DNA from: Elusimicrobia bacterium GWA2_56_46
Lineage (GTDB): Bacteria > Elusimicrobiota > Elusimicrobia > Elusimicrobiales > UBA9959
DNA length: 54,382 bases
Assembly (NCBI GenBank): GCA_001799575.1
Contig: MGTT01000012.1
Span: forward strand, 1-54,382
Direction: 5' to 3'
Part shown: positions 1-54,382 of the stretch, piece after piece
Layout: every line of letters begins with the position of its first letter
How positions within the stretch are numbered: the first letter of the stretch is position 1
Position numbers and translations under genes: made by a program
The notes under the pieces: generated by a model
Databases searched by the model: none
Told to the model about the DNA's origin: nothing
Seen by the model: only the letters and a program-made list of their open reading frames with translations

Positions 1-47
1 TTATTAAAAAAGCCACAGGAGCAATACGCAGGATCACGGCAACAAAG

Positions 48-85
48 CGGACATTTCTAAATGCCGCTACTACCGGACATTTCTA
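48..85. repeat. 12-bp direct repeat at the window edge
   Basis: The 12-mer CGGACATTTCTA occurs at 48-59 and again at 74-85, 26 bp apart. No gene is visible in bases 1-156. Short repeats like this can sit at an insertion-sequence end lying outside the window, but no transposase is visible here, so the origin is unknown. Confidence 0.45.
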
Positions 86-156
86 TTTGCTTGCAACAAA
101 GAGAAATTTTTTTCGCGCCCGAAACGCGCCGCCCTTACGATGAAGGAGAATAATCC

Positions 157-1392
157 ATGGATTTTAAAGACATCCTTTACAGACGGCTGGTAAAATACGC
201 GAAAGTCGACACCAGAAGCGATCCTGAATCCAAAACTTACCCATCCTCAAAAAATCAGCTTATCCTTGGCGGGATGCTGGTCAAAGAACTGAAAAGCGCG
301 GGCGTGAGGAAAACCGGCATGGATAAATACGGGTATGTGACCGGCGAGATCCCGGCCACGGTCTCCGGGAAATGCCCGGTGATCGGTTTCCTGGCGCATC
401 TGGACACTTCGCCTGACGCAAGCGGGAAGAACGTGAAGCCGCAGCTGCACAGGAATTACGGGGGCGGCGATATAGTCATCAGTAAAAAACTGGGCGTCGT
501 CCTGACCCCGAAGAACTGTCCCGAACTGCTCAAATGCAATGGCGAGGATATTGTGACCGCGTCCGGCGACACGCTCCTGGGCGCGGATAATAAAGCGGGC
601 CTGGCCATAATTATGACCGCCGCCGAATACCTGGTCAGGCATCCGGAGATAAAACACGGGAAAATCAAGATAGGATTCACGCCGGATGAAGAAGTGGGCC
701 AGGGCGTCAAGTATTTCAACGTCAAAAAATTCGGAGCGGAGGCGACGTATACTTTCGACGGAGACGTGGCGGGGGCTATTGAAGAGGAGACGTTTAACGC
801 CGACGGCGTGAAGATCGTTATCAAAGGAAAGAGCGTTCACCCCGGCACGGCCAAGAACACGCTGGCGAACGCCCTTCGGGTGGCGGCGGATATCGTCTCG
901 GCCTGGCCGGAGAACCGCCTGCCCGAGACCACCGAGAACAGGGAAGGCTTTATAATGTTCACCGATCTTAAAGGGGGGATAGAGGCGGCGGAACTGTCCG
1001 GTATCGTCCGGGACCACGATCTGGGAGAGCTCAAGGCGATGGAGCGGCATCTTGCCGCCATCGCTGAGGAAAAGAGAATCAAGTATCCGCTGGCGGACAT
1101 TAAAGTGGAATTTAAGGAGCAATATCGGAACATGGGGCCTGTTATCGCCAGACGCCCCGAGATCATGGCGAGCCTGTCCGCGGCTATTAGGAAAGCCGGC
1201 ATCGAGCCGCGTATAAAACCTGTGCGGGGCGGGACGGACGGCGCACGGCTGTCTTTTATGGGGCTGCCCACGCCGAATGTTTTTACGGGTGGTTACAACT
1301 ACCACGGCCGCTACGAGTGGGTGTCGCTGGACGGCATGAACAAATCCGCCGAAGTTCTGATAAATCTCGTCCAGGAGTGGGCGAAAAAATAG
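157..1392 (+). CDS. pepT: Peptidase T (tripeptide aminopeptidase)
   Basis: Cytosolic di-zinc aminopeptidase of the M20B family that removes the N-terminal residue from tripeptides, supplying amino acids from imported peptides. At 411 aa it has the family's usual length. Visible metal and catalytic motifs are AHLDTSPDASG (H81, D83), the bridging aspartate in LGADNKAG (D144), the catalytic pair in TPDEEVGQG (E178/E179), D201 in FDGD, and the C-terminal GGTDGARLSFMGLPTPN and YHGRYEW segments that hold the last histidine. The ATG at 157 follows GAAGGAG at a good distance. The gene stands alone, and the toxin-antitoxin module behind it has its own promoter. The family assignment is very secure. 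Confidence 0.96.
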   Translation: MDFKDILYRRLVKYAKVDTRSDPESKTYPSSKNQLILGGMLVKELKSAGVRKTGMDKYGYVTGEIPATVSGKCPVIGFLAHLDTSPDASGKNVKPQLHRNYGGGDIVISKKLGVVLTPKNCPELLKCNGEDIVTASGDTLLGADNKAGLAIIMTAAEYLVRHPEIKHGKIKIGFTPDEEVGQGVKYFNVKKFGAEATYTFDGDVAGAIEEETFNADGVKIVIKGKSVHPGTAKNTLANALRVAADIVSAWPENRLPETTENREGFIMFTDLKGGIEAAELSGIVRDHDLGELKAMERHLAAIAEEKRIKYPLADIKVEFKEQYRNMGPVIARRPEIMASLSAAIRKAGIEPRIKPVRGGTDGARLSFMGLPTPNVFTGGYNYHGRYEWVSLDGMNKSAEVLINLVQEWAKK

Positions 1393-1401
1393 GTGACGCC
1401 G

Positions 1402-1456
1402 GGCAAAGGTGCCAGGCTTATTTTTCAGCAGAAAAATGTGCCTGGCTCTCTTTGCC
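1402..1456. repeat. Nested inverted repeat between pepT and the TA promoter
   Basis: Three stacked arms are seen: GGCAAAG (1402-1408) with CTTTGCC (1450-1456), GCCAGGC (1411-1417) with GCCTGGC (1440-1446), and ATTTTTC (1420-1426) with GAAAAAT (1431-1437) around an AGCA loop. It lies just after the pepT stop and ends two bases before the -35 box of the next promoter. It could terminate pepT, act as an operator for the toxin-antitoxin operon, or be a REP-like repeat. There is no T tract directly after the stem, so a classical terminator is unlikely. Confidence 0.6.
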
Positions 1457-1457
1457 A

Positions 1458-1486
1458 TTGACAAAAGGACATTTGTCTGGTATGAT
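1458..1486 (+). promoter_or_regulatory. Sigma-70-type promoter of the toxin-antitoxin operon
   Basis: TTGACA at 1458-1463 and TATGAT at 1481-1486 are separated by 17 bp, a near-consensus arrangement. Transcription would start near 1493, about 18 nt before the antitoxin ATG, leaving room for the GGGAGGGAG ribosome-binding site. The inverted repeat at 1402-1456 abuts the -35 element, a natural place for autoregulation by the antitoxin. Confidence 0.8.
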
Positions 1487-1510
1487 ATAGACATATGGGG
1501 GAGGGAGATT

Positions 1511-1912
1511 ATGAAGAATAAAATTATGCGGGGGGGCGGGAAAGATAAAGGCGCGATCCTGGCCATACGCCGCGGGTTTGGCTACTCCGAAATATGGGAT
1601 GTGCAGCAGGCGTATCAGATAAGCGATAAGCCTTTCGCGCAGCTTATAGGGATAAGCGACAAAACACTTTTCCGGATAAAAAAGTCTAATTCCAGGTTAT
1701 CCTCCCTCTCCGGAGACCGGCTATATAGATTGCAAAAAATATGGGCGTTGGCAAACAGGGTGTTCGAGGCCCCCGGGAACGCCTTGAACTGGCTTCGCCG
1801 CAAACAACCTGGTCTTGATAACCAGGTTCCTCTGGACCTGCTGGACACCGAACCCGGATACGAGCAGGTGCAGACCCTCCTGAACCAGATAGAGTTCGGT
1901 GTGCTGCCGTGA
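1511..1912 (+). CDS. Antitoxin, Xre/MbcA/ParS (DUF2384) type
   Basis: 133-aa antitoxin of the RES-Xre type II toxin-antitoxin class. The N-terminal half looks like a helix-turn-helix DNA-binding region (about residues 30-65, ISDKPFAQLIGISDKTLFR). The C-terminal half is the toxin-binding domain (Xre/MbcA/ParS), with ALANRVFEAPGNALNWLRR followed by PLDLLDTEPGYEQVQTLLNQIEFG, the typical ending of this family. The ATG at 1511 was chosen over upstream in-frame codons because it follows GGGAGGGAG and lies downstream of the promoter. The stop TGA overlaps the GTG of the toxin gene, so the two are translationally coupled. In this family the antitoxin normally represses its own promoter; that is expected here but not shown. 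Confidence 0.9.
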   Translation: MKNKIMRGGGKDKGAILAIRRGFGYSEIWDVQQAYQISDKPFAQLIGISDKTLFRIKKSNSRLSSLSGDRLYRLQKIWALANRVFEAPGNALNWLRRKQPGLDNQVPLDLLDTEPGYEQVQTLLNQIEFGVLP

Positions 1913-2376
1913 CCGCTGTCTGGAGGATAGAGAAAGAAAAATACGCGCGTGAGGCTTTTTCCGGGGACGGGGCCTTTTTTTTCGGCGGCCGCTGGAATCA
2001 GGCGGGGACAAGAATTATATACGCTTCACAAACCTTAGCGCTTGCCGCGCTTGAAAAATTTGTGCACCTTCAGGCCGACTGCGGCGCCATGCGTTTTGTT
2101 TGTTTTAAAATTAAAATCCCCGCCGGGGTAAAGATCAAGACGCTGGAAAGCGCCTCTCTGCCGGCCGGTTGGAGGAAATCGCCCGCCACCGACGCGACTA
2201 AGGATTTGGGCACAAGGTGGGCTCAAAAAATGGAATCCGCCCTGTTGCGCGTGCCGTCCGTAATTATCCCTCCTGAATTCGACTACCTGATAAATCCGCG
2301 GCACCCGGACTATCGCTTGCTTAAAATCGGCAAACCCGCAGACTTCTCTTTCGACCCCCGAATGTGGACAAGGTAG
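1909..2376 (+). CDS. RES-domain toxin
   Basis: 155-aa toxin with a RES domain. Characterised family members degrade or modify NAD+ and arrest growth until neutralised by the Xre partner. Recognisable features are the N-terminal arginine region (VWRIEKEKYAREAF), the GGRWNQAGTRIIYAS core whose Arg and Tyr belong to the NAD-binding pocket, ALAALEKFVHL, and a C-terminal PPEFDYLINPRHPDY segment. It starts with GTG at 1909, overlapping the antitoxin stop, which favours antitoxin synthesis first. The gene is intact, with no frameshift. It converges on the lipoprotein hydrolase gene with only about 30 bp between the two stops. Confidence 0.9.
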   Translation: MTAVWRIEKEKYAREAFSGDGAFFFGGRWNQAGTRIIYASQTLALAALEKFVHLQADCGAMRFVCFKIKIPAGVKIKTLESASLPAGWRKSPATDATKDLGTRWAQKMESALLRVPSVIIPPEFDYLINPRHPDYRLLKIGKPADFSFDPRMWTR

Positions 2377-2408
2377 CGCCGGCTTATGGGGTTTGGCCCG
2401 TATTCTGT

Positions 2409-3257
2409 TTAGCGAGGGGAGGATGCGGCGGCGAAGACGGCTTTCAGGAAGACGACCAGTCTGGGGGCGTAGGCCTCCCGCTGGGCGTAGAAAGCGTCGG
2501 TGTGGCCGGACGGCACCGTCCAGAATTCTTTAGGGCCGGGCGCGGCCGCATACAGGCTTTTGCCCTGCTTAAACGGCACTACCGGGTCTTTTTTCGAATG
2601 AATGAAAAGTTTGGGGCAGGTTATCCCGGCAATGTTTTTCGCCGGGGAATGCCTCCCCGTCACACCTATCCAGGGAATCCATGAGAAGGGCCAGCTCCAC
2701 CAGCGCCTCCGCAGAATGGCGGAACCAACACTCTTATAGGAGTAAAAAGCCCCTTCCAAAATAAGCGCCTTAGGCTGCGGCAGATCCGACTCCGCTATCG
2801 CCGCTACGGCGATAGCTCCGCCCAGGCTCTGGCCGAAAACCGCGATCCGTTCCGCGTCCACGCCCGGGATTCTCCTGACCTGTTTCAGAGCCGCTATGCC
2901 ATCCCGTACCGCGCCATCCAGCCCGGGTTTCCCCTGTGAGGCCCCGTAGCCCCTGTAATCGAATATGAAAACATTGAACCCCTCGCGCGCCAGCCAGGAG
3001 GAATAGGGGAAATGCGAGGTCATGTTCTGCGCGTTTCCGTGAAAATGTATTATCGTCCCCAGCGGCGCGCCCACCGGAGGGAAGAACATCCCTGTCAATT
3101 CAGTCCCGTCGTCCGACCTGAATTGTATAACTTCATAGCTGAACCCGGCCGACGCCGGATCGGAAAAGATGTTTCCGGAGGGCTGGAAAAACAGGTGAGT
3201 GCAGCCGCTTAACAGCGGCAGGACGGCGAACAGCGAACGGCGAATAGCGATCCGCAT
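2409..3257 (-). CDS. Alpha/beta hydrolase lipoprotein (serine aminopeptidase S33-like)
   Basis: 282-aa alpha/beta hydrolase. A lipobox-like LLSGC about 20 residues in, after an MRIAIRR start, predicts a lipoprotein anchored outside the inner membrane. Fold motifs are the oxyanion segment HFHGNAQNMTSH, nucleophile elbow GQSLGGA, the acid in HSKKDPVVPF and the histidine in PSGHTDAF, so the Ser-Asp-His triad is complete. Substrate is unknown; related proteins are esterases or peptidases. The ATG at 3257 is preferred over an upstream in-frame TTG because GGAG lies 9 nt before it. It is downstream of, and on the same strand as, the DUF4105 gene, 38 bp away, so possibly co-transcribed. Confidence 0.85.
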   Translation of the reverse strand: MRIAIRRSLFAVLPLLSGCTHLFFQPSGNIFSDPASAGFSYEVIQFRSDDGTELTGMFFPPVGAPLGTIIHFHGNAQNMTSHFPYSSWLAREGFNVFIFDYRGYGASQGKPGLDGAVRDGIAALKQVRRIPGVDAERIAVFGQSLGGAIAVAAIAESDLPQPKALILEGAFYSYKSVGSAILRRRWWSWPFSWIPWIGVTGRHSPAKNIAGITCPKLFIHSKKDPVVPFKQGKSLYAAAPGPKEFWTVPSGHTDAFYAQREAYAPRLVVFLKAVFAAASSPR

Positions 3258-3295
3258 ATGTTTTAACTCCAAACTTTCGAACCCAACTCTTTACC

Positions 3296-5224
3296 CTACG
3301 GCGCGAATACGAACTGGTGGAAATATATGCCGGCTTCTTTTACGGAACCGCGCCAGGAATATTCCAGCCTGGCCGAACTGTCGCGCGCCAGACGCAGGGA
3401 TGCCGCCGCCGATCCGGCCCAGAGCGGCCTGGTGTCGCCCGCGGCATAGCTGAGATAGCGCGCCTCGATCAAAGCGCGCACCGGGCCATTCTCAGCCAGT
3501 ACTCCCGCCTTTAGACCCGCGCCGGCCCGCCAGCTGGAACGCAGCGCTGGGCCGAAACCGCTGTCGGCCTCGGCGAGGGCGTACCAGATCTGCCGCACGG
3601 GCCGGCGGGCCTCTAACGCCATTCCGGAGCCGGCGTTCATCGCCCATACGGCGGAAGTGCCGCTCTGACGGCCGGTTTCGTCCGCCTGCTCGATGCCGGC
3701 GGAAAATTCCCAGGACTGGCGGCGCACCCAGTCGTCCCACGGGTTTAAGCTCATTACACGCGCCAATCTTCCTTCCTTTATATAAAGGCGGTTATAGCGG
3801 GGGTCATGGCGCAGACGGAAAGAGCCCATCTCAAGCACGGCGTCAGGCAGGTATCCCGCGGGATCGTCCAGCAGATCCTGCGCGGCAAAGCGGGCCTGTA
3901 TTTCATAAGCGGTTCCATTTTTAAGCGAGACCGGACCGGCGCCCAGGCGCAGACTTTCATGGGCCTCTAAAATCGAAGCCGGGCGCTCCGGGCCGCCGGT
4001 AAAAGTGGGCTGCCGCCCAAGAGGCGCCCGCGCCGCGAGCAGGGGATCCGTTCTGGCGTCCAGTTCCGCTTTGCCGATGCGCCCGGCATAAAAGCGCCAG
4101 CTTAAATAATCCACCGCCGTTTCAAGCACGGCCGCTTTGCGCGCGGGGCCGGCGAGATCCATTTTTTTTAATCCGGCGTTCTGGTCGCCGCGCGCTAGTT
4201 GGAGTACGGAGGTCTTTTCGCTTTCTGAAAGCCGGGAGCGCTTCCAGTCCACCGTTTTCCAAAGCGAAGGCCTCCAGCCCGGGGCCGCGGCGGGGGAACC
4301 GGACAGTACGGCCTTGGCGGTGTCCGCGGGTATGACCCAGAGGTGGAAGCGCCGGGAAAGATCCAGCCCGGGTTTAACGATATCCAGCAGCGGCATCAGC
4401 TGCCAGGAACAGTTCCGCGAAAAAAATTTGTAAGGGAAAGCCGCTTTCCCGAGTTCCCAGCCGTGGCGCAGCAGCCGGTCGATTTCTTCCGTCGTCAGGT
4501 TCAGCGGAAACTCCCAGAGGTCACGGTTCTCTATATTGTGGTATTCCTGTATCTTGAGGTAATAGGGGATAGTGGAGAACTGTCCGGGGTAAGCGCCCAC
4601 AAGGCCTTTTAAGGCGAAGAACAAGCCGCTCTCGGCGTCCGCGGCGGCGGCGTAGTTTATGGTGTAGTCGAGCAGATCCGCGCCGGCTGCCCCGCGGTTG
4701 TGGAGGCGCAGGAAAGTATGGCCGTAGAGGGTGGAGGGATTATTAAGGTAGCCGGCGGCAAAAAGCAGGCTTACGGATTCCGTGTCGAGCCCGGCTTTCC
4801 ATTCTTCAAAAGATTTACAGGCTTTAAAGGGAATCTCCGAGGGTTTGATGTCCAGCCGGGCGCGCAGCCAGCGGTAACGCTCCGGAAACCCGCACTCCGG
4901 GCTGTCATCGTCCGCGCCCTCGTAAAATAAACCGTTCACGGCGGCTTCCAGTTCAAGCCTGGGACTGATCTTGCCCCATTTTGAGAGAAAAAAATTATGA
5001 TTCACGGAGGGGCTGCGGTAGCCGCCCAGCAGGTTCTTCCTGTAATACAGGAGTCTCAGCCAGTAAGGGTCTTTCCACGCGGCGGCTTCGAGGGCCGATC
5101 GTCTGACGGCGAGGCGCTGCAGTTCCTTTTCGGGAGCCAGGGCGCGGGCCGGAGACGCCAGCAGGAGTAACGGCAATAAAAAACGGACCGGCGGCTTTAC
5201 CCATCCGGTCCGTTTATGTTTCAT
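3296..5224 (-). CDS. DUF4105-domain secreted protein
   Basis: 642-aa exported protein. The N-terminus (KRTGW...FLLPLLLLASPARALA) is a signal peptide. The central region carries the DUF4105 signature LNNPSTLYGHTFLRLH and later FSRNCSWQLMPLLDI, a papain-like/NlpC-related pattern with a conserved His and Cys. The last ~200 residues (for example FRLRHDPRYNRLYIKEGRL and SLRLARDSSARLEYSWRG) alternate like beta strands of an outer-membrane barrel, which is inference. Family members are periplasmic and poorly understood. The stop codon of the DUF3015 gene is only 19 bp upstream and no ribosome site is evident, so this gene probably depends on read-through translation from that gene. Confidence 0.85.
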   Translation of the reverse strand: MKHKRTGWVKPPVRFLLPLLLLASPARALAPEKELQRLAVRRSALEAAAWKDPYWLRLLYYRKNLLGGYRSPSVNHNFFLSKWGKISPRLELEAAVNGLFYEGADDDSPECGFPERYRWLRARLDIKPSEIPFKACKSFEEWKAGLDTESVSLLFAAGYLNNPSTLYGHTFLRLHNRGAAGADLLDYTINYAAAADAESGLFFALKGLVGAYPGQFSTIPYYLKIQEYHNIENRDLWEFPLNLTTEEIDRLLRHGWELGKAAFPYKFFSRNCSWQLMPLLDIVKPGLDLSRRFHLWVIPADTAKAVLSGSPAAAPGWRPSLWKTVDWKRSRLSESEKTSVLQLARGDQNAGLKKMDLAGPARKAAVLETAVDYLSWRFYAGRIGKAELDARTDPLLAARAPLGRQPTFTGGPERPASILEAHESLRLGAGPVSLKNGTAYEIQARFAAQDLLDDPAGYLPDAVLEMGSFRLRHDPRYNRLYIKEGRLARVMSLNPWDDWVRRQSWEFSAGIEQADETGRQSGTSAVWAMNAGSGMALEARRPVRQIWYALAEADSGFGPALRSSWRAGAGLKAGVLAENGPVRALIEARYLSYAAGDTRPLWAGSAAASLRLARDSSARLEYSWRGSVKEAGIYFHQFVFAP

Positions 5225-5242
5225 TTTACTAGCGGCGCGCGC

Positions 5243-5692
5243 TTACAGGCTGCCGATGAGCCTGTTGATCTCGTTGACAGCGGTCTTCGCGCTGTTGGCG
5301 GCGAAGATGGCGGTGTGGTTCTTCTGAAGCAGAGACGCGAAGCTGCCGGTATTCTCCGGCGTGAAGCCGTAGAGCCTGGCCAGGTTGGCCACATACTCGC
5401 CTTTGCCGGCGGCGGCGTCGCGTGAGAGATCCTTGTAATTGGCCTCAATGAAACTTTCGCGGGCCATGGACATCTTCACCAGACCCTTGTTGTTGCAGCC
5501 CGAGGTGCCGAAAGTTATGCCGAAAGTCTGGCTGCCGAAAGTCCCGTTGGTGGTGGCCGCAAGCACCTGGGTCATGTCGTTCTGCCTGAACGCCAGGCTC
5601 CCCAGGCCGCAGCCGGCGCTGCCGTAATCGGCCGCGAAAGCCGCCGTGCCGAAAGCGGAAACAAGCACCGCGCTGAATAATACTTTTTTCAT
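5243..5692 (-). CDS. DUF3015 family secreted protein
   Basis: 149-aa exported protein with a clear signal peptide (MKKVLFSAVLVSAFGTAAFA). The mature part begins DYGSAGCGLGSLAF and contains NGTFGSQTFGITFGTSGC, the two-cysteine pattern of the DUF3015 family, probably one disulfide in the periplasm or outer membrane. Function is unknown. A near-perfect AGGAGG lies before the ATG, and a sigma-70 promoter is found at 5736-5764. It is the first gene of a likely two- or three-gene minus-strand unit with the DUF4105 gene and perhaps the hydrolase. Confidence 0.85.
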   Translation of the reverse strand: MKKVLFSAVLVSAFGTAAFAADYGSAGCGLGSLAFRQNDMTQVLAATTNGTFGSQTFGITFGTSGCNNKGLVKMSMARESFIEANYKDLSRDAAAGKGEYVANLARLYGFTPENTGSFASLLQKNHTAIFAANSAKTAVNEINRLIGSL

Positions 5693-5735
5693 TTTACAAC
5701 CTCCTATTTCCTATTTGTCAACAGTCCGTTGATAG

Positions 5736-5764
5736 ATTCTGCAACTTAAAAACCCCGCTGTCAA
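5736..5764 (-). promoter_or_regulatory. Promoter of the DUF3015 - DUF4105 unit
   Basis: On the minus strand TTGACA (5759-5764) is followed after 17 bp by CAGAAT (5736-5741). The leader would be about 37 nt and includes the AGGAGG site. The divergent nifJ gene has a separate extended -10 element (TGCTATACT, 5783-5791) immediately beyond. Confidence 0.65.
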
Positions 5765-5782
5765 TTCCCGGCTGCGCAAAAA

Positions 5783-5791
5783 TGCTATACT
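5783..5791 (+). promoter_or_regulatory. Extended -10 element for nifJ
   Basis: TGCTATACT has the TG-N-TATAAT-like extended -10 form. No good -35 is visible. Transcription would begin near 5798, giving a leader of about 55 nt before the nifJ ATG. Confidence 0.5.
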
Positions 5792-5852
5792 ACCGGTATA
5801 TCCCGCTGCATCTCAGGATTTTAGAGAAACCAAAAAACAGGAGAACAACACA

Positions 5853-8800
5853 ATGCCGAAAAACATGGTCGCAATGGACGGGAACACCGCCGCCGCGCAC
5901 GTGGCGCACGCCACCAATGAAGTAATAGCCATTTATCCCATAACGCCCTCCTCGGTCATGGGCGAGCTCTCGGACATCAAGTCCGCCAGGGGCGAAAAGA
6001 ACGTCTGGGGCACCGTGCCCTCGGTGATAGAAATGCAGTCGGAGGGCGGCGCTTCCGGCGCGGTCCACGGCGCTCTGGCCGCCGGCGCGCTCACCACCAC
6101 TTTTACCGCGTCCCAGGGCCTTCTGCTGATGATCCCCAATATGTACAAGATCGCCGGCGAACTGACCGCCACGGTCTTCCATGTCACGGCCCGCGCCCTC
6201 GCGACCCACGCGCTCTCTATTTTCGGCGACCATTCCGACGTTATGGCCACCCGCCAGACCGGCTGGGCGCTGCTCGCTTCGGCCAATCCGCAGGAAGCGA
6301 TGGATTTTGCCCTCATCGCCCAGGCCGCCACATTAAAATCGCGCGTGCCGTTCCTCCATTTCTTCGACGGCTTCAGGACCTCGCATGAGCTGAATATGGT
6401 GGAGCCTTTAAGCCAGGAGATCATGAAAGCGATGCTGGACGATAAGCTGATAGCCGCGCATAAGGCCCGCGGCCTTAACCCGGAGCGTCCCGTTCTGCGC
6501 GGCACCGCCCAGAACCCCGACGTGTTTTTTCAGGCCAAGGAAGCCGCCAATAAATATTACACGGAAGTCCCCGGCATCGTGAAAGAAACCATGGCCGGGT
6601 TCGCAAAGCTGACCGGCCGCAAGTACTCTCTATTCGATTATGTCGGCGCGCCCGACGCGGAGAAAGTCGCGGTTATCATGGCCTCCGGCGCGGACACGGT
6701 CACGGAAACCGTAAATTACCTGCTTGAAAATTCCAAAGAAAAAGTAGGGGTAGTGATAGTGCGTCTTTACAGGCCTTTCTCCCAGGACGACCTGGTCAAC
6801 GCCATTCCGAAAACCGCCAAAAAGATCTCGGTGCTGGACCGCACCAAGGAACCGGGCTCCATAGGCGAGCCCCTGTACCAGGACGTAGTCACCGCCATGT
6901 CCAACGCTTTCAAGGCCGGCAAGATAAAGGAGATGCCGGTGGTGGTCGGCGGGCGCTACGGCCTCGGCTCCAAGGAATTCACCCCGGCCATGGCCAAGGC
7001 CGTGTTCGACGATCTGTCCTCCAAAACGCCCAAGAACGGCTATACCGTCGGCATCAACGACGATGTCACGCATCTGAGCCTGCCTTACGAGGCCGGCTGG
7101 GCGATAGAGCCCAAGGACGTTTTCCGGGCGCTATTTTTCGGTCTGGGTTCCGACGGCACCGTGGGCGCCAATAAGAACACCATGAAGATCATAAGCGAGG
7201 AGACCCCTAACTACGCCCAGGGTTATTTCGTCTACGATTCCAAAAAAGCTGGTTCGATGACCGTCTCTCACGTGCGTTTCGGCAAGAACTATATCAGGGC
7301 GCCTTACCTGGTTTACAAGGCCCACTTCATCGGCTGCCACCAGTTCTCGTTCCTTGAAAAATACGAAATGCTGAACAAGGCCGAGGACGGCGCCGTGTTC
7401 CTCCTGAACAGCCCGTACGCTGCCAAAGACGTGTGGGATCATATTCCCGTCGAAGTCCAGCAGGATATCATCGCCAGGAAACTCAGACTTTATGTCATCA
7501 ACGCCTCCGAGATCGCCAGGGAAACCGGCATGGGCGCGCGCATAAACGTCATCATGCAGACCGCTTTCTTCGGCATCTCCGGCGTGCTTCCCAAGGATGA
7601 AGCCGTCGCGGCCATCAAGAAGTCCATAAAAAAGACTTACTCTTCGAAAGGCGAGGAGGTGGTCAGGAAGAACTTTGACGCCGTGGACAGAACCCTGGCG
7701 GCCATAGAAGAAGTCAAGCATCCCGGTAAGGCCACTTCGAAAATAAAGAGGGCCTGTGTTGTGGAAGGGTATCCTCCGTTCGTCCGCGACACCCTTTGCG
7801 AGATGATGGCTTTCCGCGGCGACGATCTGCCCGTTTCCTCCATGCCTCTCGACGGCACTTTCCCGACCGGCACCGCGCAGTACGAAAAGCGCAATATCGC
7901 GCTGGAAACCCCGGTATGGGTGGAGAACGTCTGTATCCAGTGCGGAATCTGCTCGCTGGTCTGCCCGCACGCCGCGATCAGGATCAAGGGTTATGACGCC
8001 GCCGAACTGGCCGGGGCGCCCAAGACCTTTAAATCCACCGACGGCAAGGGCGACCTGAAAGGCCTCAAATTCACGGTGCAGACCGCGGTCGAAGACTGCA
8101 CCGGCTGTGGCGCCTGCGTTTTCAACTGCCCCGCCAAGGAAAGAACGGACGGCAAAGAGACCGGCCGCAAGGCCATCAACCTGCATGAGCAGCTTCCCCT
8201 GAGGGAGACCGAGCGGGAGAACCTCAAGTTCTTCATGTCGCTGAAAGACACCGGCTCGGCCAAAGTGAACCGCAACACCGTAAAGGGTAGCCAGCTGGTA
8301 AGACCGCTGTTCGAATACTCCGGCTGCTGCGCGGGCTGCGGCGAAACGCCCTACGTCAAGCTGCTGACCCAGCTCTACGGCGACCACCTGACCATAGCCA
8401 ACGCCACCGGCTGCTCCTCCATCTATGGCGGCAACCTGCCGACCACCCCGTACTGCACGCGTGAGGATGGACGCGGTCCGGCCTGGTCTAATTCCCTGTT
8501 CGAGGACAACGCGGAGTTCGGCCTGGGTATGCGTCTGGCATACGACAAGTTCCGCCAGGCGGCAACCGAGCTTCTGACAGAGCTTAAGGGCACCACGCTT
8601 AAGAGCCAGGCGGCTCTGGCCGACCAGATCCTTACCGCCGGAGAAGACGACTGGGCCGCCATCGAACAGCAGCGCGGCCGGGTCATGGATCTCAAGAAAG
8701 CGCTCGCTCCCCTGAAAGACGAGAAATCAGCCCGTCTGCTGACGCTGGCCGACTATCTCATGCGCAAATCGCTGTGGATACTCGGCGGGGACGGCTGGGC

Positions 8801-9446
8801 CTATGATATAGGGTACGGCGGCCTGGATCACGTCCTGGCTTCCGGGCGCAACGTCAAGATCTTGGTGCTGGACACCGAAGTTTACTCCAACACCGGCGGC
8901 CAGATGTCCAAGGCCACCCCGTTGGGCGCGGTCGCGCAGTTCGCGGCCGGCGGCAAACCGCTGCCCAAGAAAGACCTGGGTATGATCTCCATGACCTACG
9001 GCAACATCTACGTGGCGAGCGTAGCCATGGGCGCCAATAATCAGCAGACGGTCAAGGCTTTCGCGGAAGCGGAAGCTTTCGACGGGCCGGCGATCATCAT
9101 CGCCTACAGCCACTGCATAGCGCACGGCATCAACATGACCGAAGGGATGAGCGAACACAAGAAGGCCGTCAACTCCGGCCGCTGGCTCCTCTACCGCTAC
9201 AATCCGGACCTGAAGAAACAGGGCAAGAATCCCCTGATCATAGACAGTCCGGCGCCGACCATCTCCGTGGAGGACTTCATGATGGGCGAGAACCGCTTCA
9301 AGACCCTGCACAAGACCAACCCGGAAACGGCCAGGAAGCTTATGAAGATCGCCGAAGAGGAATACAAATGGCGTCTCAGTGTCTATAAGCAGATAGCCGC
9401 CATGTCCTGCGATACCCCAAAAGTAGAGGAAACAGTAGCGGCGTAG
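5853..9446 (+). CDS. nifJ: Pyruvate:ferredoxin (flavodoxin) oxidoreductase, single-chain
   Basis: 1197-aa homodimeric-type PFOR. It converts pyruvate and CoA to acetyl-CoA and CO2 while reducing ferredoxin or flavodoxin in the cytosol. Domains in order: the pyrimidine-binding TPP domain with NEVIAIYPITPSSVMGE (about residues 20-35), the middle CoA/gamma domain, two 4Fe-4S ferredoxin motifs CIQCGICSLVCP (about 693) and CTGCGACVFNCP (about 748), then the diphosphate-binding TPP domain with CAGCGETPYVKL (about 825), GCSSIYGGNLPTTPY (about 853), GDGWAYDIGYGG and NTGGQMSKATP. Length and cysteine set are complete. The ATG follows CAGGAG. It is monocistronic, with a strong terminator behind it. It is likely the main anaerobic pyruvate-oxidising enzyme and ferredoxin reducer. 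Confidence 0.97.
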   Translation: MPKNMVAMDGNTAAAHVAHATNEVIAIYPITPSSVMGELSDIKSARGEKNVWGTVPSVIEMQSEGGASGAVHGALAAGALTTTFTASQGLLLMIPNMYKIAGELTATVFHVTARALATHALSIFGDHSDVMATRQTGWALLASANPQEAMDFALIAQAATLKSRVPFLHFFDGFRTSHELNMVEPLSQEIMKAMLDDKLIAAHKARGLNPERPVLRGTAQNPDVFFQAKEAANKYYTEVPGIVKETMAGFAKLTGRKYSLFDYVGAPDAEKVAVIMASGADTVTETVNYLLENSKEKVGVVIVRLYRPFSQDDLVNAIPKTAKKISVLDRTKEPGSIGEPLYQDVVTAMSNAFKAGKIKEMPVVVGGRYGLGSKEFTPAMAKAVFDDLSSKTPKNGYTVGINDDVTHLSLPYEAGWAIEPKDVFRALFFGLGSDGTVGANKNTMKIISEETPNYAQGYFVYDSKKAGSMTVSHVRFGKNYIRAPYLVYKAHFIGCHQFSFLEKYEMLNKAEDGAVFLLNSPYAAKDVWDHIPVEVQQDIIARKLRLYVINASEIARETGMGARINVIMQTAFFGISGVLPKDEAVAAIKKSIKKTYSSKGEEVVRKNFDAVDRTLAAIEEVKHPGKATSKIKRACVVEGYPPFVRDTLCEMMAFRGDDLPVSSMPLDGTFPTGTAQYEKRNIALETPVWVENVCIQCGICSLVCPHAAIRIKGYDAAELAGAPKTFKSTDGKGDLKGLKFTVQTAVEDCTGCGACVFNCPAKERTDGKETGRKAINLHEQLPLRETERENLKFFMSLKDTGSAKVNRNTVKGSQLVRPLFEYSGCCAGCGETPYVKLLTQLYGDHLTIANATGCSSIYGGNLPTTPYCTREDGRGPAWSNSLFEDNAEFGLGMRLAYDKFRQAATELLTELKGTTLKSQAALADQILTAGEDDWAAIEQQRGRVMDLKKALAPLKDEKSARLLTLADYLMRKSLWILGGDGWAYDIGYGGLDHVLASGRNVKILVLDTEVYSNTGGQMSKATPLGAVAQFAAGGKPLPKKDLGMISMTYGNIYVASVAMGANNQQTVKAFAEAEAFDGPAIIIAYSHCIAHGINMTEGMSEHKKAVNSGRWLLYRYNPDLKKQGKNPLIIDSPAPTISVEDFMMGENRFKTLHKTNPETARKLMKIAEEEYKWRLSVYKQIAAMSCDTPKVEETVAA

Positions 9447-9502
9447 AAATAAGTGGTTAGTGATCAGTGGATAGTGGCGAGAAACTGCCACAGCTGAAAA
9501 CA

Positions 9503-9537
9503 GAGGGCGTCCGTCTTAGGCGGACGCCCTCGTTTTT
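9503..9537 (+). terminator. Rho-independent terminator of nifJ
   Basis: Arms GAGGGCGTCCG (9503-9513) and CGGACGCCCTC (9521-9531) form an 11-bp stem with a 7-nt loop, followed by GTTTTT. It is flanked by a loose inverted repeat: TAGTGATCAGTGG near 9459 and CCACTGATCATTGG near 9545. Confidence 0.85.
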
Positions 9538-9723
9538 CACTACCCACTGATCATTGGCCACTGCCTTTGGGTCTTTAGGCCTGGCCGGGGGTGGGCCTTA
9601 ATATTTTTACCGCCTGGGCCTTTTGTCACTTAGTGTCGGGGGGGAAATAGATTATACTTTGTGTGAGACCCGCCAATGCGGCGGGATCCGAATGGTAATA
9701 GAACGGAACGGGAGAAACATTGC

Positions 9724-10563
9724 ATGTCAAAACATCTCGGCAAGGCGCTTCTCGCCTCCTGCTTGCTTTTCACTGCGAGCGCGACGCGCGCTGAAGAATC
9801 TATTCAGGAATTGTTCAGGAACGATAAAGCGGACTTCCGCGCGTCCGAGAAACTTTCCGCCCAGCGCGATCCCAAGGCTTACACTATAGACCCGGCTTCC
9901 GTAAGGATCACCAGACTGGCAGCGGCCGAAGAAAAGGATCTCTCATACCTCGCCCCGGTAGTATCGGACGTGGGCGGATCCCTGGTCGTCATCGACCAGA
10001 TAATCAATATAGCGTCTAAAGTGTGGAATATAATCCAGCAGAACGCGCCTGTGGTGAATATTAACACGCAGTATGCTGCTGCCGTACCCCAGGGTATCAC
10101 GTCCTGGAACCAGCTTTCCGAGTGGAAGAAGCCAAAGTCCTATATTTACGGGTTCCGCGCCAAAAATCTTTACGGCATGTCTGTTGTGGACGTTAAATAT
10201 AAAGTCATATTCACGCCCGGCGGGAAATATCAGGGAAAAGGCCGGTATCTCACCGGTGTGACCGTGGTTCCCACCAAGGTCAATGTGTCCTGGGGCTACC
10301 GTTTTTCTCTTGCGGCCCAGGTGCCGGACTCCACTGTCATCAATGAGGGTTCCGGAGAGGATCCCCTCGCCTCTCTCCAGCTGAAAACGGCGTGGAGAAT
10401 TTCCACAGCCATCAAGAGCTTTGACGGCGCCAGTGTGTATTATATCCGGGGCGACGGCGGCTTTGAAGAGATAGCCAATCCGTTCTCCGTAAAAGAAGTG
10501 AAAATGGAAGACGTTGAATCGGCGGCCCCGCTCCTGCTGGATCCGGCCGGGGTTTTTGAATAA
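9724..10563 (+). CDS. Secreted protein of unknown function, tandem paralogue 1
   Basis: 279-aa exported protein that I do not recognise. The ATG at 9724 is preferred because it follows GGGAGAA and begins a signal peptide (SKHLGKALLASCLLFTASA). A weak promoter lies upstream, with TATACT at 9653-9658. The mature region shares a block of about 150 residues with the next gene: an IINIASKVWNIIQQNAPVVN helix, YAAAVPQGITSWNQL, GKYQGKGRYLTGVTVVP, VPDSTVINEGSGEDPLASLQ and YYIRGDGGFEEI. The conserved tryptophans and alternating strands suggest a beta-sandwich. The two genes are 16 bp apart and clearly arose by tandem duplication. Confidence 0.85.
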   Translation: MSKHLGKALLASCLLFTASATRAEESIQELFRNDKADFRASEKLSAQRDPKAYTIDPASVRITRLAAAEEKDLSYLAPVVSDVGGSLVVIDQIINIASKVWNIIQQNAPVVNINTQYAAAVPQGITSWNQLSEWKKPKSYIYGFRAKNLYGMSVVDVKYKVIFTPGGKYQGKGRYLTGVTVVPTKVNVSWGYRFSLAAQVPDSTVINEGSGEDPLASLQLKTAWRISTAIKSFDGASVYYIRGDGGFEEIANPFSVKEVKMEDVESAAPLLLDPAGVFE

Positions 10564-10579
10564 TAAGGAGAAACTAAAA

Positions 10580-11341
10580 ATGCAAAAAAAAATCACCATG
10601 GCGGCGTTAATAATCGCGTTCTTTGCGGGCGGCGCTTATGCTCAGGAGATCAATGCCGGATATTTTGATCTGAATACGCCGGCGATGCCGCAGGCCCCGG
10701 CCGGGCCCATGATCGATCCGCCCATGCCCCCTTTCCCCCAGGCGCCGGTTCCGGGTGGTTTCAATCCGGATGGCGTTAATCAGGCCGTAGGCGCTGTGGA
10801 TAATGTCGTCAATCTGGCCGACAAGATCTGGGGTATCATAGAAAAGAACAAGCCGGTGGTAACTGTCGCCGCCAATTATGCCAACGCGGTTCCATTCGGC
10901 ACCAGCCACTGGACCCAGCTGCAGGGCTGGAGCAAACCGATGACAAGGAAATACCGGTTCTCCATGAAAGGCGTGGACGTGGTTTACCAGGTGCATTGGA
11001 CATATGGCGGCAATCTGCAGGGCAAAGGAAAATTCCTTACCGGCGTGTCCGTAGAGCCCCTTTCCGTCACGGTTCCCTGGGGCCATAAAGTGGATCTGAC
11101 GGCCGAAGTCCCGGACTCGACCGTGGCCAATGTCGGCACCAAGGAAGATCCCATCGCCTCCATGCAGGTTCAGCTCAAGTGGAAAATTTCCACCGCTATC
11201 AGTTCCCTGGATCAGAAAGCTATTTATTATATCCAGGGCGACGGCTTTATGCGGGAGCTGGGAACGCCTTTCAAGGAAGGCCTGGAGGATGGCGGCGCCG
11301 CAAGGATCGAGCGCCTGGGCCTGGACGCCGTAAAATTCTAA
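10580..11341 (+). CDS. Secreted protein of unknown function, tandem paralogue 2
   Basis: 253-aa exported protein. The ATG at 10580 follows AAGGAGAAA and starts a signal peptide (MQKKITMAALIIAFFAGG). A proline-rich linker follows (PMPPFPQAPVPGG), then the same block as its upstream paralogue: AVDNVVNLADKIWGIIEKNK, YANAVPFGTSHWTQL, GNLQGKGKFLTGVSVEP, VPDSTVANVGTKEDPIASMQ and IYYIQGDGFMREL. An almost invariant VPDSTV...EDP(L/I)AS core in both copies points to a shared binding or structural role. No function can be named. A terminator follows. Confidence 0.85.
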   Translation: MQKKITMAALIIAFFAGGAYAQEINAGYFDLNTPAMPQAPAGPMIDPPMPPFPQAPVPGGFNPDGVNQAVGAVDNVVNLADKIWGIIEKNKPVVTVAANYANAVPFGTSHWTQLQGWSKPMTRKYRFSMKGVDVVYQVHWTYGGNLQGKGKFLTGVSVEPLSVTVPWGHKVDLTAEVPDSTVANVGTKEDPIASMQVQLKWKISTAISSLDQKAIYYIQGDGFMRELGTPFKEGLEDGGAARIERLGLDAVKF

Positions 11342-11364
11342 GCGCGAAAGCGGGCTTTTATTCA

Positions 11365-11394
11365 GGGGCCGCCGATTTTCAGGCGGCCCCTTTT
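11365..11394 (+). terminator. Terminator of the tandem secreted-protein operon
   Basis: GGGGCCGCC (11365-11373) pairs with GGCGGCCCC (11382-11390) and is followed by TTTTAATTTA. The loop contains the stop codon of the convergent dnaJ-like gene, so the two transcripts overlap here. Confidence 0.85.
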
Positions 11395-12428
11395 AATTTA
11401 TGGAAGAGCTCCGTCTGGCGGGGTGTGAGCGAGGGGGGGATATCTATAACGATGACCACGTAAAGGTCGCCGCGGGAACCGTCTTTTTTCGGCAGGCCGC
11501 GCCCTGAAATCCGCAGTCTCCGGCCGGATCGGGAACCCGGCGGAAGTTTTATCTTAACCGCGCCGTCCAAAGCCGGAACGGAAACCTCCGCGCCGAGGGC
11601 CGCGTCCCAGGGCATTACGCTCGCGCGCGTTTCCAGGTCGTCCCCTTCCACCGTGAAATCAAGATGCGGCGTGATGCGGATGGTAAGGTACAGGTCTCCG
11701 GCCCGTCCGGAAGGCGAACGGCGGCCCTGCCCTTTCAAACGCATCCGGGTTCCGTCCCGCAGTCCCCTGGGGAGATTGACGCGGATGTTCCTGGTTTCCG
11801 TGACCTGCCCCGCGCCGCCGCATTCCGGACAGGCGCGGCTCTTTGTCCGGCCCCTGCCGCCGCACGCGGGACAGACTGATCTGTAGTTGAATGCGAGAGC
11901 CTGTTGTCCGCCTTTCAGGACTTCGGCAAGCGGCAGCCGTAGTTCGGATTCCATGTCCGCCTGTGAAAGATTCCTGCCGCCGGCGCCCTGGAAATCGTCA
12001 AAATCCGTTTCCCCGCCGCCCTGAAAACGGCCGGCTCCGCCCATGCCGCCGAACATGGATCTGAAAAAATCGCTGAAATCTCCGAACTGCCCAAAGTCCT
12101 GCCCGCCGGAGCTCCGTGAGGCGTATTCAAAACCGCCCGGCCTTTGACCGAACCCGCCGAACCCGGATCCGCCGCCGGGCGGGGGGGTGAATTCCTGGCC
12201 CTGCCGCCAGTCCTTGCCCAGTTGGTCGTAGGTTCGGCGTTTTTTAGGATCCGAGAGCACCTCGTTGGCTTCGTTTATCTCTTTGAATCTGGTTTCCGCA
12301 TCCTTGTTCCCGGGGTTTTTGTCGGGATGGTGCTTCATAGCGAGCTTGCGGTAAGCGGATTTTATCTCCGCTTCGGAGGCCGTTTTGGGGACGCCCAGGA
12401 TAGTGTAATAGTCTATGAATTTAGCCAT
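11379..12428 (-). CDS. dnaJ: DnaJ-family (Hsp40) co-chaperone
   Basis: 349-aa J-domain protein that would stimulate an Hsp70 (DnaK) ATPase. The J domain is at residues 1-70, with the [10 protein letters not shown] loop holding the essential HPD. A Gly/Phe-rich linker follows ([16 protein letters not shown]). The zinc region holds only two CxxCxGxG-type repeats, CPACGGRG and CPECGGAG, instead of the four of canonical DnaJ, so it would bind one zinc at most. The substrate-binding C-terminal domains ([34 protein letters not shown]) come last. No grpE or dnaK is nearby, so this is probably a specialised paralogue. Its ATG overlaps the stop of the small membrane protein gene (TAATG). Confidence 0.92.
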
Positions 12429-12721
12429 TATCTGTAGATCAGAAGAAAGACGGCGAGCGCGGCGGCAAGGGCCGCCATGATCCAGCGTTCGATAATGGAT
12501 TCGCTCACTCCGGGCAGAAGCGCCGCCAGGATCCAGGCCGAGGCGGCCGCAAGCAGGATCAGGCCCCAGAAGATCAGAAAATATTTAGGCGAGGCGTCCC
12601 GGGGGAGCGCCGCGGTTTCCTGCGGCGGGACTTCAGGCTGGGCTCCGGCGGACGCTTCTGCGCCCGGGTCCGGGGGGGCAGGCGGCGCGGGCTGGTTCTG
12701 TTTTCGGTTTTTTTTACTCAT
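12428..12721 (-). CDS. Small Pro-rich membrane protein
   Basis: 97-aa protein of unknown family. The first ~50 residues are hydrophilic and rich in Pro, Ala and Gln ([16 protein letters not shown]). They are followed by two transmembrane helices, [20 protein letters not shown] and a C-terminal [19 protein letters not shown]. The start at 12721 is one base from the stop of the PAS gene, and its stop overlaps the dnaJ-like start, so all three are translated as one unit. It may tether a sensor or chaperone to the membrane; this is only a guess from gene order. Confidence 0.75.
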
Positions 12722-12722
12722 A

Positions 12723-13100
12723 TTATTTTTTACCGCCGCCGACGAAAGAGATGTCCTGGAAGATAACGGAGACGCCCAGCTCCCTGCCGTCGTGGCTGCT
12801 GACGCGCATGGTGCTGTAGCCGATGATGAGGGGGACATTGGCGTGCATGATCGAGATCTCCGCGCGCCTTACGGTTTTTCCGGTCTCAAGGGCCTCGGCT
12901 ATCACGCCTTTGAGGGCGGGGAAGCAGTCAAAAGCTCTGGCGTAATCGCAGCCGAGGCATTTATGGGCCTCGTCCCAGTGGAGGATCTTGCCGGCCATGG
13001 GGTTCACGTAGACCACCGTGCCGGACATATCCACGCTTATCAGTCCGCCGGTCAGGTTGTCCAGTATGCACTGGTAGTATTCAACGGCGTTTTTCAGCAT
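12723..13100 (-). CDS. PAS-domain protein
   Basis: 125-aa protein consisting of a single PAS domain: ILDNLTGGLISVDMSGTVVYVNP is the classic first-strand/turn pattern, and it ends with GVSVIFQDISF. Two cysteines in KCLGCDYARAFDC might bind a ligand or metal. There is no kinase, cyclase or DNA-binding output domain, so signalling must go through a partner, possibly the adjacent membrane protein. A TAGAAT box lies at 13107-13112 exactly 6 nt before the ATG and no Shine-Dalgarno is present, so the mRNA is probably leaderless. It heads the three-gene operon. Confidence 0.85.
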   Translation of the reverse strand: MLKNAVEYYQCILDNLTGGLISVDMSGTVVYVNPMAGKILHWDEAHKCLGCDYARAFDCFPALKGVIAEALETGKTVRRAEISIMHANVPLIIGYSTMRVSSHDGRELGVSVIFQDISFVGGGKK

Positions 13101-13194
13101 AAATATATTCTAGCAAAATTTTCCGCGCCGCAAGCCGGCGCGGAAAATGCCGGTATGAAATGTAGTATAATTTATGGCGTAGTCGTATAAATAT

Positions 13195-13502
13195 TCCCCG
13201 GTAGCTCAATGGTGGAGCGATCGGCTGTAAATGTTGCAGCTTCTACGGGAAACCGTAGTTGAAAAATCAGGTGAACTCAGGGGAACCCGCCTTAGGCGGG
13301 CAATCCTGAGCCAAGCCGCGGACAGTTCCGCGGAAGGTGCAGAGACTATCCCGCAAGGGAGTACTGTTCTTAGAGATAAGGATGGGAAGCGCCTGAGTCC
13401 GTAAAGAGTAAGTGCTCCACGGATATGATATAGTCCAAGCTCTGAAGTAATTCAGAGGCCCTTGTAACCGATAGGTTGTTGGTTCGAGTCCAACCCGGGG
13501 AG
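13195..13502 (+). tRNA. tRNA-Asn(GTT), split by a group I intron
   Basis: Exon 1 is 13195-13228 and exon 2 is 13465-13502. Joined, they give a 72-nt tRNA: acceptor TCCCCGG/CCGGGGA, D-arm GCTC/GAGC, anticodon stem ATCGG/CCGAT around the 7-nt loop CTGTTAA (anticodon GTT), variable loop AGGTT, T-arm GTTGG/CCAAC with TTCGAGT, and discriminator G. CCA is not encoded. The intron lies between the second and third anticodon bases (positions 35 and 36). Without splicing there is no usable anticodon loop, so the gene depends on intron removal. A TATAAT-like box lies at 13166-13171. Confidence 0.93.
13229..13464 (+). ncRNA. Self-splicing group I intron (IC3-like) inside tRNA-Asn
   Basis: 236-nt intron without an ORF. 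P1 pairs exon-1 GGCTGT with the guide GCAGCT (13236-13241), giving the required U-G pair at the 5' splice site. The last intron base is G (13464). P2 is CTACGG-GAAA-CCGTAG (13243-13258). The core sequences GGTGCAGAGACTAT (13336-13349) and GATATAGTCC (13427-13436) match the conserved R and S segments and form P7. CAATCCTGAGCC belongs to the P4/P5/Q region, and CCCGCC/GGCGGG and CTCTGAA/TTCAGAG form P5 and a P9-type hairpin. The core closely resembles the IC3 introns of cyanobacterial tRNA-Leu(UAA). A bound guanosine would start splicing. Confidence 0.92.
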
Positions 13503-13506
13503 AAAA

Positions 13507-13540
13507 ATTCAGGCCGCCATCATGGCGGCCTGAATTTTTT
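13507..13540 (+). terminator. Terminator after tRNA-Asn
   Basis: A 14-bp perfect inverted repeat (13507-13520 with 13522-13535, core AGGCCGCCAT/ATGGCGGCCT) runs straight into TTTTT. It starts 4 bp after the tRNA. Confidence 0.88.
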
Positions 13541-13664
13541 CTACCCAGTCCCGCGAAAACCGCTTCCCTGGCTTGTGACCGATTCTCCAAAACAAGGCTT
13601 TAATCCCCTGACCAGTAATTGCTGTGGACGCAGGTTTCGTCGTAGCGGTCGCCGCACGGAGGTT

Positions 13665-14441
13665 TTATTTCCCCAGTTTTACCACAAGCGCGAAGCCGGT
13701 TATAAGGTCGTTGAATTTTACTCCCGGCCTAGGACGGGATTCGTATTCATCCGTAACCGTCATTTTGAAGTCCAAAGTATTGTCGGTTATCTTGAATTTA
13801 AAATAGGCTTCCCCGTACATCCTGTAATCGGCGAAACGGGTAAGCCTGGGCATATACATAAGGTCCGCGCCGGCGGCAAAATGGGAGGTCACGGGATAGC
13901 CGAAGTTGAGCCGGAAATTTCCTCTTGTCGGGGTATGCGTAACGCCATCCTTAAAAGTTTCGTACTCGGGCATTATGGCCGCGCTCAGGAGAACGGGGTC
14001 GAGCAGGCCGGATAAAAAACTGTGGTAGCAGACGCCCCCGCCGTTGGTGGTGCGGTATTTAAGTTTTATCGCCTCGTTGTGGGCGTGAGTGGTGTTGACG
14101 AAAATGTTCCACCGCTCCCTGATTTTATAGGCGTAGAGCAGGGAAGCCTTATCTTTGTCCACCAGCACCAGATCGTTGAATTCGGCGTAATCTTTGGAGG
14201 CTTGAATAAAGATCTGGTGGCGTCGTGAGATGGTCGTGTTGAAATCCAGTCCGCCTGAGATCCCGCTGTTCTCCACGTTGCCCCGGAGATAACTGCCTCC
14301 AAGCGTGATATCCAGGCCGTATACCTCGCGCTTTGGCCAGCTTTCCGGCGGGCGTACCCGCACATCTTCCGTGCGCACCTGCGCCGAAACGAAATTGCCC
14401 GCGGCCGCAAGCAGTATCGCGGCTATAACAATTATCCTCAT
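13665..14441 (-). CDS. DUF481 (YdiY-like) outer-membrane protein
   Basis: 258-aa exported protein. The ATG at 14441 follows AAGGAGG and opens a signal peptide (RIIVIAAILLAAAGNFVSA). The mature part is alternating beta strands: DITLGGSYLRGNVENSGISG, DFNTTISRRHQIFIQA, KASLLYAYKIRERWNIFVN, ending FALVVKLGK. This is the pattern of DUF481, a family of salt-induced outer-membrane beta barrels of unclear role. The AraC gene ends 31 bp upstream on the same strand, so this protein may be co-transcribed with or controlled by that regulator. Confidence 0.75.
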   Translation of the reverse strand: MRIIVIAAILLAAAGNFVSAQVRTEDVRVRPPESWPKREVYGLDITLGGSYLRGNVENSGISGGLDFNTTISRRHQIFIQASKDYAEFNDLVLVDKDKASLLYAYKIRERWNIFVNTTHAHNEAIKLKYRTTNGGGVCYHSFLSGLLDPVLLSAAIMPEYETFKDGVTHTPTRGNFRLNFGYPVTSHFAAGADLMYMPRLTRFADYRMYGEAYFKFKITDNTLDFKMTVTDEYESRPRPGVKFNDLITGFALVVKLGK

Positions 14442-14472
14442 GATAGAAACCTCCTTAATATGTCGCATATTT

Positions 14473-15399
14473 TCACGAATTCGTTTTCTTCCGGTATGAC
14501 AGGGGCGTGCGCTTAAACCTTTCTTTAAAGGCCGAGATGAACCCGCTGACGGTTTTGTAACCTATGATGTCGGAGACCTCTCCGACGGAATATTTTTTAT
14601 TCCGGAGAAGTATCAGGGATTCGTCGAGACGGCGTCCGGCAATCCAATCGAACGGGGTTTTTGAAAATTCTTTGTTAAACACCCTGAGCAAAGTCGCTTC
14701 GCCGGCGAAAGAATATTTTGCCAGATCGTTCATTGTGATGTCGGTAAAAAGGCGGGTTTCTATATAATTTAATGCCCGCTTAAGCACAGGCGTGTTGTTG
14801 TATAAATCACTCTCATCAAGATTGAAAACATTTTTTGAGGGTTCAAATGTTTTCGAAACATAATAAATTTCCTTTACTATCTCCGTCTCCAGAAAAGTGG
14901 TTGTTTCATTTTGATTGTTGCCCGCCTCTATACGTTCAAAGATAAGGCGGTGCATTATTTCATTAAGCCAGTTGGTCCGTTTGATTATTTTCGTTTTGCT
15001 GAAAATCTCAAGAAGGGATCTGGCGGGGATTCCGTATGTTTTTGCGGTTTTTTTCAGCAAGGGCGGACTGGGGCACAATATCGCCATGTGTGACATTGCG
15101 GTCACGGATTTTAATTTGATCGGGGCGTCGGTGGGGATAACCATTACCGTAACCGCGTCCAATTGCGTGGGAACGGGGATTTTGGGGATCGCGACCTTGA
15201 TAACCGAATGGCATCGTGCGAATATGATTGACGGCCGGGAAAACACACCGGAACATTCGAATTTATACCCGCCTTTGTAATAAACGATCCCCATTGACGA
15301 TTTAAGGTCTTTGAATTCGTCAATAACTAATCCTTCCGTTTGCAGATATCGTTCCGGCGCGAACGAAGATCCAGGCTTGTGTCGTCGTATCCCGTCCAT
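14473..15399 (-). CDS. AraC-family transcriptional regulator
   Basis: 308-aa DNA-binding regulator. The C-terminal ~100 residues hold the two AraC helix-turn-helix units: TDITMNDLAKYSFAGEATLL and SVGEVSDIIGYKTVSGFISA, closing with FKERFKRTPLSYRKK. The N-terminal ~190 residues should bind an effector; the segment after it resembles the AraC_N-type regulators, but the ligand cannot be deduced. TAAAAT (15406-15411) lies 6 nt before the ATG and there is no ribosome site, so the mRNA is probably leaderless. It is divergent from the secreted protein at 15540 and upstream of the DUF481 gene; either may be its target. Confidence 0.9.
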   Translation of the reverse strand: MDGIRRHKPGSSFAPERYLQTEGLVIDEFKDLKSSMGIVYYKGGYKFECSGVFSRPSIIFARCHSVIKVAIPKIPVPTQLDAVTVMVIPTDAPIKLKSVTAMSHMAILCPSPPLLKKTAKTYGIPARSLLEIFSKTKIIKRTNWLNEIMHRLIFERIEAGNNQNETTTFLETEIVKEIYYVSKTFEPSKNVFNLDESDLYNNTPVLKRALNYIETRLFTDITMNDLAKYSFAGEATLLRVFNKEFSKTPFDWIAGRRLDESLILLRNKKYSVGEVSDIIGYKTVSGFISAFKERFKRTPLSYRKKTNS

Positions 15400-15539
15400 G
15401 CGTTTATTTTAGCAATTAAGCGGGAAGCCTGCGCTATTCCGAAGCTTCAAAATATTTTTAGAAGATATAGCGATACCGTGTTTTTCCGCTTTGGAGGTAA
15501 AATATGGGCACAGTCTAATTCTGATTAGTGGAGGATCTT

Positions 15540-16187
15540 ATGAGGAAAAAAGTAATTCTGCTGTTGTTTTGCGTTATGTGCGCTTCAACGGCGGGAGCGC
15601 AGTTCGTCCCGGGAGAGCAGGATGTGTTGATCTGTTCCGACGGACCCGCATTCTATGCGGAAGTAAACACACACGCCTACAGCGTGTATAAAGTGTTCGG
15701 CTACAGCGCAAGCGGAAAACTAGCGAAACAAAAGCCGGAGGTTATCAACATATGGGTGGGGATGGATCCCAATCCCCGGATATTTCCGCTTAAAAGCATG
15801 GGTGAAGACTACCTTTTTACCACGACTGATAGAGGCCTATTCGTAAGAAACGCCGACATGGCTTTTTTTCTGAACGATGAATGGGACAACAACGGAGGAT
15901 ATAAAGTAAATTATCATCCCAAGGACTGCAAGCGGGCGTCAATCAAAGATTCTTACACCGGGGATGGTATTTCCGACAAGAGTTGGGCCATTGTGCTGGA
16001 AAAACTGGCGCAGATAGGCGGCAATAAGGGTGTAAAAAAAGATGCGAGCTCCGGATGCGTGGATGCTACCGGAGGACATGCCCTTAACGATTGTGCGAAC
16101 AGGATGACCGAACCTGCCTGTAGCGCCAATCCAAACTGCCGCTGGATTCGGCCGCCGCAATCCTGGCCGCCAAGTACCGACCACTGA
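15540..16187 (+). CDS. Secreted cysteine-containing protein, unknown
   Basis: 215-aa exported protein, not recognised. The ATG at 15540 follows GTGGAGGATC and starts a signal peptide (RKKVILLLFCVMCASTAGA). The C-terminal 50 residues are cysteine-rich with the spacing of a small disulfide domain (CVDATGGHALNDC, then EPACSANPNCRW, reminiscent of a PSI/plexin-like knot). Just upstream is the inverted repeat CTAAT-TCTG-ATTAG (about 15517-15530), a possible operator. It is divergent from the AraC gene and ends before a strong hairpin. Confidence 0.75.
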   Translation: MRKKVILLLFCVMCASTAGAQFVPGEQDVLICSDGPAFYAEVNTHAYSVYKVFGYSASGKLAKQKPEVINIWVGMDPNPRIFPLKSMGEDYLFTTTDRGLFVRNADMAFFLNDEWDNNGGYKVNYHPKDCKRASIKDSYTGDGISDKSWAIVLEKLAQIGGNKGVKKDASSGCVDATGGHALNDCANRMTEPACSANPNCRWIRPPQSWPPSTDH

Positions 16188-16234
16188 GTTCCATTATAAC
16201 CAGAGGGACAACATCCTCCGTCCTGGAGGCGTAA

Positions 16235-16272
16235 ATTAAAGCGCCGAACAGCTCGCTGTGCGGCGCTTTAAT
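16235..16272 (+). terminator. Hairpin, probable terminator of the secreted-protein gene
   Basis: ATTAAAGCGCCG (16235-16246) pairs perfectly with CGGCGCTTTAAT (16261-16272), with a CAGCTCGCTG stem extension inside. There is no long T tract beyond TTTAAT, so efficiency is uncertain. Confidence 0.6.
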
Positions 16273-16330
16273 CCGCACGGGCTCCGCAGGGGGCGTAGCT
16301 CCCTATCTTCCTGGATTTCGGAGAAGTAAT

Positions 16331-16646
16331 TAGGAAGTTGGAAGCAGCGTCCCCACATCTTGTCCTGGTGTAAGCCCCTGGCGATGCAGATGGAGCGGGT
16401 GGCAGGGGAGCCGGATAAGCGGAACCGTCCGGAGGCCGAGCATACGAAGCGCGGAGGCCGAGGAACGGAGGCGCGGCCACGGTGTGGCCGACGCCGGTTC
16501 CGCGTTCCGGGCCCCTGCCAGGTCCCGCGAACCTGCACCAGGAAATTACACAGAAGTCTTGACGTCTGGAGATAGGAAGTTTGGAAGCAGCGTCCCCAAA
16601 ATGGTATTTTTATACTGCGTTAGGAAGTTTGGAAGCAGCGTCCCCA
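16331..16646 (+). repeat. Three direct copies of a 25-26 bp REP-like repeat
   Basis: A 26-bp unit beginning TAGGAAGTTTGGAAGCAG and ending CGTCCCCA occurs at 16573-16598 and 16621-16646, and with one base fewer at 16331-16355. The first two copies flank structured element A. The last base of the third copy is the A of the yihY-family ATG. The unit resembles the short REP-type repeats mobilised by RAYT transposases in other bacteria, but no such transposase is in this window. Confidence 0.75.
16371..16562. repeat. Structured palindromic element, copy A
   Basis: A 192-bp element. Outer arms: GGCAGGGG and CCCCTGCC. Further in, CCGGA/TCCGG and GCGGAACCG/CGGTTCCGC pair. The core holds two direct GGAGGCCGAG units and the hairpin CGGCCAC-GGT-GTGGCCG (16474-16490). 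Its flanks (ATGCAGATGGAGCGGGTGGC and GAACCTGCACC) are nearly identical in copy C (27256-27473). There is no coding potential. It lies between two copies of the 25-26 bp repeat. Confidence 0.8.
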
Positions 16647-17476
16647 TGAACAAATTAAAATTAATAAGCGCAAGGGTCCAGGCCGTGTTAAGTCTGGCGG
16701 TTGTAAAATTTATCCGGCTTGACGGGGCGGAAGCGGCCGCGGCTTTCGCTTATAACGCGTTCTTCGCGTTGTTCCCGCTGATAATCCTTTTCGTAACTAT
16801 CGCTTCGCTCTTTGTCAACCGTTCCAGCGCCTCCGCCACTGTAATCGGCTACGTTGAGAACTATCTCCCTATCGGCGGCGAGATGCATAACTACATTTTC
16901 AAGACCATAGCCGGAGTGATCAAAGCCCGCGTTCATGCCGGCGCCGCCGCCTTTCTGATGCTGATCTGGGTCGGAACCCAGTTCTTTACCACCCTGGTTC
17001 ACGCGGTTAACCGGGCCTGGGGGATCAAAGCGGACAAATGGTGGCATCTGCCGCTGAAGAACCTGATCCTGCTGAGCATTATGGTCGTCGCGGTGCTGGC
17101 GGGTATGGCTGTGCCGGTGCTGGGGAAAGCGGCGAAGGGGCTTTTTTTCGGCCTCATCTTTTTTTCCTGGATCTACAATCTGGTCGTTTTTTTTCTTCCG
17201 TGGCTGGGAGTGTTCTTCAGCCTGGGCCTGTTTTACAAGTTCGCGCCGCGCCGCCGCACCCGCTTCTCCGAAGTGCGGCTCTCCGCTCTTTGCGCTACCC
17301 TCCTGCTGCTGGCGGCCCAGAATCTGTTTGTTATGTATATGAAACACTTCTCCTCTTTTAACGCGGTTTACGGGGCTTTCGGCGGGATCATGGCGCTGCT
17401 GCTGTGGATCTACCTTTCCGGCTGCATCATTATTTTCTGCGCCTGCCTATCCGCCGCCCAGTCCGAAATCCGTTGA
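16646..17476 (+). CDS. YihY/BrkB-family inner-membrane protein
   Basis: 276-aa polytopic membrane protein of the YihY/virulence factor BrkB family, with six predicted transmembrane helices (for example AYNAFFALFPLIILFVTIAS, VHAGAAAFLMLIWVGTQFFT, LKNLILLSIMVVAVLAGMAV, IYNLVVFFLPWLGVFFSLGL and IMALLLWIYLSGCIIIFCAC). Conserved features are FAYNAFFALFPL near the start, the VNRAWGIK loop and the final YLSGCIIIFCA. The molecular role of the family is unsettled. The ATG at 16646 starts inside the third copy of a 26-bp repeat; the reading frame extends upstream only through repeats, so that extension is not real. No Shine-Dalgarno is visible at the usual distance. Confidence 0.9.
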   Translation: MNKLKLISARVQAVLSLAVVKFIRLDGAEAAAAFAYNAFFALFPLIILFVTIASLFVNRSSASATVIGYVENYLPIGGEMHNYIFKTIAGVIKARVHAGAAAFLMLIWVGTQFFTTLVHAVNRAWGIKADKWWHLPLKNLILLSIMVVAVLAGMAVPVLGKAAKGLFFGLIFFSWIYNLVVFFLPWLGVFFSLGLFYKFAPRRRTRFSEVRLSALCATLLLLAAQNLFVMYMKHFSSFNAVYGAFGGIMALLLWIYLSGCIIIFCACLSAAQSEIR

Positions 17477-17534
17477 GGTCGCGGCCCTACTTTGATATAG
17501 TCTAACCAGAGTCTTTGATAACCGGAGGCGTACC

Positions 17535-18878
17535 ATGATGAAAAAATTAGCGCTGACACTGGCACTTTCCACCCTCTGTTCCGCGGCTGTTTTCGCCGGC
17601 GGCAAACCGGCCCGGCCCGGAGAAACGCCGTCTTTCGGCCAGTTGCTCGAATCTTTTTCCGGCGTTCCGCTTTCGCCGCGCGGCGAGGCGTCCCTTGAGT
17701 TTCTTCCGGAGCCGGAATTGAGCCCGGCCGCCGCGGAAGTCCTCAGAGGCGATGGCCGCTACTGGGCGACGGTGCGGGCCGCGGACAAGTATCAGAGGAC
17801 GGCGCTTCTTGAGGCCGGGCTGGATATCGTGGAAATAAAAAAGGACAGAGTCCTCGGCTTCGCCCGCAAGGCGGAGCTGGATCGGATGGCTGAAAAGGGC
17901 TTTATTATCGAAAACCGGATGACTATTTATGAATACGCCAGAAAGCATCTGAAAGATTTTCCCGCGGCCGACGGCGCCTACCACAACTATAAGGAAACCA
18001 CCGAGTTATTGCAGTCCCTGGCCGAGCGCAATCAGGATGTGGCGTCCCTGTTCTCGGCGGGCAAAACTCTGGAGGGGCGCGAGATCTGGTGTCTGCGCCT
18101 GAATTCCGCCGAGAAAGGGGTGAAGCCCAGTTCCAGGCCCGGAGTTTTTTACGTTGGGAACCACCATGCCCGCGAGCACCTTACCAACGAGGTCGCGCTG
18201 GGCCTGGCGGTATATCTTCTGGATCATAAGGCGGAGCCGGAAATAAAAAAGTATCTGGAGACCCTGGATATTTACATAATGCCGATGCTTAACGCGGACG
18301 GCGCGGAATACGACATTCAGACCGGCAGGTACCGCTGGCACAGGAAGAATACGCGCGTCAACCCCGATAAATCCATCGGTGTGGATCTGAACCGCAATTA
18401 TGATTCCCGCTGGTGCCGGGCGGGGGCCTCTCATACTCCTTCAGCCGACACTTACTGCGGCCCCTCCGCTTTTTCGGAGCCGGAAACGCTGGTTATTAAA
18501 AAATTCGTAGAAGCCAGGAAGAACCTAAAAACTCTCATGAGTTATCATTCTTACTCCAGCCTGCTGCTCTATCCCTGGGCCGGCCTGGCCACGCCCGTGG
18601 AAAACGAGAAAGACCGGCTGGTTTTTGAGAAGATGGCCAAAGGGATGACCGCTTTTACCGGCTACAAGCCCGAACAGTCCAGCGATCTCTACGTTGCCAC
18701 CGGAGACACCACGGATTGGGCTTATGCCACCGCGGGCATTTTCGCTTTCACCACGGAACTGGAGGGCAACAGCTTCTACCCCGGCGCCGCGATCATCCGC
18801 AAGGCGGTGGATAATAACGTGAAAGCGGCGGTCTATATGCTCAGCGTGACCGACGACCCGTATAAGCTGCTGCGGTAA
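17535..18878 (+). CDS. Secreted M14-family zinc carboxypeptidase
   Basis: 447-aa exported metallocarboxypeptidase. A signal peptide (MMKKLALTLALSTLCSAAVFA) is followed by a propeptide-like region to about residue 140. The catalytic domain has zinc ligands in GNHHAREHLTNE (around 208-212, HxxE) and the third His in MSYHSYSS (about 336). The substrate-binding NRNYD occurs in GVDLNRNYDSRW, and the general base Glu in FTTELEG (about 407). It would remove C-terminal residues from extracellular or periplasmic peptides. Two cysteines (RWCRAG, TYCGPS) probably form a disulfide. The start is one of two adjacent ATG codons, 6-9 nt after CCGGAGG. It appears monocistronic. Confidence 0.94.
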   Translation: MMKKLALTLALSTLCSAAVFAGGKPARPGETPSFGQLLESFSGVPLSPRGEASLEFLPEPELSPAAAEVLRGDGRYWATVRAADKYQRTALLEAGLDIVEIKKDRVLGFARKAELDRMAEKGFIIENRMTIYEYARKHLKDFPAADGAYHNYKETTELLQSLAERNQDVASLFSAGKTLEGREIWCLRLNSAEKGVKPSSRPGVFYVGNHHAREHLTNEVALGLAVYLLDHKAEPEIKKYLETLDIYIMPMLNADGAEYDIQTGRYRWHRKNTRVNPDKSIGVDLNRNYDSRWCRAGASHTPSADTYCGPSAFSEPETLVIKKFVEARKNLKTLMSYHSYSSLLLYPWAGLATPVENEKDRLVFEKMAKGMTAFTGYKPEQSSDLYVATGDTTDWAYATAGIFAFTTELEGNSFYPGAAIIRKAVDNNVKAAVYMLSVTDDPYKLLR

Positions 18879-18913
18879 TACTTTTTACCGGCATGGGGCC
18901 GCCGCCCACAAAC

Positions 18914-18951
18914 GATCAACCTGAATCCTTCCAACAGGATTCAGGTTGATC
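18914..18951. terminator. Convergent hairpin terminator
   Basis: A 16-bp perfect stem (18914-18929 with 18936-18951, ends GATCAACCTG/CAGGTTGATC) encloses a 6-nt TCCAAC loop between two convergent genes. No T tract follows on either strand, so it may work by blocking collisions or by mRNA end protection. Confidence 0.65.
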
Positions 18952-18957
18952 GGAAAC

Positions 18958-19473
18958 TCAGAAACGTTTGTCGATCGCTTCCACGAGGCGCACCGCGCCA
19001 TAACCTACAGCCGCTCCGGCTACTATCGCTCCCCCTCCGATTATAACGGCAGTCGCGATTCCCCCGATGGCAAAACCGATCATGGGGGTAGCAAGGTATG
19101 GAATAGCCTGTCCGATAGCCATTAAGAACGGCGCACCAACCACAGCGCCCATTACGCCGCCCACAACGGCTCCTTTCCCTGCGGCGGACGCGCCCTTGTT
19201 TTCCGCCTTTTTGTCCGCTTCCTTACTCAGGGGGGGCGGCGCTTTTGCGGAGATTTTGCTGTAATCCTTGGCTTTGGCATTGCATTTCGCGGCCTCGGCT
19301 GGAGCGAAGTCGCCGGCCAGCTGAACCGGGGAGGGCGCGGAATCCAGTTTGCCGCTTATCTGCTGTTCGGCAAATTTCATGCCGCCTTCCATTCTTTGCG
19401 TTTCATCACCGGCCGCTCCGGCCAGGCCTGAAAACACTATGGACGCGCCTAATGCTATAACTAATTTTTTCAT
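18958..19473 (-). CDS. Secreted protein with a glycine-zipper-like membrane segment
   Basis: 171-aa protein with signal peptide (MKKLVIALGASIVFSGLAGA), a hydrophilic middle containing KISAKAPPPLSKEADKKAEN, and a long C-terminal Gly/Ala/Ile region (GAVVGGVMGAVVGAPFLMAI, then FAIGGIATAVIIGGGAIVAG). The GxxxG spacing suggests glycine-zipper helices inserting into a membrane, possibly the outer membrane. The family is not recognised. AAGGAG lies before the ATG. The 230 bp upstream hold no gene, only the partial palindrome GGTCCT...AGGACC near 19590-19620. Confidence 0.75.
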   Translation of the reverse strand: MKKLVIALGASIVFSGLAGAAGDETQRMEGGMKFAEQQISGKLDSAPSPVQLAGDFAPAEAAKCNAKAKDYSKISAKAPPPLSKEADKKAENKGASAAGKGAVVGGVMGAVVGAPFLMAIGQAIPYLATPMIGFAIGGIATAVIIGGGAIVAGAAVGYGAVRLVEAIDKRF

Positions 19474-19707
19474 TTTATTTCTCCTTAATATTCCTTAGAA
19501 CTCCCGGTTTTCAATCAGCTTTCCGGTTCCTCAACGGCAACCCTTGTATGGTTAAATTCTAACAGTAAACTCGCAGATTGGCATGGGCTGAAAGGTCCTG
19601 AAAAAATCAGCAAAGGACCCACCGGCAAACGGGCAATTCGGTTGTTTATGCAGGAAAAGAAACCCTGATGCAAAGAGGTGGAACGATGGGGTGTGCAATA
19701 TGGCGGT

Positions 19708-20613
19708 TTAGTGCGCTTCCAGCACCGCTTCGCCTATGCGGTCGGCAAGCGAGGGGTCGTCTATGAACGGGTTGCGGTTGCCCTGGAACGCTTCCACGAG
19801 ATCGTTGCGGCGGAGTTCGTTGGTGTCGGGCGGATCCTGGCGGTTCCACTTCAGCAGCAGCGGTACGCGGCTGGTCCAGAAATCTTTGTAATTCATACCC
19901 TGGCGGATATTTTTATCGTAATAGCGCGCCACGAAATACAGCATGGCGCGGGCCACATTGCCTTTCTCCGGATCGCAGGGCTCGAACCCCTCCCTGCCCA
20001 GTTTGGAGCCGCAGGAGGTGCTGTAGCTCGCGTTTGAAACTTCGGCGAATCTCACGTTGCCGCGGCGGCTGTTGGGCGTGTATAAGGTAGGAGCCAACTG
20101 GTGCAGATCCGAAACCATGGGCATGGCGCTTTTGAAATAGCTCTGGGGCCAGATATGTTCGGCGTTCACAAAGCTGTCTACCACGCCGTCTTCGTTCTGG
20201 TCTCCCTGCTCAGGATAGTCGCCGCCGTTGTCGCTGGAGCCCCGGACGCAGACCTCGGAATAAAAAGTCATTATGCCGGGCCCGCCGCCGCAGATCACAT
20301 TGTCCGCTTTGGAATACATATAGGCCTTGGCCTGCTTGTACCCGGGGGGCGCGGCTCTGACGGACATCAGGGCTTTGTGAAGTTCCTGGAAAAGCTGTTC
20401 GCCGGAAAGTCCGCCCCATGACTCCCGGACAGGGAGGGGGATGGGCGGCGACGCCGTTCCTCCCCGGTCAATGGACGCCAGGAGGGTGTAAGCTTTGAGG
20501 GATTCGAAAGCGCCGGGATGGTTTCCAACCGGAGGCGTGGATTGGGCGCGGGCGCTAGTTGCGGAAACTGCCAGGAGCGAGGCGGCTGCAAGGACGATCT
20601 TGATGCGGCTCAA
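19708..20613 (-). CDS. Secreted endonuclease I (EndA/NucM family), copy 1
   Basis: 301-aa exported non-specific nuclease of the endonuclease I family (beta-beta-alpha-metal fold). A signal peptide (IKIVLAAASLLAVSATSARA) is followed by the catalytic segment NAEHIWPQSYF, the metal-supporting DLHQLAPTLYTPN and the C-terminal conserved NRQDPPDTNELRRND...NRNPFIDDP. Cysteine pairs (NVICGGG, EVCVRG) suit an extracellular enzyme. It starts with TTG preceded by GGAGGAAC; the paralogue at 20760 has the same leader. It would degrade environmental DNA or RNA for nutrients or biofilm turnover. The stop of the second copy lies 146 bp upstream. Confidence 0.92.
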   Translation of the reverse strand: MSRIKIVLAAASLLAVSATSARAQSTPPVGNHPGAFESLKAYTLLASIDRGGTASPPIPLPVRESWGGLSGEQLFQELHKALMSVRAAPPGYKQAKAYMYSKADNVICGGGPGIMTFYSEVCVRGSSDNGGDYPEQGDQNEDGVVDSFVNAEHIWPQSYFKSAMPMVSDLHQLAPTLYTPNSRRGNVRFAEVSNASYSTSCGSKLGREGFEPCDPEKGNVARAMLYFVARYYDKNIRQGMNYKDFWTSRVPLLLKWNRQDPPDTNELRRNDLVEAFQGNRNPFIDDPSLADRIGEAVLEAH

Positions 20614-20702
20614 AGTTCCTCCAACTGCTGCTGACGGATATGGCTGCCGTCACTGACTTGACCTATGTCAACAATAGTTTAGTCCATACGGCCTATCTCG
20701 CA

Positions 20703-20741
20703 AGGACCAAAGGGCCTATGTCAATATAGGCCTAAAGTCCT
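20703..20741. repeat. Imperfect palindrome between the two nuclease genes
   Basis: AGGAC...GGGCCTAT (20703-20719) faces ATAGGCC...GTCCT (20726-20741) around GTCAAT. The outer five and inner seven pairs match and a short centre does not. It lies 18 bp after the stop of nuclease copy 2 and may be its terminator. Related half-motifs (GTCTTTAGGCC near 9571, AGTCCTTTGGCCC near 21748) occur in other gene-free stretches. Confidence 0.45.
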
Positions 20742-20759
20742 AGCAGCAAGTTTTGGAGG

Positions 20760-21653
20760 TTAATGTGAGGCGAAAACTTGGGCGCCGATCTTATCGGCGA
20801 GGGAGGGGTCGTCCACAAAAGGATTGCGGTTCCCCTGGAATTGGTTTATAAGTTCGTTGCGGCGGAGTTCATTGGAATCCGGCGGATCCTTGCGGTTCCA
20901 CTCCAGGAACATCGGCACGCGTTTGGCCCAGAAATCCTTATAATTCATGTCGTCGCGGATATTTCTGTCGTAATAGCGGACGACGAAATACAGCATCGCC
21001 CTGGCTGCATCGCCTTTAATGCTGTCGGCCGGTTCAAAACCTTCCCAGTCCATTTTGGTGCCGTTGGCGGTGGAGTAGGCGGGTTTTTCCACTACCGCAA
21101 AGGGGAGATTCGCTCTGGCGCTGTTAGGGGTTATGAAAGTGGGGAAAATATGATGCAGGTCGGACTTCATGGGGTAGGCCTGGTTAAAATAACCCTGGGG
21201 CCAGCCGTGTTCTGCGTTCATTCCCTCGGAGTCCACCAGCCCGTCCCCGTTCTGGTCTCCCTGCTCCTTATAATCCTCTCCGTGCTGGCTTGAGCCTTTT
21301 ACGCAGATCTGCGAGTAAAATTCAAGAACGCCCGGGACGCCGCCGCAGCCGACATTGTCGGCACGGGAAAACATGAATTTCTTGGCGTCGAGATAAGCAT
21401 GCCCTGAGGGCGCTGAGGCGGGTTCCGTCTGCCTGTGAAGCTGCTGGAAAAGCTGTTCGCCTGATAACGCCGAGGCGAGCGGAAGCGAAGGGGTCGGGAT
21501 GAGGGACGAGGGGCGCGGAGTGTATTCCAGCGAAGCTGAAAAGATTTCGAGATCATTTAAGGCTTCCGCGGCATTGACGCGGAAAGGGGCGGCGGAGATA
21601 TAAAAAGCGCAAGCGGAAAAGATGAAGATAAGTATCAGCCTGGTGCGGTTCAA
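20760..21653 (-). CDS. Secreted endonuclease I (EndA/NucM family), copy 2
   Basis: 297-aa paralogue of the downstream nuclease. It has a signal peptide (LILIFIFSACAFYISAAPF), catalytic NAEHGWPQGYF (His kept, IWPQS changed to GWPQG), DLHHIFPTFITPN and the conserved tail NRKDPPDSNELRRNE...NRNPFVDDP. The start was placed at the TTG at 21653 because GGAGGGAAC precedes it exactly as in copy 1; another TTG lies 21 nt upstream. Head-to-tail order and about 60% similarity by eye indicate tandem duplication. Confidence 0.9.
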   Translation of the reverse strand: MNRTRLILIFIFSACAFYISAAPFRVNAAEALNDLEIFSASLEYTPRPSSLIPTPSLPLASALSGEQLFQQLHRQTEPASAPSGHAYLDAKKFMFSRADNVGCGGVPGVLEFYSQICVKGSSQHGEDYKEQGDQNGDGLVDSEGMNAEHGWPQGYFNQAYPMKSDLHHIFPTFITPNSARANLPFAVVEKPAYSTANGTKMDWEGFEPADSIKGDAARAMLYFVVRYYDRNIRDDMNYKDFWAKRVPMFLEWNRKDPPDSNELRRNELINQFQGNRNPFVDDPSLADKIGAQVFASH

Positions 21654-21766
21654 GTTCCCTCCGGTAATACTCAATCGGTCCGTCGTCAGGTTTATTATAG
21701 TTTAAATCTCCCTTTCTTAACATGGGCACATTGGGTAAGCGGGCTGTAGTCCTTTGGCCCGGGGGG

Positions 21767-21795
21767 TTGCGCCCGGGAATAGTAAAAGTTAGAAT
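21767..21795 (+). promoter_or_regulatory. Promoter of pgm, predicted leaderless start
   Basis: TTGCGC (21767-21772), a 17-bp spacer, then TAGAAT (21790-21795). The ATG begins 7 bases after the box, which is where RNA polymerase would start. No ribosome-binding site exists between the box and the ATG. Confidence 0.7.
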
Positions 21796-21801
21796 TTCCG
21801 T

Positions 21802-23448
21802 ATGAAAATAAGCCCTCTCGCCGGGAAGATTTTGCCGGCTGAAATGCTGACGGATATCCCCAGACTGCTGGACGCTTATTATTCAGGGATCCCGGATCCG
21901 TCCGTCCCGTCCCAGCGGATCTCTTTCGGCACTTCCGGACACAGGGGAACTTCGCTTGAAAACTCGTTCAACGAACGCCACATTCTGGCGGTTACGCAGG
22001 CTATCTGCTCCCATCGCCGCGCGGCGAAGATAGACGGGCCTCTTTTTATCGGCATGGATACGCACGCCCTCTCCCTGCCGGCGTTCGAAAGCGCGCTCGA
22101 AGTCCTGGCGGGCAACGGCGTGGAAGTCATGGTCTCAGACCTGGATGAGTATACCCCGACCCCGGCTGTTTCACACGCCATCCTGGAGTACAACCGCGGT
22201 CGAAAGACCGGCCTGGCGGACGGGATCCTTATCACGCCGTCCCACAATCCTCCATCCGACGGCGGTTTTAAATACAATCCGCCGCACGGCGGCCCGGCCG
22301 AGCCGGAGCTCACGGGCCCCATCCAGGCTCTGGCCAACGAACTGCTGCGGAGCGGCCTGTCCGGCGTCAAACGCCTTCCGCTGGTAAAAGCCCTTAAAGC
22401 CGCCACTACGCACCGATATGATTATGCCGGGGCCTATATACGCGGTCTCGCGGAAGTGGTGGATATGGACGCTATCCGCGGCGCAGGCCTGAAGCTGGGT
22501 GTGGATCCGCTGGGGGGCGCCGGCGTGCATTACTGGGCGCCGATAGCCGAACTTTACGGCCTGGATCTGACCGTGGTCAGCGAAGAAGTGGATCCTGCTT
22601 TCGCTTTCATGACCGCCGACTGGGACGGCAAGATACGCATGGATCCCTCTTCTCCATACGCCATGAAACGCCTTATAGGACTTAAAGACGGCTTCGATAT
22701 CGCGTTCGGCTGCGACACCGATTACGACCGCCACGGCATCGTCACTAAAAGCGCCGGGCTCATGCCGCCGAACCATTACCTTTCCGCCGCCATTTTCTAC
22801 CTGTTCCGGAACCGTCCGAAATGGCGCGCGGACGCGGCGGTGGGCAAGACGGTGGTTTCAAGTTCCATGATAGATAAAGTCGCGGCCAGCTCGGGCCGCC
22901 GTCTCCGCGAAGTCCCGGTCGGTTTCAAATGGTTCGTAGACGGCCTGCTGGACGGCGGACTCGGTTTCGGCGGAGAGGAAAGCGCGGGCGCCTCGTTCCT
23001 GCGTTTTGACGGCGGGGCCTGGAGCACCGACAAGGACGCCATTATACTTTCGCTGCTTTCGGCGGAGCTTACCGCCCGCCTGGGCAAGGATCCTTCCGAA
23101 GTTTATAAGGAACTGGAGCGAGAGTTTGGCTCCCATTATTACGAGCGTCACGACGCGCGGGCCACGCCCGCCCAGAAAGACCTGCTCAAGCGGCTTGCAC
23201 CCGAACAGGTATCTTTTAAGGAACTGGCCGGGGAAAAAATTACGGCGGTAATGACCCGCGCTCCCGGAAATAACGAGCCCATAGGCGGCGTTAAAGTGGT
23301 TTCCGGCGGCGGCTGGTTCGCCGCCAGGCCTTCCGGCACGGAAGACGTTTATAAACTCTACGCCGAGAGTTTTAAAAGCGAAGAGCACCTCAGGCGCATC
23401 TTTACGGACGCGGAAGAGATGGTGAGCGGGGCGCTGAGGACAAAATGA
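21802..23448 (+). CDS. pgm: Phosphoglucomutase (alpha-D-glucose-phosphate specific)
   Basis: 548-aa alpha-D-phosphohexomutase interconverting glucose-1-phosphate and glucose-6-phosphate in the cytosol, linking glycogen or sugar-nucleotide synthesis with glycolysis. Motifs in order: N-terminal [11 protein letters not shown], the active-site serine loop [16 protein letters not shown], metal loop [10 protein letters not shown], sugar-binding [10 protein letters not shown] and phosphate-binding RPSGTED. This matches the long bacterial Pgm subfamily (about 545 aa). It is the first gene of a coupled operon: its TGA overlaps the ATG of gnd. The predicted promoter places the transcription start on the ATG. 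Confidence 0.96.
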
Positions 23449-24857
23449 TAAAAAACTGCGAGATAGGGGTGGTCGGGCTGGGTGTGATGGGCCGCAACTT
23501 TCTGCTGAATATAGCCGGGCACGGTTTCTCCGCGGCCGGCTATAACAGAACTCCGGAAAAACTGGCCCTGCTGAAAGAGGAGGGTAAAGGTCTGCCCGTG
23601 ACAGGTACGGGCGACCCTAAAGAATTCGTGGCCCTCCTGCGCCGTCCGCGCGCGGTCATCATCCTGGTGCCGGCCGGGGCCGCGGCGGACTCGGTCATAG
23701 AGTCGCTGATCCCGTTCCTGGAAAAGGGCGATCTGCTCATAGACGCCGGCAATTCCCATTATAAAGACACCGAACGCCGGGCGGCGGCCCTGGCGGCCCA
23801 AGGCCTGTTCTTTATGGGCGCCGGTATTTCCGGCGGAGAGGAAGGGGCGCGTAAAGGCCCCAGTATCATGATCGGCGGCGATAAGAACGCCTATGAAAGA
23901 GTGCGCCCTATATTCGAAGCGGCGGCGGCCAAAGCGGGCGGAGAGCCCTGCGCGGCCCTGCTGGGCTCCGGCTCGTCCGGCCATTTCGTAAAGATGGTCC
24001 ATAACGGCATAGAATACGCCTTTATGCAGCTTATCGCCGAGACTTATGACTTTATGCGGCGCGGCCTGGGGTTGGATAACGAGGAATTAAGCGCCGTTTA
24101 CTCCGGCTGGAATAAGGGCGAGCTTAATTCTTACCTTATCGAGATCACGGCGCGGATCTTCTCCCGCGCGGACGAAAAGACCGGAAAAAAACTGGTGGAC
24201 GCGATCAGGGACGCGGCCGGACAGAAGGGAACGGGAATGTGGACGACGCAGGCCGCCCTGGAACTCCGGACTCCGGTTCCAACTATCGACGCGGCGGTCG
24301 CGATGAGGGATCTTTCGTTTTATGAAACAGAAAGAGCCGCCGCGGCCGGACTTTTTGGAACCCCGGCTGGTACGTCCGATGCGGACAGCGGAGAGAAAAA
24401 CCTTGCGCGTCTGCGTAACGCTCTTCACGCCGCCATGCTGCTGACTTACGCCCAGGGCATGGCCCTGCTCTCGGCCGCCTCAAAAAAGCGCGGCTACGGT
24501 CTGGATCTTGAAACCGTGGCCCGGATCTGGCGGGGCGGCTGCATTATCCGTTCGGCCATGCTTGAAGATCTCCGCTCCGCCTATCTCCGCGAACCCGCCC
24601 TGCCCGTCCTGTTCCTGGATCCCGGCATCGCAAAAAAAATCAAGGATTGCCACGAGGATCTGCGCGCCATAGTTTCCTCCGCCGCCCTGGCCGGCCTGCC
24701 AGTGCCGGCATTTATGTCCGCGCTGGGCTATTTCGACGCCTGGCGGAGCGGCCGCCTTCCGGCCAATCTTATCCAGGCCCAGAGGGATTATTTCGGCGCC
24801 CATACGTACGAACGCACGGACGCCAAAGGGACTTTCCATACCGAGTGGGAGAAATGA
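23445..24857 (+). CDS. gnd: 6-phosphogluconate dehydrogenase (decarboxylating)
   Basis: 470-aa enzyme oxidising 6-phosphogluconate to ribulose-5-phosphate and CO2 with NAD(P)+ in the pentose-phosphate pathway. The Rossmann motif [13 protein letters not shown] is at the N-terminus. The family signature [19 protein letters not shown], the catalytic lysine in [13 protein letters not shown] and C-terminal FHTEWEK match the ~470-aa dimeric class. In the nucleotide loop the residues after the second strand (YNRTPEKL) include the Arg typical of NADP use. It overlaps both neighbours by four bases (ATGA), so pgm-gnd-acetyltransferase are translationally coupled. Confidence 0.96.
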
Positions 24858-25336
24858 AACACGGCATAAACATAAGACTGACAAAGGACGCGGCGGATTT
24901 CCGCGCCTGCGCAAAGTTCATGGCGGCAACCGATCCGTGGCTGACCCTTGGGCGGGATTATAAGGCCTGCCTCCGGGCCGTGACCGCCCCCGCGCGCGAG
25001 GTGTACGCAGCGAAGGAGGCCGGCAGGGCGCTGGGTTTTGTGATCCTCCAGATGACGGGGACTTTCAGAGGATATATCCAGACCGTCTGCGTAGCCCCGG
25101 AAGCGCGCGGGCGGGGCATCGGCACGGGGCTGGTGCGTTTCGCGGAGGAACGCATTTTCAAAGACGTCCCGAACGTCTTCATCTGCGTGTCTTCGTTCAA
25201 CCGGGGCGCTCAGCGTCTTTACAGGCGGCTGGGCTATAAAAAGACCGGGAAGCTGAAAGATTTTATCGTAAAAGGCAGCGACGAGATTCTGCTTCGTAAA
25301 ACCCTTGGGCCGATCGCAGGATATAGGGGCAAATAA
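24854..25336 (+). CDS. GNAT-family N-acetyltransferase
   Basis: 160-aa acetyltransferase. The acetyl-CoA-binding motif A is VAPEARGRGIGTGLVRFAEE, followed by the typical C-terminal SSFNRGAQRLYRRLGYKKTG. Substrate is unknown. The ATG overlaps the gnd stop (ATGA). The longer upstream frame lies inside gnd and is not real. Position as third gene of a sugar-phosphate operon is suggestive, but acetyltransferases often ride in unrelated operons. Confidence 0.88.
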   Translation: MKHGINIRLTKDAADFRACAKFMAATDPWLTLGRDYKACLRAVTAPAREVYAAKEAGRALGFVILQMTGTFRGYIQTVCVAPEARGRGIGTGLVRFAEERIFKDVPNVFICVSSFNRGAQRLYRRLGYKKTGKLKDFIVKGSDEILLRKTLGPIAGYRGK

Positions 25337-25338
25337 TT

Positions 25339-25402
25339 CCGGATTGAAGATTTAAGATTCCGGATTTTATCTGAATTTTCTAATTTTAAATCTTTAATCT
25401 TG
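25339..25402. repeat. AT-rich intergenic inverted repeat
   Basis: GGATTGAAGATTTAAGATTC and AAATCTTTAATCTTGAATTC face each other over about 20 bp in an otherwise GC-rich region. It resembles the short low-complexity intergenic repeats found in several other gaps here (31665-31855 and 33725-33760). Confidence 0.5.
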
Positions 25403-25423
25403 AATTCTCATCGGAATAACAGC

Positions 25424-26845
25424 GTGGAGGAAACTACGAACAGAACCAGGATAAGTTTTTTCGGCGCGGCGGGGGAAGTGACGGGGTCACGGCACCTCCT
25501 TGAGGCGAACGGCAAAAAGATCCTGCTGGACTGCGGTATGTTTCAGGGGCACCGCCTGGAAGCCCTGGATAAAAACAAGACTTTCCCGCTGCGCCCCGCC
25601 GCGCTCGACGCCGTACTGCTTTCGCACGCGCACATAGACCATTCGGGCGGCCTGCCCCTGCTGGCCAAAAAGGGCCTTAAGGCCAAGATCTATTGCACCG
25701 GGGCGACCAAAGAACTCGCCTCCATAATGCTCATGGACTCGGCGCGCCTCCAGACGGCCGACGCCAAATTCTTCAATAAGATACATCAGACCGAAGGCCT
25801 CCGCATAGAACCGCTCTATGACGAGGAGGATGCCGGGCTTGCGCTCTCCAGATTCAAGGCCTGCGATTTCGGCGCCGAGGCGCACCTGGCGGGGGGAACC
25901 ATTTCAGCCAAGTTCCTGAACGCGGGTCACGTGCTCGGTTCCGCCATGGTGCAGATCTCCGCGCCGGCCGGCGGGCAGCGCCGACGCGTACTTTATACCG
26001 GCGACCTGGGCCGCAGGGCCTCCATACTTATGCGCCGGCCGGAAATGCCGCGCGACGTGGACTATCTGATAATGGAGACCACTTACGGCGACCGTCTGCA
26101 CGACCCCGTCGACGACGCCGAAGCCAGGCTGGGGGCGGTCATAAAACGCGCCGTGGCGGAAAAAGGCAAGATCATAATTCCCAGTTTCGCGCTGGAAAGG
26201 GCGCAGGAGATAATCCTGATCCTGGACAAAATGCGCCGTTCCGGCGCCGCGCTGGATATCCCGGTCTACGTGGACAGTCCGATGACGGTCAGTATTACGG
26301 AACTTTTCAACAAGTATAAGGATTCTTTCTCTTTCGACGAGCGGTTCAAGGACTACGCTAAAATGGACGGGGATCCTTTCGGCTTTGACTACATCAATTA
26401 CCTCCGTACCAAGGAAGAATCCCAGGCGCTCAACGAGGCCGAGGGGCCCATGATAATAATTTCCGCCTCGGGTATGTGCGAAGGCGGCCGTGTTCTCCAT
26501 CATCTGCGCAATAACATCGGCAGGGAAAATACCACTATACTTATTGTCGGTTACCAGGCCGCCGGCACTTTGGGCCGCCGTCTGCAGGACGGGGCGAACA
26601 AGGTAAAGATCTTCGGCCTGGAGCACGACGTCGCCGCCCGGGTGGAGACCATGCATTTCTTTTCCTCGCACGCGGACAAGGGCGATCTGCTCGCTTTTAT
26701 AAAAGGCCTGAGCCGTCCGCCCAGAAAGATCTTTCTGGTGCACGGCGATCCCGCCGGCCGGGCCGCGTTCGCGGAGACCCTCAAAGCGGAGGGGATAACC
26801 AACACCGTCTGCCCCGAGTTCGGCCAGAGCTTCGAACTGGAATAA
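25424..26845 (+). CDS. MBL-fold beta-CASP RNA nuclease (CPSF/YpsH-like)
   Basis: About 470-aa metallo-beta-lactamase-fold nuclease of the beta-CASP group. The metal motif SHAHIDHSGGLP (HxHxDH), GDLGRR, METTYGDR, the beta-CASP segment SASGMCEGGRVLHHL, SSHADKGDL and LVHGDP are all present. These are the RNA-processing or decay nucleases related to CPSF-73; exo- or endo- action cannot be told from sequence. The start is uncertain. In-frame TTG at 25400 and GTG at 25424 lack ribosome sites, while GGAGGAAACT directly precedes ACG at 25436. The protein would naturally begin near ISFFGAAGEVTG, so translation may begin at this ACG. Confidence 0.9.
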   Translation: MEETTNRTRISFFGAAGEVTGSRHLLEANGKKILLDCGMFQGHRLEALDKNKTFPLRPAALDAVLLSHAHIDHSGGLPLLAKKGLKAKIYCTGATKELASIMLMDSARLQTADAKFFNKIHQTEGLRIEPLYDEEDAGLALSRFKACDFGAEAHLAGGTISAKFLNAGHVLGSAMVQISAPAGGQRRRVLYTGDLGRRASILMRRPEMPRDVDYLIMETTYGDRLHDPVDDAEARLGAVIKRAVAEKGKIIIPSFALERAQEIILILDKMRRSGAALDIPVYVDSPMTVSITELFNKYKDSFSFDERFKDYAKMDGDPFGFDYINYLRTKEESQALNEAEGPMIIISASGMCEGGRVLHHLRNNIGRENTTILIVGYQAAGTLGRRLQDGANKVKIFGLEHDVAARVETMHFFSSHADKGDLLAFIKGLSRPPRKIFLVHGDPAGRAAFAETLKAEGITNTVCPEFGQSFELE

Positions 26846-26934
26846 GGCGCAGCCTTCCCTTAGCATTTCCCAATCCAAGGATGAGCCTGAAATTCATCGT
26901 CGTGACCCCGTAGTGTGCCCTCCCTAATAGGTAA

Positions 26935-27104
26935 CGGCAGGTCTGCAAGTTCGCGGGGCCTGCCGGGGGTTGGGTTCCAAAAACCGTAGTCGGCCACACC
27001 GTGGCCGCTACTCCCGTCCTCGGCCTCCGCACTTCGTATGCTCGGCCTCCGGAGGGTTTTTCCCACCCAATCCCCCGTCACCCGCTCCATTGATCCGCCT
27101 GCCG
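26935..27104. repeat. Structured palindromic element, copy B (inverted)
   Basis: A 170-bp element bounded by CGGCAGG (26935-26941) and CCTGCCG (27098-27104). Inside, GGGGGTTGGGT pairs with ACCCAATCCCCC and AAAAACC with GGTTTTT. On the minus strand the core reads TCCGGAGGCCGAGCATACGA, then a second GGAGGCCGAG and the hairpin CGGCCAC-GGT-GTGGCCG, matching copy A although its outer stem is entirely different. End motifs TGCAAGTTCGCGGGGCCTGC and CACCCGCTCCATTG are shared with copies D and E. Confidence 0.8.
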
Positions 27105-27255
27105 CATCCTTTATTTGAAAATTGCGGGCACCGAAGAACGTTATCATAATGCTGAGAATTATAGTCAGGCAATAAAAGCGTTTAAGAGCTGAGCAAAGAT
27201 ATGGCGTTCTATCGCGCCTGAAGTCGTAGAGCGCATGGAGGGCGATTTGGAAGGA
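27105..27255. other. Gene-free spacer between elements B and C
   Basis: A ~150-bp spacer with no convincing gene. A plus-strand reading with a stop in it (KAFKS, stop, AKIWRSIAPEVVERMEGD) looks like the tail of a decayed coding sequence, but I cannot identify it. Confidence 0.3.
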
Positions 27256-27473
27256 TAAACCCTTGGCAATGCAGATGGAGCGGGTGGCAGGGGCCCGGAT
27301 AAGCGGAACCGTCCGGAGGCCGAGCATACGAAGCGCGGGGTGTCCGCGGCGGACACTGGGCTCGCCCGAGGAACGGAGGCGCGCGCACGGTGTGCGCGAC
27401 GCCGGTTCCGCGTTCCGGGCCCCTGCCAGGCCCCGCGAACCCTGCACCGGGAAAATTACACAGACGTCTTAAT
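27256..27473. repeat. Structured palindromic element, copy C
   Basis: A ~218-bp close relative of copy A with the same flanks (ATGCAGATGGAGCGGGTGGC, CTGCACC, and ATTACACAGACGTCTT beyond) and outer stem (CAGGGGCCCGGA/TCCGGGCCCCTG; GCGGAACCG/CGGTTCCGC). The inner hairpin is CGCGCAC-GGT-GTGCGCG (27382-27398): two pairs differ from copy A and both are compensated. An extra hairpin GTGTCCG-CGG-CGGACAC (27340-27356) is inserted in the core. Confidence 0.82.
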
Positions 27474-27517
27474 GTTCCCCTGTTTTCAGGCTCATCTTGC
27501 GTTGGATAATTCTAGCC

Positions 27518-27547
27518 TTAGCATTTCCCGCCTATATATGGGATAAT
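27518..27547 (+). promoter_or_regulatory. Promoter of helicase gene 1, predicted leaderless start
   Basis: TTAGCA (27518-27523), 18-bp spacer, GATAAT (27542-27547), then 6 nt to the ATG at 27554. No Shine-Dalgarno fits between them. Confidence 0.55.
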
Positions 27548-27553
27548 AGTCTT

Positions 27554-29134
27554 ATGCCCGATAAAACACAAGTAATTAAGGCCGGTTTTTACGGCCTCGG
27601 CATCGCGCCGAAACTGCTCACAACTTTGGATTCGCTGAAATTCGAGATCCCTACGCCCATACAGCGGCAGGCCATCCCCCACGCGGCGGAGGGCAAGGAC
27701 CTCGTCGGCATCGCCCAGACCGGCACCGGAAAAACCATAGCTTTCGCCATTCCCATGATACAGCGGCTCGCCTCGGCGCCGGGCAGGGGCCTGGTACTGA
27801 CTCCGACCCGGGAACTGGCCTTGCAGGTAAGCGAAGTTTTCCGGCAGTTCGCCCCGGCGATGGGTATCAACGGCTGCGTTATCATCGGCGGAGAAAGTAT
27901 AACCGCCCAGATACGCGAACTGCGCCGCAACCCGCGCATTATTATCGCCACCCCGGGCCGGCTGCAGGACCATCTGAACCAGGGCACGGTGAAACTCGGA
28001 GACGTAAAAATGATAGTGCTGGACGAAGCCGACAGAATGTTCGACATGGGCTTCGCTCCGCAGATAGAGCGCATACTCAGCGCGGTGCCCAAAGACCGCC
28101 AGACCATGCTGTTCTCGGCCACCATGCCCGACGAGATCATGAAACTGGCGGGCCGGCATATGCGCCTGCCCACGCGCGTGGAAGTGGCCCGGGCCGGCAC
28201 TGTCGCCGAAAAAGTGGAGCAGCAGCTTTATGTGGTGAACCGCGACGATAAACCGGATCTGCTCAACAAACTGCTGCAGACCTACGGGGGCAGCGTCCTT
28301 CTGTTCGTGCGCACTAAGCATAACGCCCGGAAAATAGCCCTCCGTATCCGCGAAATGGGGCACAACGCGGCCGAGATCCACTCCAACCGCTCCCTTAACC
28401 AGCGCCGCGAAGCGCTGGACGGCTTCAAAGCCGGAAAATACCGCATCCTCGTCGCCACCGATATCGCCGCGCGAGGTATAGACGTGACCGGCATAGAACT
28501 TGTCATCAATTACGATCTGCCGGATGACGAAAACAATTACATCCACCGCATAGGCCGCACCGGCCGCGCCGGGCAGGCCGGGAGGGCAGTCTCTTTCGCC
28601 GCCCCCGACCAGGCGCAGGAGGTGCGCAGTATAGAGAAGCTTATACGGATGCCTCTCACCATAGTCACGCATCCGGATCTGACCCCGGCCAGATTCCACG
28701 GCGCGCCCCCGGGAGCAAAGCCTGGAACCAGGCAGGGCGGATCGTCCGGCGGCAGGTCGCCTTCGCGTCCGCCCCGCCCCGGCTCGGAATATCAGCGCCC
28801 GGCGTCGGCGCCGAGGTCAGGCCGCAGCGTCTTACAGGAATCCGGCAGAAGCGCCGGGAACGCCGCCCCCGGCCGCGGGCCCGGTTCCCACGGAAACACT
28901 TCTTCCCGCCCGGGGGGCAGGCCGCCCCATCGCGGCGGTTCCGGTTCCCGCGACCCCAGGAGCCGTGTAAGCCAGTCCGCATATTTTGAGGGCGAGGCCC
29001 CTGGCGCAGGCCGTCATGAACGGCGCCGCGGCGGAGCAGGGAATCCGCGGCAGCACGAACAGCCGCGCGCCCAGATCAGAAAAACCGCGGGGCAGCCGCA
29101 AGGCGGCTGGTTCTCCAGGTTCCTGAAAAAATGA
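27554..29134 (+). CDS. DEAD-box RNA helicase (RhlE-like) with long basic tail
   Basis: 526-aa ATP-dependent RNA helicase. All motifs are present: Q (PTPIQRQAI), I (AQTGTGKT, 54-61), Ia (PTRELA), Ib (TPGR), II (DEAD, 157-160), III (SAT), V (ARGIDV) and VI (HRIGRTGRAG). After about residue 385 a disordered tail rich in Gly, Arg, Ser and Pro (GGSSGGRSPSRPPRPGSEYQ) follows, the kind that anchors RhlE/DeaD proteins on RNA or ribosomes. It probably acts in rRNA assembly or RNA decay. The ATG is 6 nt after a GATAAT box and lacks a ribosome site. A close paralogue starts 13 bp after its stop. Confidence 0.94.
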   Translation: MPDKTQVIKAGFYGLGIAPKLLTTLDSLKFEIPTPIQRQAIPHAAEGKDLVGIAQTGTGKTIAFAIPMIQRLASAPGRGLVLTPTRELALQVSEVFRQFAPAMGINGCVIIGGESITAQIRELRRNPRIIIATPGRLQDHLNQGTVKLGDVKMIVLDEADRMFDMGFAPQIERILSAVPKDRQTMLFSATMPDEIMKLAGRHMRLPTRVEVARAGTVAEKVEQQLYVVNRDDKPDLLNKLLQTYGGSVLLFVRTKHNARKIALRIREMGHNAAEIHSNRSLNQRREALDGFKAGKYRILVATDIAARGIDVTGIELVINYDLPDDENNYIHRIGRTGRAGQAGRAVSFAAPDQAQEVRSIEKLIRMPLTIVTHPDLTPARFHGAPPGAKPGTRQGGSSGGRSPSRPPRPGSEYQRPASAPRSGRSVLQESGRSAGNAAPGRGPGSHGNTSSRPGGRPPHRGGSGSRDPRSRVSQSAYFEGEAPGAGRHERRRGGAGNPRQHEQPRAQIRKTAGQPQGGWFSRFLKK

Positions 29135-29147
29135 GATAATTACAACT

Positions 29148-30458
29148 ATGAAGAAATTCTTCAAAGAACTGACACGCAATATTTTCAGCAAGTCGCCGGT
29201 AAAGGACGCGGAAGAAACCGGGGAGTCCGGATTCTACGGCCTCGGCATAGCGCCGAAACTTCTGGATGTCCTGGATCAGCTTCATTTCACCGTGCCTACG
29301 CCCATACAGGCCCAGGCCATTCCGTCCGCGACCGAGGGCAAGGACGTGGTGGGCATAGCCCAGACCGGAACCGGCAAGACCATCGCTTTCGCCATTCCGA
29401 TGATACAGCAGCTGGCCGCCAGACGCGGCAAGGGCCTGGTGCTTCTGCCTACGCGCGAACTGGCTATCCAGGTGCACGAGGTGATGCAGCAGTTCGCCCC
29501 CAGGATGAGCATGAACAGCGTGGTGCTTATCGGCGGCGAAAACATAGACCGTCAGATACGAGATCTGCGCCGCAATCCGCGCATCCTGATAGCGACGCCG
29601 GGCAGGCTGCTGGATCATATGGGGCAGGGAACGGTAAAGGTTAACGACGTGGGAATCCTGATCCTGGATGAAGCGGACCGGATGTTCGACATGGGGTTTG
29701 CGCCGCAGATCAACCGCATCATAGCGGCCCTACCCAAAGACCGCCAGACTATGCTGTTCTCGGCCACCATGCCGGATGAGATCATGAAGCTGGCCGGGAG
29801 AAACATGAGGATGCCGGTGCGCGTGGAAGTAGCGCGCGCGGGCACGGCCGCCGCCAACGTGGAACACGAACTTTTTATAGTCAGCAGATCCGTAAAGCCG
29901 GCCATGCTCGGCAAGATCCTGGACAAATACTGGGGCAGCGTGCTCCTGTTCGTGCGCACCCGCCACGACGCGGCGCGCGTGGCCGAAATGCTCAAGCGCA
30001 TGCACCACAGCGTGGCGGAGATCCATTCCGACCGCTCGCTAAACCAGCGCAAAGAGGCGCTTGAAGGCTTTAAGACCGGGAAGTACCGCATCCTCGTGGC
30101 CACTGACATCGCCGCCAGGGGTATAGACGTGGCGGGAATTGAGCTGGTCATCAACTACGATCTGCCGGACGAATACGACAATTATGTGCACCGTATCGGC
30201 CGCACCGGCCGGGCCGGTCACGCGGGCCGGGCCATCTCGCTGGCCACGCCCGGCCAGGGCAGCGACGTGCGGGCGATAGAGGAACTTATGCGCATAAAGA
30301 TCCCCGTGGCCACGCATCCGGACATCGTTCCCGAGCAGTTCAACGCCGGCGCCGAACTTTTTGAGAAAAACCAGGAAGCGCTTAAGGGCAAGGGCGGTAA
30401 GAACCTGCTGACCAGCTTCCGTATGGGCCGCAAAAAGATCCCCAATAAAAAATACTAA
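29148..30458 (+). CDS. DEAD-box RNA helicase (RhlE-like), tandem paralogue
   Basis: 436-aa helicase very similar to its upstream neighbour (both have SGFYGLGIAPKLL or GFYGLGIAPKLL before the Q motif). Motifs: PTPIQAQAI, AQTGTGKT (71-78), PTRELA, TPGR, DEAD, SAT, ARGIDV, HRIGRTGRAG. It differs by an N-terminal extension (MKKFFKELTRNIFSKSPVKD) and a short lysine-rich tail (KNLLTSFRMGRKKIPNKKY) in place of the long Arg/Gly tail, so the two probably serve different RNA targets. GATAAT lies 7 nt before the ATG inside the end of the previous gene, so it may have its own promoter as well as read-through. Confidence 0.94.
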   Translation: MKKFFKELTRNIFSKSPVKDAEETGESGFYGLGIAPKLLDVLDQLHFTVPTPIQAQAIPSATEGKDVVGIAQTGTGKTIAFAIPMIQQLAARRGKGLVLLPTRELAIQVHEVMQQFAPRMSMNSVVLIGGENIDRQIRDLRRNPRILIATPGRLLDHMGQGTVKVNDVGILILDEADRMFDMGFAPQINRIIAALPKDRQTMLFSATMPDEIMKLAGRNMRMPVRVEVARAGTAAANVEHELFIVSRSVKPAMLGKILDKYWGSVLLFVRTRHDAARVAEMLKRMHHSVAEIHSDRSLNQRKEALEGFKTGKYRILVATDIAARGIDVAGIELVINYDLPDEYDNYVHRIGRTGRAGHAGRAISLATPGQGSDVRAIEELMRIKIPVATHPDIVPEQFNAGAELFEKNQEALKGKGGKNLLTSFRMGRKKIPNKKY

Positions 30459-30465
30459 CCGGCGC

Positions 30466-31641
30466 TCAGGGCCTGGGCGAGCCCGCCGGTCTGGCCATTC
30501 CGAACAGCTTCTCGTATTCCAGCAGATAAGGCCCCACATACTCCGGCGCGACGGTGAAGATGGTGTTTTCCGTGTTTAACCGCTCGGCCGTATCGGACCA
30601 GTTGAAAGAGCCGTTTATCAGCAGCCTGCCGTCCAGGACGGCGAATTTGTTGTGCATCAGGCCCTTTTCCACCCGGCCCTCCAGAAATTTTACCGCCATT
30701 TTCCTACCGACCGCTTCCTGGTAGAAAGGGAACTTGGAGCCCGCGTAGAGGGTGAGCCGCACCGTAAGGCCGCGTGAGACCGCCCGGAATACGGCGTTCA
30801 TGATAGGCTTTGAAGTCAGGGTGAACATGGCTACATCCACGGAGGAAAGGGCCGAGTCTATAGCTTTGGCGATAGCCGCTTCCGTGCCGCCGCGCGGAGA
30901 GAAAATATACTTAGGGAGCAGCGTTCCGTTAAAATTCACCGAGGGCTCCGGATCCGCCGGCAGGGGGCCGGCTTTGGGAACTGGAGAGGCTGCGACGACG
31001 GGCGAACGGCCCTGGCTCCACATCCATTCAAAATTCTCCCCGTAGCCCCGGATGACGGCGGGATCGTAAACGAACATCATATTCTCGTAGCTGGAACTCT
31101 CGGCCGACAAGCTCCAGTTGGCGGAGCCCGTTTCAAGAGCGGCGCCGTCGAAGATGGCGTACTTGTTATGCATGGAACCGGAGCCCCCGCGGCCTTTCAT
31201 AACTTTTACGTCCAGACCACTGGTGATGAGATACTTTATTTCCCGGCCCGCGTCCGGAAAAACATGGTCGTAATCCATCATAACGCGCACCCTGACCCCG
31301 CGGTCTCTCGCTTTGACCAGGGCCTGGGCCGCGTCCGTGATCTGGAGGTTGTATAGCGCGACATCCAGCGTGGAGTTGGTTCGGTTTATGGCGTCCACCA
31401 GGACGGCGCTCACCCGGGTGGTCTCGGTAAACATGTAAAGCGGCAGTCCGGTGTAATCGTAGCGGCTGAATACGGGCGCCGGGGTGTAGACCGGCGTGTC
31501 GGGAAGCGGCGGCTGCGCGGCCTGCGCCCGCGGCGCGGTCAGATCCTGGTAATGGATCGTTTCCAAAGGGGGGAAGCCGGCCGCGAAAAGAAAAGGAAAC
31601 GAAAAAAGCGTCAACGCAAGAGCGTAAAATATTTTCCTCAC
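30466..31641 (-). CDS. Secreted phospholipase D-like protein (two HKD motifs)
   Basis: 391-aa exported PLD-superfamily protein. Signal peptide RKIFYALALTLFSFPFLFAA. The duplicated catalytic motifs are MHNKYAIFDGAALETGSANW and MHNKFAVLDGRLLINGSFNW, each HxK(x4)D plus the downstream Gly-Ser/Asn, so one two-lobed active site is complete. Members act as phospholipases or as Nuc-type endonucleases; I cannot choose between these. Start is GTG at 31641, 8 nt after TAGGAGG. It converges on helicase 2, with only 7 bp between the stops. Confidence 0.9.
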   Translation of the reverse strand: MRKIFYALALTLFSFPFLFAAGFPPLETIHYQDLTAPRAQAAQPPLPDTPVYTPAPVFSRYDYTGLPLYMFTETTRVSAVLVDAINRTNSTLDVALYNLQITDAAQALVKARDRGVRVRVMMDYDHVFPDAGREIKYLITSGLDVKVMKGRGGSGSMHNKYAIFDGAALETGSANWSLSAESSSYENMMFVYDPAVIRGYGENFEWMWSQGRSPVVAASPVPKAGPLPADPEPSVNFNGTLLPKYIFSPRGGTEAAIAKAIDSALSSVDVAMFTLTSKPIMNAVFRAVSRGLTVRLTLYAGSKFPFYQEAVGRKMAVKFLEGRVEKGLMHNKFAVLDGRLLINGSFNWSDTAERLNTENTIFTVAPEYVGPYLLEYEKLFGMARPAGSPRP

Positions 31642-31659
31642 TATGGATGCCTCCTAAAT

Positions 31660-31857
31660 AGCGGTGGTCAGTGAACAGTGTTCAGTTGGGGGCAAAAAAC
31701 ATTCCGCCCAGCGGCCGCGCTGTTTTTAGGGCGGCAGACTGTCCTCTGTATACAGGTTATCAATAAAAGGACAATCGCGCCTGAGCCCTTAGCCCCACTC
31801 CGCCAAAGGCAAAAGGCCTAAAGCAGGGTATAGGGTTCAGGGTAGAGGGTGCGGGAT
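31660..31857. other. Gene-free spacer with short repeats
   Basis: About 200 bp without a gene. It contains GGTCAGTGAACAGTGTTCAG (partly palindromic, like the repeat near 9455), GGCCTAAAGCAGGG, and a degenerate repeat of AGGGTT/TAGGG units near 31830-31850. The PLD-like gene's ribosome site lies at its left end. Confidence 0.45.
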
Positions 31858-32346
31858 TTAGAACAATTTCTGGTTTATCAGGACGACTTTGACGGCCGTG
31901 GCTTTTATGAATTTGAGGTACCGCTTGGTTTCGGAACTGCTGATGGTCAGCTCTATCTGCGCGGTTCCGCCGGATTCTATCGGGTGGGAATAGGACATTT
32001 TGCGGGTATAGATCTCTCCGCCTTCCGGCTTGAAAACCAGGGTGCCGGAGAACCCGTTTATGTCGTAGCTGGTAAGGTTCCTGAATTCAAGCGTCAGATC
32101 TATGCCGATGCGCTTGGGGAAGACGGCGTGTTTTTTGCTTATAAGGACAACTGAGAGCGGCTGGATCTTGATATTCTCCCGTCCCGCCCCGGGCGTACGG
32201 CTCTCTTCAAGGCCGGTAACCCGTTTCTCTACCCCGTCAACCCGGTTTTCCAGCTTGTCCACGCGCTTTTCCAGCACCTTTTGGGCGCCGGCGTGGAAGT
32301 CCTGGGCTAGAAAGAAAACTAACGCTGTCAGAATTAATTTTGCCAT
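31858..32346 (-). CDS. Secreted coiled-coil / Ig-like protein, unknown
   Basis: 162-aa protein. A signal peptide (MAKLILTALVFFLAQDFHAG) is followed by a short heptad-repeat coiled coil (VLEKRVDKLENRVDGVEKRV) and a C-terminal beta domain (LTLEFRNLTSYDINGFSGTL, GGTAQIELTISSSETKRYL) resembling FxLYD/Ig-like domains that follow periplasmic anchors. Function is unknown. The ATG lies 10 bp inside the end of the DUF1667 gene, so it is the last gene of the oxidoreductase operon and is translationally coupled. Confidence 0.7.
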   Translation of the reverse strand: MAKLILTALVFFLAQDFHAGAQKVLEKRVDKLENRVDGVEKRVTGLEESRTPGAGRENIKIQPLSVVLISKKHAVFPKRIGIDLTLEFRNLTSYDINGFSGTLVFKPEGGEIYTRKMSYSHPIESGGTAQIELTISSSETKRYLKFIKATAVKVVLINQKLF

Positions 32347-32720
32347 ACGGCGTACCTGCTTTCAATATTTAATTCGCGGGTGGCTGTCAGATCCACTCCC
32401 AGGCCCAGAAAATTTTCCGCGATAACGGCGCCCGTCTTAACCGGCGAGGTGAGGGTTATCCGTTTTACGGCCTCCATGGCCTCCTGCAATCTGTCCTTGG
32501 GAATGGGTTTGCTGGTGCGCACCGGCAGCATCTTCAGTTCCAGGCCCCTGGTCAGGACAGCGGTGGTCAGCGTGCGCATGGGGGCTTCCACCTCCTGCCT
32601 CGCGTAATTCTCGCCGCGGGGGCATCTGTGGCCCGTCACCGAAATGACGCGGAGGCCGCCGGTTTCCACCGAAAGCCGGCACCCCTGGGGGCATTCAATG
32701 CAAGTCATTAAACGTTTCAT
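32334..32720 (-). CDS. DUF1667 cysteine-rich protein
   Basis: 128-aa small redox partner of the FAD oxidoreductase trio. The N-terminal CIECPQGCRL (CxxCxxxC) and GHRCPRGENYARQE supply four cysteines suited to an iron-sulfur or zinc site. The C-terminal half (RTLTTAVLTRGLELKMLPVR) is typical of DUF1667. In many anaerobes this gene sits with the two FAD-dependent oxidoreductases and glycerol kinase. Its ATG overlaps the TAA of the preceding gene (TAATG). Confidence 0.9.
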   Translation of the reverse strand: MKRLMTCIECPQGCRLSVETGGLRVISVTGHRCPRGENYARQEVEAPMRTLTTAVLTRGLELKMLPVRTSKPIPKDRLQEAMEAVKRITLTSPVKTGAVIAENFLGLGVDLTATRELNIESRYAVWQN

Positions 32721-33718
32721 TATAAATCCCGCCGCTGATTACTAAGCACTTTTTTTAAATATTCCGCCGCCATTTTTCCGGCTTTTTCGCTGTCGCGGCT
32801 GACCCAGTCCGCCAGGTCGTAAATTTTGCAGGCGTTGCCGCAGGCGAAGATGCCGGGGATGGAGGTGAGATTCACCTCAGGGGCCGCGGGGGTATTGGTC
32901 TTCTCGTCCATTTCCGCGCCGGCCATCTCAAGCAATTCGTTCTCCGGGATCAGGCCCACCGAAATAAGCACCGTGTCGCACTTTATCTCAAATCCGCTGC
33001 CTGGCTTGTCCCTGTATTCGTCGTCCACCTCCGCCACGTTCACTTTCTCCACGCGGCCGGCGCCGTGTATCCCGGTGACGCGGTGGCGTAAATAAAGGGG
33101 GATGCCGAAATCTTCAAGGCACTGCACCACGTTGCGCACGAGGCCGCGGCTGGTCTTCTGTATCTCTATCACGGCCTTGACTTTCATGCCTTCAAGCGCC
33201 ATGCGCCTGGCCATGATCAGACCGATATCCCCCGACCCGATGATCACGGCTTCTCTGCCGGGGATCCAGCCCTCCATGTTTATCATCTTCTGGGCGAGGC
33301 CGGCTGGGTAGATACCGGCGGGGCGGGATCCCGGGATGGGTATCATTTCCCGGGTGCGTTCGCGGGCGCCGGTCGCGAGTATGACGGCGCCGGCCTCTAT
33401 TTCTTCGAGGGCTCCCGGCTTCAGGTACGAGAGCCGTTTTTCTCCGGTGAGCTTTACCACGAAAGAGCGCAGGCTGACTTCTATCCCGGAAGAGTCCCGG
33501 ACCAGCTTTATAAAACGGTCGGCGTATTCCGGGCCCGTGAGCTCGGCCTTGAAGCGGTGCAGCCCGAAGCCGGGGTGGATGCATTGGTTAAGAATGCCGC
33601 CCAGGTGCTGATCACGCTCCAGGAGCAGGATATCTTTGACCCCGCTCTCCGCGGCGGCTATGGCCGCGGCCATGCCCGCCGGCCCTCCGCCCACGATAAC
33701 AAGCTCCCGTTTGATCAT
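32720..33718 (-). CDS. FAD/NAD(P)-dependent oxidoreductase (GlpB/thioredoxin-reductase-like)
   Basis: 332-aa flavoprotein with two Rossmann folds: VGGGPAGMAAAIAAAE (FAD) at the start, ATGAR in the middle, VIIGSGDIGLIMARRMALEG for NAD(P), and ISVGLIPENELLEMAG followed by IPGIFACGNACKIYDLADWV at the end. No thioredoxin-reductase CxxC is present, but CIHPGFGLHRFKAEL and GNACKIYD retain cysteines. It most likely passes electrons from the partner dehydrogenase encoded upstream to NAD+ or another carrier, as in the glycerol-3-phosphate dehydrogenase-like clusters of anaerobes. The leader contains a short repeat region after the 43-aa gene. Confidence 0.9.
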   Translation of the reverse strand: MIKRELVIVGGGPAGMAAAIAAAESGVKDILLLERDQHLGGILNQCIHPGFGLHRFKAELTGPEYADRFIKLVRDSSGIEVSLRSFVVKLTGEKRLSYLKPGALEEIEAGAVILATGARERTREMIPIPGSRPAGIYPAGLAQKMINMEGWIPGREAVIIGSGDIGLIMARRMALEGMKVKAVIEIQKTSRGLVRNVVQCLEDFGIPLYLRHRVTGIHGAGRVEKVNVAEVDDEYRDKPGSGFEIKCDTVLISVGLIPENELLEMAGAEMDEKTNTPAAPEVNLTSIPGIFACGNACKIYDLADWVSRDSEKAGKMAAEYLKKVLSNQRRDL

Positions 33719-33760
33719 TCGTATCCCGCCCTTCAGCCTTTATCCCTAATCCTTTATCCT

Positions 33761-33892
33761 TTAATTAAGGTACAGGTCGAAGTACACCTGTCTGCGGATG
33801 ACCGGCACGCCGGTCACCGTCTTCAAAACCCGCTTGTCCTTGCGGTTCGTGGAGCGCATATAGATTATCTTCTGTTTGTTGGTATAGGCCAT
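33761..33892 (-). CDS. 43-aa basic protein inside the FAD-oxidoreductase operon
   Basis: A small ORF: MAYTNKQKIIYMRSTNRKDK, then RVLKTVTGVPVIRRQVYFDL, ending YLN. It has about eleven Lys/Arg and a hydrophobic, aromatic second half, and is too short for a known domain. Its ATG is preceded by GAAAGGAAAT, a fair ribosome site, and sits one base after the stop of the upstream oxidoreductase gene (TAATATG), so it is translationally coupled. I do not recognise it. It could be an assembly factor or regulatory peptide. Confidence 0.65.
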   Translation of the reverse strand: MAYTNKQKIIYMRSTNRKDKRVLKTVTGVPVIRRQVYFDLYLN

Positions 33893-33893
33893 A

Positions 33894-35333
33894 TTATTTC
33901 CTTTCATCCGAGATAAGTTCCGTGCCCGGGCCGCGCTTGGTGATCTCTTTCGGTCCGAGCCCCAGTTCTTCCTGCATTAGCTTTATGATGCGCGTGGTGC
34001 AGAATCCGCCGTGGCAGCGTCCGGCCTGCGCCCGCGTCCTGAATTTTACTCCGTCCAGGGTCCTGGCGCCGCGTTTTACGGCATCCCGTATCTCCTGCGC
34101 GGAGACCAGCTCGCAGCGGCAGACGATATCCCCGTAGGCCGGCTCTTTTTTTATAAGTTCCCTGGTTTTTGAAAGCGGTATCTGGAAGAGATGGACGGGC
34201 TTTTCCCGCTGTTTATGGAAATCTTTCCGGGGTATTAGTTCGAGGCCGTTCTCTTCCAGAATGCCCCGGACATGCCGCGCGATGGCCGGGGCGGCCGTCA
34301 GGCCCGGCGACTGGATCCCGGCGACATTTACCAGGCCGGGGACTTTCTCCTCGTGGCGGATCAGGAAATCATGCCCGCAAACGGGGCGCAGGCCGGCGAA
34401 GTAAGCTATGATGTCGCTTTTGGAGATGGAGGGGATCATGCGCCGGGCGCCTTTAAGGGTCTCGGCCAGGCCTTCGTCGGTGGTGGCCAGGTCGTTTTTG
34501 TTCCCGGTGTCGTGGGCCGTGGGCCCTATCATCGGGTTTCCGTCCGAAGTCCTGATTATCAGGATCCCTTTGGAATCCGCGGTAGGCAGGGGGAAAATGA
34601 TGTGATTGACGAGGTGTTCCCGTTTCTTGTCAAGAAGGTACTCCTCGCCTTTGCGGGGGGTGATCCTGAATCCGGGAGCTCCGGCCATAGCCGAGAGCTC
34701 ATCCGCGAAAAGTCCGGCGGCGTTCACCAGAAATCCGGCCTTAAAGATTTTTCCGGAGGCTGTTACTTCAAAACGGTGTTTTCCGTCTTTCAGGCGCCTG
34801 ATCGCCGTGACCTTATGCGACGTTTTCAGTTCCACCCCGTTCTTTACGGCATTCTCGATCAGGGCGTAGACAAAGCGGTAAGGGCTTATTATGCCGGCGG
34901 AGGGGACATACAGGGCGGCCTGGACTTCCGGGCCCAGGCCCGGTTCGTGGGCGTTCAGCCATAGCCTGTCTACGATTTGCAGACCCTCCACTCCGAGGGT
35001 CTCGCCGTCCCGCTGTATCTTTTCAAGTTCCGGCAGATCCTTGAGGTCGAAAACGACTATGAGCTGCCCGCACCGGATAAAGTTGAGGCCCAGGTCTCTG
35101 GCGAGCTCGTCGTGTATCAGCCGGTTGCCTTCCACGCAAAGGCGGGCTTTCAGCGAGCCGGGGTCGTTCTGTGTGCCGGCATGGATGATGCCGCTGTTGG
35201 ATTTGGAGACTCCGAAAGCCGCCTCGGCTTCCTTTTCCAGAATAAGCGTTTTTAGTTTAAATCCGGAAAGCTCCCGGGCGATAGCTGCGCCGGTTATGCC
35301 CGCGCCGACGATAATCACGTCATGACTGCTCAT
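33894..35333 (-). CDS. FAD-dependent oxidoreductase with BFD-like [2Fe-2S] domain (GlpA/LhgO-like)
   Basis: 479-aa DAO-family dehydrogenase. FAD motif IIVGAGITGAAIARELSG at the N-terminus; KSNSGIIHAGTQNDPGSLKA and LVNAAGLFADELSAMAG are typical of glycerol-3-phosphate or 2-hydroxyglutarate dehydrogenases. The C-terminal ~90 residues form a BFD-like [2Fe-2S] domain (IVCRCELVSAQEI...RAQAGRCHGGFC, four cysteines). With the downstream NAD oxidoreductase and DUF1667 protein this is the GlpA-like unit that oxidises glycerol-3-phosphate in anaerobes; substrate is inferred, and no glycerol kinase is here. The ATG at 35333 follows TAAGAT by 6 nt, so the mRNA is probably leaderless; an ATG 6 nt further upstream is less likely. 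Confidence 0.9.
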   Translation of the reverse strand: MSSHDVIIVGAGITGAAIARELSGFKLKTLILEKEAEAAFGVSKSNSGIIHAGTQNDPGSLKARLCVEGNRLIHDELARDLGLNFIRCGQLIVVFDLKDLPELEKIQRDGETLGVEGLQIVDRLWLNAHEPGLGPEVQAALYVPSAGIISPYRFVYALIENAVKNGVELKTSHKVTAIRRLKDGKHRFEVTASGKIFKAGFLVNAAGLFADELSAMAGAPGFRITPRKGEEYLLDKKREHLVNHIIFPLPTADSKGILIIRTSDGNPMIGPTAHDTGNKNDLATTDEGLAETLKGARRMIPSISKSDIIAYFAGLRPVCGHDFLIRHEEKVPGLVNVAGIQSPGLTAAPAIARHVRGILEENGLELIPRKDFHKQREKPVHLFQIPLSKTRELIKKEPAYGDIVCRCELVSAQEIRDAVKRGARTLDGVKFRTRAQAGRCHGGFCTTRIIKLMQEELGLGPKEITKRGPGTELISDERK

Positions 35334-35339
35334 AACCAT

Positions 35340-35368
35340 ATCTTACAATTTTGCCCCTCTGCTAACAA
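35340..35368 (-). promoter_or_regulatory. Promoter of the FAD-oxidoreductase operon
   Basis: On the minus strand TTGTTA (35363-35368), 17-bp spacer, TAAGAT (35340-35345), then 6 nt to ATG 35333. It is one of the clearest examples of the leaderless arrangement seen across the window. Confidence 0.65.
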
Positions 35369-35374
35369 TGAAAA

Positions 35375-35494
35375 ATGGCGGCGGGCTGCAAGTGCGGGGG
35401 CCTGCCAGGGGGTGGCCTTTGCGCGTTCCCTCGGCGGCCTGCGGGGTCGCAAAGGCCACCCCCTGTCACCCCTCCAGTTATACCCCGTCGCCAT
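35375..35494. repeat. Structured palindromic element, copy D
   Basis: A 120-bp element with terminal inverted repeats ATGGCGGCGGG (35375) and CCCGTCGCCAT (ends 35494). The next motifs are CTGCAAGTGCGGGGGCCTGC on the left and CACCCCTCCAGTTATACCCC on the right. The body is a 16-bp stem, GGGGGTGGCCTTTGCG with CGCAAAGGCCACCCCC, capped by TTCCCTCGGCGGCCTGCGGGG. Copy E has the same ends and cap but an unrelated stem. Confidence 0.85.
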
Positions 35495-35594
35495 CCTCCC
35501 GATATAGAGCATTGCGAAAGCAGAAACAGCAAGGGAGCAGTTGTTCGGAAAGGATGCTTCCGCCTTTGAGCTTCAGGCCCCGTAAGCGGCAAGC

Positions 35595-36074
35595 GTGGAA
35601 AGCCAAGCCGAGATTATGAAGCTTATGGCCGACACCGGAGCCCAGGGTTCTACTCCTTTCGAGGTTCTTGAAAATATTTTTGACAAAGCGGCCCCTGTCA
35701 CTGAAAAGGATCTTGTAGGCTGGTACGCTGGCCGCACAGTGAGCAATTACGCGAAATATGACTTCGAAGGAGAGCTTTTGGTCGGTAGAATGGCCGACAT
35801 CAACGGCGGGGAGTTGTTCCAGGATCAGAGCCGTCTTGTTTTGTATCGTTATTTTAACGACAGCCCGGCCTATTTTGAGGCGCCGAAGATGTCTGAGATA
35901 AAAAACGAAGTGGCAACCGATATCTCACTTAAGAGAGGAATTACTTTCACTTCTCCAAGTGCTGTAATGTATTCCGCACCGAGAAACCTTAAACAAAATC
36001 CGATAATCGGCAATCCCGCAGATACGGCCGCCTCCGAGATATTCTGTATCTGGAAGGATGGCGGCGGGGTATAA
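35595..36074 (+). pseudogene. Truncated gene between two structured elements
   Basis: A 159-codon open frame beginning GTG without a clear ribosome site; family not recognised. The product has a normal protein-like composition (AEIMKLMADTGAQGSTPFEV, KDLVGWYAGRTVSNYAKYDF, LVLYRYFNDSPAYFEAPKM). The last codons (WKDGGGV, stop) lie within the left terminal repeat of element E, so the true C-terminus has been cut off or replaced. It is bracketed by elements D and E in opposite orientation. It probably encodes a remnant of a secreted or surface protein, but neither signal peptide nor domain can be claimed. Confidence 0.5.
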
Positions 36075-36175
36075 CTGGAGGGGTGCCGGGGCCAAGCCTT
36101 TTCGTCCCGCAGTCGGATGAGGGAAGCGAAAAGGCTTGGCCCCGGCAGGCCCCCGAACTCGCAGCCCGCCGCCAT
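36058..36175. repeat. Structured palindromic element, copy E (inverted)
   Basis: A 118-bp element with ends ATGGCGGCGGGG (36058) and CCCGCCGCCAT (ends 36175). Inside the ends are TATAACTGGAGGGGTG and GCAGGCCCCCGAACTCGCAG, matching copy D in reverse. The stem is 20 bp, GCCGGGGCCAAGCCTTTTCG with its exact complement, capped by TCCCGCAGTCGGATGAGGGA. Confidence 0.85.
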
Positions 36176-36244
36176 TTCTCCATTTGGGTGAAATCTGCTC
36201 ATCAACGCCGCAGGTTTGTTAGAGGATTTGGGTAATAGAGGAGG

Positions 36245-37639
36245 TCAGAAGTTGGAGGTGTTCCATTCCGATTCTTCGCTTTCGGGCATGGCCGGCGCGG
36301 GAGGAGCGGGTTTGATCACGCCTTTGCGTTTCCAGCGGCCGGTCCGGTAATACGCCGCCGAGAGGAACAACCCGGCGGTCCAGGCTATCGGGATGCCCCA
36401 CCAGATCCCGTCCGTGCCCACCCGGGAAGAGAGCCAGGCCGAAACAGGGATCCGGATGCCCCAGAGCGCGAGAATAGTGACCAGCATGGGGATAACCGCA
36501 TCCCCGGCGCCGCGCAGAGCCCCGGTGATCACGAACATACTGGAAAAAACGACATAGAACCCACCCACGATAAGGAGGTAACGGGCGCCGATGGCTATCA
36601 CTGCGGGATCGGAGTTGAACATCCCGATAAGATGCCAGCCGAAAATTATCACCGCCAGCGTGGTGGCGAGGGATACGGCGCCGGAAATGAGGAGCGCGGC
36701 TTTAAGGCCGTGTTTGACCCGGTCCAGCCTGCCGGCGCCGATGTTCTGTCCTACGAACGTCGAGATGGCGGCCGAGAGGTTCATGGCCGGCATCACGGCG
36801 AAAGTGTCTATGCGCCCGGCCGCGGTAAAGGCGGCTATAGCGTCCGTGCCGAAACCGTTGACGATACGGGTGAGGGCCATCATGCCTCCCGCCACCAGCA
36901 CCTGCTGGATGCCCGTAGGCAGGCCTATCGCCATGCTTTTTCTGAAGATTTCGCGGTCGAATTGCAGTCCTCTGAGCCGGAAAGTCAGTACGGGATGGGT
37001 CTTGTTAAGGTAGATCATCCCCATGATGAACGAGGCCGACTGCGCCAGCACCGTCGCCCAGGCCGAGCCGGCGATGCCCCATTTGAAACCCAGCACGAAG
37101 AGAACGACTAAAATAACATTGAGCACCGTGGAGATGATAAGAAAATAAAGGGGCGTTTTGGAATCGCCCAGGCCGCGCAGGATGGCGCTTATGGAATTGT
37201 AGCCGAACAGAAAAATTATCCCGGCGAACATGATGCGCAGAAAGATCAGGGCCTGCGGCATTATTTCCTGAGGCGTGTTTAAAAGACGGAGGATGGCCCC
37301 CGAAGCGGACAAGCCGACGGCCGTCGCCGCGAGCGAGGCGAAAAAGAGGAAAATATAAGAGGTGTCTATGGTGCGCCGCACCCTGGCCATGTCCCTGGCG
37401 CCGAAATACTGCGAGATGAGGATGGAAAAACCCATCGTGGCCCCGATCATGAGCGCGATCAGCATGAACAGGATCGGGAAACTGGCCCCCACCGCCGCCA
37501 GGGCCGATTTGCCGATGGCGCGTCCCACGATCACGCTGTCTATGACGTTGTAGGATTGCTGGAAGATATTGCCGATGAGCATCGGTACGGTAAAATTCCA
37601 GATAAGCCGCCCTTCCGGCCCATTAGTCAGGTCTTTCAT
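36245..37639 (-). CDS. MATE-family multidrug/metabolite efflux transporter
   Basis: 464-aa inner-membrane antiporter with twelve predicted helices in two homologous halves. Family marks include the N-terminal NGPEGRLIWNFTVPMLIGNI, the VDSVIVGRAIGKSALAAVG-like segment, the second-half counterpart GLPTGIQQVLVAGGMMALTR and FGTDAIAAFTAAGRIDTFAV. It would export cationic or other organic compounds using Na+ or H+. TATTAT lies 11 nt before the ATG; there is no strong ribosome site. The C-terminal tail (APPAPAMPESEESEWNTSNF) is hydrophilic. Confidence 0.93.
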   Translation of the reverse strand: MKDLTNGPEGRLIWNFTVPMLIGNIFQQSYNVIDSVIVGRAIGKSALAAVGASFPILFMLIALMIGATMGFSILISQYFGARDMARVRRTIDTSYIFLFFASLAATAVGLSASGAILRLLNTPQEIMPQALIFLRIMFAGIIFLFGYNSISAILRGLGDSKTPLYFLIISTVLNVILVVLFVLGFKWGIAGSAWATVLAQSASFIMGMIYLNKTHPVLTFRLRGLQFDREIFRKSMAIGLPTGIQQVLVAGGMMALTRIVNGFGTDAIAAFTAAGRIDTFAVMPAMNLSAAISTFVGQNIGAGRLDRVKHGLKAALLISGAVSLATTLAVIIFGWHLIGMFNSDPAVIAIGARYLLIVGGFYVVFSSMFVITGALRGAGDAVIPMLVTILALWGIRIPVSAWLSSRVGTDGIWWGIPIAWTAGLFLSAAYYRTGRWKRKGVIKPAPPAPAMPESEESEWNTSNF

Positions 37640-37698
37640 GTTGCCCTACTATAATACAAAGTCCCGGCGGCGCCTGTCACAAGCGGAAATGCGGAAAG

Positions 37699-37733
37699 AT
37701 GGCTGCGGGCTGCAAGTTCGGGGGCCTGCCGGC
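37699..37733. repeat. Half copy (F) of the structured element
   Basis: ATGGCTGCGGGCTGCAAGTT continues into CGGGGGCCTGCCGG, the left end of the D/E-type element. No right half follows, since the Ehr small-subunit stop comes at 37747. It is a truncated or solo end. Confidence 0.7.
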
Positions 37734-37746
37734 GTTACCGATTTGC

Positions 37747-38499
37747 TTATTCTATTCGGCCTAAGAGCCGTAACAGGCCGTCGAGGATGGTCAGCGGGTG
37801 GGGGGGGCAGCCGGGAATATACAGGTCAACCGGGATCTCAGCCGGGATCCCCGCCGTCTCCGGATGGCCCGCGTAGATGCCGCCGGAGATCGCGCACGCG
37901 CCCGCCGCTATGACGATCTTTGGCCCCGGCACCGCCGCGTAAGTCTTTTCCAGCGCCAGTTTCATGTTTTGCGTCACCGGCCCCGTGATCAAAATCCCGT
38001 CGGCGTGCCTGGGCGACGCCGTGAACTGGATCCCGAACCTGCCCAGATCGAACGAAAGGGTCTGAAGCACATTGCAGTCCGCCTCGCACGCGCCGCAGCC
38101 GCCCGCGCTCACCTGCCTCAGTTTCAGGGATCTCCCGAAGAGCCGTTTCATCGCCTCATCCAGAGTCGCGGCCCGTTTGAACGCCTCTCCGCGCAGGAAC
38201 AGATCTTCTCGTTTGCGCGCCGCCATTTTATATTCCCGGCTGAAATTAAAAACGCGCGGGTACAGCTTCGCGCATTTGCCGCAGAATATACAGCGGCCCA
38301 GATCCAGCACGGGCTTTCCTTCAGGCGCCGCTATGGCCCCTGTCGGACAAACATCGGCGTACTCCGCGCAACCGCCCATTCCTGCGCCGGGGTTAACCTC
38401 CGGCAGTCCCTGGAAACGGTGCGGAAGTTTTATCTCGGACGAGGGAAACTCCATGGTCCGATAACCCTGTTTCAGTCGTGAAATTATTTCTTTAAACAT
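37747..38499 (-). CDS. Ehr complex small subunit (HyfI/NuoB-like) with N-terminal ferredoxin domain
   Basis: 250-aa fusion of a NuoI-like ferredoxin domain and a NuoB-like small subunit. The NuoB part keeps the proximal 4Fe-4S ligands (GGCGACEADC with C135 and C138, GACAISGG C202, PGCPPHP C231). In the ferredoxin part the first motif reads M41-GG-C44-AE-Y47-ADV-C51-P and the second C70-IF-C73-GK-C76-AKL-Y80-P. One cluster (C70, C73, C76, C51) is intact and the other has lost three of four cysteines. ATG at 38499 is preferred over an in-frame TTG at 38508. It is the last gene of the Ehr operon, after a 118-bp gap with a hairpin. Confidence 0.9.
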   Translation of the reverse strand: MFKEIISRLKQGYRTMEFPSSEIKLPHRFQGLPEVNPGAGMGGCAEYADVCPTGAIAAPEGKPVLDLGRCIFCGKCAKLYPRVFNFSREYKMAARKREDLFLRGEAFKRAATLDEAMKRLFGRSLKLRQVSAGGCGACEADCNVLQTLSFDLGRFGIQFTASPRHADGILITGPVTQNMKLALEKTYAAVPGPKIVIAAGACAISGGIYAGHPETAGIPAEIPVDLYIPGCPPHPLTILDGLLRLLGRIE

Positions 38500-38547
38500 A
38501 ATTATCAATGATGTCCGCCTATGGCCAAACTTACGGTAGCCTTTTCT

Positions 38548-38590
38548 GCCTATAGCTTACGGCGGGCGCTGCGCCCATACGGCTTATGGC
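38548..38590 (-). other. Imperfect hairpin between two Ehr genes
   Basis: GCCTATAGCTTACGGCGGGC faces GCGCCCATACGGCTTATGGC around a short centre. It interrupts an otherwise overlapping operon just before the small-subunit gene and may tune transcript stability or expression of that gene. Confidence 0.45.
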
Positions 38591-38617
38591 AAAACGCCCC
38601 ACATCCCGCGCAACTCC

Positions 38618-40135
38618 CTATAGATCATGCCCGCAATATGACAGATTGAAGCTTTTATTGCAGAGCGGAAAATCCGAGATCTGGGCGCCGCGCAGCGCCA
38701 TCGCCAGGCCCTGCCAGTTATTGAACGACGGATCTTTTATTTTATAGCTCCTGAACTTTCCGGCCTTGTCGGTTATGGCGGTATGGCAGATCTCTCCGCG
38801 CCAGCCCTCCTCCAGCGACACTGTGAAGCTTTCCGGCTTCATGGCGCCCGGTTCCGCGAAAACAGGACCGGAGGGGAGGGAGTCCAATAGCCCGTTTATC
38901 AATTCGTAAGAATGTTTTATCTCAAGCCACCGCGTATAGGCCCGGGCGCGGACGTCGCCGCTTTCCGGCGCGTCTTCCGGAAGCGGCGCTTTGAGATTAA
39001 GATATGCTCCCGCCGGGAAATCGCGCCTGACATCGCGCCGCACGCCCGACGCTCTGGCCGCCGGCCCCGTCAGGCCCAGGGCAAGGGCCGTCTCCCTGGA
39101 AACTATGCCGGTTCCCTCAAAGCGCTCCATCACCGACGAAGACCCCCAGAGCAGATCCGCCGCGTTTTCCACATCCCCGAATGCCGCGTCCAGCCTGAGC
39201 CTCAGTTCCTTTATCAGGGCGTGATCCAGGTCAAAAGCCGTCCCGCCTGGTATGATCATGCCGCGTCCGAAGCGGTTGCCGCAGATAAGCGCCGACATAT
39301 TTAAAAAATCTCCGCGCAGTCTGCCGCAGAAAGAGGCTGTAGGCAGGTAGGCTACGTCCCCGGCCAGGGCGCCCAGGTCGCCGGTGTGATTGGCCAGCCG
39401 CTCCAGTTCCAGCATGAGGGCGCGTAAAAACTCTCCCCGCGCCGGAACCGGCGTCCCGGAAAGGGATTCAACGGCCCGGCAGTAAGCGGAGGCGTGGCCG
39501 ATGGTGGTGTCGCCGGCCAGGGTTTCCAGGTAATGCGAAGTAAGTTGGCCGGGCCCGCCGATGAGGCGCCGCTCTATGCCCCGGTGCTGGTAGCCGAGCG
39601 CTATCTCAAGATGGAAGACTTGTTCGCCGTGGCACTGGAACCTGAAATGGCCCGGCTCTATCACGCCGGCGTGTACAGGGCCCACGGCCACCTCGTGGAC
39701 TTCCGCACCGTGTACCCTGAAAAAATCTGCCGTTCCCGGCGGAATCGGGGAGCCCGCTTTCAGCGGATAGCGCACCGGCTTAAGCCAGGGGTGTCCGTCG
39801 CACCGGAGGCCTGTCTGCTCCGCTATCTCGCGTTCGAACAGGTGGAGCTGGGGGAAATCGGGCGTGAGCGCGCGGAAGGAATCCCCGGCGGACATGGACA
39901 ACACTTCAAGCCGCCGCTCCGCGTCAAAGGCTAGTATCATGACGAGCCTTGTTCCCGCGGAGCCGTTCTCAAGCGGAGCGGAACGGCCCTCTTCCGGAAA
40001 ACCGAAATACGAGACGGCCCGTCCCCCGGCTTTAAGCCGCCCGGCCGCGGCCTTGTAGAAATCGTCGGGGGGGAGCGGCGCAAGGGCGTCAAGTCCGGCG
40101 GCCTGCAAATGGCTCAGGCGCGGTAATTCCGTCAT
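38618..40135 (-). CDS. Ehr complex large subunit (NuoCD/HyfG-like) lacking Ni-Fe ligands
   Basis: 505-aa fusion: NuoC-like domain (about 1-150) then NuoD/hydrogenase-large-subunit domain. In true group 4 hydrogenases the first motif is RxCGxC; here the aligned residues 205-210 are TLAGDT, so both cysteines are missing. The C-terminal DPCxxC is replaced by NLSYCG in SFNLSYCGHDL (495-505). The fold landmarks HRGIERR, RALMLELERLANHTGDLG and GRMIIPGG-like stretches remain. It therefore cannot hold a NiFe site and belongs to the energy-converting hydrogenase-related (Ehr) type. It overlaps the preceding gene by four bases (ATGA). Confidence 0.9.
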   Translation of the reverse strand: MTELPRLSHLQAAGLDALAPLPPDDFYKAAAGRLKAGGRAVSYFGFPEEGRSAPLENGSAGTRLVMILAFDAERRLEVLSMSAGDSFRALTPDFPQLHLFEREIAEQTGLRCDGHPWLKPVRYPLKAGSPIPPGTADFFRVHGAEVHEVAVGPVHAGVIEPGHFRFQCHGEQVFHLEIALGYQHRGIERRLIGGPGQLTSHYLETLAGDTTIGHASAYCRAVESLSGTPVPARGEFLRALMLELERLANHTGDLGALAGDVAYLPTASFCGRLRGDFLNMSALICGNRFGRGMIIPGGTAFDLDHALIKELRLRLDAAFGDVENAADLLWGSSSVMERFEGTGIVSRETALALGLTGPAARASGVRRDVRRDFPAGAYLNLKAPLPEDAPESGDVRARAYTRWLEIKHSYELINGLLDSLPSGPVFAEPGAMKPESFTVSLEEGWRGEICHTAITDKAGKFRSYKIKDPSFNNWQGLAMALRGAQISDFPLCNKSFNLSYCGHDL

Positions 40136-41604
40136 ATGGCTCCGCCTATGAGGTTCCGCGCGCCGGTTATGATCTCGTTCAGCCAGGCCGGCATATAAAG
40201 TCCCAGCGCTATAGCGCAGGCGAAGAAGCAGGCGGCCGGGAGAAGCAGCTGCCGGGACGCTTCAAAAGGCTTCTCCCCGCTTTTAAGAGCGGGGGCTTCG
40301 CCCAGTGTCATCTCCAGGAAAATGCGGCCCATGCCCGCGAATACCACGGCCAGGAAAAACAGGAACGCGGCGGCGGCGGCGTAATGGCCGCCGGAAACCG
40401 CGGTTTTGAGGATCATGAATTTTCCCAGAAAGATGCCCGACGGTGGCGTGCCCGTTATAAGAAAAAACCCGGCCAGCCAGAGTATTCCGGCCGCCGGCGC
40501 CCGGCGGATAAGACCTTTCACATCCGGAATATTTTTGGTTTTATAGGCGGCCAGGATCAGGCCCGAGATGAAGAACAGGCCGGCTTTGGTCAGGGAGTGG
40601 GATACCGCGTTAAGCAGCGCTCCGTAAACAGCCCCGCCGCCCAGGCCCGTCCCCAGGGAAAGTATGCCCATGTGCTCGATGCTTGAATAGGCCAGCATAC
40701 GCTTGTAGTCTTTTTGCGCCAGTATGAAGAAAGCCGCCGTCATCAGTGACAGGATGCCGAAAAGTATCAGGATGCCGCCGGTGAAACCGGCAAGGCCGGC
40801 GGCGGCGCAGACCTGCGCCACCCGCAGGATCCCGAGGAATGCGCAGTTAAGCAGCGCGCCGGATAAAAGCGCCGAAACCACGGCGGGCGATTCGCTGTGC
40901 GCGTCCGGCAGCCAGGTGTGGAAAGGCGCCAGGCCCATCTTGGTCCCGTAGCCGACGAATAAAAACAGGAACGCCGCTTTCAGCCAGGCCTGATCCAGGG
41001 ACGCGGCCTTGGAAAGCAGGCTTTCCAGGTCCAGGGAGGCGCCGGATCTTAAGCCCGCCGCCCCCAGAAAAAGATTGCCCATAAGGGCCATGGCGATCCC
41101 CACCGAGCAGATCAGCAGATATTTCCAGGTGGCCTCCAGAGAGCGCTTGTGGCGGTGGAAATATATCAGCGGCGCGCTCAGCAGCGTGGTGGCCTCCACC
41201 GCGGCCCAGAGGATGCCGAGATGGCGGCTGGCGGTCACCGCCGTCATGGCGGCCAGAAAAAGGAGCAGGCAGCCGGTGAAGACGGTTTCCGGCTCGTTAT
41301 TGAAAATAAATCCCTCGTCGGAATCCTCGCCCGGGTCGCGTTTTTCAAGCGATAGATACTTAACCGCGTAGATCGAAGCGCCCAGAAACAGAAGCGAGGT
41401 TACGCCCAGGAACAGCAGTCCAAGCGGATCCAGGGCGAACCAGGCGCCCGGGACTATCACGGGCCGCGCGGCAATGACGCAGATAGTCAGGGATAAATGC
41501 AAAGCGGCGGAAGCGATGAGCAGTATGCGCCTGCGGCCGTCATCCGCTATAAAGAAAGCGGAGAGACCGGCCAGGAGAGGAACGAGCATAAGCAGATTTA
41601 TCAT
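40132..41604 (-). CDS. Ehr membrane subunit, antiporter-like (HyfF/NuoN-like)
   Basis: 490-aa polytopic protein of the proton-conducting transporter (Mrp/NuoLMN) family with about 14 helices. Marks include the discontinuous-helix region APFHTWLPDAHSESPAVVSALLSG and KMGLAPFHTW, the lysine-bearing FILAQKDYKRMLAYSSIEHM, and NAVSHSLTKAGLFF. These residues form the ion path in complex I-like machines. It overlaps its neighbours by ATGA on both sides. Expected role: pumping H+ or Na+ driven by electron transfer through the soluble subunits. Confidence 0.9.
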   Translation of the reverse strand: MINLLMLVPLLAGLSAFFIADDGRRRILLIASAALHLSLTICVIAARPVIVPGAWFALDPLGLLFLGVTSLLFLGASIYAVKYLSLEKRDPGEDSDEGFIFNNEPETVFTGCLLLFLAAMTAVTASRHLGILWAAVEATTLLSAPLIYFHRHKRSLEATWKYLLICSVGIAMALMGNLFLGAAGLRSGASLDLESLLSKAASLDQAWLKAAFLFLFVGYGTKMGLAPFHTWLPDAHSESPAVVSALLSGALLNCAFLGILRVAQVCAAAGLAGFTGGILILFGILSLMTAAFFILAQKDYKRMLAYSSIEHMGILSLGTGLGGGAVYGALLNAVSHSLTKAGLFFISGLILAAYKTKNIPDVKGLIRRAPAAGILWLAGFFLITGTPPSGIFLGKFMILKTAVSGGHYAAAAAFLFFLAVVFAGMGRIFLEMTLGEAPALKSGEKPFEASRQLLLPAACFFACAIALGLYMPAWLNEIITGARNLIGGAI

Positions 41605-42290
41605 ACTTCATCCCTCCGGATTCCGCCTGAGGAATCCGGCCCTGGTTCCCAGTCGCGCAGCGCCGAGAGTTCCGCCGTGTCTATATGGTCGAACTCGCGG
41701 CTTATATGGAAGATGGTTATGCCCATTACGAACACCGCCACGAAGACATCCAGCAGGATCGCCATTTCCACCATGAGCGGCTGTTCCACGAAAAGCGCCA
41801 GGCCGAAAATATAAATACCATTCTCTATCACGAGGTAGCCCAGCACCTGCGTTATAGCCTTGGCGCGGGTGGTAAGGAGCAGGAATCCCGTGAAGATAGT
41901 GGAGAGTGAAGCCGGCACGATCCAGGCCACGCGGGCCGTTTCCGGCAGGGGCAGCCTGGCGCCGAGCCACGACGAAGCGGCGAAAGCCCCGAGGCAGAGG
42001 ATTATGGAGGCCGGGTAACCAATGACCGGCTCCGCGTCCTTCCGGACATTGGCCTTTATCCGCGCGCGCGTCAGCAACCAGGGGAAAACGGCGCCTTTCA
42101 GCAGTATGACCGCGCCGCAGAACGCAAGCGTCCCGACCGGGACGCCGCAGCCGGCCAGCAGCGGCAGCAGGGCGGCTATCACGCCCTGCGCGGCCGCCAG
42201 GCGGATGCACCCGGCGAGCGAACCCGTGGCGGCCAGTGAGAGGTTCAGCAGTATTACCGCAACTATTATCAGTTCAGCCGGAGTTGTCAT
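41601..42290 (-). CDS. Ehr membrane subunit, HyfE/NuoK-like
   Basis: 229-aa membrane protein, about seven helices, of the HyfE (NuoK-like) type. Conserved stretches include QVLGYLVIENGIYIFGLALF, whose glutamate corresponds to the key NuoK glutamate, and MVEMAILLDVFVAVFVMGIT. It lies between HyfC- and HyfF-like genes and shares four-base overlaps with each, as in hyf-type operons. It should form part of the ion-translocating arm. Confidence 0.85.
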   Translation of the reverse strand: MTTPAELIIVAVILLNLSLAATGSLAGCIRLAAAQGVIAALLPLLAGCGVPVGTLAFCGAVILLKGAVFPWLLTRARIKANVRKDAEPVIGYPASIILCLGAFAASSWLGARLPLPETARVAWIVPASLSTIFTGFLLLTTRAKAITQVLGYLVIENGIYIFGLALFVEQPLMVEMAILLDVFVAVFVMGITIFHISREFDHIDTAELSALRDWEPGPDSSGGIRRDEV

Positions 42291-43198
42291 CGTCCCGCCT
42301 GGAAGATCAGGGCCAGAATGGAAAAAGTTAAAGCGGTCATAAGAAGGTGCGGCACTTTAAGCAGGCGCAGCCGCCCCATCACGGATTCCACCACGCCCAC
42401 CGCCGCGGCCAGGGCGAACATGGCCAGAACGAAGGCTCCTGAGTCCACCAGCCAGGAGCCGGAATGCCTCGGCAGGATAACGCAGGCTATAAGCGCGCCG
42501 AGTGTCCAGAGCTTGAGCGCCGCGCCGTAGAAAATGAAGGCAAGATCCGGCCCGCTGTGATCCAGAACCATGACCTCGTGGATCATGGTGAGTTCCAGGT
42601 GGGTATTGGGGTCGTCCACCGGCACGCGCGAGTTTTCCGCCAGAAAAACTATGAACAGCGACGCTGTCACCAGGGTAAGGATCGGCGAGGCCGTAAGCCA
42701 GGCCGCCGGAGTAAGGTTCGAGAATATGCCGGAAAGGGAAAGCCCGCCGCCGCCCCGGGCCAGGGCCGCCAGGGCCAGGAAGAAAGCCGGCTCGGCGAAC
42801 ACGGCGAACTGCGCCTCCCGGCTGGCGCCCATGCCCTCGAAACCGGAACCGGTGTCCAGCGCGGCCAGCACGGTCGTGAAACGCGCCAGGCCCAGCAGGT
42901 AGACCAGCAGGATCAGGTCTCCCTCAAAAGATAAAAATGACGGCCGCCCGCCGAAAGGCACGATCATCAACGCGCACAGCATAGCGGCCAGCCCGGCGAC
43001 GGGCCCAAACCTGAACAGCCAGGTCGTGGTGCGGCTGTAAACCGGAACTTTCCGGGCCAGTTTATACAGGTCGAAGTAAAGCTGGAAGAGAGGAACGCCG
43101 CGCCTGCCGCCGAAAAAAGCCTTGACCCGGTTAATAATGCCGGGCAGAAGCGGGGCCAGGAGCAGCGCCAGAAAATATTGTATCAGCGGCTTTGTCAT
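42287..43198 (-). CDS. Ehr membrane subunit, HyfC/NuoH-like
   Basis: 303-aa NuoH-like protein with about eight helices. It links the soluble module to the membrane arm. Typical segments: LAPLLPGIINRVKAFFGGRRG (first helix and loop), LLQ-like LYFDLYKLARKVPVYS, the acidic quinone-chamber equivalent LALAALARGG region, ENSRVPVDDPNTHLELTMIH (a hallmark of HyfC/NuoH) and DHSGPDLAFIFYGAALKLW. The start is ATG 43198, overlapping the stop of the HyfB-like gene. A longer upstream frame is a shadow of that gene. Confidence 0.9.
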   Translation of the reverse strand: MTKPLIQYFLALLLAPLLPGIINRVKAFFGGRRGVPLFQLYFDLYKLARKVPVYSRTTTWLFRFGPVAGLAAMLCALMIVPFGGRPSFLSFEGDLILLVYLLGLARFTTVLAALDTGSGFEGMGASREAQFAVFAEPAFFLALAALARGGGGLSLSGIFSNLTPAAWLTASPILTLVTASLFIVFLAENSRVPVDDPNTHLELTMIHEVMVLDHSGPDLAFIFYGAALKLWTLGALIACVILPRHSGSWLVDSGAFVLAMFALAAAVGVVESVMGRLRLLKVPHLLMTALTFSILALIFQAGR

Positions 43199-45150
43199 AG
43201 CTTCCACACCAGAAGGGCTATGAGCGCGATCACTATATAAAGGATGTAGAACTGCAGCCGCCCGTGCTGCAGCCAGGTATAGCGGAAAGCCAGCCGCCTT
43301 AGCTGCGCGCCCGCCGGGCTGTAGAGATGCGTGTAGAACACCGCGCGCGCTTCGGTGGAGAAAGAGGCCGTTCCCGGAAAATATTCCGCTATGACGGGAT
43401 ACGAGCGGGTCTTGTGGAGCAGGGGCTGGAAGAAATCGGTGAGCGGCTGGGTGAACGCCGAAGCGCCGTACTGCATACGCGCGGCCGGGTCGGCGTAACC
43501 GCAGTCCCAGGTCACGCCACGAACCGGCGGCAGACCGCGCGAGAGCGCGCGCCGGAGCGCCCACGCAAAGATTAGCAGGGCGATCAGAGTTAAAGCTCCG
43601 GCTGAAATATAAAACATACTTGCGCCCGCTTCGGCCGGCGGGAAGGCCGCCGTGAGCGGCGTCACCGCCCCGGCCAGCGGTTTAAGGAGGAAAGGAGAAC
43701 ACAGCCCGAGAACGGCGCAGCCCGCCGCGAGCGCGCCCATGGCGGCTTTCATCATCGGGCCGGCATCGTGAGACTGTTCAAACCGGTTCGCGCGCGGCTC
43801 GCCCAGGAAAACGGAGCCGCCGGCTTTAGCGAAAGCGGCCGCGGCCAGGGCGCCTGTCGCGGCCAGGGAAGTTATCACCAGCAGGGCGGGAAACGCGGCG
43901 GGCGAGGACGCGCCGATATTTTTGAACGCGCCCAGGTAGATAAGAAATTCGCCCGTGAAACCGTTCAGCGGCGGCAGGGCGCAGGCGGCGGCCGAACCGA
44001 AGAAGAAAAAGAAAGCGGTGTAAGGCATCTTCTTCAAAAGCCCGCCGAGGGCTTCCAGTTCCGCCGTCCCGGCCGCGTGCAGGACCGAGCCCGCGCTCAT
44101 GAAAAGGAGACCTTTAAAAAAAGCGTGGTTGACGACGTGCAGGAGTGCGCCGCCGTAGCCGAGCGCGGCCAGGGAGGGGATGTGCCAGGCCTGTCCCAGA
44201 ACGCCCAAACCTATCCCCATGGTGATTATGCCTATATTCTCTATGCTGGACCAGGCCAGGAGGCGCTTAAGATCGTGCTGGGCAAGGGCGAACAGCACGC
44301 CCGTCACGGAGGAAACCGCGCCGACGCCTACAAGGAGCCCGCCCCACCAGGCTAAGGGCGCGCCAAGAATGGCCAGTACGCGCAAAAGGCCGTAGATCCC
44401 CATCTTTATCATCACGCCGCTCATCACGGCGGAAACATGGCTGGGCGCGGCGGGATGCGCTTCCGGCAGCCAGATATGCAGCGGGATAAAACCCGCTTTC
44501 AGGCCGAAGCCGGCGGCGGCGCAGAGAAAAGCCGCCGAGGCCAGCGCCCCGGCGGGCCGTGTCAGGGCTGAGAAGGCCATAGAGCCGGACGAGGCGCCGA
44601 GCAGGGCGAACATGAACAGCAGGAAAAGAGCGCCGAAGCCGCCTGCCGCGAGATAGATCAGGCCGGCCTTGCGAACCTGGGGTTTCCCGTGCTCAAAGAC
44701 CACCAGCGCGAATGAAGACGCGGCCATCGCTTCCCAGCCGATAAGGAACGGCACGGCGTCGGCCGAAAGCAATACAATGACCATGGAGGCGCTTAAAAGG
44801 TTGAACATGGCCCAGACCAGACCCAGAGGCTTTTTCCCGGCCAGGGGCTTCAGATAATCCAGACCGTAGACCGCGGCCGCGGCCGTGAGGACGAATACCG
44901 GTAAAAGGAAAACCGCCGCCAGCGGATCCAGCGCCAGGGTAAAAGAGCCGATGGGCAGGGAACAGGGGAAAGATAGCGTTTCTTTTGCCGGGACAAGCAG
45001 GATTTTGACGGTCGGTATAAGGCCTATGAGGGAGGCCAGCACAGCTCCGCCGGCTCCGGCCGCGGAAGACCTGCGCGGATCACGGCCCAAGCCGAGCGCG
45101 AGGGCCGCGCCGGATATGAGTACGCACACGGAAACAACAGCAAGAAGCAT
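43195..45150 (-). CDS. Ehr membrane subunit, antiporter-like (HyfB/NuoL-like)
   Basis: 651-aa polytopic protein, about 16 helices, first gene of the Ehr operon. Family marks: FLIGWEAMAASSFALVVFEH (conserved Glu), GFIPLHIWLPEAHPAAPSHV, ALAQHDLKRLLAWSSIENIG (Lys) and VVNHAFFKGLLFMSAGSVLH. The C-terminal ~120 residues (RGVTWDCGYADPAARMQYGA, then SFAQPL-like region) match the HyfB/HycC extension. It should translocate ions. The start at 45150 has a poor ribosome site. The promoter at 45263-45292 gives a leader of about 106 nt that holds the stem GAGGC-GTTTGCA-GCCTC. Confidence 0.9.
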   Translation of the reverse strand: MLLAVVSVCVLISGAALALGLGRDPRRSSAAGAGGAVLASLIGLIPTVKILLVPAKETLSFPCSLPIGSFTLALDPLAAVFLLPVFVLTAAAAVYGLDYLKPLAGKKPLGLVWAMFNLLSASMVIVLLSADAVPFLIGWEAMAASSFALVVFEHGKPQVRKAGLIYLAAGGFGALFLLFMFALLGASSGSMAFSALTRPAGALASAAFLCAAAGFGLKAGFIPLHIWLPEAHPAAPSHVSAVMSGVMIKMGIYGLLRVLAILGAPLAWWGGLLVGVGAVSSVTGVLFALAQHDLKRLLAWSSIENIGIITMGIGLGVLGQAWHIPSLAALGYGGALLHVVNHAFFKGLLFMSAGSVLHAAGTAELEALGGLLKKMPYTAFFFFFGSAAACALPPLNGFTGEFLIYLGAFKNIGASSPAAFPALLVITSLAATGALAAAAFAKAGGSVFLGEPRANRFEQSHDAGPMMKAAMGALAAGCAVLGLCSPFLLKPLAGAVTPLTAAFPPAEAGASMFYISAGALTLIALLIFAWALRRALSRGLPPVRGVTWDCGYADPAARMQYGASAFTQPLTDFFQPLLHKTRSYPVIAEYFPGTASFSTEARAVFYTHLYSPAGAQLRRLAFRYTWLQHGRLQFYILYIVIALIALLVWKL

Positions 45151-45262
45151 GGTCGGAGGACTGCCTTGAAAATAAATTTTTTACGATTACCGGGCCGTGA
45201 GGTGGCGGAAACTGCCCATCGATTATTACTTGCGGCTCTGAGGCTGCAAACGCCTCACACTT

Positions 45263-45292
45263 AATATATGACAAAACCCCCGAGGCTGTCAA
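45263..45292 (-). promoter_or_regulatory. Promoter of the Ehr operon
   Basis: On the minus strand TTGACA (45287-45292), 18-bp spacer, TATATT (45263-45268), with TCA immediately upstream of the -10. This is a near-consensus sigma-70-type site driving the six-gene operon. Confidence 0.75.
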
Positions 45293-45354
45293 ATTCGCAA
45301 TAATAACCGGGATTTTTGGAAGTGCCGTGTCAGATCGTGAAAATACGGAGGTGT

Positions 45355-45624
45355 TAGTGTAGTGCGTCGCAAATAGCTTTACTTTTGAAGGCTCAGATTT
45401 GAGGTGGATGCGAGGCGCGACGAACGAGCATACCTGGGGTCTGTGAGCGAGGAGCAACGAAGCAGCCACCCAAAGATGAGCCTCCCCCGGGGGGCTGGCC
45501 GCTTTTGGGTTACACCTTCGTGGCATTACGCTAAAGTACATATAGTACATGTCGCTTCATGCCACTTCGGTGTAACCCAAAATCGGCCAGTCAAAAGTAA
45601 AGCTATTTGCGACGCACTACACTA
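45355..45624. mobile_element. 270-bp MITE-like element with 34-bp perfect terminal inverted repeats
   Basis: The ends (45355-45388 and 45591-45624) begin TAGTGTAGTGCGTCGCAAAT and are exact inverted copies. Inside the right half a second palindrome, TTTTGGGTTACACC...GTGGCAT and its partner, surrounds TACATATAGTAC. The left half carries a unique stretch with GAGGCGCGACGAACGAGC and GAGCGAGGAGCAACGAAGC. There is no ORF, so movement would need a transposase from elsewhere. TA dinucleotides at both tips suggest a TA target. Confidence 0.85.
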
Positions 45625-46168
45625 GGAGGATCTTGAGGCCGATGGCGATCAGGATAAGGCCGCCGAAAATTTCTATTTTCTTTTCAAATAAGTGCCCGCC
45701 TCTCACCCCTATCCGCACGCCCGCCACCGACAGGGCGAAAGTTACAAGCCCGATAACCAGCACCGGCAGGATAATGGAGACATTCAAAACCGAGAAAGTA
45801 ACGCCCACCGCCAGGGCGTCTATCGAAGTCGCCACGGCCAGCATGAACAGCGCCCCCGTGTCGAACGGGCAGGACTTGTCTCCCTGTTCCTCTTCCATTG
45901 CCGCCGCCTCATAGATCATCTTTCCGCCCACGAACATCAACAGACCGAAGGCGATCCAGTGATCCCAGCCGTAGATGAAGCTTTTCATCCCTATCCCGGC
46001 GAGCCAGCCGATGACCGGCATGAAAGTCTGGAACCCGCCGAAGAACAGCGCCATCTTGAACGCTTTGCGGATCTCAAGTTTTTTCATGGTCGCGCCGCTG
46101 ACTATGGAAACCGCAAAAGCGTCCATGGCCAGCCCCAGCGCGATAAGGAATATTTCAACGCTCAGCAT
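45617..46168 (-). CDS. mntP: MntP-family manganese exporter
   Basis: 183-aa inner-membrane Mn2+ efflux protein with six helices in two repeats. The conserved aspartates are in ALGLAMDAFAVSIVSG (first repeat) and VATSIDALAVGVTF (second repeat). The final codons, GTG and the TAG stop, lie within the terminal repeat of the MITE at 45355-45624, so the element sits at the very 3' end and supplies the stop. TATAAT (46175-46180) lies exactly 6 nt before the ATG at 46168, predicting a leaderless mRNA. I see no yybP-ykoY manganese riboswitch upstream, although many mntP genes have one. Confidence 0.93.
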   Translation of the reverse strand: MLSVEIFLIALGLAMDAFAVSIVSGATMKKLEIRKAFKMALFFGGFQTFMPVIGWLAGIGMKSFIYGWDHWIAFGLLMFVGGKMIYEAAAMEEEQGDKSCPFDTGALFMLAVATSIDALAVGVTFSVLNVSIILPVLVIGLVTFALSVAGVRIGVRGGHLFEKKIEIFGGLILIAIGLKILLV

Positions 46169-46174
46169 ACGCCA

Positions 46175-46180
46175 ATTATA
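46175..46180 (-). promoter_or_regulatory. -10 box of mntP (leaderless)
   Basis: A perfect TATAAT on the minus strand, with 6 nt between it and the ATG. No convincing -35 is visible. A small hairpin with T tract (AAAAGGCAG-CG-CCTGCCTTTTTT on the plus strand, 46192-46215) overlaps the upstream region. Confidence 0.65.
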
Positions 46181-46340
46181 CCAAACAGATGAAAAGGCAG
46201 CGCCTGCCTTTTTTATTAAAACCACCGCGTTTTGCTATTTTTGATATATTTGGAATGAATTGATAAATTTGATATTATAAAAACATTGTTCAGGCCCCCT
46301 GGTAAATCACTTTGTTTATTTAATCGCAACACCACACTAA

Positions 46341-46700
46341 ATGGGAAAACCATCTAAGCGGTTAAGAAGCTACCTCGTGCGCTCTGCGACCGCTATCCTT
46401 ATTGCCTTATGCGGATTTTCATCAGCCGCCGCCTCCACGCTTTCCGGGAATGTTGAAGGTTTTCTTGATCTTTCGGGCAGTCCCTACCAGGCGGTTTCAA
46501 ATCTGACGGTTGCCGCGGGGGAAACCCTCACGATCCAGCCGGGCGTCGTTCTGCTTGTTAATTCAGGTGTAGGCATCACGGTCAACGGCGCCTTGATTTC
46601 AAGCGGCACGCAGTCTGCCCCGGTAATTATCACCTCCAGCCAGGATGCCTCGGCAGGCGGTTCAGGTGTCGCCGCCGCCGGCCAGTGGGGCGTTTTGTAA
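46341..46700 (+). CDS. Giant surface protein, N-terminal piece ending at a premature TAA
   Basis: 119-codon start of a giant exported protein. It has a long signal peptide (RSYLVRSATAILIALCGFSS, cleavage near AAAS) followed by the first rungs of a right-handed beta-helix (VAAGETLTIQPGVVLLVNSG, TVNGALISSGTQSAPVIITS). Frame 46341 meets TAA at 46698 in GQWGVL-stop-FTNSSGSRLEN. The parallel repeat downstream reads GNWLDVYMNGPGSSGSRLEN, so the TAA replaces a Tyr codon (TAT or TAC) at a conserved position. The frame continues open afterwards. The upstream region (46200-46340) is AT-rich with a possible TATTAT box; no ribosome site is seen. Confidence 0.8.
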   Translation: MGKPSKRLRSYLVRSATAILIALCGFSSAAASTLSGNVEGFLDLSGSPYQAVSNLTVAAGETLTIQPGVVLLVNSGVGITVNGALISSGTQSAPVIITSSQDASAGGSGVAAAGQWGVL

Positions 46701-49700
46701 TTCACTAATTCTTCCGGTAGCCGGCTTGAGAACACAATTATCCGTTTCGGTCAGAAAGTGGGGTTGACCGGTTCTTCTCCGCAGTTCAATAATGTGGCCA
46801 TAGCGACAATGTCGGTTGTGGCGATGACTTCCGATTTAACATCTTTTCCAGCGGGCTCCGGAAATTCGGCTTTCGGGAGCCCGTATAACGGAATCGATCT
46901 CCCGGCCGGCACTGTTTCCCAGAACGGCATTTGGGGAATAATAGGAATACCGTATCTTCTCCGTTCAGGCAACGTTGTAATAGGCGCGGCCGCAAAGGTG
47001 ACTGTACTGCCGGGTACGGTGCTTAAATCGCTGAGTTCCCGGCTGCAAATTGACGGTACGCTTCTGGCCGTGGGCACGCCTGAAGCGCCGATAGTGTTCA
47101 CCAGTTTGCGCGACGATACTATTGGCGGCGACAGCAACCTGGGCGAGGGCGCCGTCAGCCCGGCGCGCGGCAATTGGCTGGATGTTTACATGAACGGCCC
47201 CGGCAGTTCAGGCAGCCGGCTTGAGAACGTCATCATAAGGTGGGGCGGCGGTACGTATATGGGTCCCGATCTATACTTAAGCAATTCGACCGCCGCGGTA
47301 CGGAACTGCGATATCAGCAATTCCGCCTATGACGGCATCCGCGTAGACGGCGCGGCGGCCGCGCCTTTGATAGACGGATGTTACCTGCACGATAACGCGG
47401 GGCAGGGTATCCATTCCGCGTACGGTTCCCCGTACGGCTCACTCGGCGGGCCGGTAGCGCTGCGTAATAACGTGTTTGCCAGGAACGGCGGCTGGGGCGC
47501 GTATCTTAATCTGGCGTCCGAGATCTCGTCCAACACGTTCGATAACACCAATAACGGTATCTATATCAGCAGCGGTAGCGGAACCGGGATCGTGCCGGTT
47601 TCCTCCAACACGTTCATTAATAATGCCGGTAGCATGGTGCAGTTGAACGCCAATGTGTACCTGACCGGTTCCGGCAATATTATCGGCGCCGGAAATAAAT
47701 ACGCCGGTATAAGTCTTGGCGCGGCGACATGGAGCGCAAACGGTACATGGGGCATGATCGATCTGCCTTACCTGCTTAGAAGCGGTAATAATGTGGCCGT
47801 GGGCGCGGGCGCAAAAGTGACGATATTGCCGGGCACGGTGCTTAAATCGCTGGGTTCCCGGCTGCAAATTGACGGTACGCTTCTGGCGGTGGGCACGCCT
47901 GAAGCGCCGATAGTGTTCACCAGTTTGCGCGACGATACTATTGGCGGCGACAGCAACCTGGGCGAGGGCGCCGTCAGCCCGGCGCGCGGCAACTGGCTGG
48001 ATGTTTACATGAACGGCCCCGGCAGTTCAGGCAGCCGGCTTGAGAACGTCATCATAAGGTGGGGCGGCGGAACATATCAGGGTCCCAATCTATACCTGAG
48101 CAATTCGACCGCCACCATTAAATATTCCCAGATACGCCTATCCAATAATTACGGCATACGGGTGGAGGGGGCCTCGGCAAAACCTCTTATCCTGGGTACC
48201 CTGATAACAGAGAACCCTTACGGCGTGTATGCGCAGAACAGCGCCATGCCTGAAATCCACGGCTGCAATATCCAGGGCAACACTTCCTACGGCGTCTACA
48301 ATACCTTCGCAAGCACCAGCGCGGTCGTCAAAGCGCAGAACAACTATTGGGGACACGCCACCGGTCCCAAAGACACTTCCAACAACGCTTCGGATCCCAC
48401 CCATCTCTATAACCCCGGCGGCCAGGGCGATACCGTAAACGATTATATTGATTATTCCAATTTCCTGAGCACGCCCGCTTCCATCATACAGCCGGTCGTG
48501 CTTTCAGCCCTGCTTCTGAATCCCTCGCCCGCACGTCCAGGCGCCACTGTGGCCGTGCGTATCTATTTCAACGAGGATATGGACCCCGCAGTCTCCCCGA
48601 TCATAACTTACGGCCAGGCCGCGCCATACGATTCCTATACTATTTCAGGCGGTACCTGGACCGCGGCGAATACTTTCGAGGACTCCACGCTTCTGCCCGC
48701 GCTTCCCGACGGCGCATATACCGCAAAAATCACCGGCGCGCGGGATTTCGTCCAAAATATCGTTACGCCAGGCGAGCAGCCTTTCTACACGATAGACGGC
48801 ACGCCGCCCCAGCCGCCTGCTTTATTCGGCGCAACCCCTTTGAGCGGCGGCAGGATAACTCTTTCGTGGACTGCCCCGGCCGGGGAACCGGCCGCCTCCT
48901 ATTCCTTATATAGGGCCACCTTTGATTTCGCGTCTATAGCCGGACTCTCGCCGGTCCGCGCCGGGATCTCAACAACTTCGGTCATAGACCTGCCTCCGGC
49001 GGACGGCGTCTATTTCTATTCCGCCACGGCGCTGGACGCCGCAGGCAACGAGTCCGCGCCTTCCTACCGCCCTTCGGCCTCCTCCGTGCGCGTGCCGCCC
49101 GCCATACCGGAAAACCTGACCGCCGTTTTTGTGCCCGCTTCAAAAAACATCGCGCTTGCCTGGGAACCGCCTTTAAGCGGCAGCGCCGCTTCTTATAATC
49201 TCTACCGCGCCACATACGCCGCTTCCGGGACAACGGGTATGACGCTTGTGCGTTCCAGTGTGACGGCCGCAGGCGTCACGGACGCCCCGCTTGCCGACGC
49301 GGTGTATTATTATCGTGTGACGGCGCTCGACATCCTCGGCAATGAAAGTCCGGGCGCGGCGGCTCCAGCGGTGGCTTTCGACATCCACGCGCCTGTGATA
49401 ACGGTTTCCGGGTTTGCGGACGGGGGGCATTATAAAAGCGACGTTTCACTTCTTGTGACAACCGCCGATTTCTCGCCGGTGGAATCCACCGTCACGCTGA
49501 ACGGGGCGGTTACAGGCAATGCGGCCGTAATTTCCGAACCCGGCCGATATACGCTGGCTGTGGACGCCAGAGATTCTTTCGGCCTTTCCACCTCCGTGGT
49601 CCGGGGCTTCGTGATAGACAGAACCGCGCCGCATCTGTCCGTTATCTACCCCGCCGGCGGCCTTGTCACAAATCAGGACGTGACCATCGTTTACGTCTCT

Positions 49701-52700
49701 ACAGACGACTTCTCCGCCTCCGGCCAATTGATCGTCAAAGACGACCAGAACCGCGCCCCGCCCCTCACCTATGCCGCCGACGGCGTCAAATCAGTAACGC
49801 TTACCTCAAAAGACCTGGCCGGCAATATTTCCACAGCAACCGTTAATTTTACCCTTGATAAAACGCGCCCCGCGGCCGTTACGGATCTCCGGCTGGATCT
49901 CTCCCTGATAGCTTCGGGCAAAGCGGATCTGGCTTTCACCGCCCCGGCGGACAATTTAAGCGGGACAGCCGATTACATTATTAAAGCCGCCACCTTCCCA
50001 ATTTCCGGAACCAGTTTCGACACAGCCCCGGTTCTCCTGGAGGATCTTGCCGCCCAGCCGCCCGGCTCCGCCGAACTCTTTTCTATCCCGGTAAGCACCG
50101 CCGCCACTCTTTACTTCGCCCTTAAGTCCCGCGACGCCGCCGGAAATTTCTCCGATATTTCCAACGCGGCCGTTATGGATATGCAGGCCCCGTCGCTCAC
50201 CGCTGTCAGCCCCGCGCCCGCCGGATATATCAGCAGGCCGACGATATTCTCTGTCCAGGCGGCGGACGATCTCGGCGTCACCTCCGTGGTTTTCTCGGTG
50301 GACGGCGCGGATCTCTCAACGCGCGCCGCGCCGCCCTATTCGTTCAAGTGGGATATCCTGGCTTTCGCCGACGGAGCACATACGCTCGCGGCCCGCGCCG
50401 CGGACGCCGCCGGCAACCGGAAAACCGTCTCAGCGGTATATAATGTCCTCTACCAGCCGCCGCCGGCGCCGGTTATCACCTCGCCATATTCCGGTTACGC
50501 CATCGCCATTCCCACGTTCACGGTAACAGGCACGGCCGAGCCCGGCACCACGGTACAGCTCCGTATCAACGGTAATGTTTCCGTTTCCGCGCCCGCCGCC
50601 GCGGACGGCTCTTATCTCGCCATAGTAACCTTGCCCTCTGAAGGCGCGTACACCCTTACCGCTTTCGCGACTGACGCCAGAGGCGCGGGTTCACCCACGG
50701 CGCCGGTCAGCATCGAATATAATTTTACCGCGCCCGGCGCGCCGTCCTCCGTGTCGGCGACGGCTATGCCGGGCGGCCGCGTACACCTGACCTGGCTCGC
50801 CCCTTCCGGCAAGGCTCCGGCCCATTACCGCGTATACCGCGGCAATACCGAAGAATCTCTTGTTGCCGGGGCTCCGGCCGTTCCAGGCCTGTTAATAGCC
50901 GGATCTGTCGCCGCTCTTACGTTAGACAATACCCCGCCGGCCGACGGCTTCTATTACTATGCCGTAACCGCCAGGGACGCCGCCGGCAACGAGTCCGTGC
51001 TATCGGATATCGCTTACGCGGTTTCCGACGCGCACGCGCCGTCGGCTTCCGTGGTCTTGCCCGGCATAACTCCGCCGCTGGGGGCGGGGGCTTACCCGGC
51101 GCAGGTTACGGTTTCCGAGGTTCTCACGGCGGCCCCTTATTTTACCTTTACCCCGGCAGGCGGCGCGCCGGTGTTGATAAACCTTGGCCCGTCAGCTATC
51201 GCGAATGTATGGGTCGCCACTCTTACCATTACCCAGGCGATGCCGTCCGGCGCGGGGCGGTTCTCGTTCCAGGGAACGGATCTCAGCGGCAACTCCGGGC
51301 AGACCATCACTTCCGGTTCCACTTTGGTTCTTGAAACCGCCGGGCCTGTCGCTGATATTTCGTTCGTTCCAGCCGCCGGGCTTTCGTTGAAAGAGGGGGA
51401 ATATCAGATCAGGCTGACCTTAAACAAAGCGGCTTTAGCAACACCGGTGTTTGCTTACAACAAGTCCACCGGGAGTCTGTCTGTTTCTCTTTCATCCTCC
51501 ACCAATGCCGCGGTCTGGGATGGCGCTATAAATGTGTCAACGGCCACCGGGGAAGGTTCTCATAATTTCACCTATTCATCGTTGGACTCCCTGGGTAATA
51601 CAGGAACGCTGATAAGCGGGGCCACATATTTTATTGCGGATACAATCGCTCCCGGCGCTCCGCTGGCGTTCAACTGGTCCAATGGGGCGGACGGTCTGGT
51701 GAAGCTTACCTGGTCGGGCGCTCTGGGGGAAAAGGCTTCCTCGTACTGTGTTTACAGGGATAATGCGTTGTTGAACTGCTCCGTGATTCCCAACGGCGAC
51801 GGCAGCGGCGTCTTTAACGATACGCCGCCGGTGGACGGCGCGCACGGCTATTATGCGACGGCCCTGGACAAGGCGGGGAACGAGAGCGCCGCGTCAAACG
51901 GCATTACGGCGCAGTCCGACGCCGTGCCGCCGTCCGCGCCGACGGCTGTTTCAGCTTCACCCGCCGAAGCGGGCGGTGTTGAGATAATCTGGTCAGCCGG
52001 TCCGGGGGAAGCGCCCGCCGGTTTCAGGCTTTACCGCTCAACCTCGGCTATAACTTCCGTTTCCGGTTTGCCCTACCGCGCGGTGGTGGGCGGCCAGTCC
52101 ACCGACCAGCCGCAGACCGACGGGGTTTATTATTACGCTATCACCGCCGTGGATCTGGCCGGCAATGAATCCGCTATGGCGAGCTCGGGGGCGGTCGGTT
52201 ACGACAAGGCCGCGCCTGTGATAACGATTTCCGGTATTACGGACGGCGCTCTCTATAACGGCGAGATCCGGCCCGTCTTTTCGGCTTATGATCTGAATCT
52301 GGATACCGGCTCTATTACGGCATTGCTGGATGCCGTGCCGTTCGAATCAGGTTCGGTGGTAAGAACCGCCGGCGGCCATACTTTAATTGTGAGCGCTTCG
52401 GATATATCCGGGCACAATGCTTCAAAAACAGTTTCTTTTGATATAGACCTATCAAGCCCTGTCATAACGCTGGCCGGCATTACCGACGGGGGCGTGTATA
52501 CGGCGGCGGTTAATCCGGTGTTCTCGGCTTCGGACGCAAATCTGTCCGCCGTGACCGCGCTTTTAAACGGCGTGGCGTTCGTCTCCGGGACGGCTGTAAC
52601 GGCTAATAATGCTTACACCCTTGCGGTAACGGCGGCAGACCGGGCGGGGAATATCTCGCGCAGTTCCGCCTCATTTGCCGTGGATCTGCCGCCGCAGAAG

Positions 52701-54382
52701 GCGCAGAACCTGGCCGCTCTGATCGAAGACGGCTCCAGCCTTGCCTTAAGCTGGACCGCGGCCGGGGCGGGGGTATCTTTATATAAGGTATTCAAGGACG
52801 GGGTTTATCTCGGGCCTGTGGGTGCGGACAAGAACTACTACAAGGACACGGCCTATTCGGCCGGGGCGCATATATACGAGGTTCTGGCGGTGGATTCTAA
52901 AGGGCGCGACGGCGTACGCGCCAGGGCAGAGCTGCCCGCTGTGTCGCTGGTGTTGTCAGGGTATGGCTCATTCTCGGGTGATTCGCAGGCTTTGAACAGA
53001 GGGTTCTTTGATTATGTCCGCTTTACCATAACTAATTCCGGGGCGCAGGCCGTATCAGCCGGGCCGCTGGCCCTTACCGCGGGCGGCGTACAGGGTGTCG
53101 CGGCGCCGGCCGTAACCGTGCAGGCGGGCGTTTCAGCGGAAGCTTCAGCCGTGGTCTATACCAGTACGCAGGCGGCCGGTACCCTTTCCGCCAGAGGCGT
53201 GCTGAGCCTGCCTCGCGGGGGCGATGCCGTGGTAAGCGCGGCCATAAACTTTAACTTAACGGCCAGGGATGCGCAGAATCCGATCGTTGAAGTGTTGCCC
53301 GACGCTTTGGTGCGCGGGAGCTACTCCGATGTAAGGGTAAAATTTAATAATCGCGGTTCGGCCCCCGCGGATATCGTAACGGCGCGTAAACCAGGCGGTG
53401 TCGTTTCGGCTTCGGATCTCGTGTCGGTCAGCTTCCTCGCGCCGTCCGGTTTTGTGCTGGGTTCCGGGCTGCTTAAGCAGACCAACGCTGATATCGCGGC
53501 CATTGCCGGCGAGACCGTTTATTTCGTGCGCGTTCCGCCCGGCGGGAGCGTAACCTTTGACCCTGTCCGTCTGCCTGTGCCCGAATCCGCCGATACTATT
53601 AAAGTGCGGGGCAGCATAACCGGTTTTGCGTATTCGCTGGGGTATAACCCGGTGCATTCGACACAGGCATATTCGGCTTCAAAGGATGTTAAGACCGAGC
53701 TGGCTATCCCTTATACTGCCACCATAAGCCCTGAGCATTCCATATACGACCAAGGCAGTTCCGTAAAGATCATGGGCCGCATCAACGATGTCTGGTCGAA
53801 TGTCCTATCATCGTTCCCGGTTGTGGTCTCGATATCTAATAATGGCTATACCAGGAGCATGCAAGGGATGACCGACGGTAGCGGCAACTATAATGTGACG
53901 TTCACGCCGAATCCTGCCGAAGCCGGGGTGTATTCCGTAGGGGTGCGCCACCCTGATATCGTAGGCGAAGCGGCTACCTCTTCTTTTATTATAACTGGCT
54001 TTGGGTTCAATTACCGGGATTACAGTCTTACGATGCTTCAAGGCAGCAGCTACCTTTTTGATGTGATCCTTAAGAACACGGGCGGCAGCCAGCTTGAGGG
54101 TTTATCCTTTACTGTTGAGCCGGTGTCAGGCGAAGGCGTAACGCTGACACCAAGCCAGGTGTTACCGCAAACATTACCGCCCGGTTCGCAGATGAAGATT
54201 ACGCTTGCCTGTGCGGCGATAAGCACGGCAAGCGCACAAGCCAGAATGAACTTTAAAGTCACCGATATTAACGGCTTTACGCGCAGTATGTCCATCACGG
54301 TAAATGTTGTCGCGCCGCAGGTGGTTCCCAGGGTAACGCCACAGGTGTTCTCGCTGGGTATGGTGGCGGGTGACAGCAGAAC
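46701..54382 (+). CDS. Giant beta-helix / FN3-repeat surface protein, main body (3' end outside window)
   Basis: In frame with 46341-46700 and open without another stop to the window end, more than 2,560 codons. Up to about 48460 are beta-helix repeats (SSGSRLENVIIRWGGG, SNTFDNTNNGIYIS) including two near-identical blocks. Then come Big/Ig-like and fibronectin type III domains with the recurring strand YYY(A/S)xTALDxAGNES (near 49010, 49300, 50960, 51850 and 52130), interspersed with ITVSGxxDGxxY units. CARDB/NEW3-like domains (RGSYSDVRVKFNNRGSAPAD, YLFDVILKNTGGSQLEG) lie near the end. It is a secreted adhesin or matrix protein by architecture. If TAA is not read through, restart at GTG 46758 or ATG 46809 would lack a signal peptide. 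Confidence 0.8.
46950..48114 (+). repeat. Two near-identical ~345-bp blocks inside the giant gene
   Basis: The segments 46950-47295 and about 47766-48114 are almost identical at DNA level (from AAATCGCTG through the AGCCGGCTTGAGAACGTCAT stretch) and are offset by 819 bp, exactly 273 codons. The preserved frame and very few substitutions indicate a recent internal duplication or gene-conversion tract. Confidence 0.85.

Follow-up and report, generated by a model that had tools for sequence, protein, structure and literature searches.

The tRNA-Asn(GUU) gene at positions 13195-13502 of the window (by which we mean the whole stretch of 54,382 nucleotides analysed here) is interrupted within its anticodon: a group I intron of 236 nt (13229-13464) separates U35 from U36 and is a copy of a tRNA-Asn group I lineage for which no published description was found in the open-access literature. 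Given that the same insertion occurs in phage-like contigs and two archaea as well as in many bacterial phyla, and often encloses a DNA-cutting gene, it looks like a widespread mobile element. It is very probable that the window intron represents an endonuclease-free copy of such a widespread mobile group I lineage, specific for position 35/36 of tRNA-Asn.

Once 13229-13464 is taken out, the exons join into a full-length tRNA-Asn(GUU) in which all stems are paired, and a boundary displaced by a single base in either direction disrupts the tRNA, which leaves only one splice point. ARAGORN calls a tRNA-Asn with an intron at 35-36 when introns are allowed and calls no tRNA in the window when they are disallowed. 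Rfam cmscan returned a match to RF00028 at 13218-13457 with 86.4 bits (cut-off 50; E 1.1e-20), covering model positions 1-253 of 253; this is the single Rfam match in the window and the single RF00028 match in the genome. The marks of group I splicing are all present in the window intron, namely the U·G pair at the 5' splice site, the guide in P1 and the G at the end of the intron. An earlier note on this DNA had recognised the insert at 35/36 of tRNA-Asn as a group I intron and had proposed a covariance-model check. That reading is supported, the check gave the RF00028 match of 86.4 bits, and the exon and intron coordinates, the terminal U and G and the guide that it had described proved exact. 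The locus is laid out as follows.

13166-13171, plus strand: TATAAT, a possible (weak) -10 box judged from the sequence, 23 bp upstream of the tRNA
13195-13228, plus strand: 5' exon of tRNA-Asn(GUU), ending in CUGU (bases 32-35); perfect fold once spliced; ARAGORN intron 35-36
13223-13241, plus strand: P1, in which GGCUGU (13223-13228) pairs with the internal guide GCAGCU (13236-13241), with the U·G at the splice site and a 7-nt loop
13229-13464, plus strand: group I intron, 236 nt, with a final G (omega-G); RF00028 86.4 bits; covariation over 20 relatives
13243-13258, plus strand: P2 hairpin with a GAAA loop; covariation at all 6 pairs
13267-13273, plus strand: 5' strand of P3, partner 13390-13396; 100% paired, double changes at 3 pairs
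13276-13310, plus strand: P4-P5 domain
13311-13337, plus strand: P6/P6a; the main helix of P6a covaries at all 6 pairs
13344-13348, plus strand: 5' strand of P7, GACUA, partner UAGUC at 13431-13435, the guanosine-binding helix; invariant in 20/20 and in a pseudoknot with P3
13349-13385, plus strand: two extra hairpins between P7 and P3, P7.1/P7.2-like, at 13349-13360 and 13364-13385; covariation
13397-13424, plus strand: P8; double changes at 5/6 pairs
13440-13457, plus strand: P9 with a GUAA tetraloop; double changes at 6/7 pairs
13465-13502, plus strand: 3' exon of tRNA-Asn, beginning UAACC; CCA not encoded
13502-13540, plus strand: probable intrinsic terminator, a perfect inverted repeat of 18 bp with a final T run, directly 3' of the tRNA (by eye and fold, -29 kcal/mol)

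The inverted repeat at 13502-13540 was not among the calls of a terminator scan of the window. Upstream of the TATAAT at 13166-13171 no -35 match was found, and a promoter scan made no call there.

The end of the exon together with the intron is predicted to fold 5.4 sd better than 200 dinucleotide shuffles, and the predicted fold contains P1, P2 with its GAAA loop, P3, P4, P5, P6a, P8 and P9 with its GUAA loop; P7 was entered as a pseudoknot on top of it. When 20 relatives without an ORF, taken from several phyla, are aligned, standard pairs fill 91.3% of the pair cells, as against 72.7% in shuffles and 35-48% when the partner strand is slid, and both sides have changed at 51 of the 76 pairs. 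The two helices of the P3/P7 pseudoknot core are both paired in 100% of the cells over the 20 sequences, P3 with compensatory changes and P7 without any variation. Moreover, compensatory changes occur at three of the four pairs of the 13349-13360 hairpin and at all nine pairs of the 13364-13385 hairpin. The anatomy of the intron and its covariation are thus matters of direct observation, as is the distribution described below; splicing and function of the window tRNA-Asn may be presumed from the sequence.

Relatives were sought in the genome collection with a pattern joining P7 to the 3' exon of tRNA-Asn, which matched at least 112 stretches. Among the 112 matches listed, 90 give a complete tRNA-Asn(GUU) when the insert at 35/36 is removed, and the remaining 22 were not accepted (truncated loci, 5' exons that went unscored, or chance matches). 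The search of related genomes that the earlier note had recommended has in this way found the 35/36 insertion in at least 90 stretches and in many phyla. Among the hosts are Omnitrophota, Nitrospirota, Cyanobacteriota, Elusimicrobiota, Pseudomonadota, Bacteroidota, Planctomycetota, Rokuibacteriota, Acidobacteriota, Stahlbacteria, Margulisiibacteriota, many lineages of Patescibacteria and two Pacearchaeota, the names being those of metagenome bins, with one Klebsiella label that is probably wrong. The Rfam cut-off was reached by 15 of the 17 diverse loci tested. Together with 14 introns from the window's family, the 90 from the matches listed make up a set of 104 introns of 190-710 nt; every one of these introns at 35/36 (104/104) has CUGU before and UAA after the insertion, with U at the exon end and G at the intron end, and almost all of them show the guide GCAGC. 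Counted by the exact pattern, and hence as lower bounds, at least 27 of 341 Elusimicrobiota genomes, in scattered families, and at least 47 of 380 evenly drawn genomes from the phylum of a WWE3 bacterium carry the intron.

Other RF00028 matches were also seen in the window's family. Three of them (L040, L044 and L046) lie with tRNA-Ile and tRNA-Ala on contig G011:C317, a locus that is probably an rRNA operon, and L045 (G007:C132) has 23S-like flanks and holds an ORF. L041 (G016:C154) and L059 (G071:C14), with 50.6 and 88.4 bits, are without a recognisable tRNA-Asn host, and tRNA-Asn is intact in both of their genomes, G016 and G071.

In the two Pacearchaeota, the tRNA-Asn genes (L069 at 1918-1975 and L072 at 1318-1374, with the introns upstream) carry group I introns that match RF00028 with 83 bits (L069) and, in a per-genome search, 78.8 bits (L072). 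L069 adjoins the gene of a universal archaeal KH protein (arCOG04150), L072 adjoins Taw3, and both tRNA-Asn have the archaeal G1-C72 pair; contamination is rejected on the strength of these neighbours and of this pair. The 39 archaeal group I introns described by Nawrocki 2018 (PMC6125680) are all in rRNA, whereas the host of L069 and L072 is an archaeal tRNA-Asn.

The host genome of the window (G000), that of an uncultured member of the Elusimicrobiota, is 98.8% complete in 30 contigs and has 42 other tRNA genes, none of them for Asn. A pattern search of this genome gave no match to an uninterrupted tRNA-Asn, so that the second gene named earlier as a sign that the window copy is a pseudogene did not turn up. 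Since tRNA-Asp(GUC), tRNA-Ile(GAU) and tRNA-Ala(UGC) were likewise not found, the host genome alone is no proof of a sole copy; these three are probably missing through assembly gaps and possibly through interruption of their genes. For tRNA-Asp, a second interrupted gene was considered and set aside, as it was not found at all in the host genome and a gap is probable. Over 59 genomes of the same family, an intact tRNA-Asn is present in 31 of the 44 without the Asn intron and in none of the 15 with it (Fisher p 9e-7), and the genus is itself divided, with the intron in G000 and G001 and an intact tRNA-Asn in G002 and G003. Further, 25 of 27 intron-bearing genomes of other phyla are without an intact tRNA-Asn. 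Across intron-bearing genomes the interrupted gene is accordingly the sole copy with few exceptions, and the window locus is probably the only tRNA-Asn gene of its host. The exceptions among the 27, a Saccharicenans (L092/L254) and a Burkholderiales (L129/L255), also hold an uninterrupted tRNA-Asn; bin mixture, duplication or recent invasion are possible explanations of such double genes.

No HNH ORF was found in the window intron. Five members of the family (L032, L034, L035, L039 and L065) carry one in the P1 loop, which is expanded by an ORF of ~100 residues that extends into the intron core. Over the set of 104 introns, an HNH ORF or its remnant is present in 30, seemingly intact in 22, and in every case it lies downstream of the 5' splice site and ahead of the guide. 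The 19 ORFs that were aligned have a mean column identity of 71%, with invariant C..CGY, HH and C.NCH.E motifs, and 16 of them match Pfam PF01844 (HNH) at E <= 0.01, a weak match (best 8.4e-6) that in single ORFs tested lies below the curated cut-off of Pfam. In L063, a member of the same intron clade as the window copy, an internal deletion has left only the beginning and the end of the HNH ORF, and L103 has such a deletion as well. The earlier statement that there is no homing endonuclease therefore holds for the window copy but not for close relatives, which have the gene or its remnants in the P1 loop. The consequence drawn from it, that the intron is vertically inherited or mobilised in trans, is not supported as it stands, in view of the HNH genes and remnants at the same spot in relatives. 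Given that close relatives have a P1-loop HNH gene and others its remnants, it is simpler to assume that a mobile intron lost its ORF, and the window intron presumably lost its HNH ORF rather than never having had one. Taken together, the relatives appear to represent successive states, from the vacant site through the intron with a complete HNH gene and the intron with an eroding ORF to the intron that has no ORF, where the window copy stands; a homing cycle would be expected to leave such a pattern.

The same pattern also finds tRNA-Asn genes with ~200-nt introns in viral contigs. One of these contigs (L197, 232 kb) has a tRNA-Asn intron of 844 nt; here the additional sequence is placed after the P5/P6 region and before P7, outside the P1 loop. 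Group I-like introns are also seen in viral tRNA-Lys genes (UUU, CUU) at 35/36 and in tRNA-Thr(UGU), the loci being L178, L182, L190, L193, L195, L200, L204, L208 and L214. In the tRNA-Lys introns at 35/36 the guide is altered to a GAAGC-like sequence that matches the new exon. Viral contigs often encode relatives of the HNH protein: 568 were confirmed, and 80 neighbourhoods (L266-L345) from among them were kept. Of the 74 kept neighbourhoods with a tRNA nearby, 41 have an intact tRNA-Asn(GUU) as the nearest, mostly 9-66 nt downstream of the matched viral HNH segment. After removal of duplicates, 34 of 63 HNH segments adjoin an intact tRNA-Asn, compared with 6% of the other tRNAs there (binomial p ~1e-24). 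The HNH family is linked to tRNA-Asn independently of the intron. These HNH genes (L266-L345) are free-standing and located in phage tRNA arrays. The phage introns known at the time of an earlier review were all in protein genes, despite the many tRNA genes of phages (Hausner 2014, PMC3984707).

A tree of the intron cores, which is weakly resolved over its 220 columns, gathers almost every cellular Asn intron into a single group, which is separate from the Leu and Ile introns and has some phage introns intermixed. The introns of the window's family, L032 excepted, form one clade with a support of 98/99; L032 groups with introns of Nitrospirota and Rokuibacteriota and has their different P7-P3 domain. 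A tree constrained to include L032 in the family clade is worse by 48.6 log units (AU p 0.064), and a single acquisition that includes L032 is disfavoured by the tree and formally retained at that p value. A separate acquisition of the L032 intron, that is, two acquisitions in the family, is suggested; directions of intron transfer between lineages are presumptive.

It could be argued that the intron is ancient, was always endonuclease-free, descended vertically and was lost from those relatives that are now without it, and the single supported clade (98/99) of the family introns other than L032, along with the lack of an intact HNH gene in most family carriers, would agree with such a history. 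However, the intron is patchy in the genus, the family and the phylum (at least 27 of 341 genomes, in scattered families), sister introns have an HNH gene at the same spot, one as an internally deleted remnant, and L032 has a deviating P7-P3 domain and falls with the introns of Nitrospirota. We regard vertical inheritance as unlikely.

It is very unlikely, and still less probable than vertical inheritance, that the intron is dead and sits in a pseudogene, with the real tRNA-Asn gene hidden in an assembly gap. The three other tRNA species missing from the assembly would be in keeping with this, but the catalytic helices are all intact and conserved, the exon pairing is perfect, and 15 of 15 intron-bearing genomes of the family and 25 of 27 distant ones are without an intact copy, for which assembly gaps are not credible each time. 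Protein-spliced tRNA introns are the rule in archaea, and two of the relatives are archaeal, which might bring to mind a bulge-helix-bulge or some unrelated insertion in place of a group I ribozyme. Yet the full-length RF00028 match, the P3/P7 pseudoknot, the guide and the terminal G are found in the window and its relatives, and the archaeal L069 and L072 reach 83 and 78.8 bits. A bulge-helix-bulge or random insertion is rejected on the covariance match and the covariation, and its probability is close to nil.

If the window intron is indeed an endonuclease-free copy of a mobile lineage, its precursor transcript would fold and be cut after U35 with the aid of exogenous GTP in a self-splicing reaction, whereupon U35 would be joined to U36 and a functional tRNA-Asn released. 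HNH-bearing members would spread by homing, in which the HNH protein may cut an intron-free tRNA-Asn gene at the anticodon arm, a putative target that is nearly invariant across bacteria, and repair of the cut gene would copy the intron in. The window copy would have lost, or never gained, its HNH gene and would now be maintained by splicing alone.

Overall, the same position of tRNA-Asn harbours an intron in bacteria of many phyla as well as in two archaea and some phage-like contigs, whereas in open-access reviews the group I introns of phages spare tRNA genes and those of archaea are in rRNA only. One set of relatives displays what may be the stages of a homing cycle at a single site, and the candidate endonuclease target is conserved across nearly all bacteria. 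With a little more confidence than doubt, we suggest that one mobile system specific for tRNA-Asn(GUU) links phages, bacteria and archaea, its HNH family being free-standing beside phage tRNA-Asn and also inside the 35/36 intron, and that it has crossed into archaea and made an essential tRNA of many species dependent on a ribozyme. Moreover, since standard tRNA annotation misses the intron-split tRNA-Asn, many uncultured genomes may only seem to have lost tRNA-Asn.

The group I introns of bacterial tRNAs are given for Leu, Ile, Arg and fMet in open-access reviews and surveys, and our search, confined to that literature, found no report of one in tRNA-Asn. The earlier remark that an Asn host is unusual is correct in so far as Asn is not among the hosts named there, and it is an understatement given how widespread the insertion is. 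A claim from 2017 that cyanobacterial tRNA-Arg, Gly and Lys contain short introns (PMC5733544) was not accepted as a precedent, the sole size stated, ~22 nt, being far too small for a ribozyme.

The IC3 introns of cyanobacterial and plastid tRNA-Leu(UAA) are likewise small ribozymes of the anticodon loop, with GNRA-type P2 and P9 loops and the core motif GGTGCAGAGACT, which is present in the window intron and in one cyanobacterial tRNA-Leu intron examined. In contrast to the Asn intron at 35/36, they sit at 34/35 in another tRNA, are placed outside the main Asn group in the intron tree and, in L229 and L252, run from P7 straight into P3. The IC3-like core of the earlier note thus stands as a common motif but not as an assignment: two extra covarying P7-P3 hairpins are missing from cyanobacterial tRNA-Leu introns, so that GGTGCAGAGACT is a shared core and not evidence for IC3. 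A plain IC3 intron, with P7 joined to P3 without stems, is rejected on account of the covarying hairpins at 13349-13385, of which L229 and L252 have none.

Similarly, the group I introns of bacterial tRNA-Ile(CAU), tRNA-Arg and tRNA-fMet share the anticodon loop and a patchy distribution with the window intron but have other hosts and sites, and the tRNA-Ile introns L250 and L253 have another 3' end structure and fall outside the chromosomal Asn group in the tree. Those of tRNA-fMet can encode an endonuclease. In the Michel-Westhof scheme, P7.1/P7.2 stems between P7 and P3 mark subgroup IA. Subgroup IA (for example phage IA2) is alike in these extra stems and in its frequent HNH endonucleases, and unlike in that the IA examples of the open-access literature interrupt genes for proteins or rRNA. 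The window intron has two covarying stems of this type and other 35/36 introns have one or none. Finally, the LAGLIDADG group I introns of CPR and archaeal rRNA (PMC11270868, PMC6125680) are mobile and occur in the same host groups, but it is in rRNA, and not in a tRNA, that they are found.
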